Shown here in pieces: positions 1 through 64,000 of a stretch of 64,000 nt of DNA. Numbering within the stretch: position 1 is the stretch's first letter; each line of letters opens with the position of its first letter. The stretch spans positions 1 through 64,000 of the forward strand of contig NZ_SDID01000002.1 of the NCBI RefSeq assembly GCF_009192995.1, written 5' to 3'. The notes beneath the pieces were generated by a model. It saw nothing but the letters and a program-made list of their open reading frames with translations. It searched no databases and had not been told where the DNA came from. This DNA is from Sulfurimonas indica. GTDB lineage: Bacteria; Campylobacterota; Campylobacteria; Campylobacterales; Sulfurimonadaceae. Both the position numbers and the translations under genes were made by a program.

Positions 1-54
1 CAACTCGAAGTGTCTCCGTTTGTGGATGGGAATTATAGGAGATTTCATCTTTAA
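1..54 (+). CDS. Possible 3' end of an unidentified CDS
   Basis: Frame 1 is open from the window edge and ends in TAA at 52-54, giving a 17-residue tail, QLEVSPFVDGNYRRFHL. The composition looks like coding sequence, unlike the very AT-rich DNA that follows. The gene itself lies outside the window, so its identity cannot be judged. An imperfect hairpin (TCTCC near 13 with GGAGA near 38) runs through it. Confidence 0.35.
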   Translation, partial: QLEVSPFVDGNYRRFHL

Positions 55-273
55 TGTCAATAGTTTTTAGGAGAAATTTTACATTTTTTTATGAAATGTT
101 TACTTTGGAATTTGTTTTTCTTATTTTAATATCTCTTTTTTGTTCTTATATTATCTTATATTATTATGTAAGCATTTTTTCTGTTTACCAAACGTTGCTA
201 TCCATTAACTCTTTATGTATAAAATTCAGTAAATAAAAAATATCTAATAAGATTATTTGAAAAAGGAAAAAAT
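55..273. other. AT-rich intergenic stretch upstream of the BI-1 gene
   Basis: This stretch is very AT-rich. It holds a 60-codon hydrophobic frame (54-236) with no Shine-Dalgarno sequence and biased Phe/Ile/Tyr composition, which I take as chance. The ribosome-binding site of the next gene (AAGGA, near 263) is at its right end. Confidence 0.4.
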
Positions 274-972
274 ATGGGACTTTATGATCGTGACTATGCA
301 AGAGGCAACTCTTATGCTTACGAAACAGCACATCGTTCTGAAGCACAGATTGTATCTTTTGTAAAAGAGACTTACAAACTTTTTGCTGCTTCTATGATGG
401 CAGGTGCTGTGGGAGCATATGTGGGTGTACCACTTGCTGCTAGTATATCATCAATGATATGGCCTCTCTTCTTCTTGGAGATAGGTCTTTTGATCGGTCT
501 ACAGTTTGCTAAGAACAAGCCAGGCATTAATCTTGTGGTTATGTTTGCTTTTGTTTTTATGACAGGGCTCACTACTGCACCACTTCTTGCATATACATTA
601 GGTATGGTAGGTGGCGGGGTCATCGTTGGTAATGCCTTTGCAATGACCGCAGTTGTCTTTGGTGCTATGAGCTTCTTTGCTATTAAGAGCACAAAAGACT
701 TTACAGGATATGGAAAACCGTTATTGATCGCTCTTCTTGTAATCATCGGCTTTTCAATTCTTAATATGTTTCTTGGTAACCCGATGTTTCAAATTATCAT
801 TGCAGGTGCAGTGGTAATTCTTTTTAGCATCTTGGTTATCTATGATACACAGAACATTATGAATGGAGCGTATGAAACTCCAATCGATGGTGCAATCGCT
901 CTTTATTTAGACTTTCTAAATATCTTTATAGCACTGCTCCAGCTTTTTGGCATCTTCGGAAATGAAGAGTAG
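274..972 (+). CDS. Bax inhibitor-1 / YccA family membrane protein
   Basis: A 232-residue integral membrane protein of the Bax-inhibitor-1 (BI-1/YccA/YbhL) family. A soluble N-terminus of about 30 residues is followed by about seven hydrophobic segments. The C-terminal part holds the family hallmark YDTQNIM (about residues 189-195) and then a LYLDFLNIF segment, the most conserved part of the family. Bacterial members are inner-membrane proteins linked to calcium leak or control of FtsH proteolysis; the physiological role here is unknown. The start is supported by AAGGA a few bases upstream. The next gene overlaps its stop, which suggests co-transcription. Confidence 0.9.
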   Translation: MGLYDRDYARGNSYAYETAHRSEAQIVSFVKETYKLFAASMMAGAVGAYVGVPLAASISSMIWPLFFLEIGLLIGLQFAKNKPGINLVVMFAFVFMTGLTTAPLLAYTLGMVGGGVIVGNAFAMTAVVFGAMSFFAIKSTKDFTGYGKPLLIALLVIIGFSILNMFLGNPMFQIIIAGAVVILFSILVIYDTQNIMNGAYETPIDGAIALYLDFLNIFIALLQLFGIFGNEE

Positions 973-1372
973 CTCTCTATCACCCGAAATCTATCGGGTG
1001 ATTGATGCCAATCTCAACCGTCTTAAAGAAGGTATTCGTGTTGTCGAAGACATTATGCGTTATCGAGACAATAACAAAGAACTCTCATCAAAATTAAAAT
1101 CACTTCGCCACAAAGCAAAAATCAACAAAACTCTAGAACTCCTAAAAAATCGTGACAGTATCAATGATGTATTACGCAGCTCTACAAAAAGCGAGCAAAA
1201 ACGTTCTGACATTACAAGCATTCTAACAGCCAATTTTAAAAGGGCAGAGGAGTCTGCCAGAGTTTTAGAAGAGATATTTAAACTCGAAGATATAGAGCAG
1301 AGTGAAAATTTTAAAACTATCCGTTATGAGCTTTATAATCTGGAAAAAGAGATAGTTCTCAGTGAGCAATAA
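962..1372 (+). CDS. ThiD2-like protein (stand-alone thiamine-pathway domain)
   Basis: About 136 residues. The N-terminal motif YRVIDANLNRLKEGIRVVED and the following LKSLRHK match the ThiD2-type domain, which occurs alone or fused to thiamine-phosphate synthase (ThiE) and has been described as a hydroxymethylpyrimidine phosphate kinase. The rest is helical. I place the start at ATG 962 rather than 947: both are in frame, but 962 overlaps the upstream stop by only 11 bases and gives the usual short lead-in before the motif. No other thiamine gene is nearby. The name rests on recognition of the motif. It converges with the next gene, and the 3' ends overlap by 14 bp. Confidence 0.7.
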   Translation: MKSSSLSPEIYRVIDANLNRLKEGIRVVEDIMRYRDNNKELSSKLKSLRHKAKINKTLELLKNRDSINDVLRSSTKSEQKRSDITSILTANFKRAEESARVLEEIFKLEDIEQSENFKTIRYELYNLEKEIVLSEQ

Positions 1373-2045
1373 AAGCCACTTCAAACTCTAAATAGTTCAC
1401 AGGATATGCATGCATCAGTTTTTTCGTATCTTTATATGAAAGTACTCTGCGTGAGCCACTTACCCCACTCTTTTTAATATAACGAAACATATCTCTGACA
1501 CTCTCAAACTCTAATTTATAAGTAATAACCTCAAATCTTGCATCAGGAAAATATTGTTTCTGCAGAGCTTCTACTCTTTCACGTGAGCATAGAAGCGGTT
1601 CAAGTCCTGCTGTTTCATTGAGTGTTTTAAAGGTGCCTGATGTAAAGATAGCAAGTGCCACAGGAGCGTTTAAAGCTGCAATATGCTGAAATACACGCTC
1701 CAAATTATCAGCCCATTGCAGCGCAGAAGCAGAGATAATGTAATCAAAACTGTAGGTTTGGAGATGTTCAAAAAGCATCGCATCATTGAAATTTCCATAA
1801 ACACACTCTATATGTTTGCCTTTTGGATGCAACTCAAGCATTCCCGGAGCAAAATCAACACCTACAAAATGCTGTAGTTTCCACTCTATCTTTTTTAAAA
1901 CCGCACCACTGCCACAGCCTAAATCTAAAACATTTTTTGGTTTTCCTTGAACAAAAGAGAGTAGTTTTTCCACAACTCTATTTTGAATCACATTATAAAA
2001 GCCATAGTGTGCGGCGTACTTCGAAAACTCTGAACTTACTTTCAT
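1359..2045 (-). CDS. BioC-like SAM-dependent methyltransferase
   Basis: A 228-residue class I methyltransferase. The SAM-binding motif VLDLGCGSGA is at residues 39-48, the acidic strand VGVDFAPGML follows, and the later motif FDYIISASALQWADN resembles BioC, the malonyl-ACP O-methyltransferase that starts pimelate synthesis for biotin. BioC proteins are usually about 250 residues, so the length fits. No other biotin gene is in the window, so the exact substrate is inferred. Its start overlaps the stop of znuB by 4 bases, so it probably shares the zinc-transporter transcript. Confidence 0.7.
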   Translation of the reverse strand: MKVSSEFSKYAAHYGFYNVIQNRVVEKLLSFVQGKPKNVLDLGCGSGAVLKKIEWKLQHFVGVDFAPGMLELHPKGKHIECVYGNFNDAMLFEHLQTYSFDYIISASALQWADNLERVFQHIAALNAPVALAIFTSGTFKTLNETAGLEPLLCSRERVEALQKQYFPDARFEVITYKLEFESVRDMFRYIKKSGVSGSRRVLSYKDTKKLMHAYPVNYLEFEVAFIAH

Positions 2046-2839
2046 TTATTGTTGATAAAGAGTGAAATAATAAAGATAGTAATAACAGCAAGCACGATAG
2101 TTGCTCCAGAAGGTAGTGAAAAGTAGTATGAGAGCATCATACCAAACACAACACTAAAAAGAGCAAAAAAGAGCGATATCAACATCGTAGCACGAAAGCC
2201 TACTCTATACTGCAGTGCCGCAACAGTCGGAATCACCATCAGTGCACCAATAAGCAATGAACCTACAACACGGATAGAGAGAGCAATGATGATAGCTACA
2301 ACTGTAACCAGTAAGAAGTTTAAAAACTTGACCTTCACACCGCTTGTCTTTGCCACCTCTTCATCATAGGCTATAAAATAGAGCTCCTTTGAAAAAAGTA
2401 GTAAAAAGAGCAAAGATAGAGAGCCAAAAATAATAATCGTCATCACATCACTGTCACTGACAGATAAAATGGAACCAAAGAGATAGGAAAAGAGTGAGTT
2501 GTTAAATGCTCCGCCCAGTGAGACAATAATAACTGCAACAGCAAGGGAACCTGAGAGTAAAATAGCTAAAATCGCATCAGAATAAAGAGCAAAGGAACTC
2601 CGTAAATACTCTATAAGCCATGCAGAAGCAATAGCAACAATAACAGCCATCCAAAGAGGATTATACCCAGCAACCAAACCTACTGCCACACCGACAAGTG
2701 CAGAGTGTGCAAGTGTCTCACTGATAAGTGAATATCTGCGTAGAACAATAAAGGTACCGCTCAGTGATGCTAAGATAGCGATAAAGATACCTGCGATAAA
2801 GGCTCGTTGCATAAACTCATATTCAAACATCTCTAGCAT
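2042..2839 (-). CDS. znuB: Zinc/manganese ABC transporter permease (ZnuB-like)
   Basis: A 265-residue ABC-3 family permease with about eight to nine hydrophobic segments, the membrane channel of a metal importer. Residues 30-50 (FIVLRRYSLISETLAHSALV) are the family-typical first-loop region. It follows znuC by 9 bases and is the third gene of a znuA-znuC-znuB run on the minus strand. The sequence does not decide between zinc and manganese, but the His-rich loop in the binding protein favours zinc. Confidence 0.88.
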   Translation of the reverse strand: MLEMFEYEFMQRAFIAGIFIAILASLSGTFIVLRRYSLISETLAHSALVGVAVGLVAGYNPLWMAVIVAIASAWLIEYLRSSFALYSDAILAILLSGSLAVAVIIVSLGGAFNNSLFSYLFGSILSVSDSDVMTIIIFGSLSLLFLLLFSKELYFIAYDEEVAKTSGVKVKFLNFLLVTVVAIIIALSIRVVGSLLIGALMVIPTVAALQYRVGFRATMLISLFFALFSVVFGMMLSYYFSLPSGATIVLAVITIFIISLFINNK

Positions 2840-2848
2840 AAAACCATC

Positions 2849-3619
2849 CTAATGCTCGTGTCTGTGATTATGGATAAGATGTGCTTCAATTCCATAAAGC
2901 TCTGACATCTCTTCACAGGAGAGCACCTCTTTAGGATTGTTACAGATAGTTGCTTTTTGATTGATAGTAAAGAGTCTGCCAATATCATCTGCAATCACTC
3001 CGATATCATGTGTAATAAATAAAATAGTGATACCCTCTTCTTTATTTAGTTTTGCAAGGAGCTTATAAAATCGCTGTTGTGATTTTACATCCACTCCTGT
3101 ATTTGGCTCATCCAGAATCAAAATCTCCGGTGATGATGCCAAAGCACGTGCTATCATTACCCGCTGACGCTGACCACCGGAGAGTGTACCGACCATTTTG
3201 TCTTTCAAATCAAGAATGTCCATCTTCACCATTGCATCATGAACCATTGCTTTATCTTCTTGACTCATTACGGCAAAGAGGTTTCTTTTAGCAATACGTC
3301 CCATCTTAACAATATCTTCAACTGTTGCCGGAAAGTTTGCATCAACATGAGATGCACGTTGTGGCACATAACCAATTTTATGCCACTCCTTAAAATCCTT
3401 GAGTCTCTTTCCAAAGATACGAATCTCTCCGCTTGTTGGCTTTTCAAGTCCTAAAAGCATACGAATAAGTGTTGTCTTACCACCACCGTTTGGTCCGATA
3501 ATAGCGATATATTCACCATGAAAAATCTGAAATGTAATATGTTGTAAGATTGTCTGTCCACGTACAATAAAACTGAGATTTTTTATATCAAAGATAGGAA
3601 CTTTGAACTTTAGTTGCAC
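2849..3619 (-). CDS. znuC: Zinc ABC transporter ATP-binding protein (ZnuC-like)
   Basis: A 256-residue ABC ATPase that powers metal import. Walker A GPNGGGKTT is at residues 42-50, the Q-loop region VPQR at 85-88, the signature LSGGQ at 146-150 and Walker B ILILDEP at 166-172. The C-terminus ends in a His-rich tail (HNHRHEH), common in zinc-family members. The start overlaps the end of znuA by 10 bases, which suggests translational coupling. Confidence 0.9.
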   Translation of the reverse strand: MQLKFKVPIFDIKNLSFIVRGQTILQHITFQIFHGEYIAIIGPNGGGKTTLIRMLLGLEKPTSGEIRIFGKRLKDFKEWHKIGYVPQRASHVDANFPATVEDIVKMGRIAKRNLFAVMSQEDKAMVHDAMVKMDILDLKDKMVGTLSGGQRQRVMIARALASSPEILILDEPNTGVDVKSQQRFYKLLAKLNKEEGITILFITHDIGVIADDIGRLFTINQKATICNNPKEVLSCEEMSELYGIEAHLIHNHRHEH

Positions 3620-4545
3620 ACAAGAGCCTTAGAGAGTTTTTCTAAATTTTGTTGCATAATATCTTCATATGTAAGATGTTGTTGGGCCTCATCTTTTGTA
3701 ATATTGCCAAGTGCTTGAAAAACATCAATATTGATATGTGTATCTTTTGCTATTCGCTTAATCACTTTGTCATTAACAAAATGTTCAAAAAAGATCGTCG
3801 TTACTCCCTCTTTCTTTATATCATCCATAATTCTTGCTACATCTTTTGCACTTGGCTCAGCTTCAGGAGAGAGTCCTGTCAACGCTTCTACATGAAACCC
3901 ATAGTTGCGTGAGAGATACCCAAGTGCATTATGGCTTACTACTACAGTGTCAGCTTTGCAAGAGGAGAGTCTTTCTTTATATGCACTATCAAGTTTTTCT
4001 AGCATCGTGTTATATCTTTTTTGATTTAGCTCATACAATGCTCTATTTTGCGGTAACAACTCTACAAGGGTTTTTGTAATAACATCAGCAGCTATCTTCA
4101 TATTTGAAAAATCAAGCCAATAGTGTGGGTCTATAGTATTATGTGTGCCATGTTCATCATGATGATTATGAAGTTCATGTTCATCAGCATCAAGCTTGCG
4201 AAGTCTTACATGCTTACTGATATCTATCGCTTTGGCATTAAAATGGTACCCTTGCACCCATGGCTCAAGCCCTGCTCCACTATAAATAACCAAAGCACTC
4301 TTTTCAATCTTGGCCATGAGTTGTGGTGTCGGTTCAAAACTGTGCGAATCAACACCAAAAGGCAAGATATTTACACTCTCTACTGTATCTCCGGCAATAT
4401 GCTTGACAATATCATAAAGCGCAAAAGTGCTAACTGCGACTATTGGTTTTTTAAGGATCGGCTTTGTATCATTATTGGAGATGAAAAAGAATAAAATCAC
4501 CATTGCTGCTATTAAAACAGATACTATTATTTTTAAATTTTTCAT
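3610..4545 (-). CDS. znuA: Zinc ABC transporter substrate-binding protein (ZnuA-like)
   Basis: A 311-residue periplasmic solute-binding protein of the cluster A-I (ZnuA/TroA) family. An N-terminal hydrophobic segment (about residues 5-22) acts as signal or anchor. Likely metal ligands are His68 (VDSHSFEP), His141 (DPHYWLD) and a later His in VVSHNALGYL. A His/Asp/Glu-rich loop (about residues 121-135), typical of zinc-binding ZnuA, supports zinc. It is the first gene of the znuACB run. Its promoter region holds an inverted repeat over the probable -10 (4569-4593), which suggests control by a metalloregulator. Confidence 0.9.
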   Translation of the reverse strand: MKNLKIIVSVLIAAMVILFFFISNNDTKPILKKPIVAVSTFALYDIVKHIAGDTVESVNILPFGVDSHSFEPTPQLMAKIEKSALVIYSGAGLEPWVQGYHFNAKAIDISKHVRLRKLDADEHELHNHHDEHGTHNTIDPHYWLDFSNMKIAADVITKTLVELLPQNRALYELNQKRYNTMLEKLDSAYKERLSSCKADTVVVSHNALGYLSRNYGFHVEALTGLSPEAEPSAKDVARIMDDIKKEGVTTIFFEHFVNDKVIKRIAKDTHINIDVFQALGNITKDEAQQHLTYEDIMQQNLEKLSKALVCN

Positions 4546-4568
4546 TTTTTCTCCAACTCATATTAATA

Positions 4569-4593
4569 ATGCAATTATACCCTAGAATTGCAT
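4569..4593 (-). promoter_or_regulatory. Candidate metalloregulator operator over the znu promoter
   Basis: A perfect inverted repeat, ATGCAATT (4569-4576) and AATTGCAT (4586-4593), with a 9-base spacer. On the minus strand TATAAT (complement of 4574-4579) falls inside it, 29 bases before the znuA start. A repressor bound here would block the -10. Zur or Fur is an inference from the gene's function; I do not claim a match to a known box. Confidence 0.5.
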
Positions 4594-4620
4594 CGGTTTG
4601 ATAATATAAGTTTTTTTAGA

Positions 4621-4626
4621 TATAAT
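4621..4626 (+). promoter_or_regulatory. -10 element for secG-frr-pyrE
   Basis: TATAAT lies 27 bases upstream of secG. T-rich DNA precedes it, as in the extended -10 promoters of this phylum. Confidence 0.6.
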
Positions 4627-4652
4627 TCGCCACTTTATTATAGGAAATATAT

Positions 4653-4985
4653 ATGACTACAAGTCTTTTACTTATTGTTCAAATCGTACTCGTTATCATC
4701 TTGGTAATCGCTGTACTTTTACAAAAAAGCTCAAGCATCGGTCTTGGCGCGTACAGTGGCTCTAATGAATCTGTTTTTGGTGCAAAAGGTCCAAACAGCT
4801 TTCTTGCCAAAGCTACTTTTACGATTGGATTTTTATTTGTTATCAATACAATTACTTTAGGCTACATGTACTCACAAGCTGCACAATCTTCAGTTGTAGA
4901 TGAGGTTGTAGAAGATACAAATATTGCTGCACCTGCACTACCAATCGCAGCACCTGCTGCTAAAGAAGAAAATAGTTCAAAATAG
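4653..4985 (+). CDS. secG: Preprotein translocase subunit SecG
   Basis: A 110-residue SecG, the small subunit of the SecYEG channel. Two hydrophobic segments (about residues 4-22 and 54-72) flank the typical loop with LLQKSSSIGLGAYSG and VFGAKGPNSFL. The C-terminal Ala/Glu-rich tail is variable in the family. It is followed after 13 bases by frr and then pyrE, a likely operon driven from the TATAAT at 4621. Confidence 0.93.
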   Translation: MTTSLLLIVQIVLVIILVIAVLLQKSSSIGLGAYSGSNESVFGAKGPNSFLAKATFTIGFLFVINTITLGYMYSQAAQSSVVDEVVEDTNIAAPALPIAAPAAKEENSSK

Positions 4986-4998
4986 GGAGAAATAGAGT

Positions 4999-5556
4999 AT
5001 GCTAGAAGAGATATTTAACGAATGTGAAACAAAGATGCAAGGTGCTATCGAGCACATGCAAAGAGAGTTCAAAACACTGAGAACTGGAAAAGTTACCACT
5101 TCTGTTTTAGATAATGTAAAAATCGACTACTATGGAACTCCAACACCACTTGATCAGGTTGGTTCTGTTATTGCAACAGATGCAACAACTATCGTTATCA
5201 ACCCGTGGGAAAAAAATCTTCTTGGAGATATTGAAGCGGCAATTCAAGCTGCAAATATTGGTGTGAATCCAAATAATGATGGTGATCAAATTAAACTTTT
5301 CTTCCCTCCAATGACAGTTGAGCAGCGTCAAGAAGCTGTAAAGCAGATGAAGGGAATGGGTGAAAAAGCAAAAGTCTCTATCAGAAATGACAGACGTGAT
5401 GCAAATGACAAAGTGAAAAAACTTGAGAAAGAGAAAGAGATCACACAAGATGAGTCTAAATCTGCTCAAGACAACATCCAAAAAATCACAGATAAATATA
5501 TTGCAAAAGTGGACAGCATCTTAAAAGACAAAGAAGCTGAAATCTTAAAAGTATAA
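4999..5556 (+). CDS. frr: Ribosome recycling factor
   Basis: A 185-residue RRF, the usual family length. It splits post-termination ribosomes together with EF-G. Typical motifs are the N-terminal [21 protein letters not shown], the INPWEK segment, and a C-terminal helical arm with [17 protein letters not shown]. It lies in the secG-frr-pyrE run. Confidence 0.96.
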
Positions 5557-5560
5557 TCTA

Positions 5561-6169
5561 ATGGATATTAAACAGATATATATGGATGCAGATGCTCTTT
5601 TGGAAGGGCATTTCAAGCTTAGTTCTGGAAATCACTCACAGTTTTATCTTCAATCTGCAAAAGTCTTAGAAGACCCAAAAACTGCAAAGCTTTTGGCTGA
5701 TGAACTAGCAACACAGATAAAAGCAAGCGGACTGGAGATTGACACTGTATGTGCTCCTGCGCTCGGTGGGCTCATTGCCGGTTTTGCACTAGCAACTGCT
5801 CTTGATGTTCGTTCTATCTTTGCCGAACGTGTTGATGGTAAGATGACTATTCGTCGAGGTTTTGAGATAAAACCGGGTGAAAAAGTGCTTATGTGTGAAG
5901 ATATCATTACAACAGGTGGGAGCGCTATGGAAGCAGCAGCTGTTGTAAAAGAGCTCGGTGGTGAGATTGTTGGTGTGGCAGCACTGGCAAATCGTGGTTT
6001 TTGTCACAGAGAAGGCAGTGATATCGAGACAAAAGTAAACTGTAAACTTCCTCAAGATATTCCGTTTTTTGCACTTGCTGACTTTACATTTGAAATGTAC
6101 GCTCCAGATGCGTGTCCTCTTTGTAAAGATGGCAGCGAAGCTATCAAACCGGGCTCACGCGGAAACTAA
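5561..6169 (+). CDS. pyrE: Orotate phosphoribosyltransferase
   Basis: A 202-residue type I phosphoribosyltransferase that makes orotidine 5'-phosphate from orotate and PRPP in pyrimidine synthesis. The PRPP-binding motif [18 protein letters not shown] is at about residues 109-126; the N-terminal [11 protein letters not shown] is family-typical. It starts 4 bases after frr. It converges with the KefB-type antiporter, leaving only 8 bases between them and no clear terminator. Confidence 0.95.
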
Positions 6170-6177
6170 AAACCTCT

Positions 6178-7800
6178 TTACTTATAGTTGAGCTGGCATG
6201 ATATCATGCGCTCAACAAGAACTCGTGCAACCTCTACTTTTCCATCAACAATCGTTGTAATATCCAAATCATTTAACTGTTCTTTCTCTTCAAGTGAAAC
6301 TACTTTTACAATCAAGTTCGCATTTTTTGCAACTTTTAGTACAGCTTCACAAATAAGTCTCTTTTTGGTAATATTATCCAGTGTGACGATGATAGCAGAA
6401 GCTTTTTCTACATGCAGAGCCTCAACGATAGAAGATTTTGAAGCATCTCCAAGATAGCACTCTATCCCATCATTTAAAGCCTCTCTTACATGCTTGTTTG
6501 AGTTGTCTATAACTACAAACGGAGCATCCATATCTTCAAGATATTTTGTCACAAACTTACCAACAACACTATACCCACAGACTACAACATGATTTTCTCT
6601 GCCTGCAAGTCCGGAGAAATCTGTTACAACATCTTTCTCTTTTATCCATTTGTCAACCATAGGACTAATGCGAGCGATAAAAAACGGAGTAACAATCATA
6701 GAAAATATAACTATTAACACTAACAAAGAGGCCAGGTCTTTTGCAATTATACCTCCTGATTCTGCAAGAGCAAAGATAACAAAAGAGAACTCACCGACCT
6801 GAGAGAGAAACATAGCGGTTTTTAAAGAGTCAGTGCTCTTGGATGTAAGTCGGAGGAGTAAAAACATAATCAGCATCTTGACAACCAAAACCAAAAAGAA
6901 AAAGCCTATAACTTCATCAGCATGCTCTAGAAAAAGAGAGACATCAATCTTCATCCCCACAACAACAAAGAAGGTACCAAGTAAAATATCTTTAAAAGGA
7001 GCAATGTCGGCTTCAACTTTATGGTGGTACTTCGTCTCTGCAATAATCATCCCTGCTACAAAAGCACCCAAAGAGTGGGTAAACCCCATAGAAGAAGCAA
7101 AAAGAGAGGCTCCAATGACGATAAACAAAACAGAGCCCATAAAAAGTTCATCGACATCCGAAGAGGCGGAAAAATGCAGTAACCATGCGACTACTCTTTT
7201 TCCCACTGTTAAGAGCACTCCTACAACTATAATTGCAGAACTGAGCGTATGCCATAAAATTGTACTGACACTCTCATTTCCCTCTGTCGTTAAAAAACCG
7301 ATCAGAATGAGAATAGGGATAACGGCAATATCTTGAAATATCAAAATACCTGTCGCACTCTGCCCATATGTCGTATATATCTCTTTGGAAGCTTTAAGAT
7401 AGGAGAGAACAACTGCCGTTGATGAGAGAGAAAATGCAAGTGCAATAATCAAAGAAGATTGACTTGGCAACTCAAAGAAGTAATGTGCTACAACATAAAC
7501 GACCAAAGAGGTAAAACCAACCTGCATCAAGCCATTCCCAAAGATATCTTTTTTCATATTTCCCATCTTGGCAAGTGATATCTCAAGCCCTATCGTAAAC
7601 ATCAAAAAAACGATTCCAAAATCAGCTATCATCTCTAGCTCATGAGAGTGTCCAGCCTCACGCAGATCAAAAGCATAAACAATAATAGTACCTGTGATAA
7701 TATAGCCGATGATCTGTGAGATCCCTATCTTTTTGAGAAAAATATTGATAATGATAGAGAGCCCTAATGCGACAATAATATAGAATAAAATATGTTCCAT
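6178..7800 (-). CDS. KefB/KefC-type cation:proton antiporter with TrkA-N domain
   Basis: A 540-residue CPA2 family antiporter. About 12-13 hydrophobic segments fill residues 1-380, and a cytoplasmic Rossmann TrkA-N (RCK) domain begins near residue 402 with HVVVCGYSVVGKFV. The family exchanges K+ or Na+ for H+, gated by nucleotide or ligand binding to the RCK domain. The membrane part includes the LMFTIGLE and SLSSTAVV segments usual in KefB. No KefF/KefG-type partner is adjacent, so glutathione gating cannot be assumed. It diverges from pyrG. Confidence 0.88.
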   Translation of the reverse strand: MEHILFYIIVALGLSIIINIFLKKIGISQIIGYIITGTIIVYAFDLREAGHSHELEMIADFGIVFLMFTIGLEISLAKMGNMKKDIFGNGLMQVGFTSLVVYVVAHYFFELPSQSSLIIALAFSLSSTAVVLSYLKASKEIYTTYGQSATGILIFQDIAVIPILILIGFLTTEGNESVSTILWHTLSSAIIVVGVLLTVGKRVVAWLLHFSASSDVDELFMGSVLFIVIGASLFASSMGFTHSLGAFVAGMIIAETKYHHKVEADIAPFKDILLGTFFVVVGMKIDVSLFLEHADEVIGFFFLVLVVKMLIMFLLLRLTSKSTDSLKTAMFLSQVGEFSFVIFALAESGGIIAKDLASLLVLIVIFSMIVTPFFIARISPMVDKWIKEKDVVTDFSGLAGRENHVVVCGYSVVGKFVTKYLEDMDAPFVVIDNSNKHVREALNDGIECYLGDASKSSIVEALHVEKASAIIVTLDNITKKRLICEAVLKVAKNANLIVKVVSLEEKEQLNDLDITTIVDGKVEVARVLVERMISCQLNYK

Positions 7801-7836
7801 TTAAAAGCTTTCATAATTTAATAAGTCATTATATAC

Positions 7837-7842
7837 TATAAT
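7837..7842 (+). promoter_or_regulatory. -10 element for pyrG
   Basis: TATAAT lies 35 bases upstream of the pyrG start, in the kefB-pyrG divergent gap. Confidence 0.6.
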
Positions 7843-7876
7843 CGCGATAATAATTACGATTTATGGAGATTTTTAT

Positions 7877-9496
7877 ATGACGAAATACATTTTTGTTACC
7901 GGAGGCGTTCTAAGCTCTCTTGGAAAAGGGATTACAGCGGCCAGTGTTGGTACACTACTCAAACACTCTGGTAAAAATGTTGGGATGTTAAAAATCGATC
8001 CATATATCAATGTCGACCCTGGAACGATGAGTCCCTTAGAGCATGGAGAGGTCTTTGTTACCAAAGATGGAGCTGAGACTGATCTTGATATCGGAAACTA
8101 TGAGAGATTTCTTGATACCTCATTTTTAAAAAGCTCTAACTTTACAACAGGGCAGGTCTACTCTTCTGTAATAGAGCGTGAACGTGCAGGTGGTTATTTA
8201 GGTCAAACGATTCAAGTTATTCCTCATATTGTTGGTGAGATTGTCTCACGTATTAAAAAAGCGGGTGAGGGACATGATATCTTAGTTGTTGAGCTTGGTG
8301 GAACAGTTGGTGATATCGAAGGGCTCCCGTTTATGGAAGCAATTCGCCAGATGAAACATGATGATGAAGTAGCAGGCACATTTTTCATCCATGTAACACT
8401 TATTCCTTACATCAAAGCAGCTGGAGAGATGAAATCTAAGCCAACACAACATTCTGTTCAAGAACTTCGCCGTATTGGAATTACGCCACAAATGATCATT
8501 GCAAGAAGCGAAAATGCACTTCCTAAAACTTTTAAGAAAAAACTTGCAATGAGTTGTGATGTACCAAATGATAGTGTTATTGAAGCACTTGATGCTGCAA
8601 GTATCTATGATGTTCCTATGAGTTTTTTACGCCAGAATATCTTAAAGCCTATTGCCAAAGAGCTCGAACTCGGTGAGCTCACTCCAGACATGGAGGAGTG
8701 GGATAATCTTGTTAAGAAAATCGTACAACCAAAAGGGCGTGTTGTTATCGGTTTTGTTGGAAAATATCTTGCCCTCAAAGAGTCTTATAAGTCACTTACA
8801 GAAGCACTTATTCATGCAGGTGCACACCTTGACAGTCGTGTTGAGATCTGCTGGGTGGATTCTGAGGAGATAGAGGAGCGTGGAGCAGAAGAACTGCTTC
8901 GTGACTGTGACGGGATTCTTGTTGCCGGTGGTTTTGGAAGCCGCGGTGTTGAGGGTAAAATCAAAGCAATTGAATATGCTCGTACAAATAAAATCCCTTA
9001 CCTTGGTATCTGTCTTGGAATGCAACTCACGCTTGTAGAGTATGCAAGAAATGTACTTGGTCTTGAGGGTGCAAACTCTGTAGAGTTTGATGAAAATACA
9101 CCACACCCTATGATCTATCTTATCGATAATTTCTTAGATCAAAGCGGTGGAATGCAGCTTCGTACACATCAATCTCCAATGGGTGGAACACTCCGTCTTG
9201 GAGAGTATCCGTGTGATACGAAAGAGGGTTCAATCCTGCGTGAGGCATACAACGGTGCCAAAACAATCTATGAGCGTCACCGTCACCGCTATGAAGCAAA
9301 TCCTGCTTACCGTGAAGCACTTGAAAAAGCAGGAATGATTGTAACGGGAGAATCTAACGGGCTCATTGAAACAGTAGAGGTGAAAGACCACCCATGGTTC
9401 CTAGGCGTACAGTTTCACCCTGAGTTTACTTCACGCCTGCAAACTCCAAACCCATCTATACTTGCGTTTGTAAACGCTAGTTTGAATGCTGAGTAA
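7877..9496 (+). CDS. pyrG: CTP synthase
   Basis: A 539-residue CTP synthase that aminates UTP to CTP with glutamine. The N-terminal synthase domain opens with [18 protein letters not shown] (P-loop). The C-terminal class I glutamine amidotransferase carries GICLGMQ (nucleophile Cys near residue 379) and the His-Glu pair in FHPEF near residue 512. The length is normal. recJ begins 11 bases before its stop, so the two are probably co-translated. Confidence 0.97.
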
Positions 9497-11084
9497 ACTT
9501 CCTCTTATAACAAAATCAGATCTCTTTGAGATTCTCTCTTCGAGGTTTGAGAGTGATAAAAAGCTCTCCCAAATTCCAAATCCATCTCTCTTACATGATG
9601 CAAGTAAAGCTGCAAAACGTATTGCTCACGCAATACAAAAGAATGAACGTATTACACTTGTAGGGGACTATGATGTTGATGGTGTCAGCTCCACAGCCAT
9701 TATGGTTGATTTTTTCAAGCGTATCCCTTACCCGCTTGATGCTATCATCCCAAATAGATTTAGTGATGGCTATGGAGTGAGTCCAACTGTACTAGAGCGT
9801 ATTGAAGCTAATCTTATCATTACAGTTGACAATGGCATTACCGCTGTTGAAGCAGCAGAAATTTGCAAACAAAGAGGCATTGATCTTATCATTACAGATC
9901 ATCACACGCCAGGAGATAAGCTTCCTGATGCCTATGCGATTGTTGATCCAAAACTCTCAGAGTGTAACTATCCTTTTGAGGAGATATGCGGAGCAGAGGT
10001 TGCATGGCTGCTTTTAGCACTACTCAAACAAGAGCTCTCACTCAGCATTGATATGCGCCAATTCTTAGACATACTCTCGATTGCTATTATTGCAGATATT
10101 ATGCCGCTTATTGATATCAACAGAACGCTTGTAAAAGAGGGTTTAAAACTGATACAAAACTCTTCACGGCCTGCTTCTGTCATCATTCGGGATTTTCTCA
10201 ATAAATCAACTATCAGCAGTGAAGATATAGCCTTTCAGATAGCACCTCGCATCAATTCCGCTGGGCGTCTTGAAGATGCTTCCATTGCACTTGATTTTTT
10301 TACCGCGCAAGATACACACAGTGCCTACAAACAGTTTGAACTCTTAGGGCAACTCAATGAGCTGAGAAAAGAGACAGAGGCTCAAACAACAAAAGAGGCG
10401 ATAGCATGCGTGAGAGAAGAAGACAGCATTATTGTTGTAGCAGGAGAAGATTGGCATGAAGGTGTTGTCGGTATTGCTGCTTCACGTTTGGTTGACAGAT
10501 TTGAAAAGCCTGCCATTGTGCTGAGTATAAATGGTCAGAGTGCAAAAGGGAGTGCTAGAAGTATTGGAGATATCAGTATTTACGAGCTTATAAAAGAAAA
10601 TGAACACTTGTTAACTAAGTTTGGCGGGCATAAAATGGCTGCCGGACTAGGGCTTAAGACGATAGATATTGAGCCTTTTAGAGAGGCTATCAACAAAAGT
10701 GCGCAAAAGATAGCCCCTGAAGATTTTTTACCTGTGGAATCACTTACCGGTATCTTGGCAACGGATGATATTGATTTAGAGCTGTTGAAGCTTTTGGAGC
10801 GTTTTGAGCCTTATGGGGAGGCCAACACAAAGCCTAGCTTTCTACTACATGAAGCTGAAGTTGTCAGCATTAAACTTATGGGAGCTGACAAATCACACTC
10901 ACGCATCGAAGTAAGGCAATATCCACACCAAAGAAAAACAGTTGAACTCATTGCTTTTCGAACCGTTTTTGAGATGCCTGCAAATAGAAAAATAAGCTGT
11001 TCCTATACAGTTACAAAAAATGAATTTAATGGCAGAGTATCCCCTCAGCTTTTAGTCAAAAAGATCTATAATGCAGTATCTTGA
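9486..11084 (+). CDS. recJ: Single-stranded-DNA exonuclease RecJ
   Basis: A 532-residue DHH/DHHA1 phosphoesterase that degrades single-stranded DNA 5' to 3' in recombination and mismatch repair. Motif [10 protein letters not shown] is at about residues 60-68 and motif III DHHTPG at about 137-142. The C-terminal DHHA1 part has GGHKMAAGL. It is shorter than Escherichia coli RecJ (577) but usual for this phylum. It overlaps pyrG at its start and the following beta-propeller gene by 14 bases at its end. Confidence 0.93.
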
Positions 11085-13194
11085 AGCACTGAAACTTCAT
11101 ACAGATATTTTTGTGCTTGAAAAAGTAAATAAAGAGTTCATTGCTATTGCCAGCCATCTCAAAAATATAAAAATAGCTTCCATTGAGCCTTTAAAAATAG
11201 AACAAAATATCTATTTTGAGCTTTTAGAGGCAAAAACAACTGCACTGACCTTTCATCCCTCACTACCACTTATGGCAATAGCAAATGGTGAAATACTCTA
11301 TATCTTAGATATCAACAAGCGAAATATTCTACAAACCATCATTACCCATGATGGCGTGATTGAAAAACTCTCATTTATGCAAAATGAACCTTATCTCATC
11401 AGTGGAACACAAAACGGCAGAGTCATACAATACCGATATGAAGACAAAATTCACATCGCAAGACTCTGCTCTTTTCCCTATACTTCCGTTACTTATAAGA
11501 AGAGTCTAAACAACAATTATGTCAGTGCTATAGCCTATAATGCTGAGTATATTGCGGCAAGCGGCTATGGCGGTGCTGTTACTCTTGTAAAATTTCATTC
11601 CCAGACAAGAAAGTTCAGCTTTGAGAGTTCCAAAACAAAAGTCAATGCCATCACTTTTACAGAAGATAAACATATAATCTTTGCCAATGTCGATGGCATG
11701 CTCTTTATGGCAAAAATAAGGAAAAATGCTCATATTACGCAAGTAAATACACATACGCGAGATATTCTGCAACTGCTGAAAGTGCCTCAAAGTAATTATC
11801 TTTTGATTATTGCGAAGTCTAGCAATATTATGCTCTTTGATATAAGAGCAAAAAAAATCATTAAAAGAAACTTTTTAAGTTTTGATGCAAATGTTCGCAC
11901 TGCTCTGCTTTTAAGTAAAGATATACTGCTCGTTACTCTTGCAGACAACAGTGTTCACAAGATATATCTTGGCTCACAGAAAGTGCTGCGTGAACTTTTA
12001 GAAAAAAGAGAACTTCTTGAGATTTTCAAGCTGGTAGAGTCCAATCCTATGCTTGAAAAAACTCCTGAAGCACAAGAAGCTGAAAAACTATATAAAAAGC
12101 TATATAGTAAAGTGCTTTTGGAATTGATAACATCAAAAAAAGAGGAACTTTTAGATAGACTAAAACCCTTTGAAGTAGTGAAATCAAAAAAAGAGAGTAT
12201 CAAAAATCTGCTACTTGCCTATGAAAACTATCCAAAACTGCAAAGCTTTTATAGCGAGCATAAATATGCCCTTGCTTATGCACTTTGTGAAAAATTTCCT
12301 GCACTGCAACTCACTCCTCCGTATAAAAAAATGGAAAGTACCTATACAAAAAGTTTTACTTTGGCTCAAAAACAGCTACTCCTGCAAAGACCAGGCCAAG
12401 CAAAGGCACTCCTTGAACCCTTTGCGACCATCAGCTCAAAACGAGCTATGACACAGCTTCTTTTACGACAAAACAAAGAGTTTTTGGCATTTATAAAAGC
12501 TATTGGCGATAAAAACTATGAAGAGGTGGATAGACTTGTTAAAACAAGCCCGGTATTTCAAGAAATACCCTCCTATAAAGCACTTCTTGAGGAGACTGAT
12601 AAGCATATAGAAGATATCTATAAACTGATTGCAGATGCAAAGCTCACTGAAGCAGTAGAGATGATAAAGAAACTCCAGCATATCTCTGTGCTCAAAGAGA
12701 ATCTCTACAAGCTTTATAACCTCACGCAAGAGGCAAAAAAACTACTCAACTATTATGAAAAGAACAATTTTGTCAAATGCTATGAAACACTGGATGACAA
12801 CAGTGAGCTTGAGTCTATGCAACTGGCACAACTGCTTGAGGATCACTGGAAAAAGCGTATAAAGAAGTGTGAACTCTTTGCACTAGAAGGCAATTTTAAA
12901 GCAGTAAAAGAGACACTTGGAGAGCTTATTCACATAAACACTCGTAGAGAGAAAATCGGTGATCTGCTTCGCGTTAGTTTCCATGCAAAGATAAAAAAAG
13001 AGTTAGACCGCCCTAACTACAAAAGTGCAGAAAATATAATCTACTCCTACATCGATATCTTTGGAATGGACAGTGAGGTAAAACAGTTGATGAGAAGTTT
13101 TGAGAAGACTTCACACACAAAACTCGCCATTACATTTATGCAAAAAAAACATAAAGACCGAAATGCTTGGACTCTTTCAGATATTATGAATTAG
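11071..13194 (+). CDS. Beta-propeller plus helical-solenoid protein of unknown function
   Basis: A 707-residue protein I cannot name. Residues about 50-310 look like WD40-type beta-propeller repeats: repeated short beta-rich units such as TALTFHPSLPLMAIANG, KLSFMQNEPYLISGTQNG and AIAYNAEYIAASGYGG. From about residue 320 to the end it is almost wholly charged amphipathic helix, like a TPR/alpha-solenoid or long coiled region. There is no signal peptide or membrane segment, so it is probably cytoplasmic. It overlaps recJ by 14 bases, which ties its expression to pyrG-recJ, and converges with fliI with an 11-base overlap. A scaffold role is only an inference from architecture. Confidence 0.7.
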   Translation: MQYLEALKLHTDIFVLEKVNKEFIAIASHLKNIKIASIEPLKIEQNIYFELLEAKTTALTFHPSLPLMAIANGEILYILDINKRNILQTIITHDGVIEKLSFMQNEPYLISGTQNGRVIQYRYEDKIHIARLCSFPYTSVTYKKSLNNNYVSAIAYNAEYIAASGYGGAVTLVKFHSQTRKFSFESSKTKVNAITFTEDKHIIFANVDGMLFMAKIRKNAHITQVNTHTRDILQLLKVPQSNYLLIIAKSSNIMLFDIRAKKIIKRNFLSFDANVRTALLLSKDILLVTLADNSVHKIYLGSQKVLRELLEKRELLEIFKLVESNPMLEKTPEAQEAEKLYKKLYSKVLLELITSKKEELLDRLKPFEVVKSKKESIKNLLLAYENYPKLQSFYSEHKYALAYALCEKFPALQLTPPYKKMESTYTKSFTLAQKQLLLQRPGQAKALLEPFATISSKRAMTQLLLRQNKEFLAFIKAIGDKNYEEVDRLVKTSPVFQEIPSYKALLEETDKHIEDIYKLIADAKLTEAVEMIKKLQHISVLKENLYKLYNLTQEAKKLLNYYEKNNFVKCYETLDDNSELESMQLAQLLEDHWKKRIKKCELFALEGNFKAVKETLGELIHINTRREKIGDLLRVSFHAKIKKELDRPNYKSAENIIYSYIDIFGMDSEVKQLMRSFEKTSHTKLAITFMQKKHKDRNAWTLSDIMN

Positions 13195-14503
13195 TTTCTA
13201 TACCCATAATGGCAATGAGCTCCTTAACTGCCTCATTAAAGTGGACAATATATGTTGCTCCTTGGGCAATAAATCGCATCATTGCATCTTTTTTCTCTAT
13301 CGCTTCATCAAGTTCGGCATCACTTCCCTGTACATAAGCACCAATGCGAATAAGTGTTTCGTTTTCTTTGAGCAGTGTATAGAGACGGCGAAATTTCATA
13401 ACCGCTTGAAAATGTTCCTGAGAAATTATATCATTCATCACACGTGAGGCTGAGTTTAAAATATGTACAGGTGGATAGATTCCAAAGTCTGTCATCTCAC
13501 GTGAGAGAACAATATGTCCATCTAAAATCGAGCGGGATTGATCGGCAATAGGATCACTCATATCATCGCCCTCGATTAAAACCGTAAAAAAGGCAGTAAT
13601 GCTCCCTTTACCATCCTCTTTTCCTGCACGCTCCATCAGTTGTGGTAAAAGTGTCAATGAAGATGGTGGATATCCTTTAGAGGTTGGCGGTTCACCAAGA
13701 GCAAGTCCAATCTCACGCTGCGCCATTGCAAAACGTGTTACAGAGTCCATAATAAAGAGCACATCCTGATTTTTATCTTTAAAGTGCTCTGCCACGCTCA
13801 TTGCAGCAAAGGCTCCATACTTACGCATTAAGGGAGAATCATCGGATGTTGCTACAATAATGACGGTATTTGTCAAATCGCCACCAAGATTTTTCTCGAT
13901 AAACTCCGGAACTTCACGTCCGCGTTCACCAATAAGTGCTACAACTTTGATAGGTGCATCAGCACCGCGTACTATCATCCCCATCAACGTTGATTTACCA
14001 ACACCACTTCCGGCAAAAATACCTAACTTTTGCCCTTTTCCACAGGTTAAGAGTCCATCTATACTCTTAACACCAACAGAAAAAACTTCATCTATCATAC
14101 CCCGCTTCATCGCAGCAATCGGTGCTTTTATAATAGGAGTAAGTTTTGAAGACTTCAACGGACCTTTACCGTCAATAGGGCGCATAAAAGGATCAACCAC
14201 ACGACCTAAGAGTGAATCTCCTACTGGAATATTGAGTCCCGTAGAGTCCAAAAAGACTCTGTCCCCTGAACGAAATCCTTCTACAAATGAAAAGGGTGTG
14301 ATATAAAAGACTGCACCGTCGATTTCTGTCACCATGCCAACAGTCTCTAAATCCGTCTCATTTGAGACAATTTTCACCATATCACCGATGCTTACATTTA
14401 GGCCCTTTGCCGTAATAACAGTTGCATTAATTTTTACTACTTCTCCAAAAGCCACTGAATAGTTCTTGTGTGAGAGTTTTTCTTTTAGAGAAGAGAGTGG
14501 CAT
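13184..14503 (-). CDS. fliI: Flagellum-specific ATPase FliI
   Basis: A 439-residue F1-type ATPase that energizes the flagellar type III export gate. Walker A AGSGVGKS is at residues 164-171; the family motif GERGREVPEF and the signature PPTSKGYPPS follow. The N-terminal beta-barrel domain (residues 15-85) is present. Its start codon comes directly after the folE stop, so the two genes are probably co-transcribed, an unusual partner for a flagellar gene. Other flagellar genes are absent nearby except fliW at 27.4 kb. Confidence 0.95.
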   Translation of the reverse strand: MPLSSLKEKLSHKNYSVAFGEVVKINATVITAKGLNVSIGDMVKIVSNETDLETVGMVTEIDGAVFYITPFSFVEGFRSGDRVFLDSTGLNIPVGDSLLGRVVDPFMRPIDGKGPLKSSKLTPIIKAPIAAMKRGMIDEVFSVGVKSIDGLLTCGKGQKLGIFAGSGVGKSTLMGMIVRGADAPIKVVALIGERGREVPEFIEKNLGGDLTNTVIIVATSDDSPLMRKYGAFAAMSVAEHFKDKNQDVLFIMDSVTRFAMAQREIGLALGEPPTSKGYPPSSLTLLPQLMERAGKEDGKGSITAFFTVLIEGDDMSDPIADQSRSILDGHIVLSREMTDFGIYPPVHILNSASRVMNDIISQEHFQAVMKFRRLYTLLKENETLIRIGAYVQGSDAELDEAIEKKDAMMRFIAQGATYIVHFNEAVKELIAIMGIETNS

Positions 14504-15085
14504 TTAGTATCTGCTTCCTGTTGGAGAGTTAATGAGAGAAAAGAACTCTGCGCGCGTCTTTTCATCACTTTTAAAAAGACCTCGAAGCGCAGAAGATGTT
14601 GTTGTAGAGTTTATCTTTTCAACTCCACGCATCTCCATACACATATGACGTGCCTGAATAACAACTGCCACACCTTTTGGTGTGATAGTATCCATGATAG
14701 CATCGGCAATCTGCTCAGTGAGTTGCTCTTGAATCTGCATACGGCGTGCAAAAACATTAACTACACGGGGAATCTTTGAAAGCCCTACTACTTTTCCATC
14801 TGGAATATAGGCAACATGTACACGCCCTATAATTGGTAGTAGATGATGCTCACAAGTTGAGTAGAACTCTATATCTTTAACGAGCACCATCTCATCATTA
14901 CTAGTCGTAAAAAGTGCCTTTTTTAAAATCGCTTCGGGGTCCTCTTTATATCCACCATAGATAAACTCATATGACTTACGTACACGCTCTGGAGTATCTA
15001 GCAATCCCTCACGTGAGGGGTCTTCTCCAACGTGTTCCATCATAGTTTTTACTGCATTTTCAAATGCTTCATTATTATTTGACAA
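14504..15085 (-). CDS. folE: GTP cyclohydrolase I
   Basis: A 193-residue FolE that converts GTP to dihydroneopterin triphosphate, the first step to folate and, in some bacteria, queuosine. Zinc ligands are Cys78 and His81 (CEHHLLP) and Cys149 ([10 protein letters not shown]). The segment [10 protein letters not shown] is family-typical. queF, which acts in queuosine synthesis, lies at 37.8 kb in the same window. It sits between rnj and fliI on the minus strand, separated from rnj by about 100 bases. Confidence 0.96.
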
Positions 15086-15162
15086 GTTTTTTGCCTTTTG
15101 TGATTTTATTGATGATAGGATATCAAGAGTTTGCTGAGAAAATGATTTGTAAGAAGAAGTAG

Positions 15163-15179
15163 CTCACCCAAGAGGTGAG
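15163..15179. terminator. Hairpin between rnj and folE
   Basis: CTCACC (15163-15168) and GGTGAG (15174-15179) form a 6-bp stem with a 5-base loop. The T-run lies on the plus-strand side (ACTTTTT), which is the wrong orientation for terminating rnj, so its role as a terminator is uncertain. Confidence 0.35.
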
Positions 15180-15185
15180 AACTTT

Positions 15186-17129
15186 TTAGTGGATAAAGAT
15201 ATGTGGAACGATAAGAGGATATTTTTTCATCTTACGGTAGATATGTTTTCTCACTACCTGACGTAGGTCTCCCTCTAAAGTTTTTGGATTGCCGATAAGT
15301 CCCGGCTTCATATTAATAAGGAAGTTTTCAATGATATCTTCCATCTCTTTTGCAAAAGCTTTATCTCGTTTATCTGCGACGATACCAAATGTTGTTACCT
15401 TTGGCTTATCCATCATTTTAGCAGTCTGTTCACTCACTTGAGCAACAATCATAACGATACCGTCATTTGCAAGTTTTTGACGGTCAAGAATGATATCATC
15501 TTCAATTTCATAATTGTTTTGATTATCAATATATGTTTTGCCGGTCTTAACAGTTTTTACTTTTCGCATATATTTTGGTGCAACTTCTATCTGCTCACCA
15601 TCTGTCATGAGCAGAATATTTCTCTCTGGAACACCGCACATCATGGCAGTCTCTTTATGCTTCATAACATGGTTGTATTCACCGTGAACTGGTAAGAAGA
15701 ACTTAGGATTTACAAGACGAAGCATTAACTTTTGTTCTTCGATTGAAGCGTGACCTGAAACATGAATATCTTTATCCATTGCTATTTTTGCACCACATTT
15801 TTGTAAGTGGTTCAGCATTTGAGATATACTTCCTTCGTTCCCCGGAATAGCACGAGAGGAAAGAACAACCAAGTCATTTGGCTTGATTTTTACATGTCTA
15901 TGCTCGCCTATACTCATTCTAAAAAGTGCCGAGTTTGCTTCACCCTGTGAACCTGTTGTAACAATAAGAATCTCTTTGTCATTCATACGTGAGACTTCAT
16001 CCGCATCAATAAAGATATTTTTTGGAAAACGGATATAGTCATACTGCAGTGCAACTTCAATGTTTCTCTCCATTGAACGACCAATGACACATACTTTACG
16101 TCCATATTTAATACCATACTGAATAGCCTGATAAACACGGTGAATATTTGAACTGAACGTTGAAAGGATTACTCGCCCTTCAGCCTTAGAAAATACACGA
16201 TCAAGTGCAGGAGCAACACTTAACTCTGATGGAGTAGGGTTCGGGTTGTGTGAGTTTGTAGAATCACTCAGTAAACAAAGTACTCCTTTATCTCCATAAT
16301 ATGCCAAACGATGCAAATCTGCCGTATAGCCATCAACTGGTGTATGGTCTATTTTGAAATCACCTGTATGAATGATCGTTCCTGCTTCTGTTGTAATGGC
16401 AATAGATGACGAATCTAAAATAGAGTGTGTCATATGCATCCACTCAATTTCAAAATCATTTCCTATTTTATAAATTTCACGTTTTTGTACCGGGCAGAAA
16501 TATTTTCTATGCTCTTTTAGATGATGCTCATCAAACTTATTGCCTATCATTGCAAGTGGAAGCGGTGTTCCATAGATCGGAAACTGCATCTCTCTAAAGA
16601 GGTATGGTACTGCACCGATGTGGTCTTCGTGAGCATGCGTAATGATAATACCGACGATTTTATCTTTAATCTCACGGATATATGAAAAATCAGGGATTAA
16701 AATATCTACACCGTGCATCTCATCATCTGGAAAACTCATTCCTACATCGATAAGGATTGCCTCTTTTTCTGTCTCAAATACAGCAATATTTCCACCGATT
16801 TCACCGAGTCCACCGAGTGGTGTAATACGTACTTTTGCTTTAGAATTCAGATCTAGTTTATAATGTGGGTTAAGTCTTTGCTTATGAGCTTCTTGATTTT
16901 TAACAACAAATGATTTTAACTGCTCATCAATAGGGGCAGGACCTCTTTTGTGACGATTACGGTTTTTGTTACGATTGTTGGATTTGTTTTGATTGCTGTT
17001 TGCATTGTTCTTATCGCCAGAGTTTCTGTTTTGATTATTTGGTCTGCGATTGTTGTTTCTTCTGTTATTTGGTTTGCGGTCTGTTTGAGGTTTGCTCTGC
17101 TGAGCTACCTCTTGTTTCTCTTCTGCCAT
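15186..17129 (-). CDS. rnj: Ribonuclease J with basic low-complexity N-terminal extension
   Basis: A 647-residue metallo-beta-lactamase/beta-CASP nuclease acting in mRNA decay and rRNA maturation. The metal-binding motif HAHEDH is at residues 165-170, and the beta-CASP region includes SRAIPGNEGS and SGHAS. Firmicute RNase J is about 555 residues. The extra length is an Asn/Arg/Gln/Lys-rich extension (about residues 15-65, with runs such as NNRRNNNRRPNNQNRN) that is probably disordered and may bind RNA or a partner. Helicobacter RNase J also has an N-terminal extension. The start just precedes the extension; rsmA lies upstream with a 15-base gap. Confidence 0.95.
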   Translation of the reverse strand: MAEEKQEVAQQSKPQTDRKPNNRRNNNRRPNNQNRNSGDKNNANSNQNKSNNRNKNRNRHKRGPAPIDEQLKSFVVKNQEAHKQRLNPHYKLDLNSKAKVRITPLGGLGEIGGNIAVFETEKEAILIDVGMSFPDDEMHGVDILIPDFSYIREIKDKIVGIIITHAHEDHIGAVPYLFREMQFPIYGTPLPLAMIGNKFDEHHLKEHRKYFCPVQKREIYKIGNDFEIEWMHMTHSILDSSSIAITTEAGTIIHTGDFKIDHTPVDGYTADLHRLAYYGDKGVLCLLSDSTNSHNPNPTPSELSVAPALDRVFSKAEGRVILSTFSSNIHRVYQAIQYGIKYGRKVCVIGRSMERNIEVALQYDYIRFPKNIFIDADEVSRMNDKEILIVTTGSQGEANSALFRMSIGEHRHVKIKPNDLVVLSSRAIPGNEGSISQMLNHLQKCGAKIAMDKDIHVSGHASIEEQKLMLRLVNPKFFLPVHGEYNHVMKHKETAMMCGVPERNILLMTDGEQIEVAPKYMRKVKTVKTGKTYIDNQNNYEIEDDIILDRQKLANDGIVMIVAQVSEQTAKMMDKPKVTTFGIVADKRDKAFAKEMEDIIENFLINMKPGLIGNPKTLEGDLRQVVRKHIYRKMKKYPLIVPHIFIH

Positions 17130-17144
17130 CCAAACTCCTTTTAT

Positions 17145-17918
17145 TTATATCATTTTATAGAGTTGGTGATAGTCCTTCGTGCTAACTTGATGAGGGCGAA
17201 TCGTCAATGTAAGATCTAGCTCTTTAAAAGCCTCTTGCAGCTTTGCCTTCTCATACTTAGAAGAGAGATTTTTCATTAAAGTTTTTCGAGGCTGCGTAAA
17301 TGCAACTCTAAGCATATCCTCGAACGCTTTATCACTTCTATCTCTACTCTTTTGTATGAGAAAAACAGCAGAGTCTATTTTAGGCTGTGGATCAAATGCA
17401 GTTGGTGGAACTTTTGTGACAATTTTTGCCTCTCCCACACTTTGAGCAATAATGCCCAAAGAACCAAATACTTTCTCTCCACTTGTCGCACAAAACTTCT
17501 CTGCTACTTCAAGCTGTACCATTACAAGTATATTTTTACACATTGGATCTGCGAGTGCTTTGAGTATGATGTTCGTAGCTATATAGTAAGGCAGGTTTGC
17601 CACTAAGTCATACGGCTCATCTATCAAAGTATTCTTCCAAGCTTCTAAAACATCCCCACAATGTAAGTGGAGTCGCTTGGTAATGATCTCTTCTTCAAAT
17701 GTATTTTGTAACAGTTTACATAAATCGGTATCTACCTCAAAAGCTTCTACACTTTTGACATCAACTAAAAATTTAGTTAAATCACCTAAGCCAGGTCCAA
17801 TCTCTACGACTTTATTGTCATTCTTGGGCATCGCTTCGACGATTTTTCTTAAAACGGACTCATCTTTTAGAAAGTTTTGTCCAAACTTCTTCTTTGCTAC
17901 AACACTTTCTCTATTCAT
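17145..17918 (-). CDS. rsmA: 16S rRNA dimethyladenosine transferase RsmA (KsgA)
   Basis: A 257-residue enzyme that dimethylates two adjacent adenosines in the 3' end helix of 16S rRNA. KKKFGQNFLKD (residues 9-19) and the SAM motif VVEIGPGLGDLT (37-48) are diagnostic, as is NLPYY near residue 109. It precedes rnj by 15 bases, so the two RNA-processing genes are likely one unit. Confidence 0.96.
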   Translation of the reverse strand: MNRESVVAKKKFGQNFLKDESVLRKIVEAMPKNDNKVVEIGPGLGDLTKFLVDVKSVEAFEVDTDLCKLLQNTFEEEIITKRLHLHCGDVLEAWKNTLIDEPYDLVANLPYYIATNIILKALADPMCKNILVMVQLEVAEKFCATSGEKVFGSLGIIAQSVGEAKIVTKVPPTAFDPQPKIDSAVFLIQKSRDRSDKAFEDMLRVAFTQPRKTLMKNLSSKYEKAKLQEAFKELDLTLTIRPHQVSTKDYHQLYKMI

Positions 17919-17983
17919 AAAAGCTAGTCTATACTAAAAATACTTATAAAAAGGTAACAAAGCAAAGAAATTGCATAATTTCT

Positions 17984-18469
17984 TTACATTTTCATGACAG
18001 AATCTATCTTTTCTTGTGCGACAGCTTCTAGTCGTCTCTCTAAACGCTCTACCTCTCTAACAAACTCTTTGGCATCATTTTCCATAGATCGCAAAAGATT
18101 ATCTACTGCGTTTTTCTCTTCTTCACTTAACTCTTGTCGCTTCGCACCTAAGAGCTTAGAAAAGAAACCTGCTTTTTTCTCTTCTGCAAAATAGATATGA
18201 TAAATCCCAAGATATTTCTTATGTAGCTGCTCATGGAGCACTTCAATATTTTTCATGCACTCCAACGGATTGTTTGATAATCTTTTGAGCTTCTGACCCT
18301 CATTATAAAACCATTTGCCAAATTCGCTCTCTTTTGCTTTTACAGGAGGTATCCCGGTGTCATTTTTGGTTCCGGCAATTAGATTTTTTACCCTGTCAAT
18401 CCATTGTAAATCAGAAAGCTTCGCTTTTTGTAATTTCTCAATAATTTCTTCTTTTTTCATTTCATTCAT
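17984..18469 (-). CDS. CZB-like helical protein lacking canonical zinc ligands
   Basis: A 161-residue soluble, mostly helical protein. Residues about 20-95 resemble the chemoreceptor zinc-binding (CZB) domain: a Trp in LQWIDRV, the EFGKWFYNEGQKL segment (CZB proteins have C-x-[LF]-G-K-W), and LHEQLHKKY with two His. The expected first His and the Cys are missing, so the usual 3-His/1-Cys zinc site cannot form. The C-terminal third is charged coiled coil. CZB domains regulate chemotaxis or diguanylate cyclases; here the domain stands alone. The match is by eye, so I am only moderately sure. Confidence 0.55.
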   Translation of the reverse strand: MNEMKKEEIIEKLQKAKLSDLQWIDRVKNLIAGTKNDTGIPPVKAKESEFGKWFYNEGQKLKRLSNNPLECMKNIEVLHEQLHKKYLGIYHIYFAEEKKAGFFSKLLGAKRQELSEEEKNAVDNLLRSMENDAKEFVREVERLERRLEAVAQEKIDSVMKM

Positions 18470-18534
18470 TTCATTAAAAATTATTATACATTATAGTATG
18501 TACTATATTAAACAACTATAAACTCAAAAAAAAA

Positions 18535-18550
18535 TGTTTCACGTGAAACC
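18535..18550. other. parS site (ParB binding), 15 of 16 bases
   Basis: TGTTTCACGTGAAACC holds the 14-bp palindrome GTTTCACGTGAAAC, the core of the near-universal chromosomal parS. The last base is C where the full palindrome has A. It is intergenic and about 12.9 kb from dnaA. ParB spreading from such sites near the origin drives chromosome segregation; parA and parB themselves are not in the window. Confidence 0.88.
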
Positions 18551-18590
18551 CGTTAAGAAAACAATAATTTCTTATCGTTTTTAGGGTTGG

Positions 18591-18698
18591 AACCACAGAC
18601 GATGTCCAAAGGACCGCTGAGGACTGTCTGAACATGAAAGGAAAAAACCACAGATGATCTCTGAAAGATCGCTAAAGACTATTTCAAAGGAGTAAGAG
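18591..18698. repeat. 55-bp imperfect tandem direct repeat
   Basis: Two copies start with AACCACAGA at 18591 and at 18646, a period of 55. They align without gaps through GAT, CGCT and GACT blocks at about 70 percent identity in the core. Each copy can form a short hairpin (GTCC-AAA-GGAC in the first, GATC...GATC in the second), so base changes partly keep pairing. I do not recognise the unit. It may be a binding site or a small RNA element upstream of hisF. Confidence 0.5.
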
Positions 18699-18751
18699 TA
18701 CAAAATAACATCTAAAGACAAACCATTAAACCCAGCTACAGCAACTTTAAG

Positions 18752-18757
18752 TATAAT
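18752..18757 (+). promoter_or_regulatory. -10 element for hisF
   Basis: TATAAT lies 29 bases before the hisF start at 18787. Confidence 0.6.
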
Positions 18758-18786
18758 TGCACTATATTATAAAGATAGAGAAAGAT

Positions 18787-19551
18787 ATGAAAAACTACTT
18801 TGCTAAAAGAATAATCCCTTGTTTAGATGTAAAAGATGGGCGCGTTGTAAAAGGTGTGAATTTTGTTGGACTGAAAGATGCAGGTGATCCTGTTGAAGTT
18901 GCGCGCCGATATAATGAAGAGGGCGCTGATGAACTTACTTTTTTAGATATCACTGCTTCATCTGACAATCGCGATACTATTGTAGATATTGTCGCACGAG
19001 TAGCACGTGAGATATTCATTCCTCTTACTGTTGGTGGTGGTATTCGCAAACTTGAGGATATCTACAAGCTTTTAAATGTAGGTTGTGACAAAGTCAGTGT
19101 AAACTCAGCGGCTATCAAACGCCCAGAGCTCATAGATGAAGGAGCAAAACGTTTTGGCTCTCAGTGTATTGTCACTGCTATTGATGTAAAACGTAATGAA
19201 AAAGGTTCTTACAATGTCTACCTTAACGGTGGACGAGTTGACACCGGTATTGATGCACTAGAGTGGGCGAAAGAAGTAGTAGAACGTGGCAGTGGTGAAA
19301 TACTCCTTACCTCTATGGATGCAGACGGTACTAAGGCTGGTTTCGAGCTAAATATCACTGAACAAATTTCCAAAGCTGTCAATGTACCTGTAATAGCGAG
19401 TGGCGGAGCAGGGACTATGGAGCATATAAAAGAGGCTTTTGAACATGGTGCAGATGCTGCACTTGCTGCTTCGATCTTTCACTATAAAGAGATAGATATT
19501 ATGGATCTCAAACACTATCTGCATGACAACCATATTCCAGTAAGGCTGTAA
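18787..19551 (+). CDS. hisF: Imidazole glycerol phosphate synthase subunit HisF
   Basis: A 254-residue TIM-barrel cyclase of histidine synthesis. With HisH it makes imidazole glycerol phosphate and AICAR. The N-terminus [19 protein letters not shown] is diagnostic, and the first catalytic Asp lies in [16 protein letters not shown] and ALAASIFHY are the C-terminal phosphate-binding loops. I choose ATG 18787 because the reading frame upstream is not HisF-like and a TATAAT occurs just before it. The nucleosidase-like gene follows after 3 bases. Confidence 0.96.
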
Positions 19552-19554
19552 GAG

Positions 19555-20097
19555 ATGATAATCTGTGCGGGAAATTCTGAAAACTTCTCTTTTGCAACAC
19601 CTATGGGAGTGGGACTTATTGAGACTGCCATGAACCTCACAAGGCTCTGTTTGTTTGACAAACCGGAGTTTTTACTCTTTGTAGGTACAGCCGGTTCGTA
19701 TGGAGAAGCTAAGATATTTGACATCATCGAGAGTAAAACTGCTACAAACATCGAACTTGCATTTTTAAATAAAGATGCATACACACCTTTGGAAAACGTT
19801 ATCTCTACAAATCTAACAGATAAAAAGGATATTATTGTTAACTCTTCTAATTATATCTCGACAAATGAATCGCTAACAAAAAAGTTTTTGAACTTTGGAG
19901 TAGGTATTGAAAATATGGAATTTTTCTCTGTTCTAGCAGTTGCCAAAGAGTTTGACATTCCAGCCGGTGGCGTTTTTTGTATAACAAATTATACAAACCA
20001 AGATGCACATACAGACTTTCTCAAAAACCATGACAAGGCAAAAGAGTTATTAGAAAAGCATGTCAAAAAAAGAATCAAGGAACTTACATCACGATGA
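19555..20097 (+). CDS. Short nucleoside phosphorylase/nucleosidase-fold protein
   Basis: A 180-residue member of the PNP/MTA-SAH nucleosidase superfamily by the LLFVGTAGSYG segment and the FGVGIENMEFFSVLAVAKEF segment, which corresponds to the substrate-binding VEMEG region. It is shorter than MTA/SAH nucleosidase (about 230 residues) and lacks part of the usual N-terminus, so substrate and even activity are uncertain. It lies between hisF (3-base gap) and rlmN (4-base overlap), probably in one transcript. A role in recycling S-adenosylhomocysteine or adenosyl by-products of radical SAM enzymes such as RlmN is only inference. Confidence 0.6.
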   Translation: MIICAGNSENFSFATPMGVGLIETAMNLTRLCLFDKPEFLLFVGTAGSYGEAKIFDIIESKTATNIELAFLNKDAYTPLENVISTNLTDKKDIIVNSSNYISTNESLTKKFLNFGVGIENMEFFSVLAVAKEFDIPAGGVFCITNYTNQDAHTDFLKNHDKAKELLEKHVKKRIKELTSR

Positions 20098-21167
20098 ACC
20101 AACTCAAACCTTCCCTGCTTGACTTTACACTCAAGGAGCTAACACAACTTGTAAAACCATCTTTTCGTGCAAAACAGATCTATGGTTGGCTCTATCATCA
20201 ATATACCGATAGTTATGATGCAATGAAAAATATTCCAAAAGCTATGAAAGAAGAATTGAGTCAAAAGTATCTTGTCAACCCTATGAAAATCATTCGAAAA
20301 GAAGTAGCAAGTGATGGAACAATAAAGTATCTTTTTGAACTCCAGGATGGTAAAACAGTAGAAGCAGTTTGGTTAAAAATGAAAGATGAAATCCATGAAG
20401 ATGGAAAACTTGTCCAAGAAGCAAAATATACCATCTGTGTCTCTACACAAGTAGGGTGTAAAGTAGGTTGTTCATTTTGTCTAACAGCAAAGGGTGGTTT
20501 TACCAGAGACTTGAGTGCTGGAGAGATTGTAGGGCAGGTAGTAGCTCTCAAACGTGATAACAAACACAAACACAATCGTAAAATCAACATTGTCTATATG
20601 GGAATGGGTGAACCACTTGATAATCTTGAAAATCTCGCAAAGGCTATAGAGATTTTTAAAAAAGAAGAGGGTCTTGCCATCTCAGGAAAAAGACAAACCG
20701 TTAGTACAAGTGGACTGAGCAATAAAATAGATCAGCTCGGTGCAATGGATTTAGGCGTTCACATTGCCATATCACTTCATGCAGTTGATGATGAACTCCG
20801 AACAGAGCTTATTCCAATGAACAAAGCTCATAACATTGACTCTATCATAGAAGCTGTAAAACGCTTTCCGATTGACACACGTAAACGTGTGATGTTTGAA
20901 TATCTTGTTATTAAAAACAAAAATGATGACCTAGGAAGTGCGAAGAAGCTTGTAAAGCTCCTCTCAGGTATCAAAGCAAAAGTAAACCTTATCTACTTTA
21001 ACCCTTATCCTGGAACGCCGTATGAGCGTCCAAGTTATGAAGATATGTTTGCATTTCAAGAGTATCTGGTCAAACATGGTCTTTTAGCTACGATTCGTGA
21101 TTCAAAAGGCATAGATATCTCAGCAGCATGTGGTCAACTCAAAGAGAAAACTGAAGGTGAACTATAA
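20094..21167 (+). CDS. rlmN: 23S rRNA/tRNA adenine-C2 methyltransferase RlmN
   Basis: A 357-residue radical SAM enzyme that methylates C2 of A2503 in 23S rRNA and A37 in some tRNAs. The Fe-S motif CKVGCSFC has its three cysteines at residues 122, 126 and 129. The conserved CVSTQVGC, YMGMGEPLDN and NLIYFNPYPG segments are all present, and a C-terminal Cys in ISAACGQL fits the catalytic cysteine. It overlaps the upstream gene by 4 bases. Confidence 0.96.
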   Translation: MNQLKPSLLDFTLKELTQLVKPSFRAKQIYGWLYHQYTDSYDAMKNIPKAMKEELSQKYLVNPMKIIRKEVASDGTIKYLFELQDGKTVEAVWLKMKDEIHEDGKLVQEAKYTICVSTQVGCKVGCSFCLTAKGGFTRDLSAGEIVGQVVALKRDNKHKHNRKINIVYMGMGEPLDNLENLAKAIEIFKKEEGLAISGKRQTVSTSGLSNKIDQLGAMDLGVHIAISLHAVDDELRTELIPMNKAHNIDSIIEAVKRFPIDTRKRVMFEYLVIKNKNDDLGSAKKLVKLLSGIKAKVNLIYFNPYPGTPYERPSYEDMFAFQEYLVKHGLLATIRDSKGIDISAACGQLKEKTEGEL

Positions 21168-21225
21168 ATAAAGACCAATAAACAGATGGCAAACAATTTG
21201 AGGAGTATAATTTCCCAAAATTATC

Positions 21226-21331
21226 AAGGAAAATTATGAGTGGTGTAGATATTAGTGAAATTATTTTACTTGTTGTTGTGTTTGCCGTTGGCGTAGGTGG
21301 ATTTATCTGGGCAGCGACAAAAGAAGACTAA
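21226..21331 (+). CDS. 31-residue single-span membrane protein downstream of rlmN
   Basis: The coding part is 21236-21331; the listed start includes its ribosome-binding site AAGGA (21226-21230), 5 bases before the ATG. The product begins MSGVDISEIILLVVVFAVG and ends in AATKED: one hydrophobic helix (about residues 8-26) with a short charged tail. The good Shine-Dalgarno and clean helix favour a real gene. From memory, a similar tiny hydrophobic ORF follows rlmN in Campylobacter, which would support conservation. Confidence 0.65.
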
Positions 21332-21381
21332 CAGTTTTTCGCATATAGAAGTAGCGTAATCATTTTGCAACAGAGTCATGC

Positions 21382-21387
21382 TATAAT
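21382..21387 (+). promoter_or_regulatory. -10 element for the 78-residue gene
   Basis: TATAAT preceded by TGC lies 41 bases upstream of the ATG at 21428. Confidence 0.55.
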
Positions 21388-21427
21388 CTATCTATGATTT
21401 CAATCAAATTCAAATCAAAGGTATGTA

Positions 21428-21664
21428 ATGTCTCAAAAAACAGATGCAGATAGAATAAAAGAGATTTATAAACTGACAAAAGGCCACTTTGGTGATGTAC
21501 AATTTGTTGGTGTCAAATATCATAATAAAATCGGTTGGATAGCAAAAGCACAGTTGGGTGACAGCTTTGAAAATCTTACGGCTGATGGTACAACAAGTAC
21601 TGAAGCACTTAAAAAATTAAGAAATCGTGTAAAGAAGATCATTAAAAGATATAATGCAGTATAA
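21428..21664 (+). CDS. Small hypothetical protein, 78 residues
   Basis: A basic, soluble 78-residue protein I do not recognise. The middle (VGVKYHNKIGWIAKAQLGDSF) looks like a small beta-sheet and the C-terminus (EALKKLRNRVKKIIKRY) is a strongly basic amphipathic helix, which could bind nucleic acid. It has its own TATAAT (21382) and is followed by a hairpin at 21670-21696. It stands alone on the plus strand just left of the DnaA-box-rich intergenic region. Confidence 0.7.
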   Translation: MSQKTDADRIKEIYKLTKGHFGDVQFVGVKYHNKIGWIAKAQLGDSFENLTADGTTSTEALKKLRNRVKKIIKRYNAV

Positions 21665-21669
21665 AAAGT

Positions 21670-21696
21670 GACGACCAACACACCAGGGAGGTCGTC
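21670..21696 (+). terminator. Hairpin after the 78-residue gene
   Basis: GACGACC (21670-21676) pairs with GGTCGTC (21690-21696) across a 13-base loop, directly after the stop. It lacks a T-run, so it is a weak intrinsic terminator or an mRNA-stabilising stem. Confidence 0.45.
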
Positions 21697-22076
21697 TATG
21701 AGTGTAATAATACCCTACTAATCTTAAAAAAATCCATCCTTTCTATGAATTACTAAAAACTTAATTTTATTCTCTTAAATAAAATTATAATGCTAAAAAA
21801 ATTACAAAATTTTTCTAAAATGTGTATTATTCACACAGTGTTCTAACTTGTGAATATCATATTGTATTTTTTCAAATAAATTACTAAATTTTTTTCTTTT
21901 TTAAGAAATTATTTATATAAATAATAACTGAAAGTAACATTACAAATTTCTTCAGAACTCTCTAAAGCCCTATTTTTAGGGATTCTTAATTCAGTGAAAA
22001 AAAATCACTCATAAAGAGCATAATTTTTATTATTTATATAAAAAGTTATTCACATTGATGCCTAAAAACTGAGCAA
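21697..22076. other. AT-rich intergenic region with a DnaA-box cluster
   Basis: About 380 bases without a gene, between two convergent genes. It has three DnaA-box-like sequences: TTATTCACA at 21827-21835, TGTGAATA (minus-strand TATTCACA) at 21849-21856, and TTATTCACA at 22046-22054. The DNA between them is unusually AT-rich. It could be a DnaA-binding or titration locus, or a secondary origin element. No ORF or RNA gene is apparent. Confidence 0.55.
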
Positions 22077-22994
22077 TTAGTCACGCATATAGATATTATT
22101 TAGAGCTATTTCTTTAAAATCAATATTGCTTTTTATATGATACTTCTTACCATAAAGCTCAAACTCCAATTCGCTGGCATGCAGAAGCAGTCTTTGTGAA
22201 CCAGTATTGTCTACTCTCTCCTTTATAGATAGCTCTCTATCTAAAAACCGTACAATATCCTCTTCTTTTTGTCCGTAAATTGGATCACCAACAATCGGAT
22301 GTTTCACGTGAAACAGATGGACCCTTATTTGATGTTGTCTACCTGTATGTGGTTTACATGCTACTAAAGTTACGTTATATTCAGGAAAATACTCTATGGG
22401 TTGAAAATCAGTCATGGAGGGTTTACCACTTTCATGAACTTTAACAACCATGCGAACAATAGCACTCTCATCAACAGCTCTTAGAAGTGGAGCCTCTACA
22501 CACAACTCCTTCTCAAACTTTCCATGTACTAAAGCCAGATATGTTTTTTGCATATCTCGTTCTTGAAACATCATCTTTATATCACGTTCACTCTCTTTAT
22601 TTTTTGCACATAAAACCAAGCCACTCGTCTCTTGATCGATTCTGTGTGCAATATTTGCATCTTTACCAAACTGATATTTTAATTCATCAATAAGAGAGTA
22701 GGGAGTATTTCTATTTTGTGGGTGAATAAGTACACCACTTGGTTTATCAAAAACAACAAAATACTCTTCTTCATAAGTAGGTTTGAGTCCTTTTGTAATT
22801 GGTTCAAAATAGATAAACTCAAATGCACCTTCTATATCAGCTCCAGCTTTTGTAAGCGGTTCACCATTTATCAGTAATCTTCCTTTTGCAATTAATCGTT
22901 GTGCTTCTTTTTGTGTATAGCCCAGTTCTCTCATTAAATAGAGAAAAGCTCTCTGTTTTTTTTCTACATAAAATTTTCTTTTTACAAACGGCAA
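22077..22994 (-). CDS. RluA/RluD-family pseudouridine synthase
   Basis: A 305-residue rRNA or tRNA uridine isomerase. An N-terminal S4-type RNA-binding region (about residues 15-65, TQKEAQRLIAKGRLLING) precedes the catalytic domain with HRIDQETSGLVL (catalytic Asp120; most members have HRLD). Further family motifs are DKPSGVLIHP and KPHTGRQHQIRVHL. Its coding sequence contains a full 16-bp parS palindrome (22300-22315) that encodes the FHVKH residues just after RVHL. The target uridine cannot be told from sequence. Confidence 0.92.
   Translation of the reverse strand: MPFVKRKFYVEKKQRAFLYLMRELGYTQKEAQRLIAKGRLLINGEPLTKAGADIEGAFEFIYFEPITKGLKPTYEEEYFVVFDKPSGVLIHPQNRNTPYSLIDELKYQFGKDANIAHRIDQETSGLVLCAKNKESERDIKMMFQERDMQKTYLALVHGKFEKELCVEAPLLRAVDESAIVRMVVKVHESGKPSMTDFQPIEYFPEYNVTLVACKPHTGRQHQIRVHLFHVKHPIVGDPIYGQKEEDIVRFLDRELSIKERVDNTGSQRLLLHASELEFELYGKKYHIKSNIDFKEIALNNIYMRD
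22300..22315. other. parS site (ParB binding), perfect 16-bp palindrome
   Basis: TGTTTCACGTGAAACA is a perfect match to the classic chromosomal parS palindrome. It is embedded in the pseudouridine synthase gene, 3.75 kb from the first site and about 9.1 kb from dnaA. Confidence 0.92.
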
Positions 22995-23104
22995 AAGGGG
23001 TCCTTATAGATTTAATTACTATATTATGAATATTTGAGTAAAATGTCATACTTATATTAAAGCGAATTTTAGCACAATACAGTGCTTAATGAAAAAGGGT
23101 AATA

Positions 23105-24433
23105 ATGGTAGATAGATATGCACGTGAAGAGATGGCTTCAAAGTGGACATACCAAGCAAAATATCAAGCTTGGCTGGATGTAGAAAAAGCAGTAGTAAAA
23201 GCTTGGGCAAAACTTGGAAAGATTCCACAGGAAGATGCAGACAAAATTGTTAAGAATGCAAAGTTTGATATCAAGCGTATTGATGAGATCGAAGCAGTAA
23301 CACGTCATGATTTGATTGCATTTACAACTTCAGTTGCAGAGAGTCTTGGTGAAGAGAGCAGATGGTTTCACTATGGTATGACAAGTTCTGATACAATTGA
23401 CACAGCAGTTGCACTTCAGATGAAAGATTCTCTTGCATTAATCATTGAAGATGTAAAGATGTTGATGGAGTCAATCAAAAAACGTGCAATGGAGCATAAG
23501 ATGACTCTTATGGTTGGACGTTCTCACGGTATTCATGGTGAGCCGATTACATTTGGACTTGTACTTGCTGTTTGGTATGATGAGATGGCTCGTCACTTAG
23601 AGAATTTAGAGCAAACTATGGATGTTATCGCTGTTGGTCAAGTAAGTGGTGCTATGGGAAATTTTGCTCACGCTCCACTAGAGCTTGAAGAGTATACTTG
23701 TGAAGAACTGGGTCTTAAACCAGCACCTGCATCAAATCAGGTAATCCAACGTGATAGATATGCTCATCTAGCAACTGCACTGGCTTTAATGGCAAGTTCA
23801 ATTGAGAAGTTTGCTGTTCAGGTTCGTCATTGGCAAAGAACAGAAGTTTATGAGTGTGAAGAGTATTTTGCAAAAGGGCAAAAAGGTTCTTCTGCAATGC
23901 CACACAAACGTAATCCTATTCTTACAGAGAACATTACAGGTCTTGCTCGTATGATTCGTGCTTATGCAAATCCTGCAATGGAAAATGTTGCACTTTGGCA
24001 TGAACGTGATATCTCTCACTCATCAACTGAGCGTTTCTGGTTACCGGATGCATTTGTAACATCAGACTTTATGCTCCACCGTATGAACAATGTTATAGCA
24101 AATCTCACAGTCTATCCTGAAAATATGATGAAAAACCTTAACCTCACAGGTGGACTTGTCTTCTCTCAACGTGTACTTCTTGAACTTCCACTACAGGGTG
24201 TCTCACGTGAGGATGCATATAAAATCGTACAAAGAAATGCTATGAAAGTTTGGGAAGAGATTCAACAGGGTCGTCCAACTACAAATGAAAAAGGAGAGTC
24301 ACTCTACCTTAACCATCTTTTAGCAGATGAAGAGCTTCGCAGTAAACTCTCTGAAGAACAGATTCGTGAATGTTTCAACTATGACTACTATACGAAAAAT
24401 GTAGATGCCATCTTCAAAAGAGTTTTTAAATAG
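23105..24433 (+). CDS. purB: Adenylosuccinate lyase
   Basis: A 442-residue member of the fumarase/aspartase superfamily. It cleaves adenylosuccinate to AMP and SAICAR to AICAR, both releasing fumarate. The superfamily signature GSSAMPHKRNP is at about residues 261-271; the N-terminal MVDRYAREEMASKW is family-typical, and TSSDTIDTA and RSHGIHGEP are substrate-binding segments. It ends in a strong hairpin (24446-24469). Confidence 0.95.
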   Translation: MVDRYAREEMASKWTYQAKYQAWLDVEKAVVKAWAKLGKIPQEDADKIVKNAKFDIKRIDEIEAVTRHDLIAFTTSVAESLGEESRWFHYGMTSSDTIDTAVALQMKDSLALIIEDVKMLMESIKKRAMEHKMTLMVGRSHGIHGEPITFGLVLAVWYDEMARHLENLEQTMDVIAVGQVSGAMGNFAHAPLELEEYTCEELGLKPAPASNQVIQRDRYAHLATALALMASSIEKFAVQVRHWQRTEVYECEEYFAKGQKGSSAMPHKRNPILTENITGLARMIRAYANPAMENVALWHERDISHSSTERFWLPDAFVTSDFMLHRMNNVIANLTVYPENMMKNLNLTGGLVFSQRVLLELPLQGVSREDAYKIVQRNAMKVWEEIQQGRPTTNEKGESLYLNHLLADEELRSKLSEEQIRECFNYDYYTKNVDAIFKRVFK

Positions 24434-24445
24434 TAAGGAATTAGT

Positions 24446-24469
24446 GAGTTTTTACAGATGTAAAAACTC
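24446..24469 (+). terminator. Perfect hairpin downstream of purB
   Basis: GAGTTTTTAC (24446-24455) and GTAAAAACTC (24460-24469) form a 10-bp stem with a 4-base loop, 13 bases after the purB stop. No long T-run follows, but T-rich DNA does. Confidence 0.6.
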
Positions 24470-24696
24470 CTAGTTTCCCAAACTTTTCCCTTATTTTAAC
24501 TATTAGTTTTTCTTATACTTTTCAAGACGTAACAAATCGTTAAAACTTTCCAAATTATTTTGTAACTTTAATAATTCTCACTACAAACATTAGTTAAAAT
24601 CAACTACCTAAATAAACAATATTTTGTAATTTTTTATATAACTGTTTTTTAAAATATTTATGTAAAAAATTCTTTATATGGTCAGGAAGAAAATTT
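24470..24696. other. AT-rich nrdA upstream region
   Basis: A gap of about 227 bases before nrdA. I see no clear NrdR box and no strong TATAAT. The ribosome-binding site is probably AGGAAG near 24684. Confidence 0.4.
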
Positions 24697-27063
24697 ATGA
24701 TTACAGTGATTAAAAGAAACGGTAGAACAGAGCCCCTAGATATCTCCAAAATACAAAAATATACCTCTGCAGCAGTAAAAGACTTAACAAACGTTAGTCA
24801 AAGTGAACTTGAAGTTGACGCACAGATTCACTTCCGTGACGGTATAACATCCAAAGAGATTCAAGAGACACTCATTAAAACTGCTGTTGACAAGATCGAT
24901 ATTGATGCGCCTAACTGGACCTTTGTTGCATCACGTCTTTTCCTCTTCAATCTTTATCATCAAGTAAACGGTTTTACAGGGTATTGCTCATTGGAGAAGT
25001 ATTTTGAGCGAGGTGAGAAAGAGGGACGTATCCTTTTAGGACTTCGTGATATGTACGACCTTGAAGAGCTTGAGAAGCACATCAAACCTGAACGTGACTT
25101 GCAGTTTAACTATCTTGGCATTAAAACACTTTATGACCGTTATCTTATCAAAGACAGAAATGGTGATCCGATAGAACTGCCTCAGCATATGTTTATGGCA
25201 ATCGCAATGTTCTTAGCACAACGTGAAGAGAAAAAAGAAGAATGGGCTATCAAGTTCTATAACATGATAAGTAAATTTGAAGTGATGCTCGCTACTCCAA
25301 CACTCTCAAATGCAAGAACAGCAAGACACCAGCTAAGCTCTTGTTACATCGGTTCAACTCCGGATAATATCGAAGGGATCTTTGATGCTTACAAAGAGAT
25401 GGCAATGCTCTCTAAATTTGGTGGAGGAATCGGTTGGGACTGGACGCAGGTTCGCTCAATGGGAAGCTTTATTGATGGGCATAAAAATGCAGCAGGTGGA
25501 ACGATTCCGTTCTTAAAGATAACAAATGACATCGCCATTGCTGTTGACCAGCTTGGAACACGCAAGGGTGCCATCGCGGTTTACCTTGAACCATGGCATA
25601 TAGATATCAATGACTTTTTGGACCTGAAGAAAAACTCCGGTGAAGAGCGTCGTCGTGCGCATGACCTCTTTCCTGCAATGTGGCTCAATGATATATTTAT
25701 GCAAAGAGTTCAAGAAGATGGCATCTGGACACTCTTTGATCCTTATGATGTACGTGAACTTACGAACCTTTATGGAGAAGAATTTAACAAACGTTATTTG
25801 GAATTAGAACAGGATGAGACACTTATAAAAGAGCGTGTCAAAGCAAAAGATCTTTGGAAAAAGATTCTTACATCTTATTTTGAGACAGGTTCGCCATTCT
25901 TATGTTTTAAAGATAATGCAAACCGTGCAAACCCAAATGATCACTTTGGTGTTATTCGCAGTTCTAACCTCTGTACAGAGATCTTCCAAAACACAGAGCC
26001 TAACCATTATCGTATCAAGTTTATCTTTGAAAACGGTGATAGCATCAGCTATGAAGAAGATGAGATGGTAACTGTTGACAGTGGTATAACAAAACCGGCT
26101 AAAAAGGTTACTGCACTTGATTCTCTTGGCGGTATGCCAATCTTTGTTGTTGAGAAAGAGAAAATTGACGGAGCTACTGCTGTTTGTAATCTCGCTTCTA
26201 TTAATCTCTCACGTATCAATACAAAAGAGGATATCGACCGTATTGTTCCAACAGCTATTAGATGTTTGGACAATGTGATTGATCTTAACTTCTACCCTGT
26301 TGAGAAAGTAAAACGTACTAACATGCGAAGCCGTTCAATCGGACTTGGTGTTATGGGTGAAGCACAAATGTTAGCAGAAGCCGGTATTTCATGGGGGAGC
26401 CAAGAGCACTTTGACAAGATAGATGAAGTGATGGAGTCTGTTTGTTATAACGCTATCAAAGCTTCCTCTGATTTGGCAGTTGAAAAAGGTAGCTATCCTG
26501 AGTTTGAAGGAAGTAAGTGGAGTCGAGGAATCTTCCCTCAAGACCATGCAAATGCAGATGTTATCAATCTTGTTGACCGTGGTGGTCTATTTGCTTCAAC
26601 CTATGAGTGGGATGAACTTCGCGCACGTGTGAAAAAACAGGGTATGAGAAACGGTTATTTAATGGCCGTTGCACCAACTTCGTCTATCTCAATTCTTACA
26701 GGTACGACACAGGCGATTGAGCCAGTATTTAAACGTAAATGGTTTGAAGAGAACTTATCTGGTCTTATCCCTGTTGTTGTTCCTAAACTCTCTCCTGAGA
26801 CATGGAGCTACTATACGCCTGCGTATGATTTAAACCAGACTGTACTTATCAAAGCTGCAGCAATTCGTCAAAAATGGATAGACCAAGGACAATCGCTCAA
26901 CATCTTTATCACACTTGATAAAGCAAGTGGACGCTATTTAAATGAAATCTATATGCTTGCATGGAAACTCGGTCTTAAATCTACCTACTATCTCAGAAGT
27001 CAATCTCCGGAGATGGCAAATGATGTTGAAGACAGATCAATGGAGTGTGTAGGTTGTCAATAG
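24697..27063 (+). CDS. nrdA: Ribonucleoside-diphosphate reductase class I alpha subunit
   Basis: A 788-residue catalytic subunit that reduces ribonucleotides to deoxyribonucleotides. An ATP-cone (residues 1-90, opening VIKRNGRTEPLDISKI) gives allosteric control. The redox-active Cys lies in LSSCYIGSTPDNIEGI (near residue 214). The catalytic N-x-C-x-E is SNLCTEI near residue 424, and the C-terminal shuttle cysteines are in ECVGCQ at the end. Its partner nrdB is not adjacent but 16 kb away. A run of five closely spaced genes follows. Confidence 0.96.
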   Translation: MITVIKRNGRTEPLDISKIQKYTSAAVKDLTNVSQSELEVDAQIHFRDGITSKEIQETLIKTAVDKIDIDAPNWTFVASRLFLFNLYHQVNGFTGYCSLEKYFERGEKEGRILLGLRDMYDLEELEKHIKPERDLQFNYLGIKTLYDRYLIKDRNGDPIELPQHMFMAIAMFLAQREEKKEEWAIKFYNMISKFEVMLATPTLSNARTARHQLSSCYIGSTPDNIEGIFDAYKEMAMLSKFGGGIGWDWTQVRSMGSFIDGHKNAAGGTIPFLKITNDIAIAVDQLGTRKGAIAVYLEPWHIDINDFLDLKKNSGEERRRAHDLFPAMWLNDIFMQRVQEDGIWTLFDPYDVRELTNLYGEEFNKRYLELEQDETLIKERVKAKDLWKKILTSYFETGSPFLCFKDNANRANPNDHFGVIRSSNLCTEIFQNTEPNHYRIKFIFENGDSISYEEDEMVTVDSGITKPAKKVTALDSLGGMPIFVVEKEKIDGATAVCNLASINLSRINTKEDIDRIVPTAIRCLDNVIDLNFYPVEKVKRTNMRSRSIGLGVMGEAQMLAEAGISWGSQEHFDKIDEVMESVCYNAIKASSDLAVEKGSYPEFEGSKWSRGIFPQDHANADVINLVDRGGLFASTYEWDELRARVKKQGMRNGYLMAVAPTSSISILTGTTQAIEPVFKRKWFEENLSGLIPVVVPKLSPETWSYYTPAYDLNQTVLIKAAAIRQKWIDQGQSLNIFITLDKASGRYLNEIYMLAWKLGLKSTYYLRSQSPEMANDVEDRSMECVGCQ

Positions 27064-27064
27064 A

Positions 27065-27430
27065 ATGAAACCTCTTCATAATTCAGAAATAACTAAATTT
27101 TTAGAACGATTTGACGATTTTAAAGAGAGTGAAATACACTCTTTAAAAATTATATCACCGACAGAAATAGAAATAACACTTACAGCACAGGACAAAGCAC
27201 GTGCATATGATTGGTTAACACTGAGCATACTCTTTAGTGGTGTCAATGATGCTAAACTGATAGATGAGAGTAAACTTGCCTATATTGATCTAGATGATGG
27301 AGTGAGCATTATAAAAGAAGGAAACAATTTTGCTTTTGCTTTGGGGCGTTATCAGAATATTTCTTCATTAAAAGATGCGCAACTCTACATCATAAGTCAA
27401 AATATCAAGTATAATGAAGGTGCATTTTAA
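27065..27430 (+). CDS. Hypothetical protein between nrdA and fliW, 121 residues
   Basis: A soluble 121-residue protein I do not recognise. It starts 1 base after the nrdA stop and ends 11 bases before fliW, so it is part of that transcript. It is acidic with mixed alpha/beta character (for example LKIISPTEIEITLTAQDKA) and has no cysteines, signal or membrane segment. A link to either RNR or flagellar control is guesswork. Confidence 0.75.
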   Translation: MKPLHNSEITKFLERFDDFKESEIHSLKIISPTEIEITLTAQDKARAYDWLTLSILFSGVNDAKLIDESKLAYIDLDDGVSIIKEGNNFAFALGRYQNISSLKDAQLYIISQNIKYNEGAF

Positions 27431-27441
27431 AAGGAAAAACA

Positions 27442-27828
27442 ATGAGTTACAAAGTAAAAGGTGAGATCTTAGGATTTCAAGATACAAAAGAGGTGGAAAT
27501 CAATGAAATAGATCCTCTTTTTTCAACAATGTTAGATAGTAAAAATGAAAATATCTCTTTCACTTTGATCAATCCTTTTCTATTGAGAGATTACAGTATT
27601 GATATACCTCTTGATGTAAAAGAACTACTTGAGATTGATGAAGATTCTCAACTAGGTGTTTACAATATTTTAATCATTCAAAAACCTTTAGAAAAATCAG
27701 TGATCAACTTTTTAGCTCCAATCGTTATAAACCTTGATAAAAAAGTTTTAGCACAGGTTATACTTGACCCTAAAAAGCACCCTGATTATGGTATGGCAGA
27801 GACCATAGAATCATTTAAAGAAAAATAG
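27442..27828 (+). CDS. fliW: Flagellar assembly factor FliW
   Basis: A 128-residue FliW. The family binds flagellin and CsrA, freeing CsrA to repress flagellin translation until flagellin is exported. Typical segments are KGEILGFQD near the N-terminus, NPFLLRDYSIDIP, and NFLAPIVIN near residue 95. Campylobacterota often carry FliW apart from the main flagellar genes. csrA and flagellin are not in the window. A CheY-like gene follows after 1 base. Confidence 0.9.
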   Translation: MSYKVKGEILGFQDTKEVEINEIDPLFSTMLDSKNENISFTLINPFLLRDYSIDIPLDVKELLEIDEDSQLGVYNILIIQKPLEKSVINFLAPIVINLDKKVLAQVILDPKKHPDYGMAETIESFKEK

Positions 27829-27829
27829 A

Positions 27830-28183
27830 ATGAAATATCTTGTTACAGATGATTCAAAACTGGCACGTAAGGTTTTAAAAAAGTCTCTTTGTGAGTATGT
27901 TGATGAACAATATGTCTTTGAAGCATGCAATGGACTTGAAGCACTTAAAATTCTCCTCAAAGAAAAAGCAGATATTGTTTTTTTAGACCTGACAATGCCT
28001 GTAATGGATGGGTATGAGACAATACCAAAAATTCTTGATATCAATCCAGAAACAAAAATCATAGTAGTATCGGCTGATGTTCAGGAAAAAGCAAAAGAGA
28101 AAGTTCTCTCTCTTGGTGCAATGCTACACATAGAAAAGCCTATCAATCCTGTCAAAATGAAAGAAATTTTGGAAGCTCTCTAA
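27830..28183 (+). CDS. CheY-like single-domain response regulator
   Basis: A 117-residue receiver domain with no output domain. The acidic pair is Asp7-Asp8, the phospho-acceptor Asp53 (FLDLTMPVMDG), the switch Ser81 (VVSAD) and the conserved Lys103 (EKPI). It lies 1 base after fliW and 1 base before a CheC-type phosphatase, and a histidine kinase follows, so the four probably form a phosphorelay unit. It may be a second CheY rather than the main motor regulator. Confidence 0.92.
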   Translation: MKYLVTDDSKLARKVLKKSLCEYVDEQYVFEACNGLEALKILLKEKADIVFLDLTMPVMDGYETIPKILDINPETKIIVVSADVQEKAKEKVLSLGAMLHIEKPINPVKMKEILEAL

Positions 28184-28184
28184 A

Positions 28185-28784
28185 ATGAATAACCTAGTAC
28201 TTACAGAAGATGAAAAGGATGTTCTTCAAGAGTTAATGAACATTGCTTACGGCAGTGCGACAGCAGTTGTTGCTGATATGCTTGAAGCATTTGCATCACT
28301 GAGCATTCCAAATATAAAAATAATGACTACAGAAGAGCTTTTTAAAACATTTGCTGCACTTAAAAACTCAAGCTATTTTTTCTCAACTCAAGCTTTTAGT
28401 GGCGAATTTAACGGGGAGAGCGCCTTTTTTATCAATGAAGAGAGCGCAAATAACCTTGCAAAACATTTAGAGTTAGAGAGTAGAGATGATCTTGATGATG
28501 CTATCTTGGAGCTAACAAACGTACTTACATCCTCACTCACAACAAAACTTGCTCAGGAGATGGAGACAGAAGTAAGTTTTTCACTGCCAAATATCCTCAA
28601 AGTTCCACTTGAAGAGATAGAAGATGTAGTAACCTTTCAACTCTATTCACAGGTAATTGTTATTGATACAGACCTTAATTTTGAAGATCAAAAAATTAAT
28701 GGTAAAATATTTATACTTACAAAAGATGAATCAATCTCATGGCTCAAAACGAAGCTCAACACAATTTTAGAACAACTTCTTTAG
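28185..28784 (+). CDS. CheC-type CheY-P phosphatase with two active sites
   Basis: A 199-residue CheC/CheX/FliY family protein. Both copies of the phosphatase motif (E-x2-N-x22-P) are intact: Glu16, Asn19 and Pro42, then Glu109, Asn112 and Pro135. This matches CheC rather than single-site CheX. It would dephosphorylate the CheY-like protein encoded just upstream. The downstream kinase begins inside its last 15 codons. No CheD, the usual activator of CheC, is seen in the window. Confidence 0.88.
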   Translation: MNNLVLTEDEKDVLQELMNIAYGSATAVVADMLEAFASLSIPNIKIMTTEELFKTFAALKNSSYFFSTQAFSGEFNGESAFFINEESANNLAKHLELESRDDLDDAILELTNVLTSSLTTKLAQEMETEVSFSLPNILKVPLEEIEDVVTFQLYSQVIVIDTDLNFEDQKINGKIFILTKDESISWLKTKLNTILEQLL

Positions 28785-29944
28785 AGAAAAAAATTGTTTC
28801 AGCCATTGACAATGGCATCATAATCTTAGACAGTGACCTAGTTATTCACCACTATAACAAGTGGATGGAAATTCACACTCACATAAAAGAAAAAGATGCT
28901 CTTGGAAAAAAACTAACAGAGCTTTTTGATACTATTAAAGAAAAAACTCTACTCCGTAAAGTCAAAACAGCATTGCGAATGCAAACACCAACATTTTATA
29001 CAGCTACTACCTCTCACTATCTTATCCCTATTAAAACAAACCAGATTAAAAACTCTTTTTTTTCCTATATGCAACAAGATGTCAGTATTGTCCCTTTTGA
29101 CGCTCAAAACCAGCTCGTTGTTCTCATACTAACAGACCAAACAAATATGGCAAATATCAATGCACTGCTTAATGCTCATGTAGCAAAGATCAAAGAACTG
29201 AACGAACAGCTTATGCGTGAGAAAGAGCTCACAGAGATGCAACATAAACAGCTACTTGCAAACTCAAGAAGTGCTGCTATGGGTGAGATGATAAGTATGA
29301 TAGCGCATCAATGGAGACAACCACTTTCACTCATAACAACACTGCTTACAAACATAAAGATAAAAAAAGAGTTGCAAACCCTTGATGAAGCAAACATGGA
29401 GAGTTCTTTGGGAAAAATTGAAAATACTGTTAAATATCTCTCTGACACTATTAATGATTTTAGAGATTATTTCAAACCAAACAAAGTAAAATCTGATCTG
29501 AAACTGAGTGAACTTTTTAACAAATCTATCTTTTTTCTCAAAGATGAGATGAATCAGTACAATATAGAATATACAATCAATATTGACAAACAACTCTCAA
29601 TAAAAACCTATAAAAATGAACTTTTACAATCTATTATCAATATTATAAAAAACTCTATTGATGCATTTAAAAACAGTGACATTGAAGATAAAAAAATAGA
29701 AGTATCCATCCAAGAATTTACTTATCATATCTCAATCATTATCGAAGATAATGCTGGTGGTATAGATGAAAGCATTTTAGAAAAAATATTTGAACCTTAC
29801 TTCTCTACAAAAAATAAAAACGGAACAGGTCTTGGTCTTTATATGTGTAAAGTCATCATTTATGAACATCTTCATGGAGAAATCAGTATCACCTCCGAGA
29901 ACAATGGAACTAAAGTAGCAATAAAATTACCAAAAAAGATATAG
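28739..29944 (+). CDS. PAS-domain sensor histidine kinase (soluble)
   Basis: A 401-residue kinase. A PAS-like sensor covers residues about 15-135 (VSAIDNGIIILDSDLVIHHYN), a coiled coil 140-175, and the phospho-acceptor His190 lies in MIAHQWRQPL, the variant H-box common in this phylum. The N box is IINIIKNSIDAF (near 300), followed by DNAGGI and GTGLGLYM. No membrane segment is present, so it senses a cytoplasmic signal. The start at 28739 overlaps the CheC-type gene by 46 bases and has only a weak Shine-Dalgarno; no better in-frame start precedes the PAS region. The likely partner is the upstream CheY-like protein. Confidence 0.9.
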   Translation: MAQNEAQHNFRTTSLEKKIVSAIDNGIIILDSDLVIHHYNKWMEIHTHIKEKDALGKKLTELFDTIKEKTLLRKVKTALRMQTPTFYTATTSHYLIPIKTNQIKNSFFSYMQQDVSIVPFDAQNQLVVLILTDQTNMANINALLNAHVAKIKELNEQLMREKELTEMQHKQLLANSRSAAMGEMISMIAHQWRQPLSLITTLLTNIKIKKELQTLDEANMESSLGKIENTVKYLSDTINDFRDYFKPNKVKSDLKLSELFNKSIFFLKDEMNQYNIEYTINIDKQLSIKTYKNELLQSIINIIKNSIDAFKNSDIEDKKIEVSIQEFTYHISIIIEDNAGGIDESILEKIFEPYFSTKNKNGTGLGLYMCKVIIYEHLHGEISITSENNGTKVAIKLPKKI

Positions 29945-29992
29945 AAGACTATTAGATTTTTAACATAATTATTTATTGAAAAAGGAGAAATT

Positions 29993-30418
29993 ATGAGAGT
30001 TGTATGTCCCCACTGTTTGGCAGTTAATAATGTACCGAAAAAAGATTCCTACAAAAAAGCCAACTGTGGAAAATGTAAAAATTCCCTATTGGATACAAAA
30101 CCGATGGAATTAAATGAAAGAAGTTTTGATGAAGTTGTCGCTAACAGCGACATTCCTGTTATTGTAGATTTTTGGGCTCCGTGGTGTGGACCATGTCAGA
30201 TGATGGCACCTAATTTTGAACGTGCTGCAGAGCAGTTTCCACTCAAAGCAAGATTTGCCAAAGTAAATACAGAAAACGAACAAAATTTAGGAGCACGTTT
30301 TGGAATCCGTTCTATTCCGACTATTATCGTCTTTAAAGAGGGACGTGAAGTGGATCGTGTTAGCGGTGCACTGGATATTAACGCTCTCGCATCACTTGCT
30401 GCAAGATACGCTAACTAA
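29993..30418 (+). CDS. Thioredoxin 2-type protein with N-terminal zinc ribbon
   Basis: A 141-residue TrxC-like oxidoreductase. Two CxxC pairs (Cys5/Cys8 in CPHC and Cys25/Cys28 in CGKC) form a zinc ribbon, and the thioredoxin active site WCGPC has Cys65 and Cys68. TrxC-type proteins are linked to oxidative stress through their zinc site. AAGGAG stands before the ATG. It converges with ppnP, with an inverted repeat over the junction (30419-30451). Confidence 0.92.
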   Translation: MRVVCPHCLAVNNVPKKDSYKKANCGKCKNSLLDTKPMELNERSFDEVVANSDIPVIVDFWAPWCGPCQMMAPNFERAAEQFPLKARFAKVNTENEQNLGARFGIRSIPTIIVFKEGREVDRVSGALDINALASLAARYAN

Positions 30419-30451
30419 CAGACTACTTAATGTAAGAGCAGCAGTAGTCTG
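30419..30451. terminator. Inverted repeat at the trxC-like/ppnP convergent junction
   Basis: CAGACTAC (30419-30426) and GTAGTCTG (30444-30451) form an 8-bp stem over a 17-base loop, and cover the last codons of ppnP. It may act as a bidirectional stop, although no T-run is present. Confidence 0.4.
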
Positions 30452-30734
30452 TAGGTGTTTTAATCTTTAGATCAAACGAGCTGTTTGCAGGTACTTCAAA
30501 AGTCTCAGGAGTAGAAAGTGTTTTCCACTCCTCTCCTGGGAGTCTGATTTCAAGCTCACCGCTCATCATCTCCATTATCTCTTTATCTGCTGTGTTAAAA
30601 GTGTACTCACCCGGAAGCATAATCCCTAAAGATTTCACACTCCCATCACTAAACTCTACTGTTCTGCTTGTTACTTTTCCATCATAATAGATGTTTGCCT
30701 CTTTTACTACTGTTACGTTGTCAAATTTTGTCAT
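30423..30734 (-). CDS. ppnP: Pyrimidine/purine nucleoside phosphorylase PpnP
   Basis: A 103-residue cupin-like protein of the former DUF1255 (YaiE) family, shown in E. coli to be a broad nucleoside phosphorylase. Matching segments are YYDGKVTSRTVEF, LGIMLPGEYTFNT and EMMSGELEIRLPG. The length is typical. Upstream, a long inverted repeat (30757-30832) stands between it and ruvC. Confidence 0.9.
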   Translation of the reverse strand: MTKFDNVTVVKEANIYYDGKVTSRTVEFSDGSVKSLGIMLPGEYTFNTADKEIMEMMSGELEIRLPGEEWKTLSTPETFEVPANSSFDLKIKTPTDYCCSYIK

Positions 30735-30756
30735 AGATTTTTTCCTTAATATTTTT

Positions 30757-30832
30757 ATGATTTTATCTAATTGTTTTGGAAGCTCATACCAAATGGGAGG
30801 ACTTGTCCTCTAAAACAATTAGATAAAATCAT
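30757..30832. repeat. 76-bp inverted repeat with 21-bp perfect arms
   Basis: The arm at 30757-30777 is the exact reverse complement of 30812-30832 (core GATTTTATCTAATTGTTTT). The 34-base interior contains a second hairpin, GAGGAC-TT-GTCCTC (30797-30810). It fills most of the gap between ppnP and ruvC. It could be a MITE-like remnant, a cruciform, or a regulatory hairpin. No other copy was seen in the window. Confidence 0.85.
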
Positions 30833-30849
30833 CTCTTAAAAATTTCACT

Positions 30850-31326
30850 CTACTTTTTTAATTTCACTCTTTGTGAATGTGTAATGGCCACAGCCATAGC
30901 ATCTGTAATATCAAACGGTTTTATCTCTTTTTTTATGCCTAACAGTCGCTTGACCATAAAGGCAACCTGCTCTTTTTGTGCTTTTGCTTTGCCTGTGAGT
31001 GCTTTTTTCACCTGCAAAGCAGTATATTCATGAAACTGCCCAAATTCTTGGAGCAGCTTTAGCATAATTGCTCCTCGAAACTGTGCTAGTTTTATCGTAG
31101 TTGCCGGATTATGTGCGTAAAAGATATCTTCCATTGCCACTTCATCTATTGTATGTTTTGAAAAAAGCATCTCTATTCCTTCTACCATCTGCGGTATTTG
31201 AAACTGCAGATTTTCAGCTTTCATCTTAATGAGTCCAGCCTCAATAAGAGCTATTTTTCCATTTTGTAGTGATATCAGTGCATATCCGAGATTTCTTGTT
31301 CCCGGATCTATTCCTAAAATTGTCAT
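30850..31326 (-). CDS. ruvC: Holliday junction resolvase RuvC
   Basis: A 158-residue resolvase that cuts Holliday junctions with RuvAB. The catalytic acidic residues are in place: Asp7 ([14 protein letters not shown]), Glu66 ([10 protein letters not shown]), Asp139 and Asp142 (FDITDA). The start is fixed by the family N-terminus (MTILGIDPG). No Shine-Dalgarno precedes it and a minus-strand TATAAT ends only 7 bases upstream, so the mRNA may be leaderless. It diverges from dnaA. Confidence 0.95.
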
Positions 31327-31332
31327 AATCGC

Positions 31333-31338
31333 ATTATA
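31333..31338 (-). promoter_or_regulatory. -10 element for ruvC, close to the start codon
   Basis: Minus-strand TATAAT (ATTATA on the plus strand). Transcription would begin about at the ruvC ATG (31326). Confidence 0.5.
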
Positions 31339-31345
31339 GCAAAGA

Positions 31346-31453
31346 TATTCACTTATGAGAATTCTCTACTATTCACATCTTTTTAACCCAAAATTATGGA
31401 TTTGTAGAGTATTATTCACATATAAATGAATAAACAAGGTTTTTATGTGAATA
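31346..31453. promoter_or_regulatory. DnaA boxes at the dnaA promoter/start (oriC1-like)
   Basis: Box sequences: TATTCAC 31346-31352, TATTCACA 31370-31377, TTATTCACA 31412-31420, and minus-strand TATTCACA at 31446-31453 just inside dnaA. The spacing and the position over the dnaA start suggest autoregulation and, as in Helicobacter, one half of a bipartite origin. Confidence 0.75.
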
Positions 31454-32754
31454 TAGGTCAAGAAGTTTTAGAAGCTCTCAAAGATGAGATAACAGAGATA
31501 GAATATAACCGTTATATCAAACATCTTACATATGACAGTAAAAAATCTACAGGTGATTTGGCAATTTTTTATGCACCAAACGCGCTTGTTGTAAACTGGA
31601 TCAAAAATAAATACAAAGATAAAATAGCACACCTTTTTGAAGTGAAAAACGGCTCAAAGGTTACAGTTCAAATTACACTGAAAAATTCTGTTGAAAAGAG
31701 AAAGAGTAAAAAAGTAACAGAAGTTAAACAAAGTTCTTCACTTCTAAACCCTTCACACTCTTTTGACAACTTTATGGTAGGTGGGTCTAATCAGTTTGCC
31801 TATGCAGCAGTAAAGAGTGCCAGTGAAAATCCTGGAAAAGTTTACAATCCTGTCTTTATCTATGGTGGTGTCGGCCTTGGAAAAACCCACCTGATGCAAG
31901 CAGCAGGGAATGTACTCCAAAATGCAGGTAAAGTTGTTATCTATACAACGGTAGAACAATTTCTAAATGACTTTATCCGTCATGTTCGTAACAAAACAAT
32001 GGAGCGTTTTCAGGAGAAGTACCGTAAGTGTGATGTACTGCTTATCGATGATATTCAGTTTCTCTCGAACAAAGAGGGAATCCAAGAGGAGTTTTTTCAC
32101 ACTTTTGAAGCACTCAAAGGTGCAGGAAAACAGATAATACTCACAGCAGACAAACATCCTAAAAAGATAGGTGGCCTTGAAGCAAGACTGCAGAGCCGTT
32201 TTGAGTGGGGACTTGTAGCTGACATTCAACCACCGGAGTTAGAGACAAAAATTGCCATTATCAAGAAAAAATGTGAGATAAACAAAGTAAAACTCTCTGA
32301 AGATATCGTTAATTACATTGCAACAGTCATTGAGAGTAATGTACGTGAGATAGAGGGAATTTTATCAAAACTCCATGCCTATTCACAACTGATGCATGTT
32401 GATATCGATCTGGAATTTACAAAAAATGTCTTAAAAGATCAGATGAATGAAAACCGTGAAAATCTTACAATGGATAAAATCACACAGGTTGTTGCAAAAG
32501 ATTTAAATATCAAACCAAGTGAGATTCGTTCCAAAGGGCGTAGTAAAAATATAGTCTATGCACGCCGCATCTCTATCTATATCTGCCGTGAGCTGACACA
32601 AAACACTATGCCACAACTTGCACAATACTTTGGTATGAAAGATCATACTGCCATCAGTCATACCATCAAAAAAATCAATGATCTCATCAAAGATGATGAG
32701 GACTTTAGAGTAAAAATAGAAGAGTTAACAAACAAAATAACAGCTTCTTCTTAA
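31426..32754 (+). CDS. dnaA: Chromosomal replication initiator DnaA
   Basis: A 442-residue AAA+ initiator. Domain I is residues 1-85, a short linker follows, and Walker A GGVGLGKTH is at 147-155 with Walker B LLIDDIQFL near 206. Domain IV carries the DNA-binding signature as GMKDHTAISHTIKKI (near 402-416), where E. coli has GGRDHTTVLHACRKI. This divergence fits the TATTCAC-type boxes around the gene. DnaA boxes stand upstream, at the start and downstream. dnaN and gyrB follow. Confidence 0.98.
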   Translation: MNKQGFYVNIGQEVLEALKDEITEIEYNRYIKHLTYDSKKSTGDLAIFYAPNALVVNWIKNKYKDKIAHLFEVKNGSKVTVQITLKNSVEKRKSKKVTEVKQSSSLLNPSHSFDNFMVGGSNQFAYAAVKSASENPGKVYNPVFIYGGVGLGKTHLMQAAGNVLQNAGKVVIYTTVEQFLNDFIRHVRNKTMERFQEKYRKCDVLLIDDIQFLSNKEGIQEEFFHTFEALKGAGKQIILTADKHPKKIGGLEARLQSRFEWGLVADIQPPELETKIAIIKKKCEINKVKLSEDIVNYIATVIESNVREIEGILSKLHAYSQLMHVDIDLEFTKNVLKDQMNENRENLTMDKITQVVAKDLNIKPSEIRSKGRSKNIVYARRISIYICRELTQNTMPQLAQYFGMKDHTAISHTIKKINDLIKDDEDFRVKIEELTNKITASS

Positions 32755-32937
32755 GTTTTGTCGCAAAAAGTTTAAAAAAAAAGATATAATTGTAAAAGTG
32801 AATAGATGTGAAAGCTACTTCAGTGCTTCATCACATCAAAAAGTATGCTGTATCAAGGGTTTGAGTAGAGTTTTCACCTATTCACTCCCCCCTACTACTA
32901 CATACTAAAATTATTAAATATAATAGGGATTTAAAAA
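32755..32937. other. oriC: oriC: dnaA-dnaN gap with DnaA boxes, DnaA-trio and AT-rich unwinding region
   Basis: Boxes: minus-strand TATTCAC at 32798-32804 and plus-strand TATTCAC at 32879-32885. The second box is followed by TCCCCCC and then CTACTACTA (32892-32900) and CATACTAAA; on the complementary strand, read 3'-5', these are GAT GAT GAT GTA TGA, the DnaA-trio pattern. AT-rich DNA (32904-32937) follows. This box/GC-run/trio order is the basal unwinding module of bacterial origins. An interrupted hairpin GATGTGA-AAGC/GCTT-ca-TCACATC (32805-32837) lies between the boxes. Confidence 0.85.
32785..32790 (+). promoter_or_regulatory. -10 element upstream of dnaN
   Basis: TATAAT lies 148 bases before dnaN. 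Transcripts from it would cross the origin unwinding region. Confidence 0.5.
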
Positions 32938-34005
32938 ATGAAGATTACTATAGCTAAATCAGTCATAGAAAATATCTTAATTCATGCAGGACCTTTTTTA
33001 GAAAAAAAAGATACTTCACAAATTACTTCTCATGTCTATCTAAATGCTAGTAACTCAAAACTAACTGTTAAAGCAACTGATTATGAGATAGGATTTTGTG
33101 TCTCTACTGATAATATTTCAACTATTGAAGAGGGTACTGTTACTGCTAACGGTAAAAAGTTTCTTGATATTGTCAGAATTTTAAAAGATGGGGATATCAA
33201 TCTTGAAGTTGTTAAAGACACACTTCATATCTCACAAGGCAGTTCAAACTTCAAACTACCGACATTTGCTTACAATGAGTTTCCTGAATTCCCTAGCTAT
33301 GAAGATAAAGCACGTATCTCTATTGAATCGCATACACTTATAGAATCACTCAAGAAAATCACACCGGCAATTGACACAAATAATCCTAAATTTGAACTCA
33401 ATGGTGCACTCATTGATATTAAAACTGATCTTATTAATTTTGCTTCAACAGATACAAGAAGATTGGCTGTTGTAACTGTGAATAACAAAAGTGACAAAGA
33501 ACTCTCTATTATCATTCCTAAAAAGGCTATCATTGAGATCCAAAAGCTCTTTTTTGACAATATTGAACTCTATTATGATGAGACAAATCTTATAATCCAC
33601 TCTGAACAATATACATTCTTTACAAAACTCATCAATGGTAAGTTTCCAGAGTACTCACGTATCATTCCGAAAGAGATAGCACATAACCTGCTTCTTCCAA
33701 AAGCTATAATAATTGATGCACTCAAGCAGATCACAACGATTTCAACAGATGTAAAAATCTCGTTTTTAAATGATACAATCACATTTGAGAGTTTGAGTGA
33801 TGATAATATTGAAGCAAAAACAGAAGTAAACTATCCTACAAATTTTAGTGAGACTTTTTCAATAGCAATCAACTCCAGATACTTGCTAGACTTTTTAAAT
33901 TCTATTAATACTTCGGAATTTACCATAGGTTTAAATGAAGGAAATCTTCCATTTATTCTTCGTGATGAAAACTTCATTACAGTCGTTATGCCAATAGTTA
34001 TTTAA
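32938..34005 (+). CDS. dnaN: DNA polymerase III beta sliding clamp
   Basis: A 355-residue clamp that tethers the replicative polymerase to DNA. The three-domain length and the segments LKATDYEIG-like KATDYEIG, ASTDTRRLAV and INGKFPEYSRIIP are typical. The C-terminus FITVVMPIVI is the clamp's hydrophobic partner-binding edge. It follows oriC and precedes gyrB by about 110 bases. Confidence 0.97.
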   Translation: MKITIAKSVIENILIHAGPFLEKKDTSQITSHVYLNASNSKLTVKATDYEIGFCVSTDNISTIEEGTVTANGKKFLDIVRILKDGDINLEVVKDTLHISQGSSNFKLPTFAYNEFPEFPSYEDKARISIESHTLIESLKKITPAIDTNNPKFELNGALIDIKTDLINFASTDTRRLAVVTVNNKSDKELSIIIPKKAIIEIQKLFFDNIELYYDETNLIIHSEQYTFFTKLINGKFPEYSRIIPKEIAHNLLLPKAIIIDALKQITTISTDVKISFLNDTITFESLSDDNIEAKTEVNYPTNFSETFSIAINSRYLLDFLNSINTSEFTIGLNEGNLPFILRDENFITVVMPIVI

Positions 34006-34083
34006 ACTGTTGGTAACTCTTTTTTAAAGCAATTTTACATATCAAAACTTCTTTTTATATTAATTTAGATAGAATATCTCTAA

Positions 34084-36438
<2,355 letters not shown>

Positions 36439-37821
36439 ATGCTGTTACCACAAACCAAAGAGAGGGAGTACCGTTTTAGGCTTGCACTGCGTATCGGTCT
36501 TCCTATCTTTGCACTTATTATTGCCTTTATTTCACACACTTTTATAACAAACTATCAGAATTTGCACAGCTCTTTTTATGTTGAAGCTGTTTTAATTATC
36601 TTAATAAGTATCTATTTTATCTTCTACCTTATCTATAATGGTTTTAGCGTAAAAATTACAGATGATGTGACAAAAACCTTTACCCGTGAGTATCTCTATG
36701 AGTATATTCAAAAAGAGATTCAGGAGAAAAAAGAGTATACTCTTATTCTTATTTCGATCGACAATTTAAATGATATTAACAACCTTTACGGAATAAAAAA
36801 TGGAGATAAGGTCCTGCGTGAGGTTGTTCTTTGGATAGGTAAATATTTAAAAATTGAAGGAATTGAAAACTTTCCGATGGGGCATATCAAAGGAGGTGAT
36901 TTTGTTCTGGGCTTAAATGGCCTCAAAACAAAATATACGACTATTTTAGAGTTGATGTGTCTAAAGTCGAGTGAATTTAAGGTCGGTGATATAGAGGTTA
37001 AAATTTCAGGTGCTATCACAGATACAAGTTATTCACATGAACTTGATTATTTGATAGAAAACCTTTTTGAAACAGTAGAAAAAAATAAAAGTTCAAGACA
37101 AAAGGATAATGTTGAAGAGTTAAGCCCGAATGAATTGGAATCAGCAATTATTAATGCCATACATAACAGAGAGCTAATCATAATGTCACAGGATGTTTAT
37201 GAGCATGAGAGCGTTGTTTTTAATGAGTGTTTTGTAAAGTTGAAATCTCAAAATGGTAAAGTTATTTATCCGAAAACTTATTTGAAAGTTATCAATAAAC
37301 TGGGTCTTGGTATAGAGTTTGATTTGGCTGTTTTAGAGATGGTACTGCAAGGCTGTAAAGAGAAACGTTTTGCTATAAATATACTACCGACATCACTGAG
37401 AAATGAAAAGTTCTTATCACGTGCGAAAGAGCTTTTAAAAGAGAACAAAAGAGAAGTAATATTTGTTTTGTTTGAGATGGAATACTATTCACATATTAGC
37501 AGATACAACTCTATCATAAATGCTCTCAAAGAGTATGGGGTTACGTTTTGTATAGATAGAGTTGCATCTATTCACACGAGTTTTTTATATCTGCGTGAGC
37601 TTGATATTGATCTGATTCGATTTGATACCTATTATTCCCGTCAAGAGAAGATAGAGAAAAATCGTAGTATAATTGAGGGTTTTAATCTTATAGCATATGA
37701 AAAAGGGATAAAAACCTGGATAAAAAATATTGAAGATGAAGCAACTTTTGCACTTGTTAATGATCTGAATATAGACTATATACAAGGTAGATACCTGAGT
37801 GAACTAGAAGAGATAAAATAG
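36439..37821 (+). CDS. Membrane protein with degenerate GGDEF and EAL domains
   Basis: A 460-residue protein. Two membrane segments (about residues 17-36 and 48-68) precede a GGDEF-like domain (about 80-215) whose signature is GGDF rather than GGDEF, and an EAL-like domain (about 230-455) that lacks the catalytic EAL triplet: LIIMSQDV stands where EALLR is expected. Both enzyme activities are probably lost, which suggests a c-di-GMP receptor or adaptor. It abuts the gyrB stop (0 bases) and precedes queF by 12 bases. Three TATTCACA sequences lie inside it (37030, 37486, 37569). Confidence 0.82.
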   Translation: MLLPQTKEREYRFRLALRIGLPIFALIIAFISHTFITNYQNLHSSFYVEAVLIILISIYFIFYLIYNGFSVKITDDVTKTFTREYLYEYIQKEIQEKKEYTLILISIDNLNDINNLYGIKNGDKVLREVVLWIGKYLKIEGIENFPMGHIKGGDFVLGLNGLKTKYTTILELMCLKSSEFKVGDIEVKISGAITDTSYSHELDYLIENLFETVEKNKSSRQKDNVEELSPNELESAIINAIHNRELIIMSQDVYEHESVVFNECFVKLKSQNGKVIYPKTYLKVINKLGLGIEFDLAVLEMVLQGCKEKRFAINILPTSLRNEKFLSRAKELLKENKREVIFVLFEMEYYSHISRYNSIINALKEYGVTFCIDRVASIHTSFLYLRELDIDLIRFDTYYSRQEKIEKNRSIIEGFNLIAYEKGIKTWIKNIEDEATFALVNDLNIDYIQGRYLSELEEIK

Positions 37822-37833
37822 AGGAGAAAATAG

Positions 37834-38220
37834 ATGAAATATGGTGAAAAAATTGTAAGTGAATTTAATGTGGAAAAAGATTTGGAAATATGGCCAAATG
37901 AGCATGAAAGAGAGTATCTCATAAAGATGACACTTCCGGAGTTCTCTTGTTTATGTCCACGAAGCGGGTATCCTGATTATGCAACTATTTATCTGGAATA
38001 TACTCCTGATAAATGGGTAGTAGAGCTCAAAGCTATCAAGCTCTATATCAACTCTTTTCGTGACAGACATATCTCTCATGAAAATACAGCAAATGAGATT
38101 TATGGTGTTTTAGAAGAAAAACTCAAGCCAAAATATATGAAGATAACTGCTGATTTTAACCCACGCGGGAATGTACACACTGTTATAGAGATAGATAGCT
38201 CCAAGATAGTAAAAAAATAA
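37834..38220 (+). CDS. queF: NADPH-dependent preQ0 reductase QueF
   Basis: A 128-residue type I QueF that reduces 7-cyano-7-deazaguanine to preQ1 in queuosine synthesis. The catalytic Cys41 and Asp48 are in LCPRSGYPD, and the substrate-binding ELKAIKLYINSFRDR follows. The length is normal for the short form. folE, which supplies the first pathway step, is at 14.5 kb. The gene has its own GGAG Shine-Dalgarno. Confidence 0.95.
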   Translation: MKYGEKIVSEFNVEKDLEIWPNEHEREYLIKMTLPEFSCLCPRSGYPDYATIYLEYTPDKWVVELKAIKLYINSFRDRHISHENTANEIYGVLEEKLKPKYMKITADFNPRGNVHTVIEIDSSKIVKK

Positions 38221-38230
38221 GGAGTTTGAT

Positions 38231-38719
38231 ATGTTTGGCAATATTTTAGGAAGAAAAAAAGAAGATAATTCCCAAAAAGATGAGGTTCATGCAGCACTGG
38301 TTGAGAAAATATCGAAAATGAATCTTACTGAAATGCGCTCTTATATCAAAAACAAGATCAAAGATTTCGAAGTCTCTGAAGATGGACTCATAGAGGTTAT
38401 GCAGAGACTTACTATGGAAGATAAGAAGACAAAAACATACTATCTCAAAAGTGATGATATGGACACAAAAAAGAAAAAAGCTTTTGATCTGATTTTAGCG
38501 ATTGCAGAGAGTAAGAAGATAAACTTTACTGTCGTTGATCTGATGCAGAAGTTTCTTGAGGTTTATAAAGATATCATCACAGAGTATGACAGAGAGCATA
38601 AAGAGATATATGGCTCACGTCTGATCGATGCTGTTAATCTTGCTCTTGCAAATATAAATGAAAAAGCAGCATTAAAAAATAAGATGGATGTTTTAGGAGA
38701 GAATACCACTTCCATCTAA
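38231..38719 (+). CDS. Conserved-looking hypothetical protein, 162 residues
   Basis: A soluble, helical, strongly charged protein I do not recognise. It begins with a Gly/Lys stretch (MFGNILGRKKED) and continues in amphipathic helices (for example EVMQRLTMEDKKTKTYYL and FLEVYKDIITEYDREHKEIYG). It starts 10 bases after queF behind GGAG, so it is probably in the gyrB-to-queF transcript. Its last 27 bases overlap the 3' end of the convergent cca gene. Confidence 0.75.
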   Translation: MFGNILGRKKEDNSQKDEVHAALVEKISKMNLTEMRSYIKNKIKDFEVSEDGLIEVMQRLTMEDKKTKTYYLKSDDMDTKKKKAFDLILAIAESKKINFTVVDLMQKFLEVYKDIITEYDREHKEIYGSRLIDAVNLALANINEKAALKNKMDVLGENTTSI

Positions 38720-39937
38720 GTACTGCATTGCTTCTTCTTTTGTGTGAAACTCCTCACGCATCTGTTTTTCATACGCTTCATTCAATATTTTAGAAAACTC
38801 TTTTGAAGGCTTTAGCCCCAGTGCTATAAGATCTTTTCCTTCTATAAGTGGTGGTAGTGCTTTATGATAAACACCAAGCTGTTTGGCTCTTTGCGTGAGC
38901 TTTGTTATGTTTGTCTGTTCTTTTGGATAGAGTGCTAAAAGATAGTATGAAAAAAAAGCTATCTCTGTTTGTGTTGCTAACTTGTATACAGAGTAGTTTG
39001 TCTGCTTACTTAGGTCAAAAGAGATATCTGTTAGTTTTTCTACTCTTTGTAAAACCTCTTTTTCGTTAGTCAGTTTTTGTAAAAAAGAGCGTTGCTTCTC
39101 TTTTGAAAATTGTGATGTCAGTAGTGCCAGCATAAGTAGCAGTTTTTCTTTTTCACTTTCTAGAGAAAAAGATGCTGCTCTGTCCAGTGAGGAATAAATA
39201 AATTTTAATACACTCTTATGCAGACTTTGTAGTTCATCAAAAAATCTAAATCCGGAGAGCTCTTTTAAGAGTTTGATACCTTTGGAAGGTTGTTTTGATT
39301 TTAAAAGCAGTTTTTTTATCTCCTCAAAAATCCGCTCTTTTGGAAGTTCTTTTAAAATACCTGCTTCTATCATCTTTTTTGAGAGTAAAAAGAGTTCTTC
39401 TTCAACTTTCAAATTAAACCGGGTAGCAAAGGTAACAGCTCGTAAAACCCGCAAGGGGTCCTCTGGAAACTTTTGTAGGTCAACAGCTCTTAAGAGCCTG
39501 TTGTTTAGATCGATGATGCCGTTGTAAGGGTCAAGAATCTCATTAGCTATGACATCATAGCCGATAGCATTCATTGTAAAATCTCTTCGTTTGGCAGCTG
39601 ACTTGAAATCAAGATCGGTATAAATAGCTACTTCAAAACCTTTGTGCCCAGCTGCGGTTTTACTGTCACTTCGCGGGAGTGAAAAGTCCAGATCCAAATT
39701 CCCGTAAAGAAGTTTGACAACACCGAAGCTCTTTCCGACACTGTTCACTTTGCCGAATTCACGCAATATTTTCTCTACTTTTTCCAAAGAGTCTACATTA
39801 TAAAGTTCTATGTCTATATCTTTGGATTCTATCCCTAAAAAGTAGTCTCTTACATATCCACCGACAATAATTGCTCTTATATGGTATTGATTTAATTTAT
39901 CAAAGATAATATTTAATTTATTTGGATATTCAAACAT
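38693..39937 (-). CDS. cca: CCA-adding enzyme / tRNA nucleotidyltransferase
   Basis: A 414-residue class II nucleotidyltransferase. The N-terminal catalytic part has GGYVRDYFLG (residues 22-31) followed by the metal-binding DID (39-41), then RRDFTMNAIGYD, and the RNA-binding segment DPLRVLRAVTFATRF. These support a tRNA CCA enzyme or the CC- or A-adding subtype, since the family's division of labour cannot be read here. Poly(A) polymerase is less likely given the length and the small genome type. It converges with the 162-residue gene with a 27-base overlap. Confidence 0.88.
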   Translation of the reverse strand: MFEYPNKLNIIFDKLNQYHIRAIIVGGYVRDYFLGIESKDIDIELYNVDSLEKVEKILREFGKVNSVGKSFGVVKLLYGNLDLDFSLPRSDSKTAAGHKGFEVAIYTDLDFKSAAKRRDFTMNAIGYDVIANEILDPYNGIIDLNNRLLRAVDLQKFPEDPLRVLRAVTFATRFNLKVEEELFLLSKKMIEAGILKELPKERIFEEIKKLLLKSKQPSKGIKLLKELSGFRFFDELQSLHKSVLKFIYSSLDRAASFSLESEKEKLLLMLALLTSQFSKEKQRSFLQKLTNEKEVLQRVEKLTDISFDLSKQTNYSVYKLATQTEIAFFSYYLLALYPKEQTNITKLTQRAKQLGVYHKALPPLIEGKDLIALGLKPSKEFSKILNEAYEKQMREEFHTKEEAMQYLDGSGILS

Positions 39938-40051
39938 TTTATCACTTTTTATAGTATAAATAGCTCTTTTTAGGTGCTAGTACATGGAAACAATGAGAAC
40001 TTACTCTATAAGTATATCACTTATTTTACGAGGATATAACATTTATTTGGG

Positions 40052-40057
40052 TATAAT
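40052..40057 (+). promoter_or_regulatory. -10 element for typA
   Basis: GGGTATAAT lies 33 bases upstream of the typA start. Confidence 0.6.
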
Positions 40058-40089
40058 CGCGAAAAATTTTCCCAAGAAGGAAACCCCTA

Positions 40090-41898
40090 ATGCAAAAGAT
40101 TAGAAACATTGCGGTTATCGCACACGTTGACCACGGTAAAACTACACTGGTTGATGGACTACTAGAACAGTCTGGTACTTTTGGTTCACATGAGCACCAT
40201 GACGAAAGAGCTATGGATAGTAATGATTTAGAAAAAGAGCGTGGAATTACGATTCTTTCTAAAAATACAGCTATTCGTTACAAAGATTACAAAATTAACA
40301 TTATCGACACTCCGGGTCACGCTGATTTTGGTGGAGAGGTTGAGCGTGTACTTAAAATGGTTGATGGTGTTTTAGTACTTGTTGATGCCTATGAGGGTGT
40401 TATGCCTCAAACTAAGTTCGTTGTTAAGAAGATGTTGGCACTTGGTAAAAAGCCTATCGTTGTTATCAATAAAATTGATAAACCTTCAGCTGAGCCTGAT
40501 CGTGTAGTTGACGAGATGTTTGACCTTTTTGCAGATATGGGTGCAACGGATGAGCAGCAAGACTTCCCGGTTATCTATGCAGCAGCACGTGATGGTATTG
40601 CAAAGTTAGATATGGATGAAGAGGGTGGAGATTTTCAATGTATCTTCGAGACTATCATCAATGAAGTTCCAGAGCCAGAAGGTGATGCAGGCAATCCACT
40701 TCAAGCACAGGTTTTCACACTTGACTACGACAACTACGTAGGAAAAATCGGAATCAGCCGTATCTTTAACGGTACTGTTAGAAAAGGCGACAATGTAATG
40801 CTTGCAAAATCTGACGGTGAGATGGTGAAGGGTAAAATCTCTAAACTTATCGGTTTCCATGGTCTTAACCGTATGGAAATTGATGAAGCAGAAGCTGGTG
40901 ATATCGTAGCATTTGCCGGTATGGAAACAGTAGACGTTGGTGATACTATTGCAGACCCTGAGAACCCTGTAGCACTTGATCCTATGCACATTGAAGAGCC
41001 GACTTTAACAGTTGTTTTTGCTGTAAATGACTCTCCACTTGCTGGTCAAGAAGGGAAACACGTAACATCAAACAAACTCAAAGACAGACTTGAAGCTGAA
41101 ATGCGTACAAATGTTGCGATGAAGTTGGAGACTATCGGTGAAGGTAAATTCAAAGTTAGTGGACGTGGTGAGCTTCAGATTACTGTTCTTGCTGAGAATA
41201 TGCGTCGTGAAGGTTATGAATTCTCAATTTCAAGACCAGAAGTTATCGTTAAAGAGATTGAAGGTGTAAAATGTGAGCCGTTCGAACACCTTGTAATCGA
41301 TGTTCCTGAAGATTTAAGCGGTACAGTTATTGAGCGTCTTGGTAAACGTAAGGCTGAGATGAAATCTATGCTTCCAATGGGACAGGGTTTCCAGAGAATC
41401 GAGTTTGAGATTCCTGCTCGTGCACTGATCGGTTTCCGTGGACAGTTCTTGACAGATACAAAAGGTGAGGGTGTAATGAATCACTCTTTCTTAGAGTTTA
41501 GACCATTTACTGGTTCTGTTGAGTCACGCTCTTACGGAGCACTTATCTCTATGACTGATGGTGAGACTTTAGCATTCTCTCTCTTTGGTATTCAGGATAG
41601 AGGTGTACTTTTCATCGGTGTTCAGACAAAAGTATATGAAGGTATGATTATTGGTGAGCACTCACGTAGTAATGACCTCGTTGTTAATCCTATCAAAGGA
41701 AAAGCACAGTCAAACGTACGTTCAAGTGGAGCTGATGAGGCTATTAAACTTGTTCCACCACGTGAGATGTCTTTAGAGCGTGCTTTAGAGTGGATCGAAG
41801 ATGATGAACTTCTTGAAGTAACTCCTGAAAATATCCGTATCCGTAAAAAATTCCTTACTGAGACTGAGCGTAAACGTCATTCTCGTAAAGCAAAATAA
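40090..41898 (+). CDS. typA: Ribosome-associated GTPase TypA/BipA
   Basis: A 602-residue translational GTPase linked to 50S assembly at low temperature and to stress. G1 is AHVDHGKTT (residues 10-18), G2 RGITI near 55, G3 [15 protein letters not shown], and G4 NKID. The C-terminal BipA-specific region has [14 protein letters not shown]. The length is typical. It is monocistronic: its own TATAAT lies upstream and a clear hairpin terminator downstream. Confidence 0.97.
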
Positions 41899-41903
41899 TT
41901 TCT

Positions 41904-41921
41904 GATACCCTTTTGGGTATC
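41904..41921 (+). terminator. Intrinsic terminator after typA
   Basis: GATACCC, TTTT loop, GGGTATC: a perfect 7-bp stem 6 bases past the stop codon, followed by GTTCTCTT. Confidence 0.75.
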
Positions 41922-41967
41922 GTTCTCTTCCCTCTCTCAAAAATTAAAGACTGATTTATGCTATGAT

Positions 41968-41973
41968 TATAAT
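41968..41973 (+). promoter_or_regulatory. -10 element for the 88-residue membrane gene
   Basis: TATAAT with TATGAT just before it, 48 bases upstream of the gene. Confidence 0.5.
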
Positions 41974-42020
41974 AATTTTCTATGTCAAAACTGTTTGACA
42001 TAAACTTATAACAGAGGTAT

Positions 42021-42287
42021 ATGATGGATGGAATGTTATATTATGGAGTGTTGGTACTGCTTATAGGCTTGGCATATATGTTTTTTCAGCATAACAGTAC
42101 AGGTTTGCTTCTTATTACAGTTGTCATTGGAATCTATATTGTTTATTCACATACTACAGGACATACTGCAACAGAGTTTAAAAATGAGGTTGTTAATTCT
42201 ATTGATGAAGAAGCAGAGGGATTTAATGAGCGAAAGGGAATTGAACGTTTTGATCCTGAGAAAATGAAAGAGCAAGTTGAGCATTAA
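42021..42287 (+). CDS. Small two-span membrane protein, 88 residues
   Basis: Two hydrophobic segments (about residues 6-21 and 27-43) are followed by a charged acidic tail (VVNSIDEEAEGFNERKG). I do not recognise the family. The start may be 42021 or the next Met at 42024; AGAGG at 42013-42017 is better spaced for 42024. Its last 65 bases overlap the convergent hydrolase gene, a large overlap that lowers confidence in the 3' end of one of them, but both ORFs look coding. Confidence 0.7.
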   Translation: MMDGMLYYGVLVLLIGLAYMFFQHNSTGLLLITVVIGIYIVYSHTTGHTATEFKNEVVNSIDEEAEGFNERKGIERFDPEKMKEQVEH

Positions 42288-43239
42288 AAAATGTAACCAC
42301 TCTTTTATCAAGCCAATATTTTGGTTTGAAAAGTGAGCCTGAAATAAAACCGACATGGCCACCATGCTCTAAAATCTCCAAGATAATAGTATTTGATACA
42401 TCTTTTTGCTTTGGAATGACCTCTTGTGTCATAAAAGGGTCATCTTTTGCATGAATGATGAGCGTTGGTATCTTGATTTTTTTAAGGTACTGTTTTGAAG
42501 AGCTTTTGGTGTAGTAATCCTGCGCTGATGCAAAGCTATTGATTTTTGCAGTATAGGCTGCATCAAAGAGCCAGAAATCCTGTAGCTTTTTTATATCTTC
42601 TCGTTTAAGGCCTAATAGTTTTTGCATATCGTGCTTGTCATATTTTTTATCCAGTGCCAAACGCAGATCTTTTAAGAGAATGTTCTGATAAAACTTTGAA
42701 AAACCCTGCTTCATCTTATTTGCACAAACATCCAAAAGCATAGGTGCTGATATGGCAACAGCTGCATCAAAAGGAGCATTTTCTTTTGTTTCTCCCAGAA
42801 GTTTTAGCAGCATATTTGCTCCAAGAGAATAACCGATTCCAAAAAGCTTGGCTTGAGGATAGCGTTTTTTTACAGTATTGATAAACTCCAATGCATCCCC
42901 AGTATCTCCACTATGATAGGAACGGGCTTTGAGATTGTCTCTGCCGGAGCATCCTCGAAAGTGCATTAAAACAGAAGAAAATCCAGCTTTATCAAGTGCC
43001 TGCATAGCTCCTTGGATATAAGGTGATTCAAAAGAGCCTGCAAGTCCGTGAAAGAGAATAACAATTGGGGTTGTGTTAGTGTGATTTGTTATTTTATACC
43101 AATAGGCTTCGATGAAATCACCATCACTAAGAGTAAAGGTTTCTGTTGTAATATCGAGTTTAGGGAGCTTTCGAAAAAGGGACGCATAAACAGTTTGAAT
43201 ATGTCTGTTTTTGAGTCCAAAAGATGGTTGAAATTTCAT
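42223..43239 (-). CDS. YheT-like alpha/beta hydrolase
   Basis: A 338-residue hydrolase of the YheT/ABHD1-3 type. The oxyanion segment ILFHGLAGSFESPYIQG comes near residue 67, the nucleophile Ser in GIGYSLGANMLL, and the catalytic His in HGGHVGF near the C-terminus. The N-terminal NRHIQTVY motif is characteristic of this subfamily. The substrate is probably a lipid or ester but is not known. It diverges from nrdB. The final 65 bases overlap the small membrane gene. Confidence 0.87.
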   Translation of the reverse strand: MKFQPSFGLKNRHIQTVYASLFRKLPKLDITTETFTLSDGDFIEAYWYKITNHTNTTPIVILFHGLAGSFESPYIQGAMQALDKAGFSSVLMHFRGCSGRDNLKARSYHSGDTGDALEFINTVKKRYPQAKLFGIGYSLGANMLLKLLGETKENAPFDAAVAISAPMLLDVCANKMKQGFSKFYQNILLKDLRLALDKKYDKHDMQKLLGLKREDIKKLQDFWLFDAAYTAKINSFASAQDYYTKSSSKQYLKKIKIPTLIIHAKDDPFMTQEVIPKQKDVSNTIILEILEHGGHVGFISGSLFKPKYWLDKRVVTFFNAQLALSFSQDQNVQFPFAH

Positions 43240-43274
43240 AGAGTAATCTTATCAAAGTTTTATATAGAGATGGC

Positions 43275-43280
43275 TATAAT
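43275..43280 (+). promoter_or_regulatory. -10 element for nrdB
   Basis: TATAAT lies 33 bases upstream of nrdB, in the gap with the divergent hydrolase gene. Confidence 0.6.
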
Positions 43281-43312
43281 CATGCAATAATTATAATCAA
43301 AATGGAGCCACA

Positions 43313-44335
43313 ATGAACAGAAAACAGATATATAATCCAGATTCAACTGAAAATGTCAATGACAGGAAGGTTTTTGGTGGTAATCCAACAGGAATTTTTG
43401 AACTTAACAACATCAAGTATCAATGGGCATACAACCTTTGGGAGATGATGCTTAACAATACATGGTTTCCAAAAGAGGTTGATATGACACGTGATGTCAA
43501 TGACTACAAAAACCTCACGGAAGCTGAAAAAACTGCTTATGATAAAGCACTTTCACAACTTATTTTTATGGATTCACTTCAGACTAACAACCTGATTGAC
43601 AATGTCAATCCATATGTCACGTCTCCGGAGATAAATCTTATCTTGGTACGTCAATCTTTTGAAGAGGCACTTCACTCACAATCATATGCTGTTATGGTTG
43701 ACAGTATCTCTACAAACTCTGCAGAGATTTATGATTTGTGGCGTAGAGATATGATGCTTAAACACAAAAATGATGCTATTGCTGCAGTCTATCAAGAACT
43801 TGCTGAAAATCCGACAGATGAGAACTTTTTAAAAGCATGTTTTGCTAACCAGATTTTAGAAGGAATCTACTTCTACAGCGGCTTTACATATATCTATACA
43901 CTTGCACGTGCAGGAAAAATGCTTGGTTCTGCGCAGATGATTCGTTTTATCCAGCGTGATGAGGTAACACACCTTGTTCTTTTCCAAAATCTTATCAATA
44001 CCCTGAGAAAAGAGCGTCCGGACCTCTTTACAGATCAACTCAGAGCAGATGTTATTAAGATGTTTGAAAAAGCGGTAGATCTTGAGAGTCAGTGGGGTAA
44101 ATACATCACACAGGGACAAATTTTAGGTCTTACCGATGAGATAGTTGAACAGTATATCAAGTACTTAGCAGATGACAGACTTACTTCTGTAGGATTTGAG
44201 AAGTTGTATAATGTTTCCAATCCAATCAAATGGGTTGATGACTTTGCAAAATTCAATGATCAAAAAACAAACTTCTTTGAAGGTACAGTAACAAACTACT
44301 CAAAAGGTTCTCTCTCTTTTGACGATGACTTCTAA
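43313..44335 (+). CDS. nrdB: Ribonucleoside-diphosphate reductase class I beta subunit
   Basis: A 340-residue radical-generating subunit paired with NrdA. Metal ligands and the tyrosyl radical site line up with E. coli NrdB: Asp87 (MDSLQ), Glu118 and His121 ([10 protein letters not shown]), Tyr125, then Glu in [10 protein letters not shown] and Glu/His in RDEVTHL. The Tyr is retained, so it looks like an ordinary Tyr-radical class Ia enzyme. The C-terminal SFDDDF is the tail that docks on NrdA. The nitrilase-family gene overlaps its 3' end by 17 bases. Confidence 0.96.
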
Positions 44336-45065
44336 AAATAGAGCTGGGCATACACTTTGCTCGCTCCTGTTTGAAACAACTTCTGATTATGAACAAAACC
44401 TTCAGACACTTCTTTTTCTTGTAAATAAAGCAGAGGAAAACTCTCTTATAGTTGCTCCTGAAGTTTGTTTAACGGCGTATGACTATGATAATTTTGAAGC
44501 TGTTTTAGACTTTGCTCCTCACGCAATAGAAGCAATAAAAAAGGCTTCACACAATAAAATAATTATTTTGACAATTTTAGAACGACGTAATGATGAGGTT
44601 TTTAACTTCGCAAAAGTTTTTCACAATGGTGAGCTAGTGTATGAGCGTGCAAAAGCCAAGCTCTTTCGTTTTGGTGATGAGCATAAGTATATGCAAGAGG
44701 GAAGTGTTGAAGATTTTAAAATAGTAGAAGTTGATGGTATCAAAATAGCAGTTTTTATCTGTTTTGAGCTTCGTTTTAAAGAGCTGTGGTGTAAGAGTGA
44801 AGGAGCAGATGTGATTGCCGTTCCTTCTTGGTGGGGAGTACTGCGGCGTGAGCATTTTAAAATCTTCACACAAGCTTTAGCTCTTACAAATCAGTGTTAT
44901 GTGGTAGCAAGTGACAGTTTAAATGAAGAGTGCACAGCTATGAGTGGTATTATTAGCCCGCAAGGTGAGGCAGTGCGTAACGAAGAAAAAGATTGTTTAT
45001 GTCTACCTTATAGTCAAAAAGAGATTCGTTTGATGCGGCGCTATATGGATGTTGGAATAGAGTAA
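44319..45065 (+). CDS. Carbon-nitrogen hydrolase (nitrilase superfamily)
   Basis: A 248-residue amidase of the nitrilase superfamily. The catalytic triad is visible: Glu48 ([11 protein letters not shown]), Lys in [13 protein letters not shown] (near 112) and Cys in VFICFELRF (near 147). The VPSWWG segment follows. The substrate is not determined; members cleave amides or nitriles or act as omega-amidases. It overlaps nrdB, so it is in the same transcript. A hairpin follows between it and the convergent porin. Confidence 0.88.
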
Positions 45066-45076
45066 TTTTTATGGTA

Positions 45077-45095
45077 TGCCTGCCTAAAGCAGGCA
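45077..45095. terminator. Bidirectional terminator hairpin
   Basis: TGCCTGC and GCAGGCA form a 7-bp stem with a CTAAA loop between convergent genes. An AT-rich run follows on the minus strand. Confidence 0.65.
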
Positions 45096-45100
45096 AGCAG

Positions 45101-46477
45101 CTAGAATCTGTAGCGAAGATAGAGACGGATGTCTTGTGCACTCTCAGCAACATTTGCTGCTAGGTCACTTGATCCTAGTTGTGATTTGATGGTTTCTATA
45201 TCCATCGGTGTTCCTGTTTGTGAACCGAAAAAGCCGTTACTTCCACTGTACTTGTAATCAAGATAAGTATAACGAAGTTGAACACTTAGGCCTTTTTGGA
45301 TATATTCTGTAAAGTAGGCCTCATATGCATTTCCGCGTGTTGCAAGTTTAGAACCGACTGCAGTGTCTTCTCCATAAGTAAAAGGTCTGAAGTATTTGCT
45401 TCCATGATTAAACTCAAGACCCCATTTTCCATTTTCAGACAGAGGTGAAGCAGTTTGGACGCCTACCCAGTATCCTTGACCACTTTTTTTATCCTGACTG
45501 CCAAGCATTGTGCTGTTTGCATTTGGATCAGTTTGTGTGTAGGCATATGAAGCAAACAGTGTTGTTTTGTTCCAAGACTCCATCGTATACATTGCCATTG
45601 CACTCGCCATGTTCATATCTCCGACAACTTGCAGTGTTGGGTCGTAATTATTTGGATTGTAGTTTCCTACATTGTCAAAGCCGGCATTTGTAATATCTAC
45701 AAGATTTGTTGCTTTTAAAATCTGAAGCTCTAAATGAAGCTTTTTAGTAGAGTATGGAATGAAATTAAATCCATACATATTGATATTTTCTCCGCTTTTT
45801 GCAAGAGGTGTAGGCGATGATTTTGATGAAGAGATACTGCTCATACCACGACCAAGTGCAAATTTCACAGCCAGGCCTGGAATAGAAGTGATGTGGGAGA
45901 AATCAAACTTTAGATGTCCTCCGTCAAACTCAGCTGCAACAATATGTCCCAAAGGAGAGCTAGCCGCCTCATCATCACGTAAGCTTGCTAGTTTGTTGTA
46001 TGATGTAGGTCTTCTTCCAACTCCAAAATTCCATGGAATATCACTACCAAAAGTATTAAATCCTTGATAATCAATATAAGCCTCTTTTACACGCAGCTGA
46101 TTATCTGTATTTGTCGTTGCACCATACCAGTCAAACTGATCAAAAGCTATACTCTCTGACACATTTGACTGTCCAAATACTTTGTTAAATGCAAGTTTTG
46201 TATAAAAATGGACATGTGTATCCGGTTTGTAATCCATAATGAGCCATAATCTGTTTGTTAGTAGAGAATCATTCTTTTTTGTATCTCCGTTAGCCATTTT
46301 ATAACGTATATTGTCATAAGAAAAACGATAATCGGCACCAAGTTTGAGATGCTCCCAAATCGCTGAGTTTTGTTCAAGTTTTGAAACTCTCTCTTCCAGT
46401 GAGGCTGTTATTTCAGCTTGTAGTAGTGATGTTGTTGCAAGAAGTAAGAACATCTTTTTTATTGTATTTTGTTTCAA
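45101..46477 (-). CDS. DUF3373-type outer-membrane porin
   Basis: A 458-residue exported protein. A signal peptide (about residues 1-21, ending TSLLQAEI) is followed by a short coiled segment (SLEERVSKLEQN) and a long beta-rich region of alternating hydrophobic residues ending in Phe (LRYRF), the classic outer-membrane barrel end. DUF3373 proteins are abundant in sulfur-oxidising Campylobacterota. The substrate is unknown. It converges with the nitrilase gene and has its own long upstream region. Confidence 0.82.
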   Translation of the reverse strand: MKQNTIKKMFLLLATTSLLQAEITASLEERVSKLEQNSAIWEHLKLGADYRFSYDNIRYKMANGDTKKNDSLLTNRLWLIMDYKPDTHVHFYTKLAFNKVFGQSNVSESIAFDQFDWYGATTNTDNQLRVKEAYIDYQGFNTFGSDIPWNFGVGRRPTSYNKLASLRDDEAASSPLGHIVAAEFDGGHLKFDFSHITSIPGLAVKFALGRGMSSISSSKSSPTPLAKSGENINMYGFNFIPYSTKKLHLELQILKATNLVDITNAGFDNVGNYNPNNYDPTLQVVGDMNMASAMAMYTMESWNKTTLFASYAYTQTDPNANSTMLGSQDKKSGQGYWVGVQTASPLSENGKWGLEFNHGSKYFRPFTYGEDTAVGSKLATRGNAYEAYFTEYIQKGLSVQLRYTYLDYKYSGSNGFFGSQTGTPMDIETIKSQLGSSDLAANVAESAQDIRLYLRYRF

Positions 46478-46855
46478 TTTAATCCTTGTTATTGTTTTTA
46501 ATCGCGAATAGTATCTAAAATAACTTTAAATACACTAAATTTGTTAATATGTTTTTATCACTTTTTTAGCTGTGTAAAAGTGGGTTTGCACTTGCGATGA
46601 TGAAGCCTTTATCAAATTAGATGAAAATCATACTTTACAGATAAGTAACAAAACTTTTACATGAATATTATAAGTTCTTTGATACTTCTGTATTCGTTGT
46701 CACTTAACTGGAGTCTCTTATCTGTTATTATTGAGTTTTTTTGGAGTCTATAACTATATTTATGAAAAAGAGGAATGATGAGCATTAAGCTTTTCACCTT
46801 CACTATGGTATAATCCCTATCATAAAATGAAACACGGCTACAGGAACAGAGTAAT
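46478..46855. other. Intergenic region between the porin and pcm
   Basis: A 378-base AT-rich gap upstream of two divergent genes. It holds the pcm -10 (46809-46814). The motif TGGAGTCT occurs twice, 34 bases apart, near 46709 and 46743. No gene or strong hairpin is seen. The porin promoter must lie near its left end. Confidence 0.45.
46809..46814 (+). promoter_or_regulatory. Extended -10 for pcm
   Basis: TGGTATAAT is an extended -10 promoter 42 bases before the TTG start. Confidence 0.6.
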
Positions 46856-47494
46856 TTGGATAGATTAAAAGCGACAAAGACGGCACGTTTGGCGGAGGAG
46901 TGTAATGCACAGTTTCCACTCTCTCCAGAGATAAAAGAGGCGATAGCAAAGACAGATAGAGAGGCGTTTGTACCGATGGGGTTTCGTCATCAGGCTTACA
47001 AACTTGATGCATTGCCAATCGGAGCAGATCAATATATAAGCTCTCCTTTGACAGTAGCAAAGATGACAGAGTATCTTTTTCCTCGTGGAGCAGACAGAGT
47101 TTTAGAGATAGGCTGTGGTAGTGGGTATCAGGCAGCAGTACTTTCCCATCTTTTTCGTGGTGTGTTTACGATTGAGAGAATCGAGCCGCTAATACTAGAA
47201 GCAAAAAAGCGTTTTCGCCAGCTTGGTATCAACAATGTTCATACCCGCACGGATGACGGACAAAAAGGGTGGATTCAGTATGCGCCTTATGACAGGATTC
47301 TTTTTTCTGCAACAGCCAAATCAATCCCTCCTAAACTCTTTGAGCAGTTGGCTGATGGTGGTATCCTTGTAGCACCGATAGAGAAAGATGGCAAGCAGGT
47401 AATTACTCGCTTTTTAAAAGAGGGTGAGAGAATCATAGAAGAAGAGCTTGAAGATTGTGATTTTGTACCGGTTCTTGATGGTGTTGTAAAATAA
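46856..47494 (+). CDS. pcm: Protein-L-isoaspartate O-methyltransferase
   Basis: A 212-residue repair methyltransferase that converts isoaspartyl residues back to aspartate. The segment GADQYISSPLTVAKMTEYL and SAM motif VLEIGCGSGYQ (near residue 81) are typical, followed by TIERIEPL. The start is TTG at 46856, with AGGAACAG 7-14 bases upstream; no ATG lies in frame at the right place. thyX follows after 48 bases. Confidence 0.9.
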   Translation: MDRLKATKTARLAEECNAQFPLSPEIKEAIAKTDREAFVPMGFRHQAYKLDALPIGADQYISSPLTVAKMTEYLFPRGADRVLEIGCGSGYQAAVLSHLFRGVFTIERIEPLILEAKKRFRQLGINNVHTRTDDGQKGWIQYAPYDRILFSATAKSIPPKLFEQLADGGILVAPIEKDGKQVITRFLKEGERIIEEELEDCDFVPVLDGVVK

Positions 47495-47542
47495 AGCTTC
47501 ATTATAGTAAAATAGAGTAACACTTAAGAAGAGGGCATAGAG

Positions 47543-48376
47543 ATGGAAGAGATGTACGGTATAAAATACAGCCGGCCACAGGTTGTTTTACTACAAGATA
47601 CAGGAATCGGTGTAGCAGAGACCGCAGCACGTACCTGTTATGACAGTTTTTCTAACAGTGAAAATGGTGTTATAAAAGAGTTAGAGCATAAACTGCCTGA
47701 TGCAAGTATGTGTGATATGCTCAATGAGATAGAGGACTCTGCTCTTTTAGAAGATCTGGCATGGACCTATTTTCATCACTCCATACTTGAACATGCAAAC
47801 CTCTCTTACTTAGTTCGTGGTACCTCACGTGGAGTGCTTCAAGAGCATGCCCGTCATCGTATTCAAGCTATCTCTGTTCGTTCAACCCGTTATACAATGA
47901 GTGGGATTATCAATGCCTTTGTTGCTGCACAACATGGTGGAGATAGAGAGTTCTTTATTGATATTGTAGAGTCGTATGATATGTTTGTTACAGCAGACAG
48001 GGATTATAACCGCTTGGAAATTGGAGCGATGTATGACAAACTTCTTTTTCAAAAACAAAAAGTAGATGATTTTTATGCTAGTGCAGTTGCAAAAAGCTCC
48101 TTGCCTCTTTTAGAAGAGTTTAATGGTAGACCACAAGAGCTCTACGAGGCACTGCAGGCTGGAAAGAAAAAACGTAATGTTGGTGATGCGTTCAAGCATA
48201 TCATTACAGATAATGTCAAAGTAGATATGGTGGTTACTTTTAACTTGAGAAGTCTTAAAAACTATTTTAATCTGCGTGAGAGTGGAGCAGCATATTTTCA
48301 GATTCGCTGGCTTGCTCAAGAGATGATGAAAGTTACTCCAAAAAAATATCTTGATTTGATTATTAAACAGAAATAG
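47543..48376 (+). CDS. thyX: Flavin-dependent thymidylate synthase ThyX
   Basis: A 277-residue ThyX that makes dTMP from dUMP with FAD and methylene-tetrahydrofolate. The signature region RHRIQAISVRSTRY starts near residue 104. The HHSILEHANLSYLVRG segment and the substrate-binding NLRSLKNYFNLR near residue 235 are present. It is longer than many ThyX proteins (about 200-250), which is known in the family. No thyA is in the window. A small lipoprotein follows after 8 bases. Confidence 0.92.
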   Translation: MEEMYGIKYSRPQVVLLQDTGIGVAETAARTCYDSFSNSENGVIKELEHKLPDASMCDMLNEIEDSALLEDLAWTYFHHSILEHANLSYLVRGTSRGVLQEHARHRIQAISVRSTRYTMSGIINAFVAAQHGGDREFFIDIVESYDMFVTADRDYNRLEIGAMYDKLLFQKQKVDDFYASAVAKSSLPLLEEFNGRPQELYEALQAGKKKRNVGDAFKHIITDNVKVDMVVTFNLRSLKNYFNLRESGAAYFQIRWLAQEMMKVTPKKYLDLIIKQK

Positions 48377-48384
48377 GATAAATA

Positions 48385-48612
48385 ATGATAAAAATTTTAT
48401 TAGCTTTTGCTACGTTTTTTGCCTTTAGTGCTTGTTCACAGATAGAAGTAAATGCAACCATGTGTGACCAGATTGCTTCAGACCCAACTGCACCGAAGAT
48501 ACCGCAAGAGTGTAGAGACTACAATGAAGAAGAGGCAGACAAAGCGTTTAATAAAGTAATTGAAGAGAAAAAAGTATCTGATAAAGATATAGAATTCAGT
48601 AGAGAAAAGTAG
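48385..48612 (+). CDS. Small putative lipoprotein, 75 residues
   Basis: An N-terminal hydrophobic stretch (about residues 3-15) ends in FSAC, a usable lipobox with Cys17 as the acylated residue. The mature part has two more cysteines (Cys27 and Cys43) that could bond, and an acidic-lysine C-terminus. I do not recognise the family. It starts 8 bases after thyX. Confidence 0.65.
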   Translation: MIKILLAFATFFAFSACSQIEVNATMCDQIASDPTAPKIPQECRDYNEEEADKAFNKVIEEKKVSDKDIEFSREK

Positions 48613-48618
48613 TATAAT
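48613..48618 (+). promoter_or_regulatory. -10 element for the structured leader of phnA
   Basis: TATAAT directly after the lipoprotein stop; transcription would begin near 48625, giving a leader of about 139 bases. Confidence 0.65.
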
Positions 48619-48624
48619 TCAAAA

Positions 48625-48763
48625 AAATTTAGAGCACCAGGGTGTGAGGGCACTCCGCCGAGGAGAACCTAGTGTTAACGTAGTCAAAGGAATTACTTCC
48701 TTTGGCGTTATGATAGAGGGAAGAGGTTCCCTTAAATTGTTGAAAAAATTAAAGGAGAAATAG
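48625..48763 (+). ncRNA. Structured 5' leader of phnA-like gene, riboswitch-like
   Basis: About 139 bases. It has CTCC-GCCGA-GGAG (48653-48665); a long arm TAAC (48676-48679) with a GTA bulge plus GTCAAAGGAA (48683-48692), loop TTAC, then TTCCTTTGGC-GTTA (48697-48710); and near the end two mutually exclusive stems: GAACCT (48665-48670) with AGGTTC (48724-48729), or AGGGAA (48717-48722) with TTCCCT (48727-48732). Competing stems before a gene with AGGAG (48753-48757) suggest a regulatory switch. I could not match it to a known riboswitch class. Confidence 0.55.
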
Positions 48764-49294
48764 ATGGCAAGAAGTGAAGTTTGTGAACTTTGTGGCAGTA
48801 GTGAAGATGTAACTTTAATGGAGTTACCGGTAAGTGATGGAAGTGAAGATCAAAGTGTTTATGTATGTACAAACTGTAAAGCTCAAATTGAGAGCGGTGA
48901 TCTTGATGAGACACATTTTAACTGTTTAAATGATGCAATGTGGTCGGAAGTTCCTGCTGTTAAGGTAATGGCTTATATCTTATGGAACAAGCTCGGTCGT
49001 CAAGATATGCTTGATATGATGTATCTCGAAGAAGATGAGTTGAAACTTGCTGAGCAGGCAATTCATGCTGATGCTAACAAACTTGTCTATAAAGATGCAA
49101 ACGGTGTTGAACTTCACGCAGGTGATTCTATTGTAATACTCAAAGATTTAGAGGTTAAGGGTGCAGGTTTTACTGCAAAACGTGGTACCACTGTAACGCG
49201 TATCGCTTTAGCACCAAATGACCCGACACATGTCGAAGGTCGTGTTAACGGAACAAAAATCTTCATAAAAACTGAATTTATTAAAAAAGCATAA
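48764..49294 (+). CDS. PhnA-type zinc-ribbon protein
   Basis: A 176-residue PhnA-domain protein. The N-terminal zinc ribbon has Cys7/Cys10 (CELC) and Cys35/Cys38 (CTNC). The C-terminal domain has GDSIVILKDLEVKG and KTEFIKK, typical of PhnA. The name comes from the alkylphosphonate operon but the protein has no established role in phosphonate use, and no phn genes are nearby. A long structured leader precedes it. Its stop overlaps the dgt-like start (ATG at 49294), so the two are coupled. Confidence 0.87.
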   Translation: MARSEVCELCGSSEDVTLMELPVSDGSEDQSVYVCTNCKAQIESGDLDETHFNCLNDAMWSEVPAVKVMAYILWNKLGRQDMLDMMYLEEDELKLAEQAIHADANKLVYKDANGVELHAGDSIVILKDLEVKGAGFTAKRGTTVTRIALAPNDPTHVEGRVNGTKIFIKTEFIKKA

Positions 49295-50361
49295 TGCAGC
49301 CATACGAGCGTTTTTATAAAATAGACAATGACTTTAGAAACCCTTATGCAAGGGATCGTGACAGAATTATTCACTCAGGAAGTTTTCGAAAACTGGAGTA
49401 TAAGACACAGGTCTTTTTAAACCATGAGGGTGATTTCTTTAGAACACGTCTTACGCACTCTATAGAGGTTTCTCAAATCGCTCGCTCCATTACCAACCAG
49501 CTTGGGCTCAATGAATCTTTAGCAGAAGCAATTGCTTTGGCACATGACTTGGGACATACACCTTTTGGGCATGTTGGTGGTGATACATTAGATGAGTGTC
49601 TCAAAGCTGATGGTTATAGCAATGGGTTTGAGCATAATTTTCAAAGTTTTCGTGTTGTAACAAAACTGGAAAAACGTTATAGCGGTTTTGACGGCTTAAA
49701 TCTTACTTTTGCCACTCTAGAAGGCATTCTAAAGCACTCTTATCCTTATAAAAAAGCATTTTTACCTCAGAATATCGACAAACAGTTTGACTTACAGAAA
49801 CATCCTACATATGAAGCGATGGTGGTTGACCGTGCTGATGAGATAGCTTATATGAGTCATGATATAGATGATGGTGTGCACTCCGGACTTATAACATTTG
49901 AAGATCTGCGTGAGAGTGAGTTGGCTGTAGAGATACTGCAAAAAGTTGAAGCTGAAGGTGTAACAGATGCAAATGATGAGATGTTTCGTTATCGTTTTAG
50001 TTCACACCTTATCAATCATCTCGTTTATTCACTTTTGGACTACTCCAAAGAGCGAGTGGATGATAAAGAGGAGATGCCCATTGGTTTTGACAAGGCCTTA
50101 GAGACACAAATCAAAAAGCTCAAAAAACTACTCTTTCATAAAATGTACCAGCATAAAAATATTGTTAGACGTATGTATGCCGGTAAACAGGCTGTAAAAG
50201 GTCTCTATAAAGGTCTGATGGAAGAAGAAAAGATGCTCCCTTCTTTTTATTATAAACAGTTAGATATTCGTCCAAAGCATCGTGTTGTTGCAGATTATAT
50301 CGCAAGTATGAGTGACAGATATGCACTCAATTTTCATAACGAAATGTATGGGAAGTTATAG
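49294..50361 (+). CDS. dgt: dGTP triphosphohydrolase-like HD protein
   Basis: A 355-residue HD-domain dNTP triphosphohydrolase. Metal ligands His55 (LTHSIEVS), His84-Asp85 (AHDLGHTPFGH) and a later Asp in YMSHDIDDG fit the family. The N-terminal DRDRIIHSGSFRKLEYKTQVF is diagnostic. It controls dNTP pools by releasing inorganic triphosphate; strict dGTP specificity cannot be read. It is one base coupled to phnA. Confidence 0.88.
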   Translation: MQPYERFYKIDNDFRNPYARDRDRIIHSGSFRKLEYKTQVFLNHEGDFFRTRLTHSIEVSQIARSITNQLGLNESLAEAIALAHDLGHTPFGHVGGDTLDECLKADGYSNGFEHNFQSFRVVTKLEKRYSGFDGLNLTFATLEGILKHSYPYKKAFLPQNIDKQFDLQKHPTYEAMVVDRADEIAYMSHDIDDGVHSGLITFEDLRESELAVEILQKVEAEGVTDANDEMFRYRFSSHLINHLVYSLLDYSKERVDDKEEMPIGFDKALETQIKKLKKLLFHKMYQHKNIVRRMYAGKQAVKGLYKGLMEEEKMLPSFYYKQLDIRPKHRVVADYIASMSDRYALNFHNEMYGKL

Positions 50362-51574
50362 CTTGTTACGACTGTTCTTCTCTTTATTACTTTTAAATGT
50401 TGTTCTTTTGGCAGCTGAGACAACAGAGGATACCAACACCACTGTTGTAAATTCTAATGAGCTGATAGAGATAGAAGACACTTCGGGTCTTTCAGAAGAT
50501 GAGGTCAGACAAATTGCAAAAAAGATAGATAAAAAAGAACAGCAGAAAAAACTCCATAGAAAAGTTCGATGGGAAGAGCTCTCTCCAACACCTATAAAGA
50601 GAGACTGGATACGAACGAAATCAGGTGAATGGTTTTGCGGTAAGATAAAAGCACTTTATGATGATAAACTAGAGTTTGACAGTGATGAGATAGGGCTTCA
50701 TACCTTTGACTTTGATGATATTATAATGATTAAAAGCTATCAACTTATCAGTGTAAACGTAGAGAACCTTGCCTCTATTACAGGTATATTACGTCTTAAT
50801 GGAGATAAGGTTACCATCATTCAAGGGGAAGAGAAGTATGAGTTTAAAAAATCTGATATCGTCTCTTTTGCTCCTGATGCCGAGCTGGAAAAAAACTACT
50901 GGTCAGGAAAAATTACACTTAATTTTGACCTACGAAGCGGTAATACTGATCAGTTTGATTATGCAGCACAGGCAAACTTAAAACGTCGTACAGCCGTCTC
51001 TAGCCTCTCTCTTGATTATCTTGGTCGTATCTCTTTTAAAGATAATGAAGAGATAGCAAATGATCATCGTGTCAATGAGAAATATGACAGATATATAACA
51101 CGTTATTTTTTCTGGACACCTGTTTTTAGTGAATTTTACACAGATAAATATAAAAATATCAGAGAGCAAATCACAGTAGGTATGGGGCTTGGATATACAG
51201 TCGTGGACACAAAAGATATCTTTTGGAATTTTTCAGGTGGTCCTGCTGTTGTCTATACACGCTTTTATACGGTCGAGGATGGTAAAAAAAGTGAAAATTA
51301 CTCTCCGGCACTGGAAATCAGTACAAAATATGAGCAGCAGCTCACATCCATTACCGACTTTACCTATAACTACAAACTAACACTCTCAAATAAAGAATCA
51401 GGTATTTACAAACACCATATGATTTTGAAGTTTGAAAATAAACTTTTAAGTTGGCTTGATATTGATATAACAGGAATTTGGGACTATGTACATGCTCCAC
51501 AGTCTGATGTGAGTGGTGTTATACCGAAAAAGAACGACTATCAGCTCCTTATCGGTCTTGGTATAGAGTTTTAG
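50348..51574 (+). CDS. DUF481-type outer-membrane barrel protein
   Basis: A 408-residue exported protein. I choose ATG 50348, which gives a normal signal peptide (SLLRLFFSLLLLNVVLLAAE). The first in-frame Met at 50312 only adds residues inside dgt. Residues about 25-100 are charged. The C-terminal half (from about 180) is DUF481 beta-barrel repeats such as NFDLRSGNTDQFDYAAQANLK and ends in IEF, as outer-membrane barrels often do. Its function is unknown. It overlaps the dgt stop by 14 bases. Confidence 0.8.
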   Translation: MGSYSLLRLFFSLLLLNVVLLAAETTEDTNTTVVNSNELIEIEDTSGLSEDEVRQIAKKIDKKEQQKKLHRKVRWEELSPTPIKRDWIRTKSGEWFCGKIKALYDDKLEFDSDEIGLHTFDFDDIIMIKSYQLISVNVENLASITGILRLNGDKVTIIQGEEKYEFKKSDIVSFAPDAELEKNYWSGKITLNFDLRSGNTDQFDYAAQANLKRRTAVSSLSLDYLGRISFKDNEEIANDHRVNEKYDRYITRYFFWTPVFSEFYTDKYKNIREQITVGMGLGYTVVDTKDIFWNFSGGPAVVYTRFYTVEDGKKSENYSPALEISTKYEQQLTSITDFTYNYKLTLSNKESGIYKHHMILKFENKLLSWLDIDITGIWDYVHAPQSDVSGVIPKKNDYQLLIGLGIEF

Positions 51575-51661
51575 ATTTTCTTTATTAATTGTACCCCTAT
51601 TGAGAGTATAGTTGTAATGTTGAAATGTTTTTTGAAGATTGAAGTGTCAAGAGAGAAAACG

Positions 51662-51677
51662 AAAGCCCGAAGGCTTT
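51662..51677 (-). terminator. rpsU terminator with TTCG tetraloop
   Basis: Read on the minus strand: AAAGCC, TTCG, GGCTTT, then CGTTTTC, just past the rpsU stop. Confidence 0.75.
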
Positions 51678-51681
51678 TCGT

Positions 51682-51894
51682 TTACAGGCGTGATTCGTAA
51701 CGTCTCATCATATAAAGACGTTTAAGCATTTTCTTACGAGATGCAATTTTGAATTTCTTACGCTTTTCAGTTTCAGTTTCGTGGAAACGGCGAGCACGAG
51801 CTTCTGTAACGATTAAGTTACGGTCAGTCTGCTTCTTGAAACGTCTGTAAGCTGCATCAAAATTATCATCTTGGCGTAGTACAATACCTGGCAT
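51682..51894 (-). CDS. rpsU: Ribosomal protein S21
   Basis: A 70-residue basic protein of the small subunit. The segment [25 protein letters not shown] is family-typical, and the rest is Lys/Arg-rich. It is a single gene with a terminator. Confidence 0.95.
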
Positions 51895-51938
51895 ATCACA
51901 TCACCCACTTTCTGTTTAAATTTAGAATGGAAGTATAG

Positions 51939-52127
51939 CTAAATATCTTTTTTATTGCAATCTTTACTGTTTCCAAAGATACATTTACGATTTTTGATAA
52001 GACGATAAACAAAGAAACTAAAAGGGATAAGCGCAAAGCCAAAACTCATATAGGCCTGTGTGAGCAGGCCATGGTCGTAGAAATTATATCCTGCAAGTAG
52101 AATGACAACTGTTATGAGCAGGCACAT
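51939..52127 (-). CDS. Small two-span membrane protein, 62 residues
   Basis: Two hydrophobic segments (about residues 2-14 and 26-43) and a basic Cys-containing tail (NRKCIFGNSKDCNKK). It follows the DUF2892 gene by 9 bases. Not recognised; likely a metal- or stress-related membrane peptide in the same transcript. Confidence 0.6.
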   Translation of the reverse strand: MCLLITVVILLAGYNFYDHGLLTQAYMSFGFALIPFSFFVYRLIKNRKCIFGNSKDCNKKDI

Positions 52128-52136
52128 TAAAATTCC

Positions 52137-52328
52137 TTAATCTTTCTTACACCCTGTATTCAATTTGAAAAAAGGATAAAATGGGCAAAATCCAATAGTA
52201 GCAGTCGCAATTGGAATAATCCCTATACCTGCAACTATATAACTTTGTGTCATGACCCCATAGGCAACTAAGCCTACACCTATGATTGTTCTTATAATTC
52301 TATCAGCTTTTCCTACATTAATACACAT
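52137..52328 (-). CDS. DUF2892 (YgaP-type) membrane protein
   Basis: A 63-residue protein. The N-terminus CINVGKADRIIRTIIGVGLVAYG and the later IGFCPFYPFFKLNTGC match DUF2892 membrane domains, some of which are fused to rhodanese. Two hydrophobic segments are present, and three cysteines are placed at the ends. It lies downstream of a Crp/Fnr gene in the metal-response island. Confidence 0.85.
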   Translation of the reverse strand: MCINVGKADRIIRTIIGVGLVAYGVMTQSYIVAGIGIIPIATATIGFCPFYPFFKLNTGCKKD

Positions 52329-52398
52329 GTCGGTATCCTTTAATTTGATTTACAGGTGTATTGTAGGCTAAAAGCGATTAACATGTCTGTAACATAGG

Positions 52399-53025
52399 TT
52401 ACAGAAGCATTATAGAACCACGAGAGAGTTTAATGATTCCGCTCTTTTCAAGACTTTTTAAAACCTTCGAGATAACTTCACGTGAGCTGCCAAGTTCATT
52501 TGCGATGGTTTCGTGGGTTGTTTGTATCTCTTTTGTATGTTTACTGTTGAGCCAATCCATAATTCTTTCATCAAGTGTTTTAAACTTAATGTCATTAACA
52601 AGCCGAGCAAGACTTTCCATTCTCAATGTATAGATAGAGAAAAGATAGTCCTGATAGGCACTGCTTAGCTGCGCAAGTTTTTTTACATGTTTTGTCGGCA
52701 GTATATAGCCTTGTATGTCTGTGACTGCAACAGCAGAAGCAATGGCTTCTGTTTGGCTCAGTGCTGAAGCAGTATTGACAATACACTGTTCTGCCGGTTT
52801 TAAGTGATAGAGTGTGATTTCATCGGCAGATTCTGATGAGATATAGAGACGGACTTCTCCCTGGGTTAAAAACAAAATAGAGTCACAAATATCACCCTGA
52901 AAAAAGAGTGTTGCTCCTTTTTTTAGATTTACAGGCTTTAGACATGCATCTAAAAAGTTTAAAATATCTGTATCAAGCTTTTCATAAAATGAAAAATTTT
53001 CTAGATTACAAGAGTTTGATTTCAT
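52399..53025 (-). CDS. Crp/Fnr-family regulator, first of two paralogues
   Basis: A 208-residue protein. An N-terminal cyclic-nucleotide-type beta-roll (about residues 20-125) is followed by a winged-helix domain with HETIANELGSSREVISKVLKSLEKSG. Two cysteines, in GDICDSILF and EQCIVNT, are shared with the neighbouring paralogue; no Fnr-type N-terminal Cys cluster exists. The ligand is unknown. Its start overlaps the end of the second paralogue by 20 bases. Confidence 0.88.
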   Translation of the reverse strand: MKSNSCNLENFSFYEKLDTDILNFLDACLKPVNLKKGATLFFQGDICDSILFLTQGEVRLYISSESADEITLYHLKPAEQCIVNTASALSQTEAIASAVAVTDIQGYILPTKHVKKLAQLSSAYQDYLFSIYTLRMESLARLVNDIKFKTLDERIMDWLNSKHTKEIQTTHETIANELGSSREVISKVLKSLEKSGIIKLSRGSIMLL

Positions 53026-53605
53026 CTGCGTCTATAGTGATTATTTCATCGTTTTGGAGACTTTTTAAAATCATCTCAACACTCTCTTTTGATACATTGA
53101 ATGACGTTGCAAGTGCACTCACATCATTTTTTATACTTTTGTCTTTTGTACTTCTAATAAGTCCGATAATTTTGCCATCAAGATCATGAAGTGCTGAAAA
53201 ATTAAGGTTTGCAAGTCCTGTTACATTAAGCGAGTAGATCTCAAAAAGGTAGGAGAGATAAGGTTCTGAGTTTTGTGCAAGGGTTTTGACACTGTACATA
53301 TCCAAGATATACCCTTCTATTTCTGTTTGTGTTACTGCACTTGCTATTGCCGGTGTCTGGCTGAGCATTGAAGCAGTATTGACGATGCACTGATCACCTG
53401 GATAGAGCCTGTAGAGTTCTTTTTGTCCTTTCTCCTGTAGTAGTTGTACCTCACCCGATGTTAAGAATAAAATCGAATCACAAACATCTCCCTCTGCAAA
53501 TAAAAGGGTGTCTTTTGGCACTTTGATAGCTTCTAAATGTTGCTGTAAAAATTCAATGGCTTGGGGTTCTAGTTTTTTATAAAAAGAGAATTTCTCTAAG
53601 CTCAT
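53006..53605 (-). CDS. Crp/Fnr-family regulator, second paralogue
   Basis: A 199-residue paralogue of the previous gene. The beta-roll is well conserved with it (GDVCDSILFLTSGEV, DQCIVNTASMLSQT), but the C-terminal helix-turn-helix (ALATSFNVSKESVEMILKSL) is divergent. It follows arsR by 3 bases. Tandem duplication with diverging DNA-binding parts suggests separate targets. Confidence 0.85.
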   Translation of the reverse strand: MSLEKFSFYKKLEPQAIEFLQQHLEAIKVPKDTLLFAEGDVCDSILFLTSGEVQLLQEKGQKELYRLYPGDQCIVNTASMLSQTPAIASAVTQTEIEGYILDMYSVKTLAQNSEPYLSYLFEIYSLNVTGLANLNFSALHDLDGKIIGLIRSTKDKSIKNDVSALATSFNVSKESVEMILKSLQNDEIITIDADEIKLL

Positions 53606-53608
53606 CTG

Positions 53609-53911
53609 CTACTCCTTGGTACATGTAATAATTGTTGGTAAAGTTTTAATTTCATCTTGAATTGTATCTAAAAAGCAGTTTATTATTCTGCTCTCACGCA
53701 GGGAGTAGAGCATCCACTTCCCGCTCTGTTTGGTTTTGACAATACCAGCCTCACGCATCTGCTTGAGATGACGTGAAACCAAAGGCTGTGAGAGTTTGAG
53801 TGTATCGCATATCTCACAGACACAGAGCTCTGTCTCTCTGTGCATCAGACCTAAAATTTTTACTCTATTGATATCCGAGACTATTTTACCTATTTGAACT
53901 AACTCTTCCAT
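53609..53911 (-). CDS. ArsR-family metal-sensing repressor
   Basis: A 100-residue winged-helix repressor. The metal-binding motif ELCVCEIC contains the CVC of arsenic-sensing ArsR proteins, and the recognition segment SQPLVSRHLKQMREAG is typical. It diverges from the PF03773 permease over an operator-like inverted repeat, and so probably controls it and itself. The inducer may be arsenite or a related thiophilic metal. Confidence 0.92.
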   Translation of the reverse strand: MEELVQIGKIVSDINRVKILGLMHRETELCVCEICDTLKLSQPLVSRHLKQMREAGIVKTKQSGKWMLYSLRESRIINCFLDTIQDEIKTLPTIITCTKE

Positions 53912-53931
53912 CTAATCTCTTTCGAAGTTTT

Positions 53932-53954
53932 ATTATATAACAATTATGTTATAT
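53932..53954. promoter_or_regulatory. ArsR operator with overlapping arsR -10
   Basis: ATATAAC (53935-53941), 6-base spacer, GTTATAT (53948-53954). The minus-strand TATAAT (53932-53937) for arsR overlaps its left arm. This arrangement fits ArsR-family autoregulation. Confidence 0.65.
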
Positions 53955-53980
53955 GAATTATAGCATAGAAAAGAGAGAGC

Positions 53981-55051
53981 ATGGATGTAATCACAAATTT
54001 TTTAACAGCGCTGTTTGATTTAAGCAATGCCATGGCACCCTATATTTTGTTTGGACTTCTGTTTGCCGGAATACTCCATGTTTTTGTGCCCCAGAGTATT
54101 GTAAAAAATCATCTGGGGAAAGATTCTCTGTGGTCGGTTATAAAAGCAACACTCTTTGGAATTCCTCTGCCGGTCTGTTCGTGTGGTGTGATTCCTTTAG
54201 CGGCAGGGATGAAAAAGAGTGGGGCAAGCAATGGAGCAACGCTCTCTTTTCTTATCTCTACACCTATTACAGGAGTAGACTCCATCTTGGCAACTTATGG
54301 TATCTTTGGCTGGATTTTTACACTTTACAGAGTTGTAACCTCTATGATCATCTCTATTATTGCCGGAGTTTTGGCAAATTTTTATGGACAAAATGTGCAA
54401 GATCTCACGCAGGAGGAAGAAAAGGCCTCGAGTTGTGAGAGTGAAAGTTGTTGTTTGAGCTCTTGTGAAAGTGAACAAAAAGAGTCCAAGATAAAATCAG
54501 CACTTATCTATGCCTTTGGTACGCTTTTAGAAGATATTGCTTCACCTCTTTTGCTAGGACTTATGTTTGGTGCGCTCATTACTGTTGTCATTCCTGAGAA
54601 CTTGAGTGATGTTTTACTTGCCTACAGCTGGCTTTCGTATATCATTGTGATTATGATTGCAGTGCCAATGTATGTCTGTGCAACGGCATCACTTCCTATT
54701 GCAGCAGGACTAATGCTTGCAGGGGTGAGCCCGGGAGCTGCTTTTGTCTTTTTAAGTGCGGGACCTGCGACCAATACAGTAACGATTGGGGTTGTTAAAA
54801 AGATGTTAGGCTCTCGTACGCTGATTATCTATCTTGGGACTATCATCGTTGGTTCCATTCTTTTTGGATTGGGGCTTGACGGGCTTTTTGCAGGAGTTGA
54901 TGTAAAAGAGCTTGTTCATATGGATGAAGAAGCAGGAGTCTTTGCGTGGTCTTCAACCGTAGTGTTATGGGGTTTTATTCTCTATTATGTCATCAAAGCC
55001 TCTTTTTTTACAAAGAAAGAGTGTAGCGACGGGAGTTGTTGCTCTAGCTAG
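53981..55051 (+). CDS. PF03773 permease (SO_0444 Cu/Zn efflux / ArsP-like)
   Basis: A 356-residue permease with about eight to ten membrane segments. The PVCSCGVIPLAAGMKKSGAS motif (near residue 65) and the MYVCATASLPIAAGLMLAG repeat are the paired core motifs. The middle loop is Cys-rich (CESESCCLSSCESE, about 149-162) and the C-terminus is KKECSDGSCCSS, likely metal-binding. Members export Cu/Zn (SO_0444 type) or organoarsenicals (ArsP type). It is adjacent to ArsR with a CVC motif, so arsenic is also possible. Confidence 0.85.
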   Translation: MDVITNFLTALFDLSNAMAPYILFGLLFAGILHVFVPQSIVKNHLGKDSLWSVIKATLFGIPLPVCSCGVIPLAAGMKKSGASNGATLSFLISTPITGVDSILATYGIFGWIFTLYRVVTSMIISIIAGVLANFYGQNVQDLTQEEEKASSCESESCCLSSCESEQKESKIKSALIYAFGTLLEDIASPLLLGLMFGALITVVIPENLSDVLLAYSWLSYIIVIMIAVPMYVCATASLPIAAGLMLAGVSPGAAFVFLSAGPATNTVTIGVVKKMLGSRTLIIYLGTIIVGSILFGLGLDGLFAGVDVKELVHMDEEAGVFAWSSTVVLWGFILYYVIKASFFTKKECSDGSCCSS

Positions 55052-55064
55052 GGTATAATAAATC

Positions 55065-55379
55065 ATGAAGAAAAAACTCCTTATACTTTTACTGCTGTTT
55101 TCTATGAGCTTTTCAGTTCTACACGCTTTTGTTATAGAAGCGCTTGATACACATGCATGTCAAGTAAGTGAGTATGTTCATGATATGAGTGACCAAACAG
55201 AGGAGTTCTCAGAGGGAGATATCTGTCATATAGATCACTTCTTTCATATTTCATTCATCATTCCGGAGTTACAGATAGAGCTTTGCTATCAAAATTTTTC
55301 TCAAAAACCTCTATCTCGTAATAAAATCTATGAGTACAGCTCATACGATAACTTCTTAAAACCACCTATCAATTCATAA
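55065..55379 (+). CDS. Small exported protein before the czc genes
   Basis: A 104-residue protein with a signal peptide (MKKKLLILLLLFSMSFSVLHA) and a mature part rich in His, Cys, Asp and Glu (DTHACQVSEYVHDM, GDICHIDHFFHI). It starts 13 bases after the permease stop. I do not recognise the family; its position before an RND operon resembles small periplasmic CzcI-type proteins. A metal-binding role is inferred. Confidence 0.65.
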   Translation: MKKKLLILLLLFSMSFSVLHAFVIEALDTHACQVSEYVHDMSDQTEEFSEGDICHIDHFFHISFIIPELQIELCYQNFSQKPLSRNKIYEYSSYDNFLKPPINS

Positions 55380-55448
55380 TTTTCTCAACCTATAGTTCTG
55401 TAAAAAATGAACAGCATAAAGCATTTCGTATGCAAAAAAAGGAAATAA

Positions 55449-56618
55449 ATGAAAAAATTATGGATAACCCTATTACTGATTATAAGCCTGCAGGCACAAA
55501 CTTTTGAAGATTTTTTAGAAACAGCACTAAAACAATCACCCTACCTGCAAGCAAATAGACTAACGATTGAGCGTGCACAAGAAGAGGCTAGCCTGCTGCA
55601 ACGATATAAAAATCCGATACTCTCTTTAGAGGCTTCAAGGTTTGAAGCTGATGGGTTAAGCAGTGATGGCGGCTATAGAGTAGCCCTAGCACAACCTTTG
55701 CGCCTTTGGGGTGTTGGTGATGACAGAGAGATGTTAGCTTCTGCTACGAAACAAGAGAGTAGAGAGTTTTTCACACTGCAACGTGCACGTTTTATCCAAA
55801 GACTCTCTTTGCTTTATATTGACTATAAGCAAGCAGTTGCCTTAGAAGAGCTCTCACGTGAGGAGCTGGGTATTGCAAAAAAGATCGAGTCAATTGCAAA
55901 AGAGCGCTACCAAGCAGGCAGTAGTGCAAAGGTAAAATATCTCTTGGCAAAACTTGATACAAAACGTGCAGATAATAGCTATGCACAAAAAGCACTGCAA
56001 AGAGTTACTGCCTATTATGACCTGCTAGCACTCAGTGGTGTGGAAGAAGAGCCAAGTTTGGAGAGTAGGTATGAGTTTAAACTTTTGCGAACTGATTCAT
56101 TTCAGAACTCTGCCGAACTCTCTTACCAAGAAGCGCAGAAGCAAAAAGCATTGGCAGATGCAAAACTGCAAGGCAATAAAATAGAGTGGGTGAATCTCTA
56201 TATGGAGTATGAAAAAGAGCCGGATCAAAAAATCACACGACTTGGTTTAGATATTCCCTTAGCTGTTTTCAATACAAAAAAAGAGGAAAAAGCGCTTGCA
56301 AGAGTTCAAGCAAAACAAAACAGCCTCCTTTTACAAAACCAAAAACGACTGCTCTTTATTGCCCTAAAACGAATGGAACAAGAGTTACAACAACTTCAGA
56401 AACTTAAAAGCAGAACAACAGAGCTTTACAATGCGCAAAAAGAGATGCTTGCGATGTATGAAGATGGGTACAAAATAGCAAATATCAAACTTATTGAACT
56501 GCAAAACCTTAAATCTCAGATGATAGAGACGAAAGAAAAAGCGATTTTATTGCAGAGTCAAATAGATACAAACATAGTCAATTACAACTATAATGCAGGA
56601 GCATATAATGAAAAATAA
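55449..56618 (+). CDS. TolC-family outer-membrane efflux protein (CzcC-like)
   Basis: A 389-residue protein. A signal peptide (about residues 1-16, ending LQAQT) precedes two long alpha-helical regions with heptad-like repeats (residues about 20-200 and 205-385), as in TolC. It is the first gene of a CzcCBA-like tripartite efflux operon. The adaptor gene overlaps its last 11 bases. Confidence 0.88.
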   Translation: MKKLWITLLLIISLQAQTFEDFLETALKQSPYLQANRLTIERAQEEASLLQRYKNPILSLEASRFEADGLSSDGGYRVALAQPLRLWGVGDDREMLASATKQESREFFTLQRARFIQRLSLLYIDYKQAVALEELSREELGIAKKIESIAKERYQAGSSAKVKYLLAKLDTKRADNSYAQKALQRVTAYYDLLALSGVEEEPSLESRYEFKLLRTDSFQNSAELSYQEAQKQKALADAKLQGNKIEWVNLYMEYEKEPDQKITRLGLDIPLAVFNTKKEEKALARVQAKQNSLLLQNQKRLLFIALKRMEQELQQLQKLKSRTTELYNAQKEMLAMYEDGYKIANIKLIELQNLKSQMIETKEKAILLQSQIDTNIVNYNYNAGAYNEK

Positions 56619-57693
56619 GATACTAACAGTTTTACTAACATTTGGTGCTGTACTCTTTGCAAATGAGGCAGTCCTTCCAACGCAAAAAGCAACACTGCAC
56701 AGCTTTAAAAAATCACTCGCACTCAATGCCAAAGTAATCCAGCTCTCCAACGCACAGCAATCCATCACCTCCCTTGTCAGCGGACATCTTGAGAAGTACT
56801 TTGTCAAGCCGGCAGAAGATGTGAAAAAAGGGGACAAAATTGCTTTAATTGAGTCTATTGAACTCTCTCGGATGAGCGCAGAGTACATTGCACTTAAAAA
56901 ACAGTATGCATCAGCTGAAAAAAATTATGAGTCCGTTAAAAAGCTTTATGAAAAAGGGATGAGCTCAATGGCACAGCTGAATGCTGAATTGATTAAAAAG
57001 AGCAATATCGCTGCACAACTTACAACTTTGCAGTCACAACTTGAAACCTTGGGAATTGATACACAAAAACTGCATAAAGCAACATCGAACTTTATTTTGT
57101 ATGCACACAGTGATGGTCGTGTTGCAGCACTGCTCAAACCTCTGCACTCTTCTGTCTCAACAGATGAAGCAGTTGTGAGTATCGTTAAAAACCAGGCCTA
57201 TTATATTAAGTCCTATCTTCCTTTGGAATATGCTACAAAAGTACAAGCTGGAGATAAAATAGTTGTTGATTATGCTGGGAAAAAACTGACATCACATATA
57301 ACGCAGATAATGCCAAAGGTAGATGCAACAACACAGAGAGTAATTGTTCTCTCAAGTGTTGATGAGCCTACCCAGAGACTTTTCTTAGGTGTTTATCTCA
57401 AAGCTACACTCTACTTTGCTCAAGCAGACTCTTTTGTAGCAGTCAAAAAATCAGCGCTCTCATTTTTTCAAAATGAATGGGTTGTTTTTGTCCCTTCCAA
57501 AGAGGATGAACATGGTGAAGATGAAGAACATCATGAAGTACCTTACAGCCTAAAAGTTGTGCAAATTATAGCAAGTGATGAAAATTATGTCGGTGTTTTG
57601 GGTCTGCGTGAGGGAGAGGAGTATGTGAGTGATAAAAGTTATTATACAAAATCACTCCTGCTAAAATCCTCTCTTGGCGAGCATGGGCATTAG
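56608..57693 (+). CDS. RND efflux periplasmic adaptor (CzcB-like)
   Basis: A 361-residue membrane-fusion protein. I take ATG 56608, which follows AGGAGC (56597-56602) and gives a signal peptide (KILTVLLTFGAVLFANE). The helical hairpin lies at residues about 85-150. A His/Glu/Asp-rich loop (EDEHGEDEEHHE, near residue 297) and C-terminal SSLGEHGH suggest metal binding. It overlaps the TolC-type gene by 11 bases and precedes the RND pump by 11. Confidence 0.88.
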   Translation: MKNKILTVLLTFGAVLFANEAVLPTQKATLHSFKKSLALNAKVIQLSNAQQSITSLVSGHLEKYFVKPAEDVKKGDKIALIESIELSRMSAEYIALKKQYASAEKNYESVKKLYEKGMSSMAQLNAELIKKSNIAAQLTTLQSQLETLGIDTQKLHKATSNFILYAHSDGRVAALLKPLHSSVSTDEAVVSIVKNQAYYIKSYLPLEYATKVQAGDKIVVDYAGKKLTSHITQIMPKVDATTQRVIVLSSVDEPTQRLFLGVYLKATLYFAQADSFVAVKKSALSFFQNEWVVFVPSKEDEHGEDEEHHEVPYSLKVVQIIASDENYVGVLGLREGEEYVSDKSYYTKSLLLKSSLGEHGH

Positions 57694-57704
57694 GGGGGGA
57701 TGTT

Positions 57705-60700
57705 ATGTTAGACAAACTCATAGAGCTTTCGCTCAAATACAGGATCTTAGTTCTTGTACTTTTTATTGTTATCACTGCATTTGGTTATAGAGCATACACA
57801 CAGATACCCATCGATGCTTTTCCCGATATCACTCCCAAACAGGTTGTTATCTATACGGAGAGTCCGGGTAATTCTGCTGAAGATATAGAAAAGCTCATTA
57901 CCTATCCAATAGAATCAGCTCTCTCAGGCATGGCAGGGGTGAAGCTCATTATGTCTAACTCTATCTTTGGGCTCTCCTATGTTTCGGTCTTTTTTGAAGA
58001 CGATATGGATATCTATTTTCTGCGTCAACTTGTCTCTGAGCGGCTTGGCAGTGTAGATATTCCAAAAGGGTGGGGAAAACCTGTATTGGGACCAAATACT
58101 ACAGGACTCGGACAGGTCTTTTGGTATCAGGTAAAAGACAGAACAAACAAATTCTCTCTTGCTGAACTTAAAGAGATGCAGGAGTATATCGTTGCTCCGC
58201 TTTTTAAAAGTGTCAGTGGTGTTGAAGAGGTCATAGGTTGGGGAGGTTATGAGAAGCAGTACAATGTTTTGATAGATACAAAAAAACTGCAGGATTTTGG
58301 TATCACCTATAATGACATTATAGGGGCTTTGCAAAACTCCAACCAAGCTGCAGGCGGACAGTATCTGGAATTTAATCGTGAGCAGTATCTCATCCGTGGA
58401 GCAGGTCTGTATAAAACACTTGATGATATTAGAAATACAGTTATCAAACCAAGCCAGGGACAAGCCATTACTATTGGTGATGTTGCGTCAGTTATGCCTG
58501 GAGTTGCACCACGTTTTGGTGCAGTGAGCATAGATGGTAAAGAGGCTGTTATGGGAATGGTGCTCCAGCGCAGTGCTACCAATGCTGCCAAGGTTGTTGC
58601 AAATATCAAAGCAAAGATACAAACAGTTAATGCCGCATTGCCAGAAGGAGTGGAAGTCGTAACGCTTTATGATAGAACAGAGATAACACATAAAGCAGTC
58701 AGTACAATGATATCGGCACTGCTCAGTGGTGTTGTGTTGGTTGCTATTGTGCTCTTTTTATTTCTCTTTGAGCTGAGAAGTGCGTTTATCGTTATTCTCT
58801 CGCTACCGCTTTCGCTTCTTATCGCTTTTTTACTGATGGACTATTATCATCTCTCAGCAAACTTGATGAGTCTGAGTGGTCTGGCCATTGCTGTTGGAAT
58901 GATAGTCGATGGTACCATTGTGATTGTCGAGAACAGTTTTCGAAAATTGCATGACCATCCAGAACTACCAAAACTCCAAGTGGTGAGTGAAGCTGCACGT
59001 GAGGTTGCTAAGCCGGTTACTTTTGCGATACTTATTATCGCTGCTGTTTTTATTCCCTTGCTTTCACTTGATGGGCTTGCAGGAAAGCTCTACACACCGA
59101 TGGCACTCAACATTGTTTTTGTCATGTTAGGTTCTTTATTTGTAGCACTTGTTTTAGTCCCTGTCTTGGTACTGTTACTACTCAAACCGACAAAATCAGC
59201 CCAAAACAGTGTTATGCGAGCTATCAAAAGAGTCTACACTCCACTGTTATTTTTTGCACTTGATAATGCCAAAAAGATTCTGGCTGTTGTTAGTATCGTG
59301 TTTGTAGTACTGGCTTACATCCTCACGCAGCAAGGACGAGAGTTTATGCCTTCACTCAATGAAGAGTCCATCATGTATAGGGTTATTGCCATTCCTGGAA
59401 CTGCGCTCACGCAGTCAGTAACTACTGCCAAAGAGATTGAAGAGTATATTTTACAAAACTATCCAGATGATGTCACTTCTGTTCTCTCAATGATAGGGCG
59501 AAGTGAAAAAGGCGAAACTGCACAGGCAAACTATATGGAAGTACTGCTTACACTCAACCCTAATATAAAAGATCTGCCAGAGCTCATACAGCGAATGAGT
59601 GAAGACTTGGAGCACCATTTTACCTTTGTGCAATTCATTCCAACACAACCGATTGCAATGCGTATAGAAGAGCTTTTAGAGGGTGTCAAAGCAGAGCTTG
59701 CTGTAAAAATTTATGGAGAGGATCAAAAAGAGCTCTCTCGAATTGCAAATGAGATTCAAACCGCACTAAAGGGTATTGCCGGACTAGAGCGTATGGAAGT
59801 GGAATCTCAACTCGGCCAGACACAGATAAAGATAGTACCTGATTATCTGGCATTGGCACGTTATGGTGTGAGTGTCGCTGAGGTGATGCAGATCATTCGT
59901 AACGGAATTGGAGAAGAGGGTGTCACACAGAAAATTGAAGGTATTAAACGATTCCCAATTGTAGTAAAGGTAGTAGATGCCAAAGATGATATCGAAGCTA
60001 TTAAAAATGTAACACTGCGTTCAAAGAACGGTAATATTGTCCGACTCAAAGATCTCTGTACTATCAGCATAGTCCAGGGTGCATCGTTTATAAAACGAGA
60101 GAATCTCAGCCGTTATATGGTTGTCTCTATGGATGTTGAAGGAAGAGATATCGCCTCTTTTGTCCAAGAAGCCGACAAGATTATTCAAAAGCGTGTCAGC
60201 ACACCTACCGGCTATTATATAGGTTGGGCGGGAGACTTTAAAAATATGCAAGAAGCAACTCGTACTTTGATGATTATCATCCCGATAACGATAGCTCTGG
60301 TGATCTTGCTGCTCTATACTGCATTTAATTCACTCAAAAAAGCATTGATTATTCTGCTCAATGTCCCTTTTGGTTTTATAGGAGGTATACTTGCTTTGCT
60401 TGTAAGTGGCATCTATCTCTCTGTTTCGGCAATTGTCGGTTTCTTGGCAATTTTTGCCATTGCGATACTCAATGGAATCGTGCTGGTGAGCTTTATTGAT
60501 GAGATGCGTACAAAATTTCCTGATGTGGATTTAAAAACAGTCCTAAAAGATGCAACACTCTTGCGACTGCGTCCAGTGCTGATGACAGCCTTTACCACAC
60601 TTTTTGGAATACTGCCTCTGCTCTATGCAACAGGTGTAGGAAGTGAGATACAGTACCCTTTATCAGTGGTCATTACAGGTGGAATCATCAGCTCAACACT

Positions 60701-60761
60701 CTTGACACTTTTGATATTACCATCAACCTATCTGCTATTTTATGACAAGAAAAAGGGTTAG
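57705..60761 (+). CDS. Heavy-metal RND efflux pump (CzcA/CusA family)
   Basis: A 1018-residue proton-driven inner-membrane transporter of the HME-RND type. Segment IDAFPDITPKQV near residue 35 and the TM4 motif GMIVDGTIVIVEN near 400 are family-typical. Two large periplasmic loops and 12 membrane segments are present. It completes a CzcCBA system. Sequence alone cannot decide between Co/Zn/Cd and Cu/Ag. A GGGGGG tract at 57697 serves as the ribosome-binding region. Confidence 0.93.
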   Translation: MLDKLIELSLKYRILVLVLFIVITAFGYRAYTQIPIDAFPDITPKQVVIYTESPGNSAEDIEKLITYPIESALSGMAGVKLIMSNSIFGLSYVSVFFEDDMDIYFLRQLVSERLGSVDIPKGWGKPVLGPNTTGLGQVFWYQVKDRTNKFSLAELKEMQEYIVAPLFKSVSGVEEVIGWGGYEKQYNVLIDTKKLQDFGITYNDIIGALQNSNQAAGGQYLEFNREQYLIRGAGLYKTLDDIRNTVIKPSQGQAITIGDVASVMPGVAPRFGAVSIDGKEAVMGMVLQRSATNAAKVVANIKAKIQTVNAALPEGVEVVTLYDRTEITHKAVSTMISALLSGVVLVAIVLFLFLFELRSAFIVILSLPLSLLIAFLLMDYYHLSANLMSLSGLAIAVGMIVDGTIVIVENSFRKLHDHPELPKLQVVSEAAREVAKPVTFAILIIAAVFIPLLSLDGLAGKLYTPMALNIVFVMLGSLFVALVLVPVLVLLLLKPTKSAQNSVMRAIKRVYTPLLFFALDNAKKILAVVSIVFVVLAYILTQQGREFMPSLNEESIMYRVIAIPGTALTQSVTTAKEIEEYILQNYPDDVTSVLSMIGRSEKGETAQANYMEVLLTLNPNIKDLPELIQRMSEDLEHHFTFVQFIPTQPIAMRIEELLEGVKAELAVKIYGEDQKELSRIANEIQTALKGIAGLERMEVESQLGQTQIKIVPDYLALARYGVSVAEVMQIIRNGIGEEGVTQKIEGIKRFPIVVKVVDAKDDIEAIKNVTLRSKNGNIVRLKDLCTISIVQGASFIKRENLSRYMVVSMDVEGRDIASFVQEADKIIQKRVSTPTGYYIGWAGDFKNMQEATRTLMIIIPITIALVILLLYTAFNSLKKALIILLNVPFGFIGGILALLVSGIYLSVSAIVGFLAIFAIAILNGIVLVSFIDEMRTKFPDVDLKTVLKDATLLRLRPVLMTAFTTLFGILPLLYATGVGSEIQYPLSVVITGGIISSTLLTLLILPSTYLLFYDKKKG

Positions 60762-60931
60762 TAAGGTACTTATACTTCGCTACTTTTGCTTGTGGTTCTA
60801 ATTTTTATAAAAAGGGGAAAGAAGAGGATCACGAGATTGTAGCGAAATACTTTAATAAATAAAATTAGCATAAAAGCAGTGAGAAAAAGAAAGCTAAAAA
60901 GTCATAAAATCTTTTATACAAGGAGTTTGTT
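60762..60931. other. Gap after the RND pump with a possible gene remnant
   Basis: About 170 bases. A 38-codon frame (60746-60862) lacks a start but reads as a lipoprotein-like end (LYFATFACGSNFYKKGKEED). TTCGCTAC (60776-60783) and GTAGCGAA (60839-60846) are inverted. I cannot decide between a decayed gene and chance. Confidence 0.3.
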
Positions 60932-61150
60932 ATGGCTAAAAGGAATAAATTTTTCAATATATACTTTATCACGGCTCTGATCGGTGGGCTCTCTATATTT
61001 TATTTGCTCTCATTTGTTTTTGTTTTGAATGATGTTTCTGGTGGTTCTAGCAGAGAAATGAAGAAAAAATATTGTAAAAAGAATCCACATGATTGTAATA
61101 TAACCCTGAAGAGACTTAAAGCAAAAGAAAAAAGAGATGCTTCTTTTTAA
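60932..61150 (+). CDS. Small single-span membrane protein, 72 residues
   Basis: One hydrophobic segment (about residues 11-32) is followed by a Lys-rich tail with two cysteines (KKKYCKKNPHDCNITLKRLK). The CKKNPHDC spacing could bind metal or bond. Not recognised. It has AGGAG about 6 bases upstream (near 60921). Confidence 0.65.
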   Translation: MAKRNKFFNIYFITALIGGLSIFYLLSFVFVLNDVSGGSSREMKKKYCKKNPHDCNITLKRLKAKEKRDASF

Positions 61151-61238
61151 AGTACTAACATTCCGCTAACTTTTTTATGTGACAATACCAACATCAAACA
61201 AGGGTTTGAAATAAAATCTTAATTTAAAAGGATAGAAA

Positions 61239-61745
61239 ATGAAACTTTCTAACATTGCACTTTCATTAGCATTAATCGGAACAATGAGTTTAGGTATGGC
61301 AGAAGATACTACTGCTTCAGTTGAGACTACAACAACTACAGAACCAACTGTAAGTGTTGATACACAAATCGCTGAGATTCAAGCAGCTCCTGCACAAGAG
61401 CGTGTAAGACTGATGAATCAGTTTAAACAAAGACTTGCAACTATGAATGAAGCAGACCGTGCAGCTGCAATTGAGCAGCTTCAAACAAGAATGCAAACGA
61501 GAACACAAACAAGAGCACAGGATGCAACTGCACAAAGTGAAGAGGCTACACAAGCTATGACACAAACACGTACACGTATGCAAACAAGAACGCAAGAACA
61601 TGTTCAAGAGATGCAAATGCAAACAAATGAGCAAATGATGCAAATGCAAAATATGAATCAAAACAGAGCAGGTAACCAATTTATGAATGGTGGAGCGGCT
61701 GTTAGTGGCGGAGCAACTAGCCCTATGAATTTCCCAAATAGATAA
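61239..61745 (+). CDS. Exported Gln/Thr/Met/Arg-rich low-complexity protein
   Basis: A 168-residue protein. A signal peptide (about residues 1-21) is followed by an alpha-helical region and a low-complexity stretch repeating TRMQTRTQ-like units, then MQMQTNEQMMQMQNMNQNR and a Gly-rich end. There is no recognised domain. Met-rich periplasmic segments can bind copper or silver, which would fit the metal island, but this is inference. The next gene starts 59 bases on. Confidence 0.6.
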   Translation: MKLSNIALSLALIGTMSLGMAEDTTASVETTTTTEPTVSVDTQIAEIQAAPAQERVRLMNQFKQRLATMNEADRAAAIEQLQTRMQTRTQTRAQDATAQSEEATQAMTQTRTRMQTRTQEHVQEMQMQTNEQMMQMQNMNQNRAGNQFMNGGAAVSGGATSPMNFPNR

Positions 61746-61803
61746 TAAATAGTGCTACAATAATAGCCATCAAATATGATGATGGCTATTTCTAGGAGAA
61801 CAT

Positions 61804-62649
61804 ATGAAAAAAACTATACTTTTGACAATGATAACAGCGCTTTCAACAACACTTTTCGCGTATTCGGATGCCGATATGGATGGTGTGGCTGATGCAGTGG
61901 ACAAATGTCCAAATACCCCTTTAACAGACTTAGTAGACATCAATGGATGTACAAAAAAAGTTCTTATTCCAAAATCAAACAAACACCATTTCGATATTAT
62001 AGTTGGAGCTAACTATTCAGGTTCAAACTTTACCTCTTTAAATCAAACTGATACTATGTCAAGTTCTTTGCAGGTTGATTATTATTATGAAAATTTTTCT
62101 CTGCAGGCTTCTACTTCATACTATAAAACAGATGGAGATGGATATAGTGAAAATGGAATGAATGACTCTTTTGTCGGAGTTGCTTATAATATTAAGCCAA
62201 ATAAAGATTTGTTAGTACGCGTAGGTATTGGTGCAATACTGCCCACTTATGATACGGGACTCAATAACAATAATACAGATTATACAGGTTCCCTTAATGT
62301 GAGTTATACGCTTGGAAGGGTTAATATTTTCGGTGGCTATATTCATACAATGATAAATGATGATGACACAACTACCATAGTTAATGGAACAACTGTCAAT
62401 TATAGTTATCAAAATACAGACGCTTTAAGTATAGGTGCAGGATATTACTTTACAGACAAACTCTATATGAGTGCATCTTACAATAGTGCAGACAGTATCT
62501 ATAAAAATGTAGAAGATGTAGATACAGTTTCTCTTTATGGGTACAGAAGTATAGATAAAAACTGGTTCTTAACTTTTTTCTATGCCTATGGACTAAGTGA
62601 CAGTGCAAGTGATCATGCAGCTTCTATAAAGCTTGGTTATTATTTCTAA
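61804..62649 (+). CDS. Outer-membrane barrel protein with N-terminal TSP3-type repeat
   Basis: A 281-residue protein with a signal peptide (about 1-19). A calcium-type repeat (DADMDGVADAVDKCPNTP, residues 22-39) is followed by about 230 residues of beta-barrel strands ending in LGYYF. The repeat is common ahead of OmpA domains, but no OmpA domain follows here. It lies just before a two-component system with a 9-base gap, so the barrel may be controlled by or signal to it. Confidence 0.75.
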   Translation: MKKTILLTMITALSTTLFAYSDADMDGVADAVDKCPNTPLTDLVDINGCTKKVLIPKSNKHHFDIIVGANYSGSNFTSLNQTDTMSSSLQVDYYYENFSLQASTSYYKTDGDGYSENGMNDSFVGVAYNIKPNKDLLVRVGIGAILPTYDTGLNNNNTDYTGSLNVSYTLGRVNIFGGYIHTMINDDDTTTIVNGTTVNYSYQNTDALSIGAGYYFTDKLYMSASYNSADSIYKNVEDVDTVSLYGYRSIDKNWFLTFFYAYGLSDSASDHAASIKLGYYF

Positions 62650-62658
62650 GAGTTAGCA

Positions 62659-63297
62659 ATGCAAAAACAGATACTTCTACTTGAAGATGATTATGAGTTG
62701 GCAGAGACACTACAAGAACTTTTAGTGTCAAATGGTTATGGTGTTGATATGGTTCATACCGGAAATGATGCCATGGATGCCTCTTATGATAACAAGTATG
62801 ATCTGTATGTTTTTGACATTAATGTTCCTAATCTCTCAGGAATAGAGCTTTTAGAAAGCCTACGTGAGGCTAATGATACAACGCCTACAATCTTTATCAG
62901 TGCTTTGATAGATTTAAACACCATTGCAAAAGGTTTTGAAGTCGGTGCTGATGACTACATAAAAAAACCTTTTTTCCCAGAAGAGCTTCTTATCCGTGTA
63001 AAGGCAAAACTCTCTCAAACAAACAAAGATATAGAGTATAAAAATCTTCGTTATAAACCGGATAAAAAAGAGCTCTTCATTGATGGAAAAATTGTTTCGC
63101 TTGGAGAAGTACAAGAGTGCCTGTGTGAGATCTTTATGAATAACATCGGGAATGTTTTAGATAAGTCCATTTTGATGGATTGTCTGGTACATCCTTCTGA
63201 TACGGCACTTCGAGTTGCACTCAACAAGTTCAAACATATAACAAATTTACCGATAAAAAATGTTCGGGGTGTGGGGTATATTCTTGAAAAAAGTTGA
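62659..63297 (+). CDS. OmpR-family response regulator
   Basis: A 212-residue regulator. The receiver domain has acidic residues Glu9, Asp10 and Asp11, phospho-acceptor Asp53 (VFDINVPNLSG) and the YIKKPF lysine near residue 103. A winged-helix output domain follows and ends in NVRGVGYILEKS. The kinase gene starts 14 bases before its stop, a coupled pair. The target is unknown. Confidence 0.92.
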   Translation: MQKQILLLEDDYELAETLQELLVSNGYGVDMVHTGNDAMDASYDNKYDLYVFDINVPNLSGIELLESLREANDTTPTIFISALIDLNTIAKGFEVGADDYIKKPFFPEELLIRVKAKLSQTNKDIEYKNLRYKPDKKELFIDGKIVSLGEVQECLCEIFMNNIGNVLDKSILMDCLVHPSDTALRVALNKFKHITNLPIKNVRGVGYILEKS

Positions 63298-64000
63298 GAA
63301 AGAGTCTCTTCTTAAGAGTTTTTTACTCTTTTTCATCTCGCAATCATTGCTTGTGGGCGCACTCTTTGTTATCAACTACCAAAAAGAGCTCCAAACCCTG
63401 GATGAACAGATATTTTCCAAGATGCGAATCTGCTCTTTTGATCTGCGCTGTACAGAGTTCGGTATAGATTTTGTTCCAAAAAAAAGTCAAGAACTCTATA
63501 AGCTCTATAAAAAGAACAACGAACTCAGCTCCTACTTTACACTGCCTGGTTCCCAAAAAAATTATTTGAAAATTTACTTGCAAAAGAGTGCATATGATAA
63601 ACAAGTTGCAAACTTGCGTAAAAGTTTTGTTGTGGAGTTCTTGTTAGTGCTTGCTGTTATTGCGTTGCTCTCTTTTGTGTTTTCTGTTTACACACTCTCT
63701 CCACTTCGAAATGCGCTGCATCTCACAGAAGAGTTTATAAAAGATATCTTGCATGATTTTAATACACCACTCTCCACTCTGCGTCTCAATACCTCAATGT
63801 TGGTAGAAGAGTTGGGAGAAAATACCAAGATAAAAAGAGTACAAAATGCTGTACAAAATATCTTAAACCTACAGTCAAATCTACGAGCCTATCTCCATGC
63901 TCATGAAAGTCAGAAAGAGTCTTTTGATTTGAGTGAGTTTATACAAGAGAGGGTAGAACTGCTTGAGTTCAACTATAAAGATGTGAAATTTATGAGTGAA
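63284..64000 (+). CDS. Sensor histidine kinase, 3' end cut by the window
   Basis: At least 239 residues, starting at TTG 63284 and open to the window end. Two membrane segments (about residues 12-32 and 115-136) enclose a periplasmic loop of about 80 residues with two cysteines (RICSFDLRC). The phospho-acceptor His157 is in ILHDFNTPLSTL. The ATPase domain lies outside the window. It is the partner of the OmpR-type regulator. Confidence 0.88.
   Translation, partial: MKKVEKESLLKSFLLFFISQSLLVGALFVINYQKELQTLDEQIFSKMRICSFDLRCTEFGIDFVPKKSQELYKLYKKNNELSSYFTLPGSQKNYLKIYLQKSAYDKQVANLRKSFVVEFLLVLAVIALLSFVFSVYTLSPLRNALHLTEEFIKDILHDFNTPLSTLRLNTSMLVEELGENTKIKRVQNAVQNILNLQSNLRAYLHAHESQKESFDLSEFIQERVELLEFNYKDVKFMSE

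Follow-up and report, generated by a model that had tools for sequence, protein, structure and literature searches.

The window, that is the whole 64-kb stretch of DNA analysed here, carries dnaA (31426..32754, + strand), a 442-aa ORF with 80-95% identity to the genus members with full-length matches, and dnaN (32938..34005, + strand), a 355-aa ORF whose relatives were found by tblastn. A gap of 183 bp (32755-32937) separates the dnaA stop codon (32752-32754) from the dnaN ATG (32938). The gene order is ruvC-dnaA-dnaN and DnaA boxes with a TTCAC core lie on both sides of dnaA, which is the arrangement of the bipartite campylobacterotal oriC. On the upstream side, oriC1 (31346..31453, + strand) comprises TATTCAC boxes at 31346, 31370 and 31413 on the + strand and at 31447 on the - strand, the latter inside the start of dnaA. 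Its conserved element TTAACCCAAAATTATG / TTAACCCNNNNTTATG (31383-31398) is flanked on either side by boxes at fixed distances; counted from the element, these lie at about -11, +32 and +63 in most relatives. In 60 genomes, this element gave 31 matches versus 9 for the control and was nearly always the sole copy per genome.

The GC-skew sign change of a chromosome origin is found at this locus. Calculated from sampled stretches, the skew of the 193-kb contig has a broad local minimum at 18.6-34 kb and climbs steadily from ~34 kb to 193 kb, while a complete relative with dnaA at the start of its contig displays a clear switch at that gene: of the stretches sampled there, 10 of 11 are positive in the first half and all nine are negative in the second. 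The least stable DNA is a stretch of 36 bp from 32902 (only 0.07% of such stretches in the window are less stable), which takes in the AT-rich rest of the DNA unwinding element and the dnaN ribosome-binding region (32908..32937, + strand). In Sulfurimonas denitrificans, P1 nuclease mapping revealed that the dnaA-dnaN gap is unwound in vitro by the species' own DnaA, a trio was noted there, and a DnaA loop between oriC1 and oriC2 was seen by electron microscopy (PMC5043019). In Helicobacter pylori, trios and boxes are both required for opening in vitro and for viable cells in vivo (PMC8235120, PMC8287927). Taken together, the GC skew, the unwinding and looping in S. denitrificans and the requirement for trios and boxes in H. 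pylori make the identification of the gap as an origin near certain. With high confidence, we assign it to oriC2, the half of a bipartite campylobacterotal chromosome origin at which unwinding takes place, equipped with a basal unwinding system (BUS) of boxes, spacer and DnaA-trios. As a kind, the element is not new, since unwinding and a trio in the same gap have already been shown in S. denitrificans (PMC5043019). No relatives of this dnaA were found in viral contigs, and Rfam returned no match above threshold, the weak matches in dnaA (antisense AsdA, OppA thermometer) staying below curated scores.

A prior sequence-only reading had proposed this gap as the probable start of strand opening, and this view is supported by the conserved spacing described below, by the GC skew, by the lowest helix stability at 32902 and by the P1 mapping in S. 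denitrificans. Of the two outcomes named beforehand as refuting it, a skew switch at another place and a lack of conserved box and trio spacing among relatives, neither was observed. As a description of the origin it was incomplete, as it missed box d (32871-32877), the outward boxes at 32798 and 32808, oriC1 and the break in the trio register.

Elsewhere in the window, TATTCAC is over-represented (26 matches vs 10.7 expected), partly because of the origin boxes and of a site at 21.8-22.1 kb. At 21828-21856, in a non-coding gap ~10 kb before dnaA, two facing DnaA boxes stand in an exact 29-bp frame, TATTCACACAGTGTTCTAACTTGTGAATA. By manual count, this frame with a similar centre is present in 41 of 60 genus genomes, and it lies ~7-16 kb from dnaA in contigs carrying both. 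The site may serve DnaA titration or recycling, in the manner of datA or DARS. Just before it lie ~62 nt (21671-21732) with a hairpin GACGACC...GGTCGTC, conserved at 84-97% identity in many genomes of the genus where this stretch was matched alone. It has no match in Rfam and lacks a long ORF. This stretch is possibly a small RNA or a leader of no known family.

DnaA boxes and fixed spacing in oriC2

Two DnaA boxes in the first half of the gap point away from the unwinding site. Box a (32798..32804) reads TATTCAC on the - strand, and the TTCAC core of box b (32808..32812), also on the - strand, follows at 10 bp; their GTGAA and GTGA letters are invariant in 32/32 genus gaps, and the 10-bp spacing recurs across the order in many further families. 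Upstream of them, after an A-tract, GATATAAT (32783..32790, + strand) is a -10-like element directed at dnaN. It is present in all 32 genus gaps, one of which reads GATATACT. Its promoter activity is a prediction, and a scan with the sigma-70 consensus called no -35/-10 pair at this place.

The second half is organized around a tandem pair on the + strand. Box d (TTTTCAC, 32871..32877) is the upstream partner, at the position of B. subtilis box 6 and H. pylori ts1, and box e (TATTCAC, 32879..32885) is an R1-type, trio-proximal box at the position of B. subtilis box 7 and H. pylori ts2. Their TCAC starts are 8 bp apart in 32 of 32 genus gaps. Box e is separated from the trios by a C-rich spacer, TCCCCC (32886..32891, + strand), within which begins a C-run at 32887-32892. 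As scored, this spacer measures 6 nt in 28 of the 32 gaps, 3 nt in three of them (with an extra in-phase ATA) and 5 nt in the remaining one, which agrees with the conservation in relatives that the sequence-only reading had proposed to check. Pooled genus spacers have 54% G+C, with 48% C versus 6% G. A BUS calls for a DnaA box at most 16 bp from the trios and pointing at them, here box e with its 6-nt spacer, and commonly, although not obligatorily, for a tandem upstream box, here box d.

The distances between these elements are rigid. Box d lies 91 nt from GATATAAT in 29 of the 32 genus gaps, 90 in two and 92 in one, and these 32 distinct gaps were collected by dnaA, not by the GATATAAT, box or trio motifs. 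The DNA between the elements has freely diverged, and the flank towards dnaA ranges over 4-41 nt versus 27-31 nt for the one towards dnaN. Such fixed spacing is suggestive of one phased protein scaffold. The same layout was found by pattern search in reference genomes of Sulfurovum, Sulfuricurvum, Hydrogenimonas and Nitratifractor; since the pattern required both outward boxes (a and b) and GATATAAT along with a TCAC further downstream, this set (from which four chance matches were removed) is uninformative on the frequency of those elements. A looser conserved TAGGG-like element was also observed at 32850-32862, ~20 nt ahead of box d, in columns 72-75 of the ungapped alignment.

Box b is linked to a weak facing box c (~32831) by an inverted repeat, GATGTGA ... 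TCACATC (32805..32837, + strand), a possible hairpin or cruciform with a fold of -12.3 kcal/mol (z -2.76 versus shuffles). With GATATAAT just upstream, the repeat may form a hairpin in the dnaN leader or may simply be two facing boxes. A function as hairpin, whether in the leader RNA of dnaN or in origin DNA that is single-stranded or supercoiled, would account for the stable folds, for the pairing kept in GACGTG/CACGTC, AGCGTG/CACGCT and AGTGTG/CACACT, and for G-T being commoner than A-C at one pair (11 vs 5 loci). Covariation was supported at two pairs in a shuffle test. However, it is suggestive only, as few independent paired changes are counted on the tree, where the sign test is not significant. 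Moreover, several species have lost the repeat and its core pairs coincide with the cores of the DnaA boxes, so that we consider a functional hairpin doubtful.

The trio tract and the break in its register

Directly downstream of the spacer, three in-register DnaA-trios, (CTA)3 or CTACTACTA (32892..32900, + strand), read 3'-GAT-5' three times on the other strand and are immediately followed by CATACTAAAAT. Across 101 loci, 75 of them slipped and 26 in register (both forms are described below), they hardly vary. They provide the three consecutive trios with the conserved middle base (3'-NAN-5') that a BUS needs at least. The sequence-only reading was exact in its coordinates, such as 32879-32885 for TATTCAC, and the C-run, the three CTA units and the AT-rich DNA that it named are found beyond the box. 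Its proposal of GAT GAT GAT GTA TGA as DnaA-trios was right for the letters and for the first three trios, while GTA and TGA lack the conserved middle base in that frame and the register is recovered only by skipping one base, as GAT GAT GAT [G] TAT GAT.

Could a CTA repeat lie beside a DnaA box by chance, without any role in replication? By itself, CTACTACTA is not rare, with 0.41 occurrences expected per 64 kb. However, the 2.09-Mb genome has a single instance of box, spacer and three CTA combined (0 for a reversed-pattern control), and the position and spacing of this combination are conserved in many species. Among 60 genus genomes, 34 carry the box followed by 6 nt and (CTA)3 NN TACTA, and 13 carry the same with (CTA)3 N TACTA. 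Each of these 47 genomes has one copy and never both forms, with zero control matches. The strict patterns leave the other 13 genomes unmatched, of which at least one (G020/L002) differs solely by its spacer length and several are incomplete assemblies. Coincidence is hardly conceivable in view of this conservation, which already refutes it. Searching the whole order for the slipped pattern, with the box left out, proved too loose for use. Besides, trio tracts with a middle G were noticed in two gaps, L045 (CTA CTA CGA CTA CTA) and L050 (CTA CGG TTA CTA). They are natural cases of the cytosine-for-adenine swap in trios that has been reported to be functional (PMC10721633).

After the third trio, the register is broken. 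Two unconstrained bases, CA (32901..32902, + strand), one of which is an extra nucleotide, display entropies of 1.42 and 1.77 bits between invariant blocks. They precede TACTA (32903..32907, + strand), a second block that provides trios 4 and 5 shifted by 1 nt. This slipped form, (CTA)3 followed by two free bases and TACTA, was collected from 75 distinct loci of Sulfurimonadaceae and Sulfurovaceae, and TACTA itself is found in 72 of them. In the in-register form (26 loci), (CTA)3 is followed by one free base and T[AG]YT[AT], which makes five trios in phase. The uninterrupted tract of about five trios that is typical of a BUS, although not required, is thus replaced here by three trios, 1 nt and two trios. 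No compensation for the break is given by the spacer ahead of the trios in the genus gaps. Slipped tracts are present in both families and may have arisen once or twice. The 65 slipped and the 23 in-register tips of a dnaA tree, mostly metagenome assemblies and with eleven trio labels assigned by eye, require at least six changes, four of which are forced by well-supported branches.

Such a conserved break is unexpected under strict three-nucleotide stepping, because a 1-bp register-shifting deletion slowed unwinding in B. subtilis, where a 3-bp deletion did not (PMC6669920). One explanation is that only the first three trios are functional and that TACTA owes its conservation to something else, such as a part in a dnaN promoter or its helical instability. 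The minimum set in the BUS search is indeed three trios, a number taken from B. subtilis, and TATAAT-like runs are found just downstream. However, the second block sits 1 or 2 nt from trio 3 versus 27-31 nt from dnaN; this tighter tie to the trios than to dnaN argues against TACTA being only a promoter part. In addition, the in-register relatives carry ordinary trios at the same place (ATA CTA, TTA CTA, CTA CTA, CTG CTA). We consequently regard a restriction of function to the first three trios as rather unlikely. The second block would presumably be read by DnaA as trios. It is possible, although somewhat less likely than not, that DnaA of Sulfurimonadaceae and Sulfurovaceae takes the tract as blocks of 3 + 2 over a skipped nucleotide, the filament having a flexible joint after its third protomer and not a strict three-nucleotide step. 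We think that either a joint is tolerated after three protomers, or three trios open the DNA and the last two serve as a second or auxiliary contact.

Proposed origin opening and known systems

DnaA binding, looping and opening can be projected by analogy with S. denitrificans, H. pylori and B. subtilis onto these conserved parts and their fixed spacing. DnaA on the tandem boxes d and e would be guided over the C-rich spacer onto one strand, each protomer holding one trinucleotide (3'-GAT-5'), and the DNA would open from 32892 towards dnaN. The outward boxes a and b, together with oriC1, probably keep the remainder of the DnaA complex in place, with dnaA looped out. In this lineage, the first three protomers would be in register, and trios 4 and 5 would then be reached by skipping one nucleotide.

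Strict three-nucleotide stepping, as measured in B. subtilis, is the basis of the trio model. A natural 1-nt break, repeatedly gained or lost while boxes, spacer and DnaA are otherwise shared, offers a ready-made experiment on the rigidity of the filament on single-stranded DNA, and it also bears on the number of protomers required for origin opening. Besides, the near-gapless alignment of ~100 origins provides a full site map of campylobacterotal oriC2. A text search combining trios and Campylobacterota retrieved no paper; since published trio figures for the class are in supplements, others may already have seen the register break.

Among the closest known systems is that of S. denitrificans. 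By its description, the oriC1-dnaA-oriC2 of that species shares the ruvC-dnaA-dnaN locus with boxes flanking dnaA on either side, the TTCAC core, and a trio and DnaA-dependent opening in the gap, whereas neither a register break nor a scaffold of fixed spacing is mentioned in the text consulted (PMC5043019). Footprinting there did not confirm binding to the predicted head-to-tail box pair (PMC5043019). Campylobacter jejuni oriC likewise unwinds in the dnaA-dnaN gap after twin boxes, but it is monopartite with a degenerate trio, and no GC-rich spacer is reported there (PMC6052347). DnaA- and ATP-dependent strand separation requiring boxes and trios has been shown for H. pylori and others (PMC8287927). 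The oriC2 of H. pylori has the tandem boxes ts1/ts2, a GC-rich spacer, about five trios and an AT-rich region in common with the present one; in contrast, five perfect consecutive trios are counted there, and boxes a and b face outward here (PMC8235120, PMC8287927). Finally, the BUS of B. subtilis likewise has a box pair, a spacer and trios, the latter read on the same strand and in the same polarity as here, with a TCCAC box core versus TTCAC here (PMC6669920, PMC10721633). Another difference lies in the register, as a shift of 1 bp slows unwinding in B. subtilis (PMC6669920), whereas a shift of 1 nt after trio 3 is the usual state in the origins described here.
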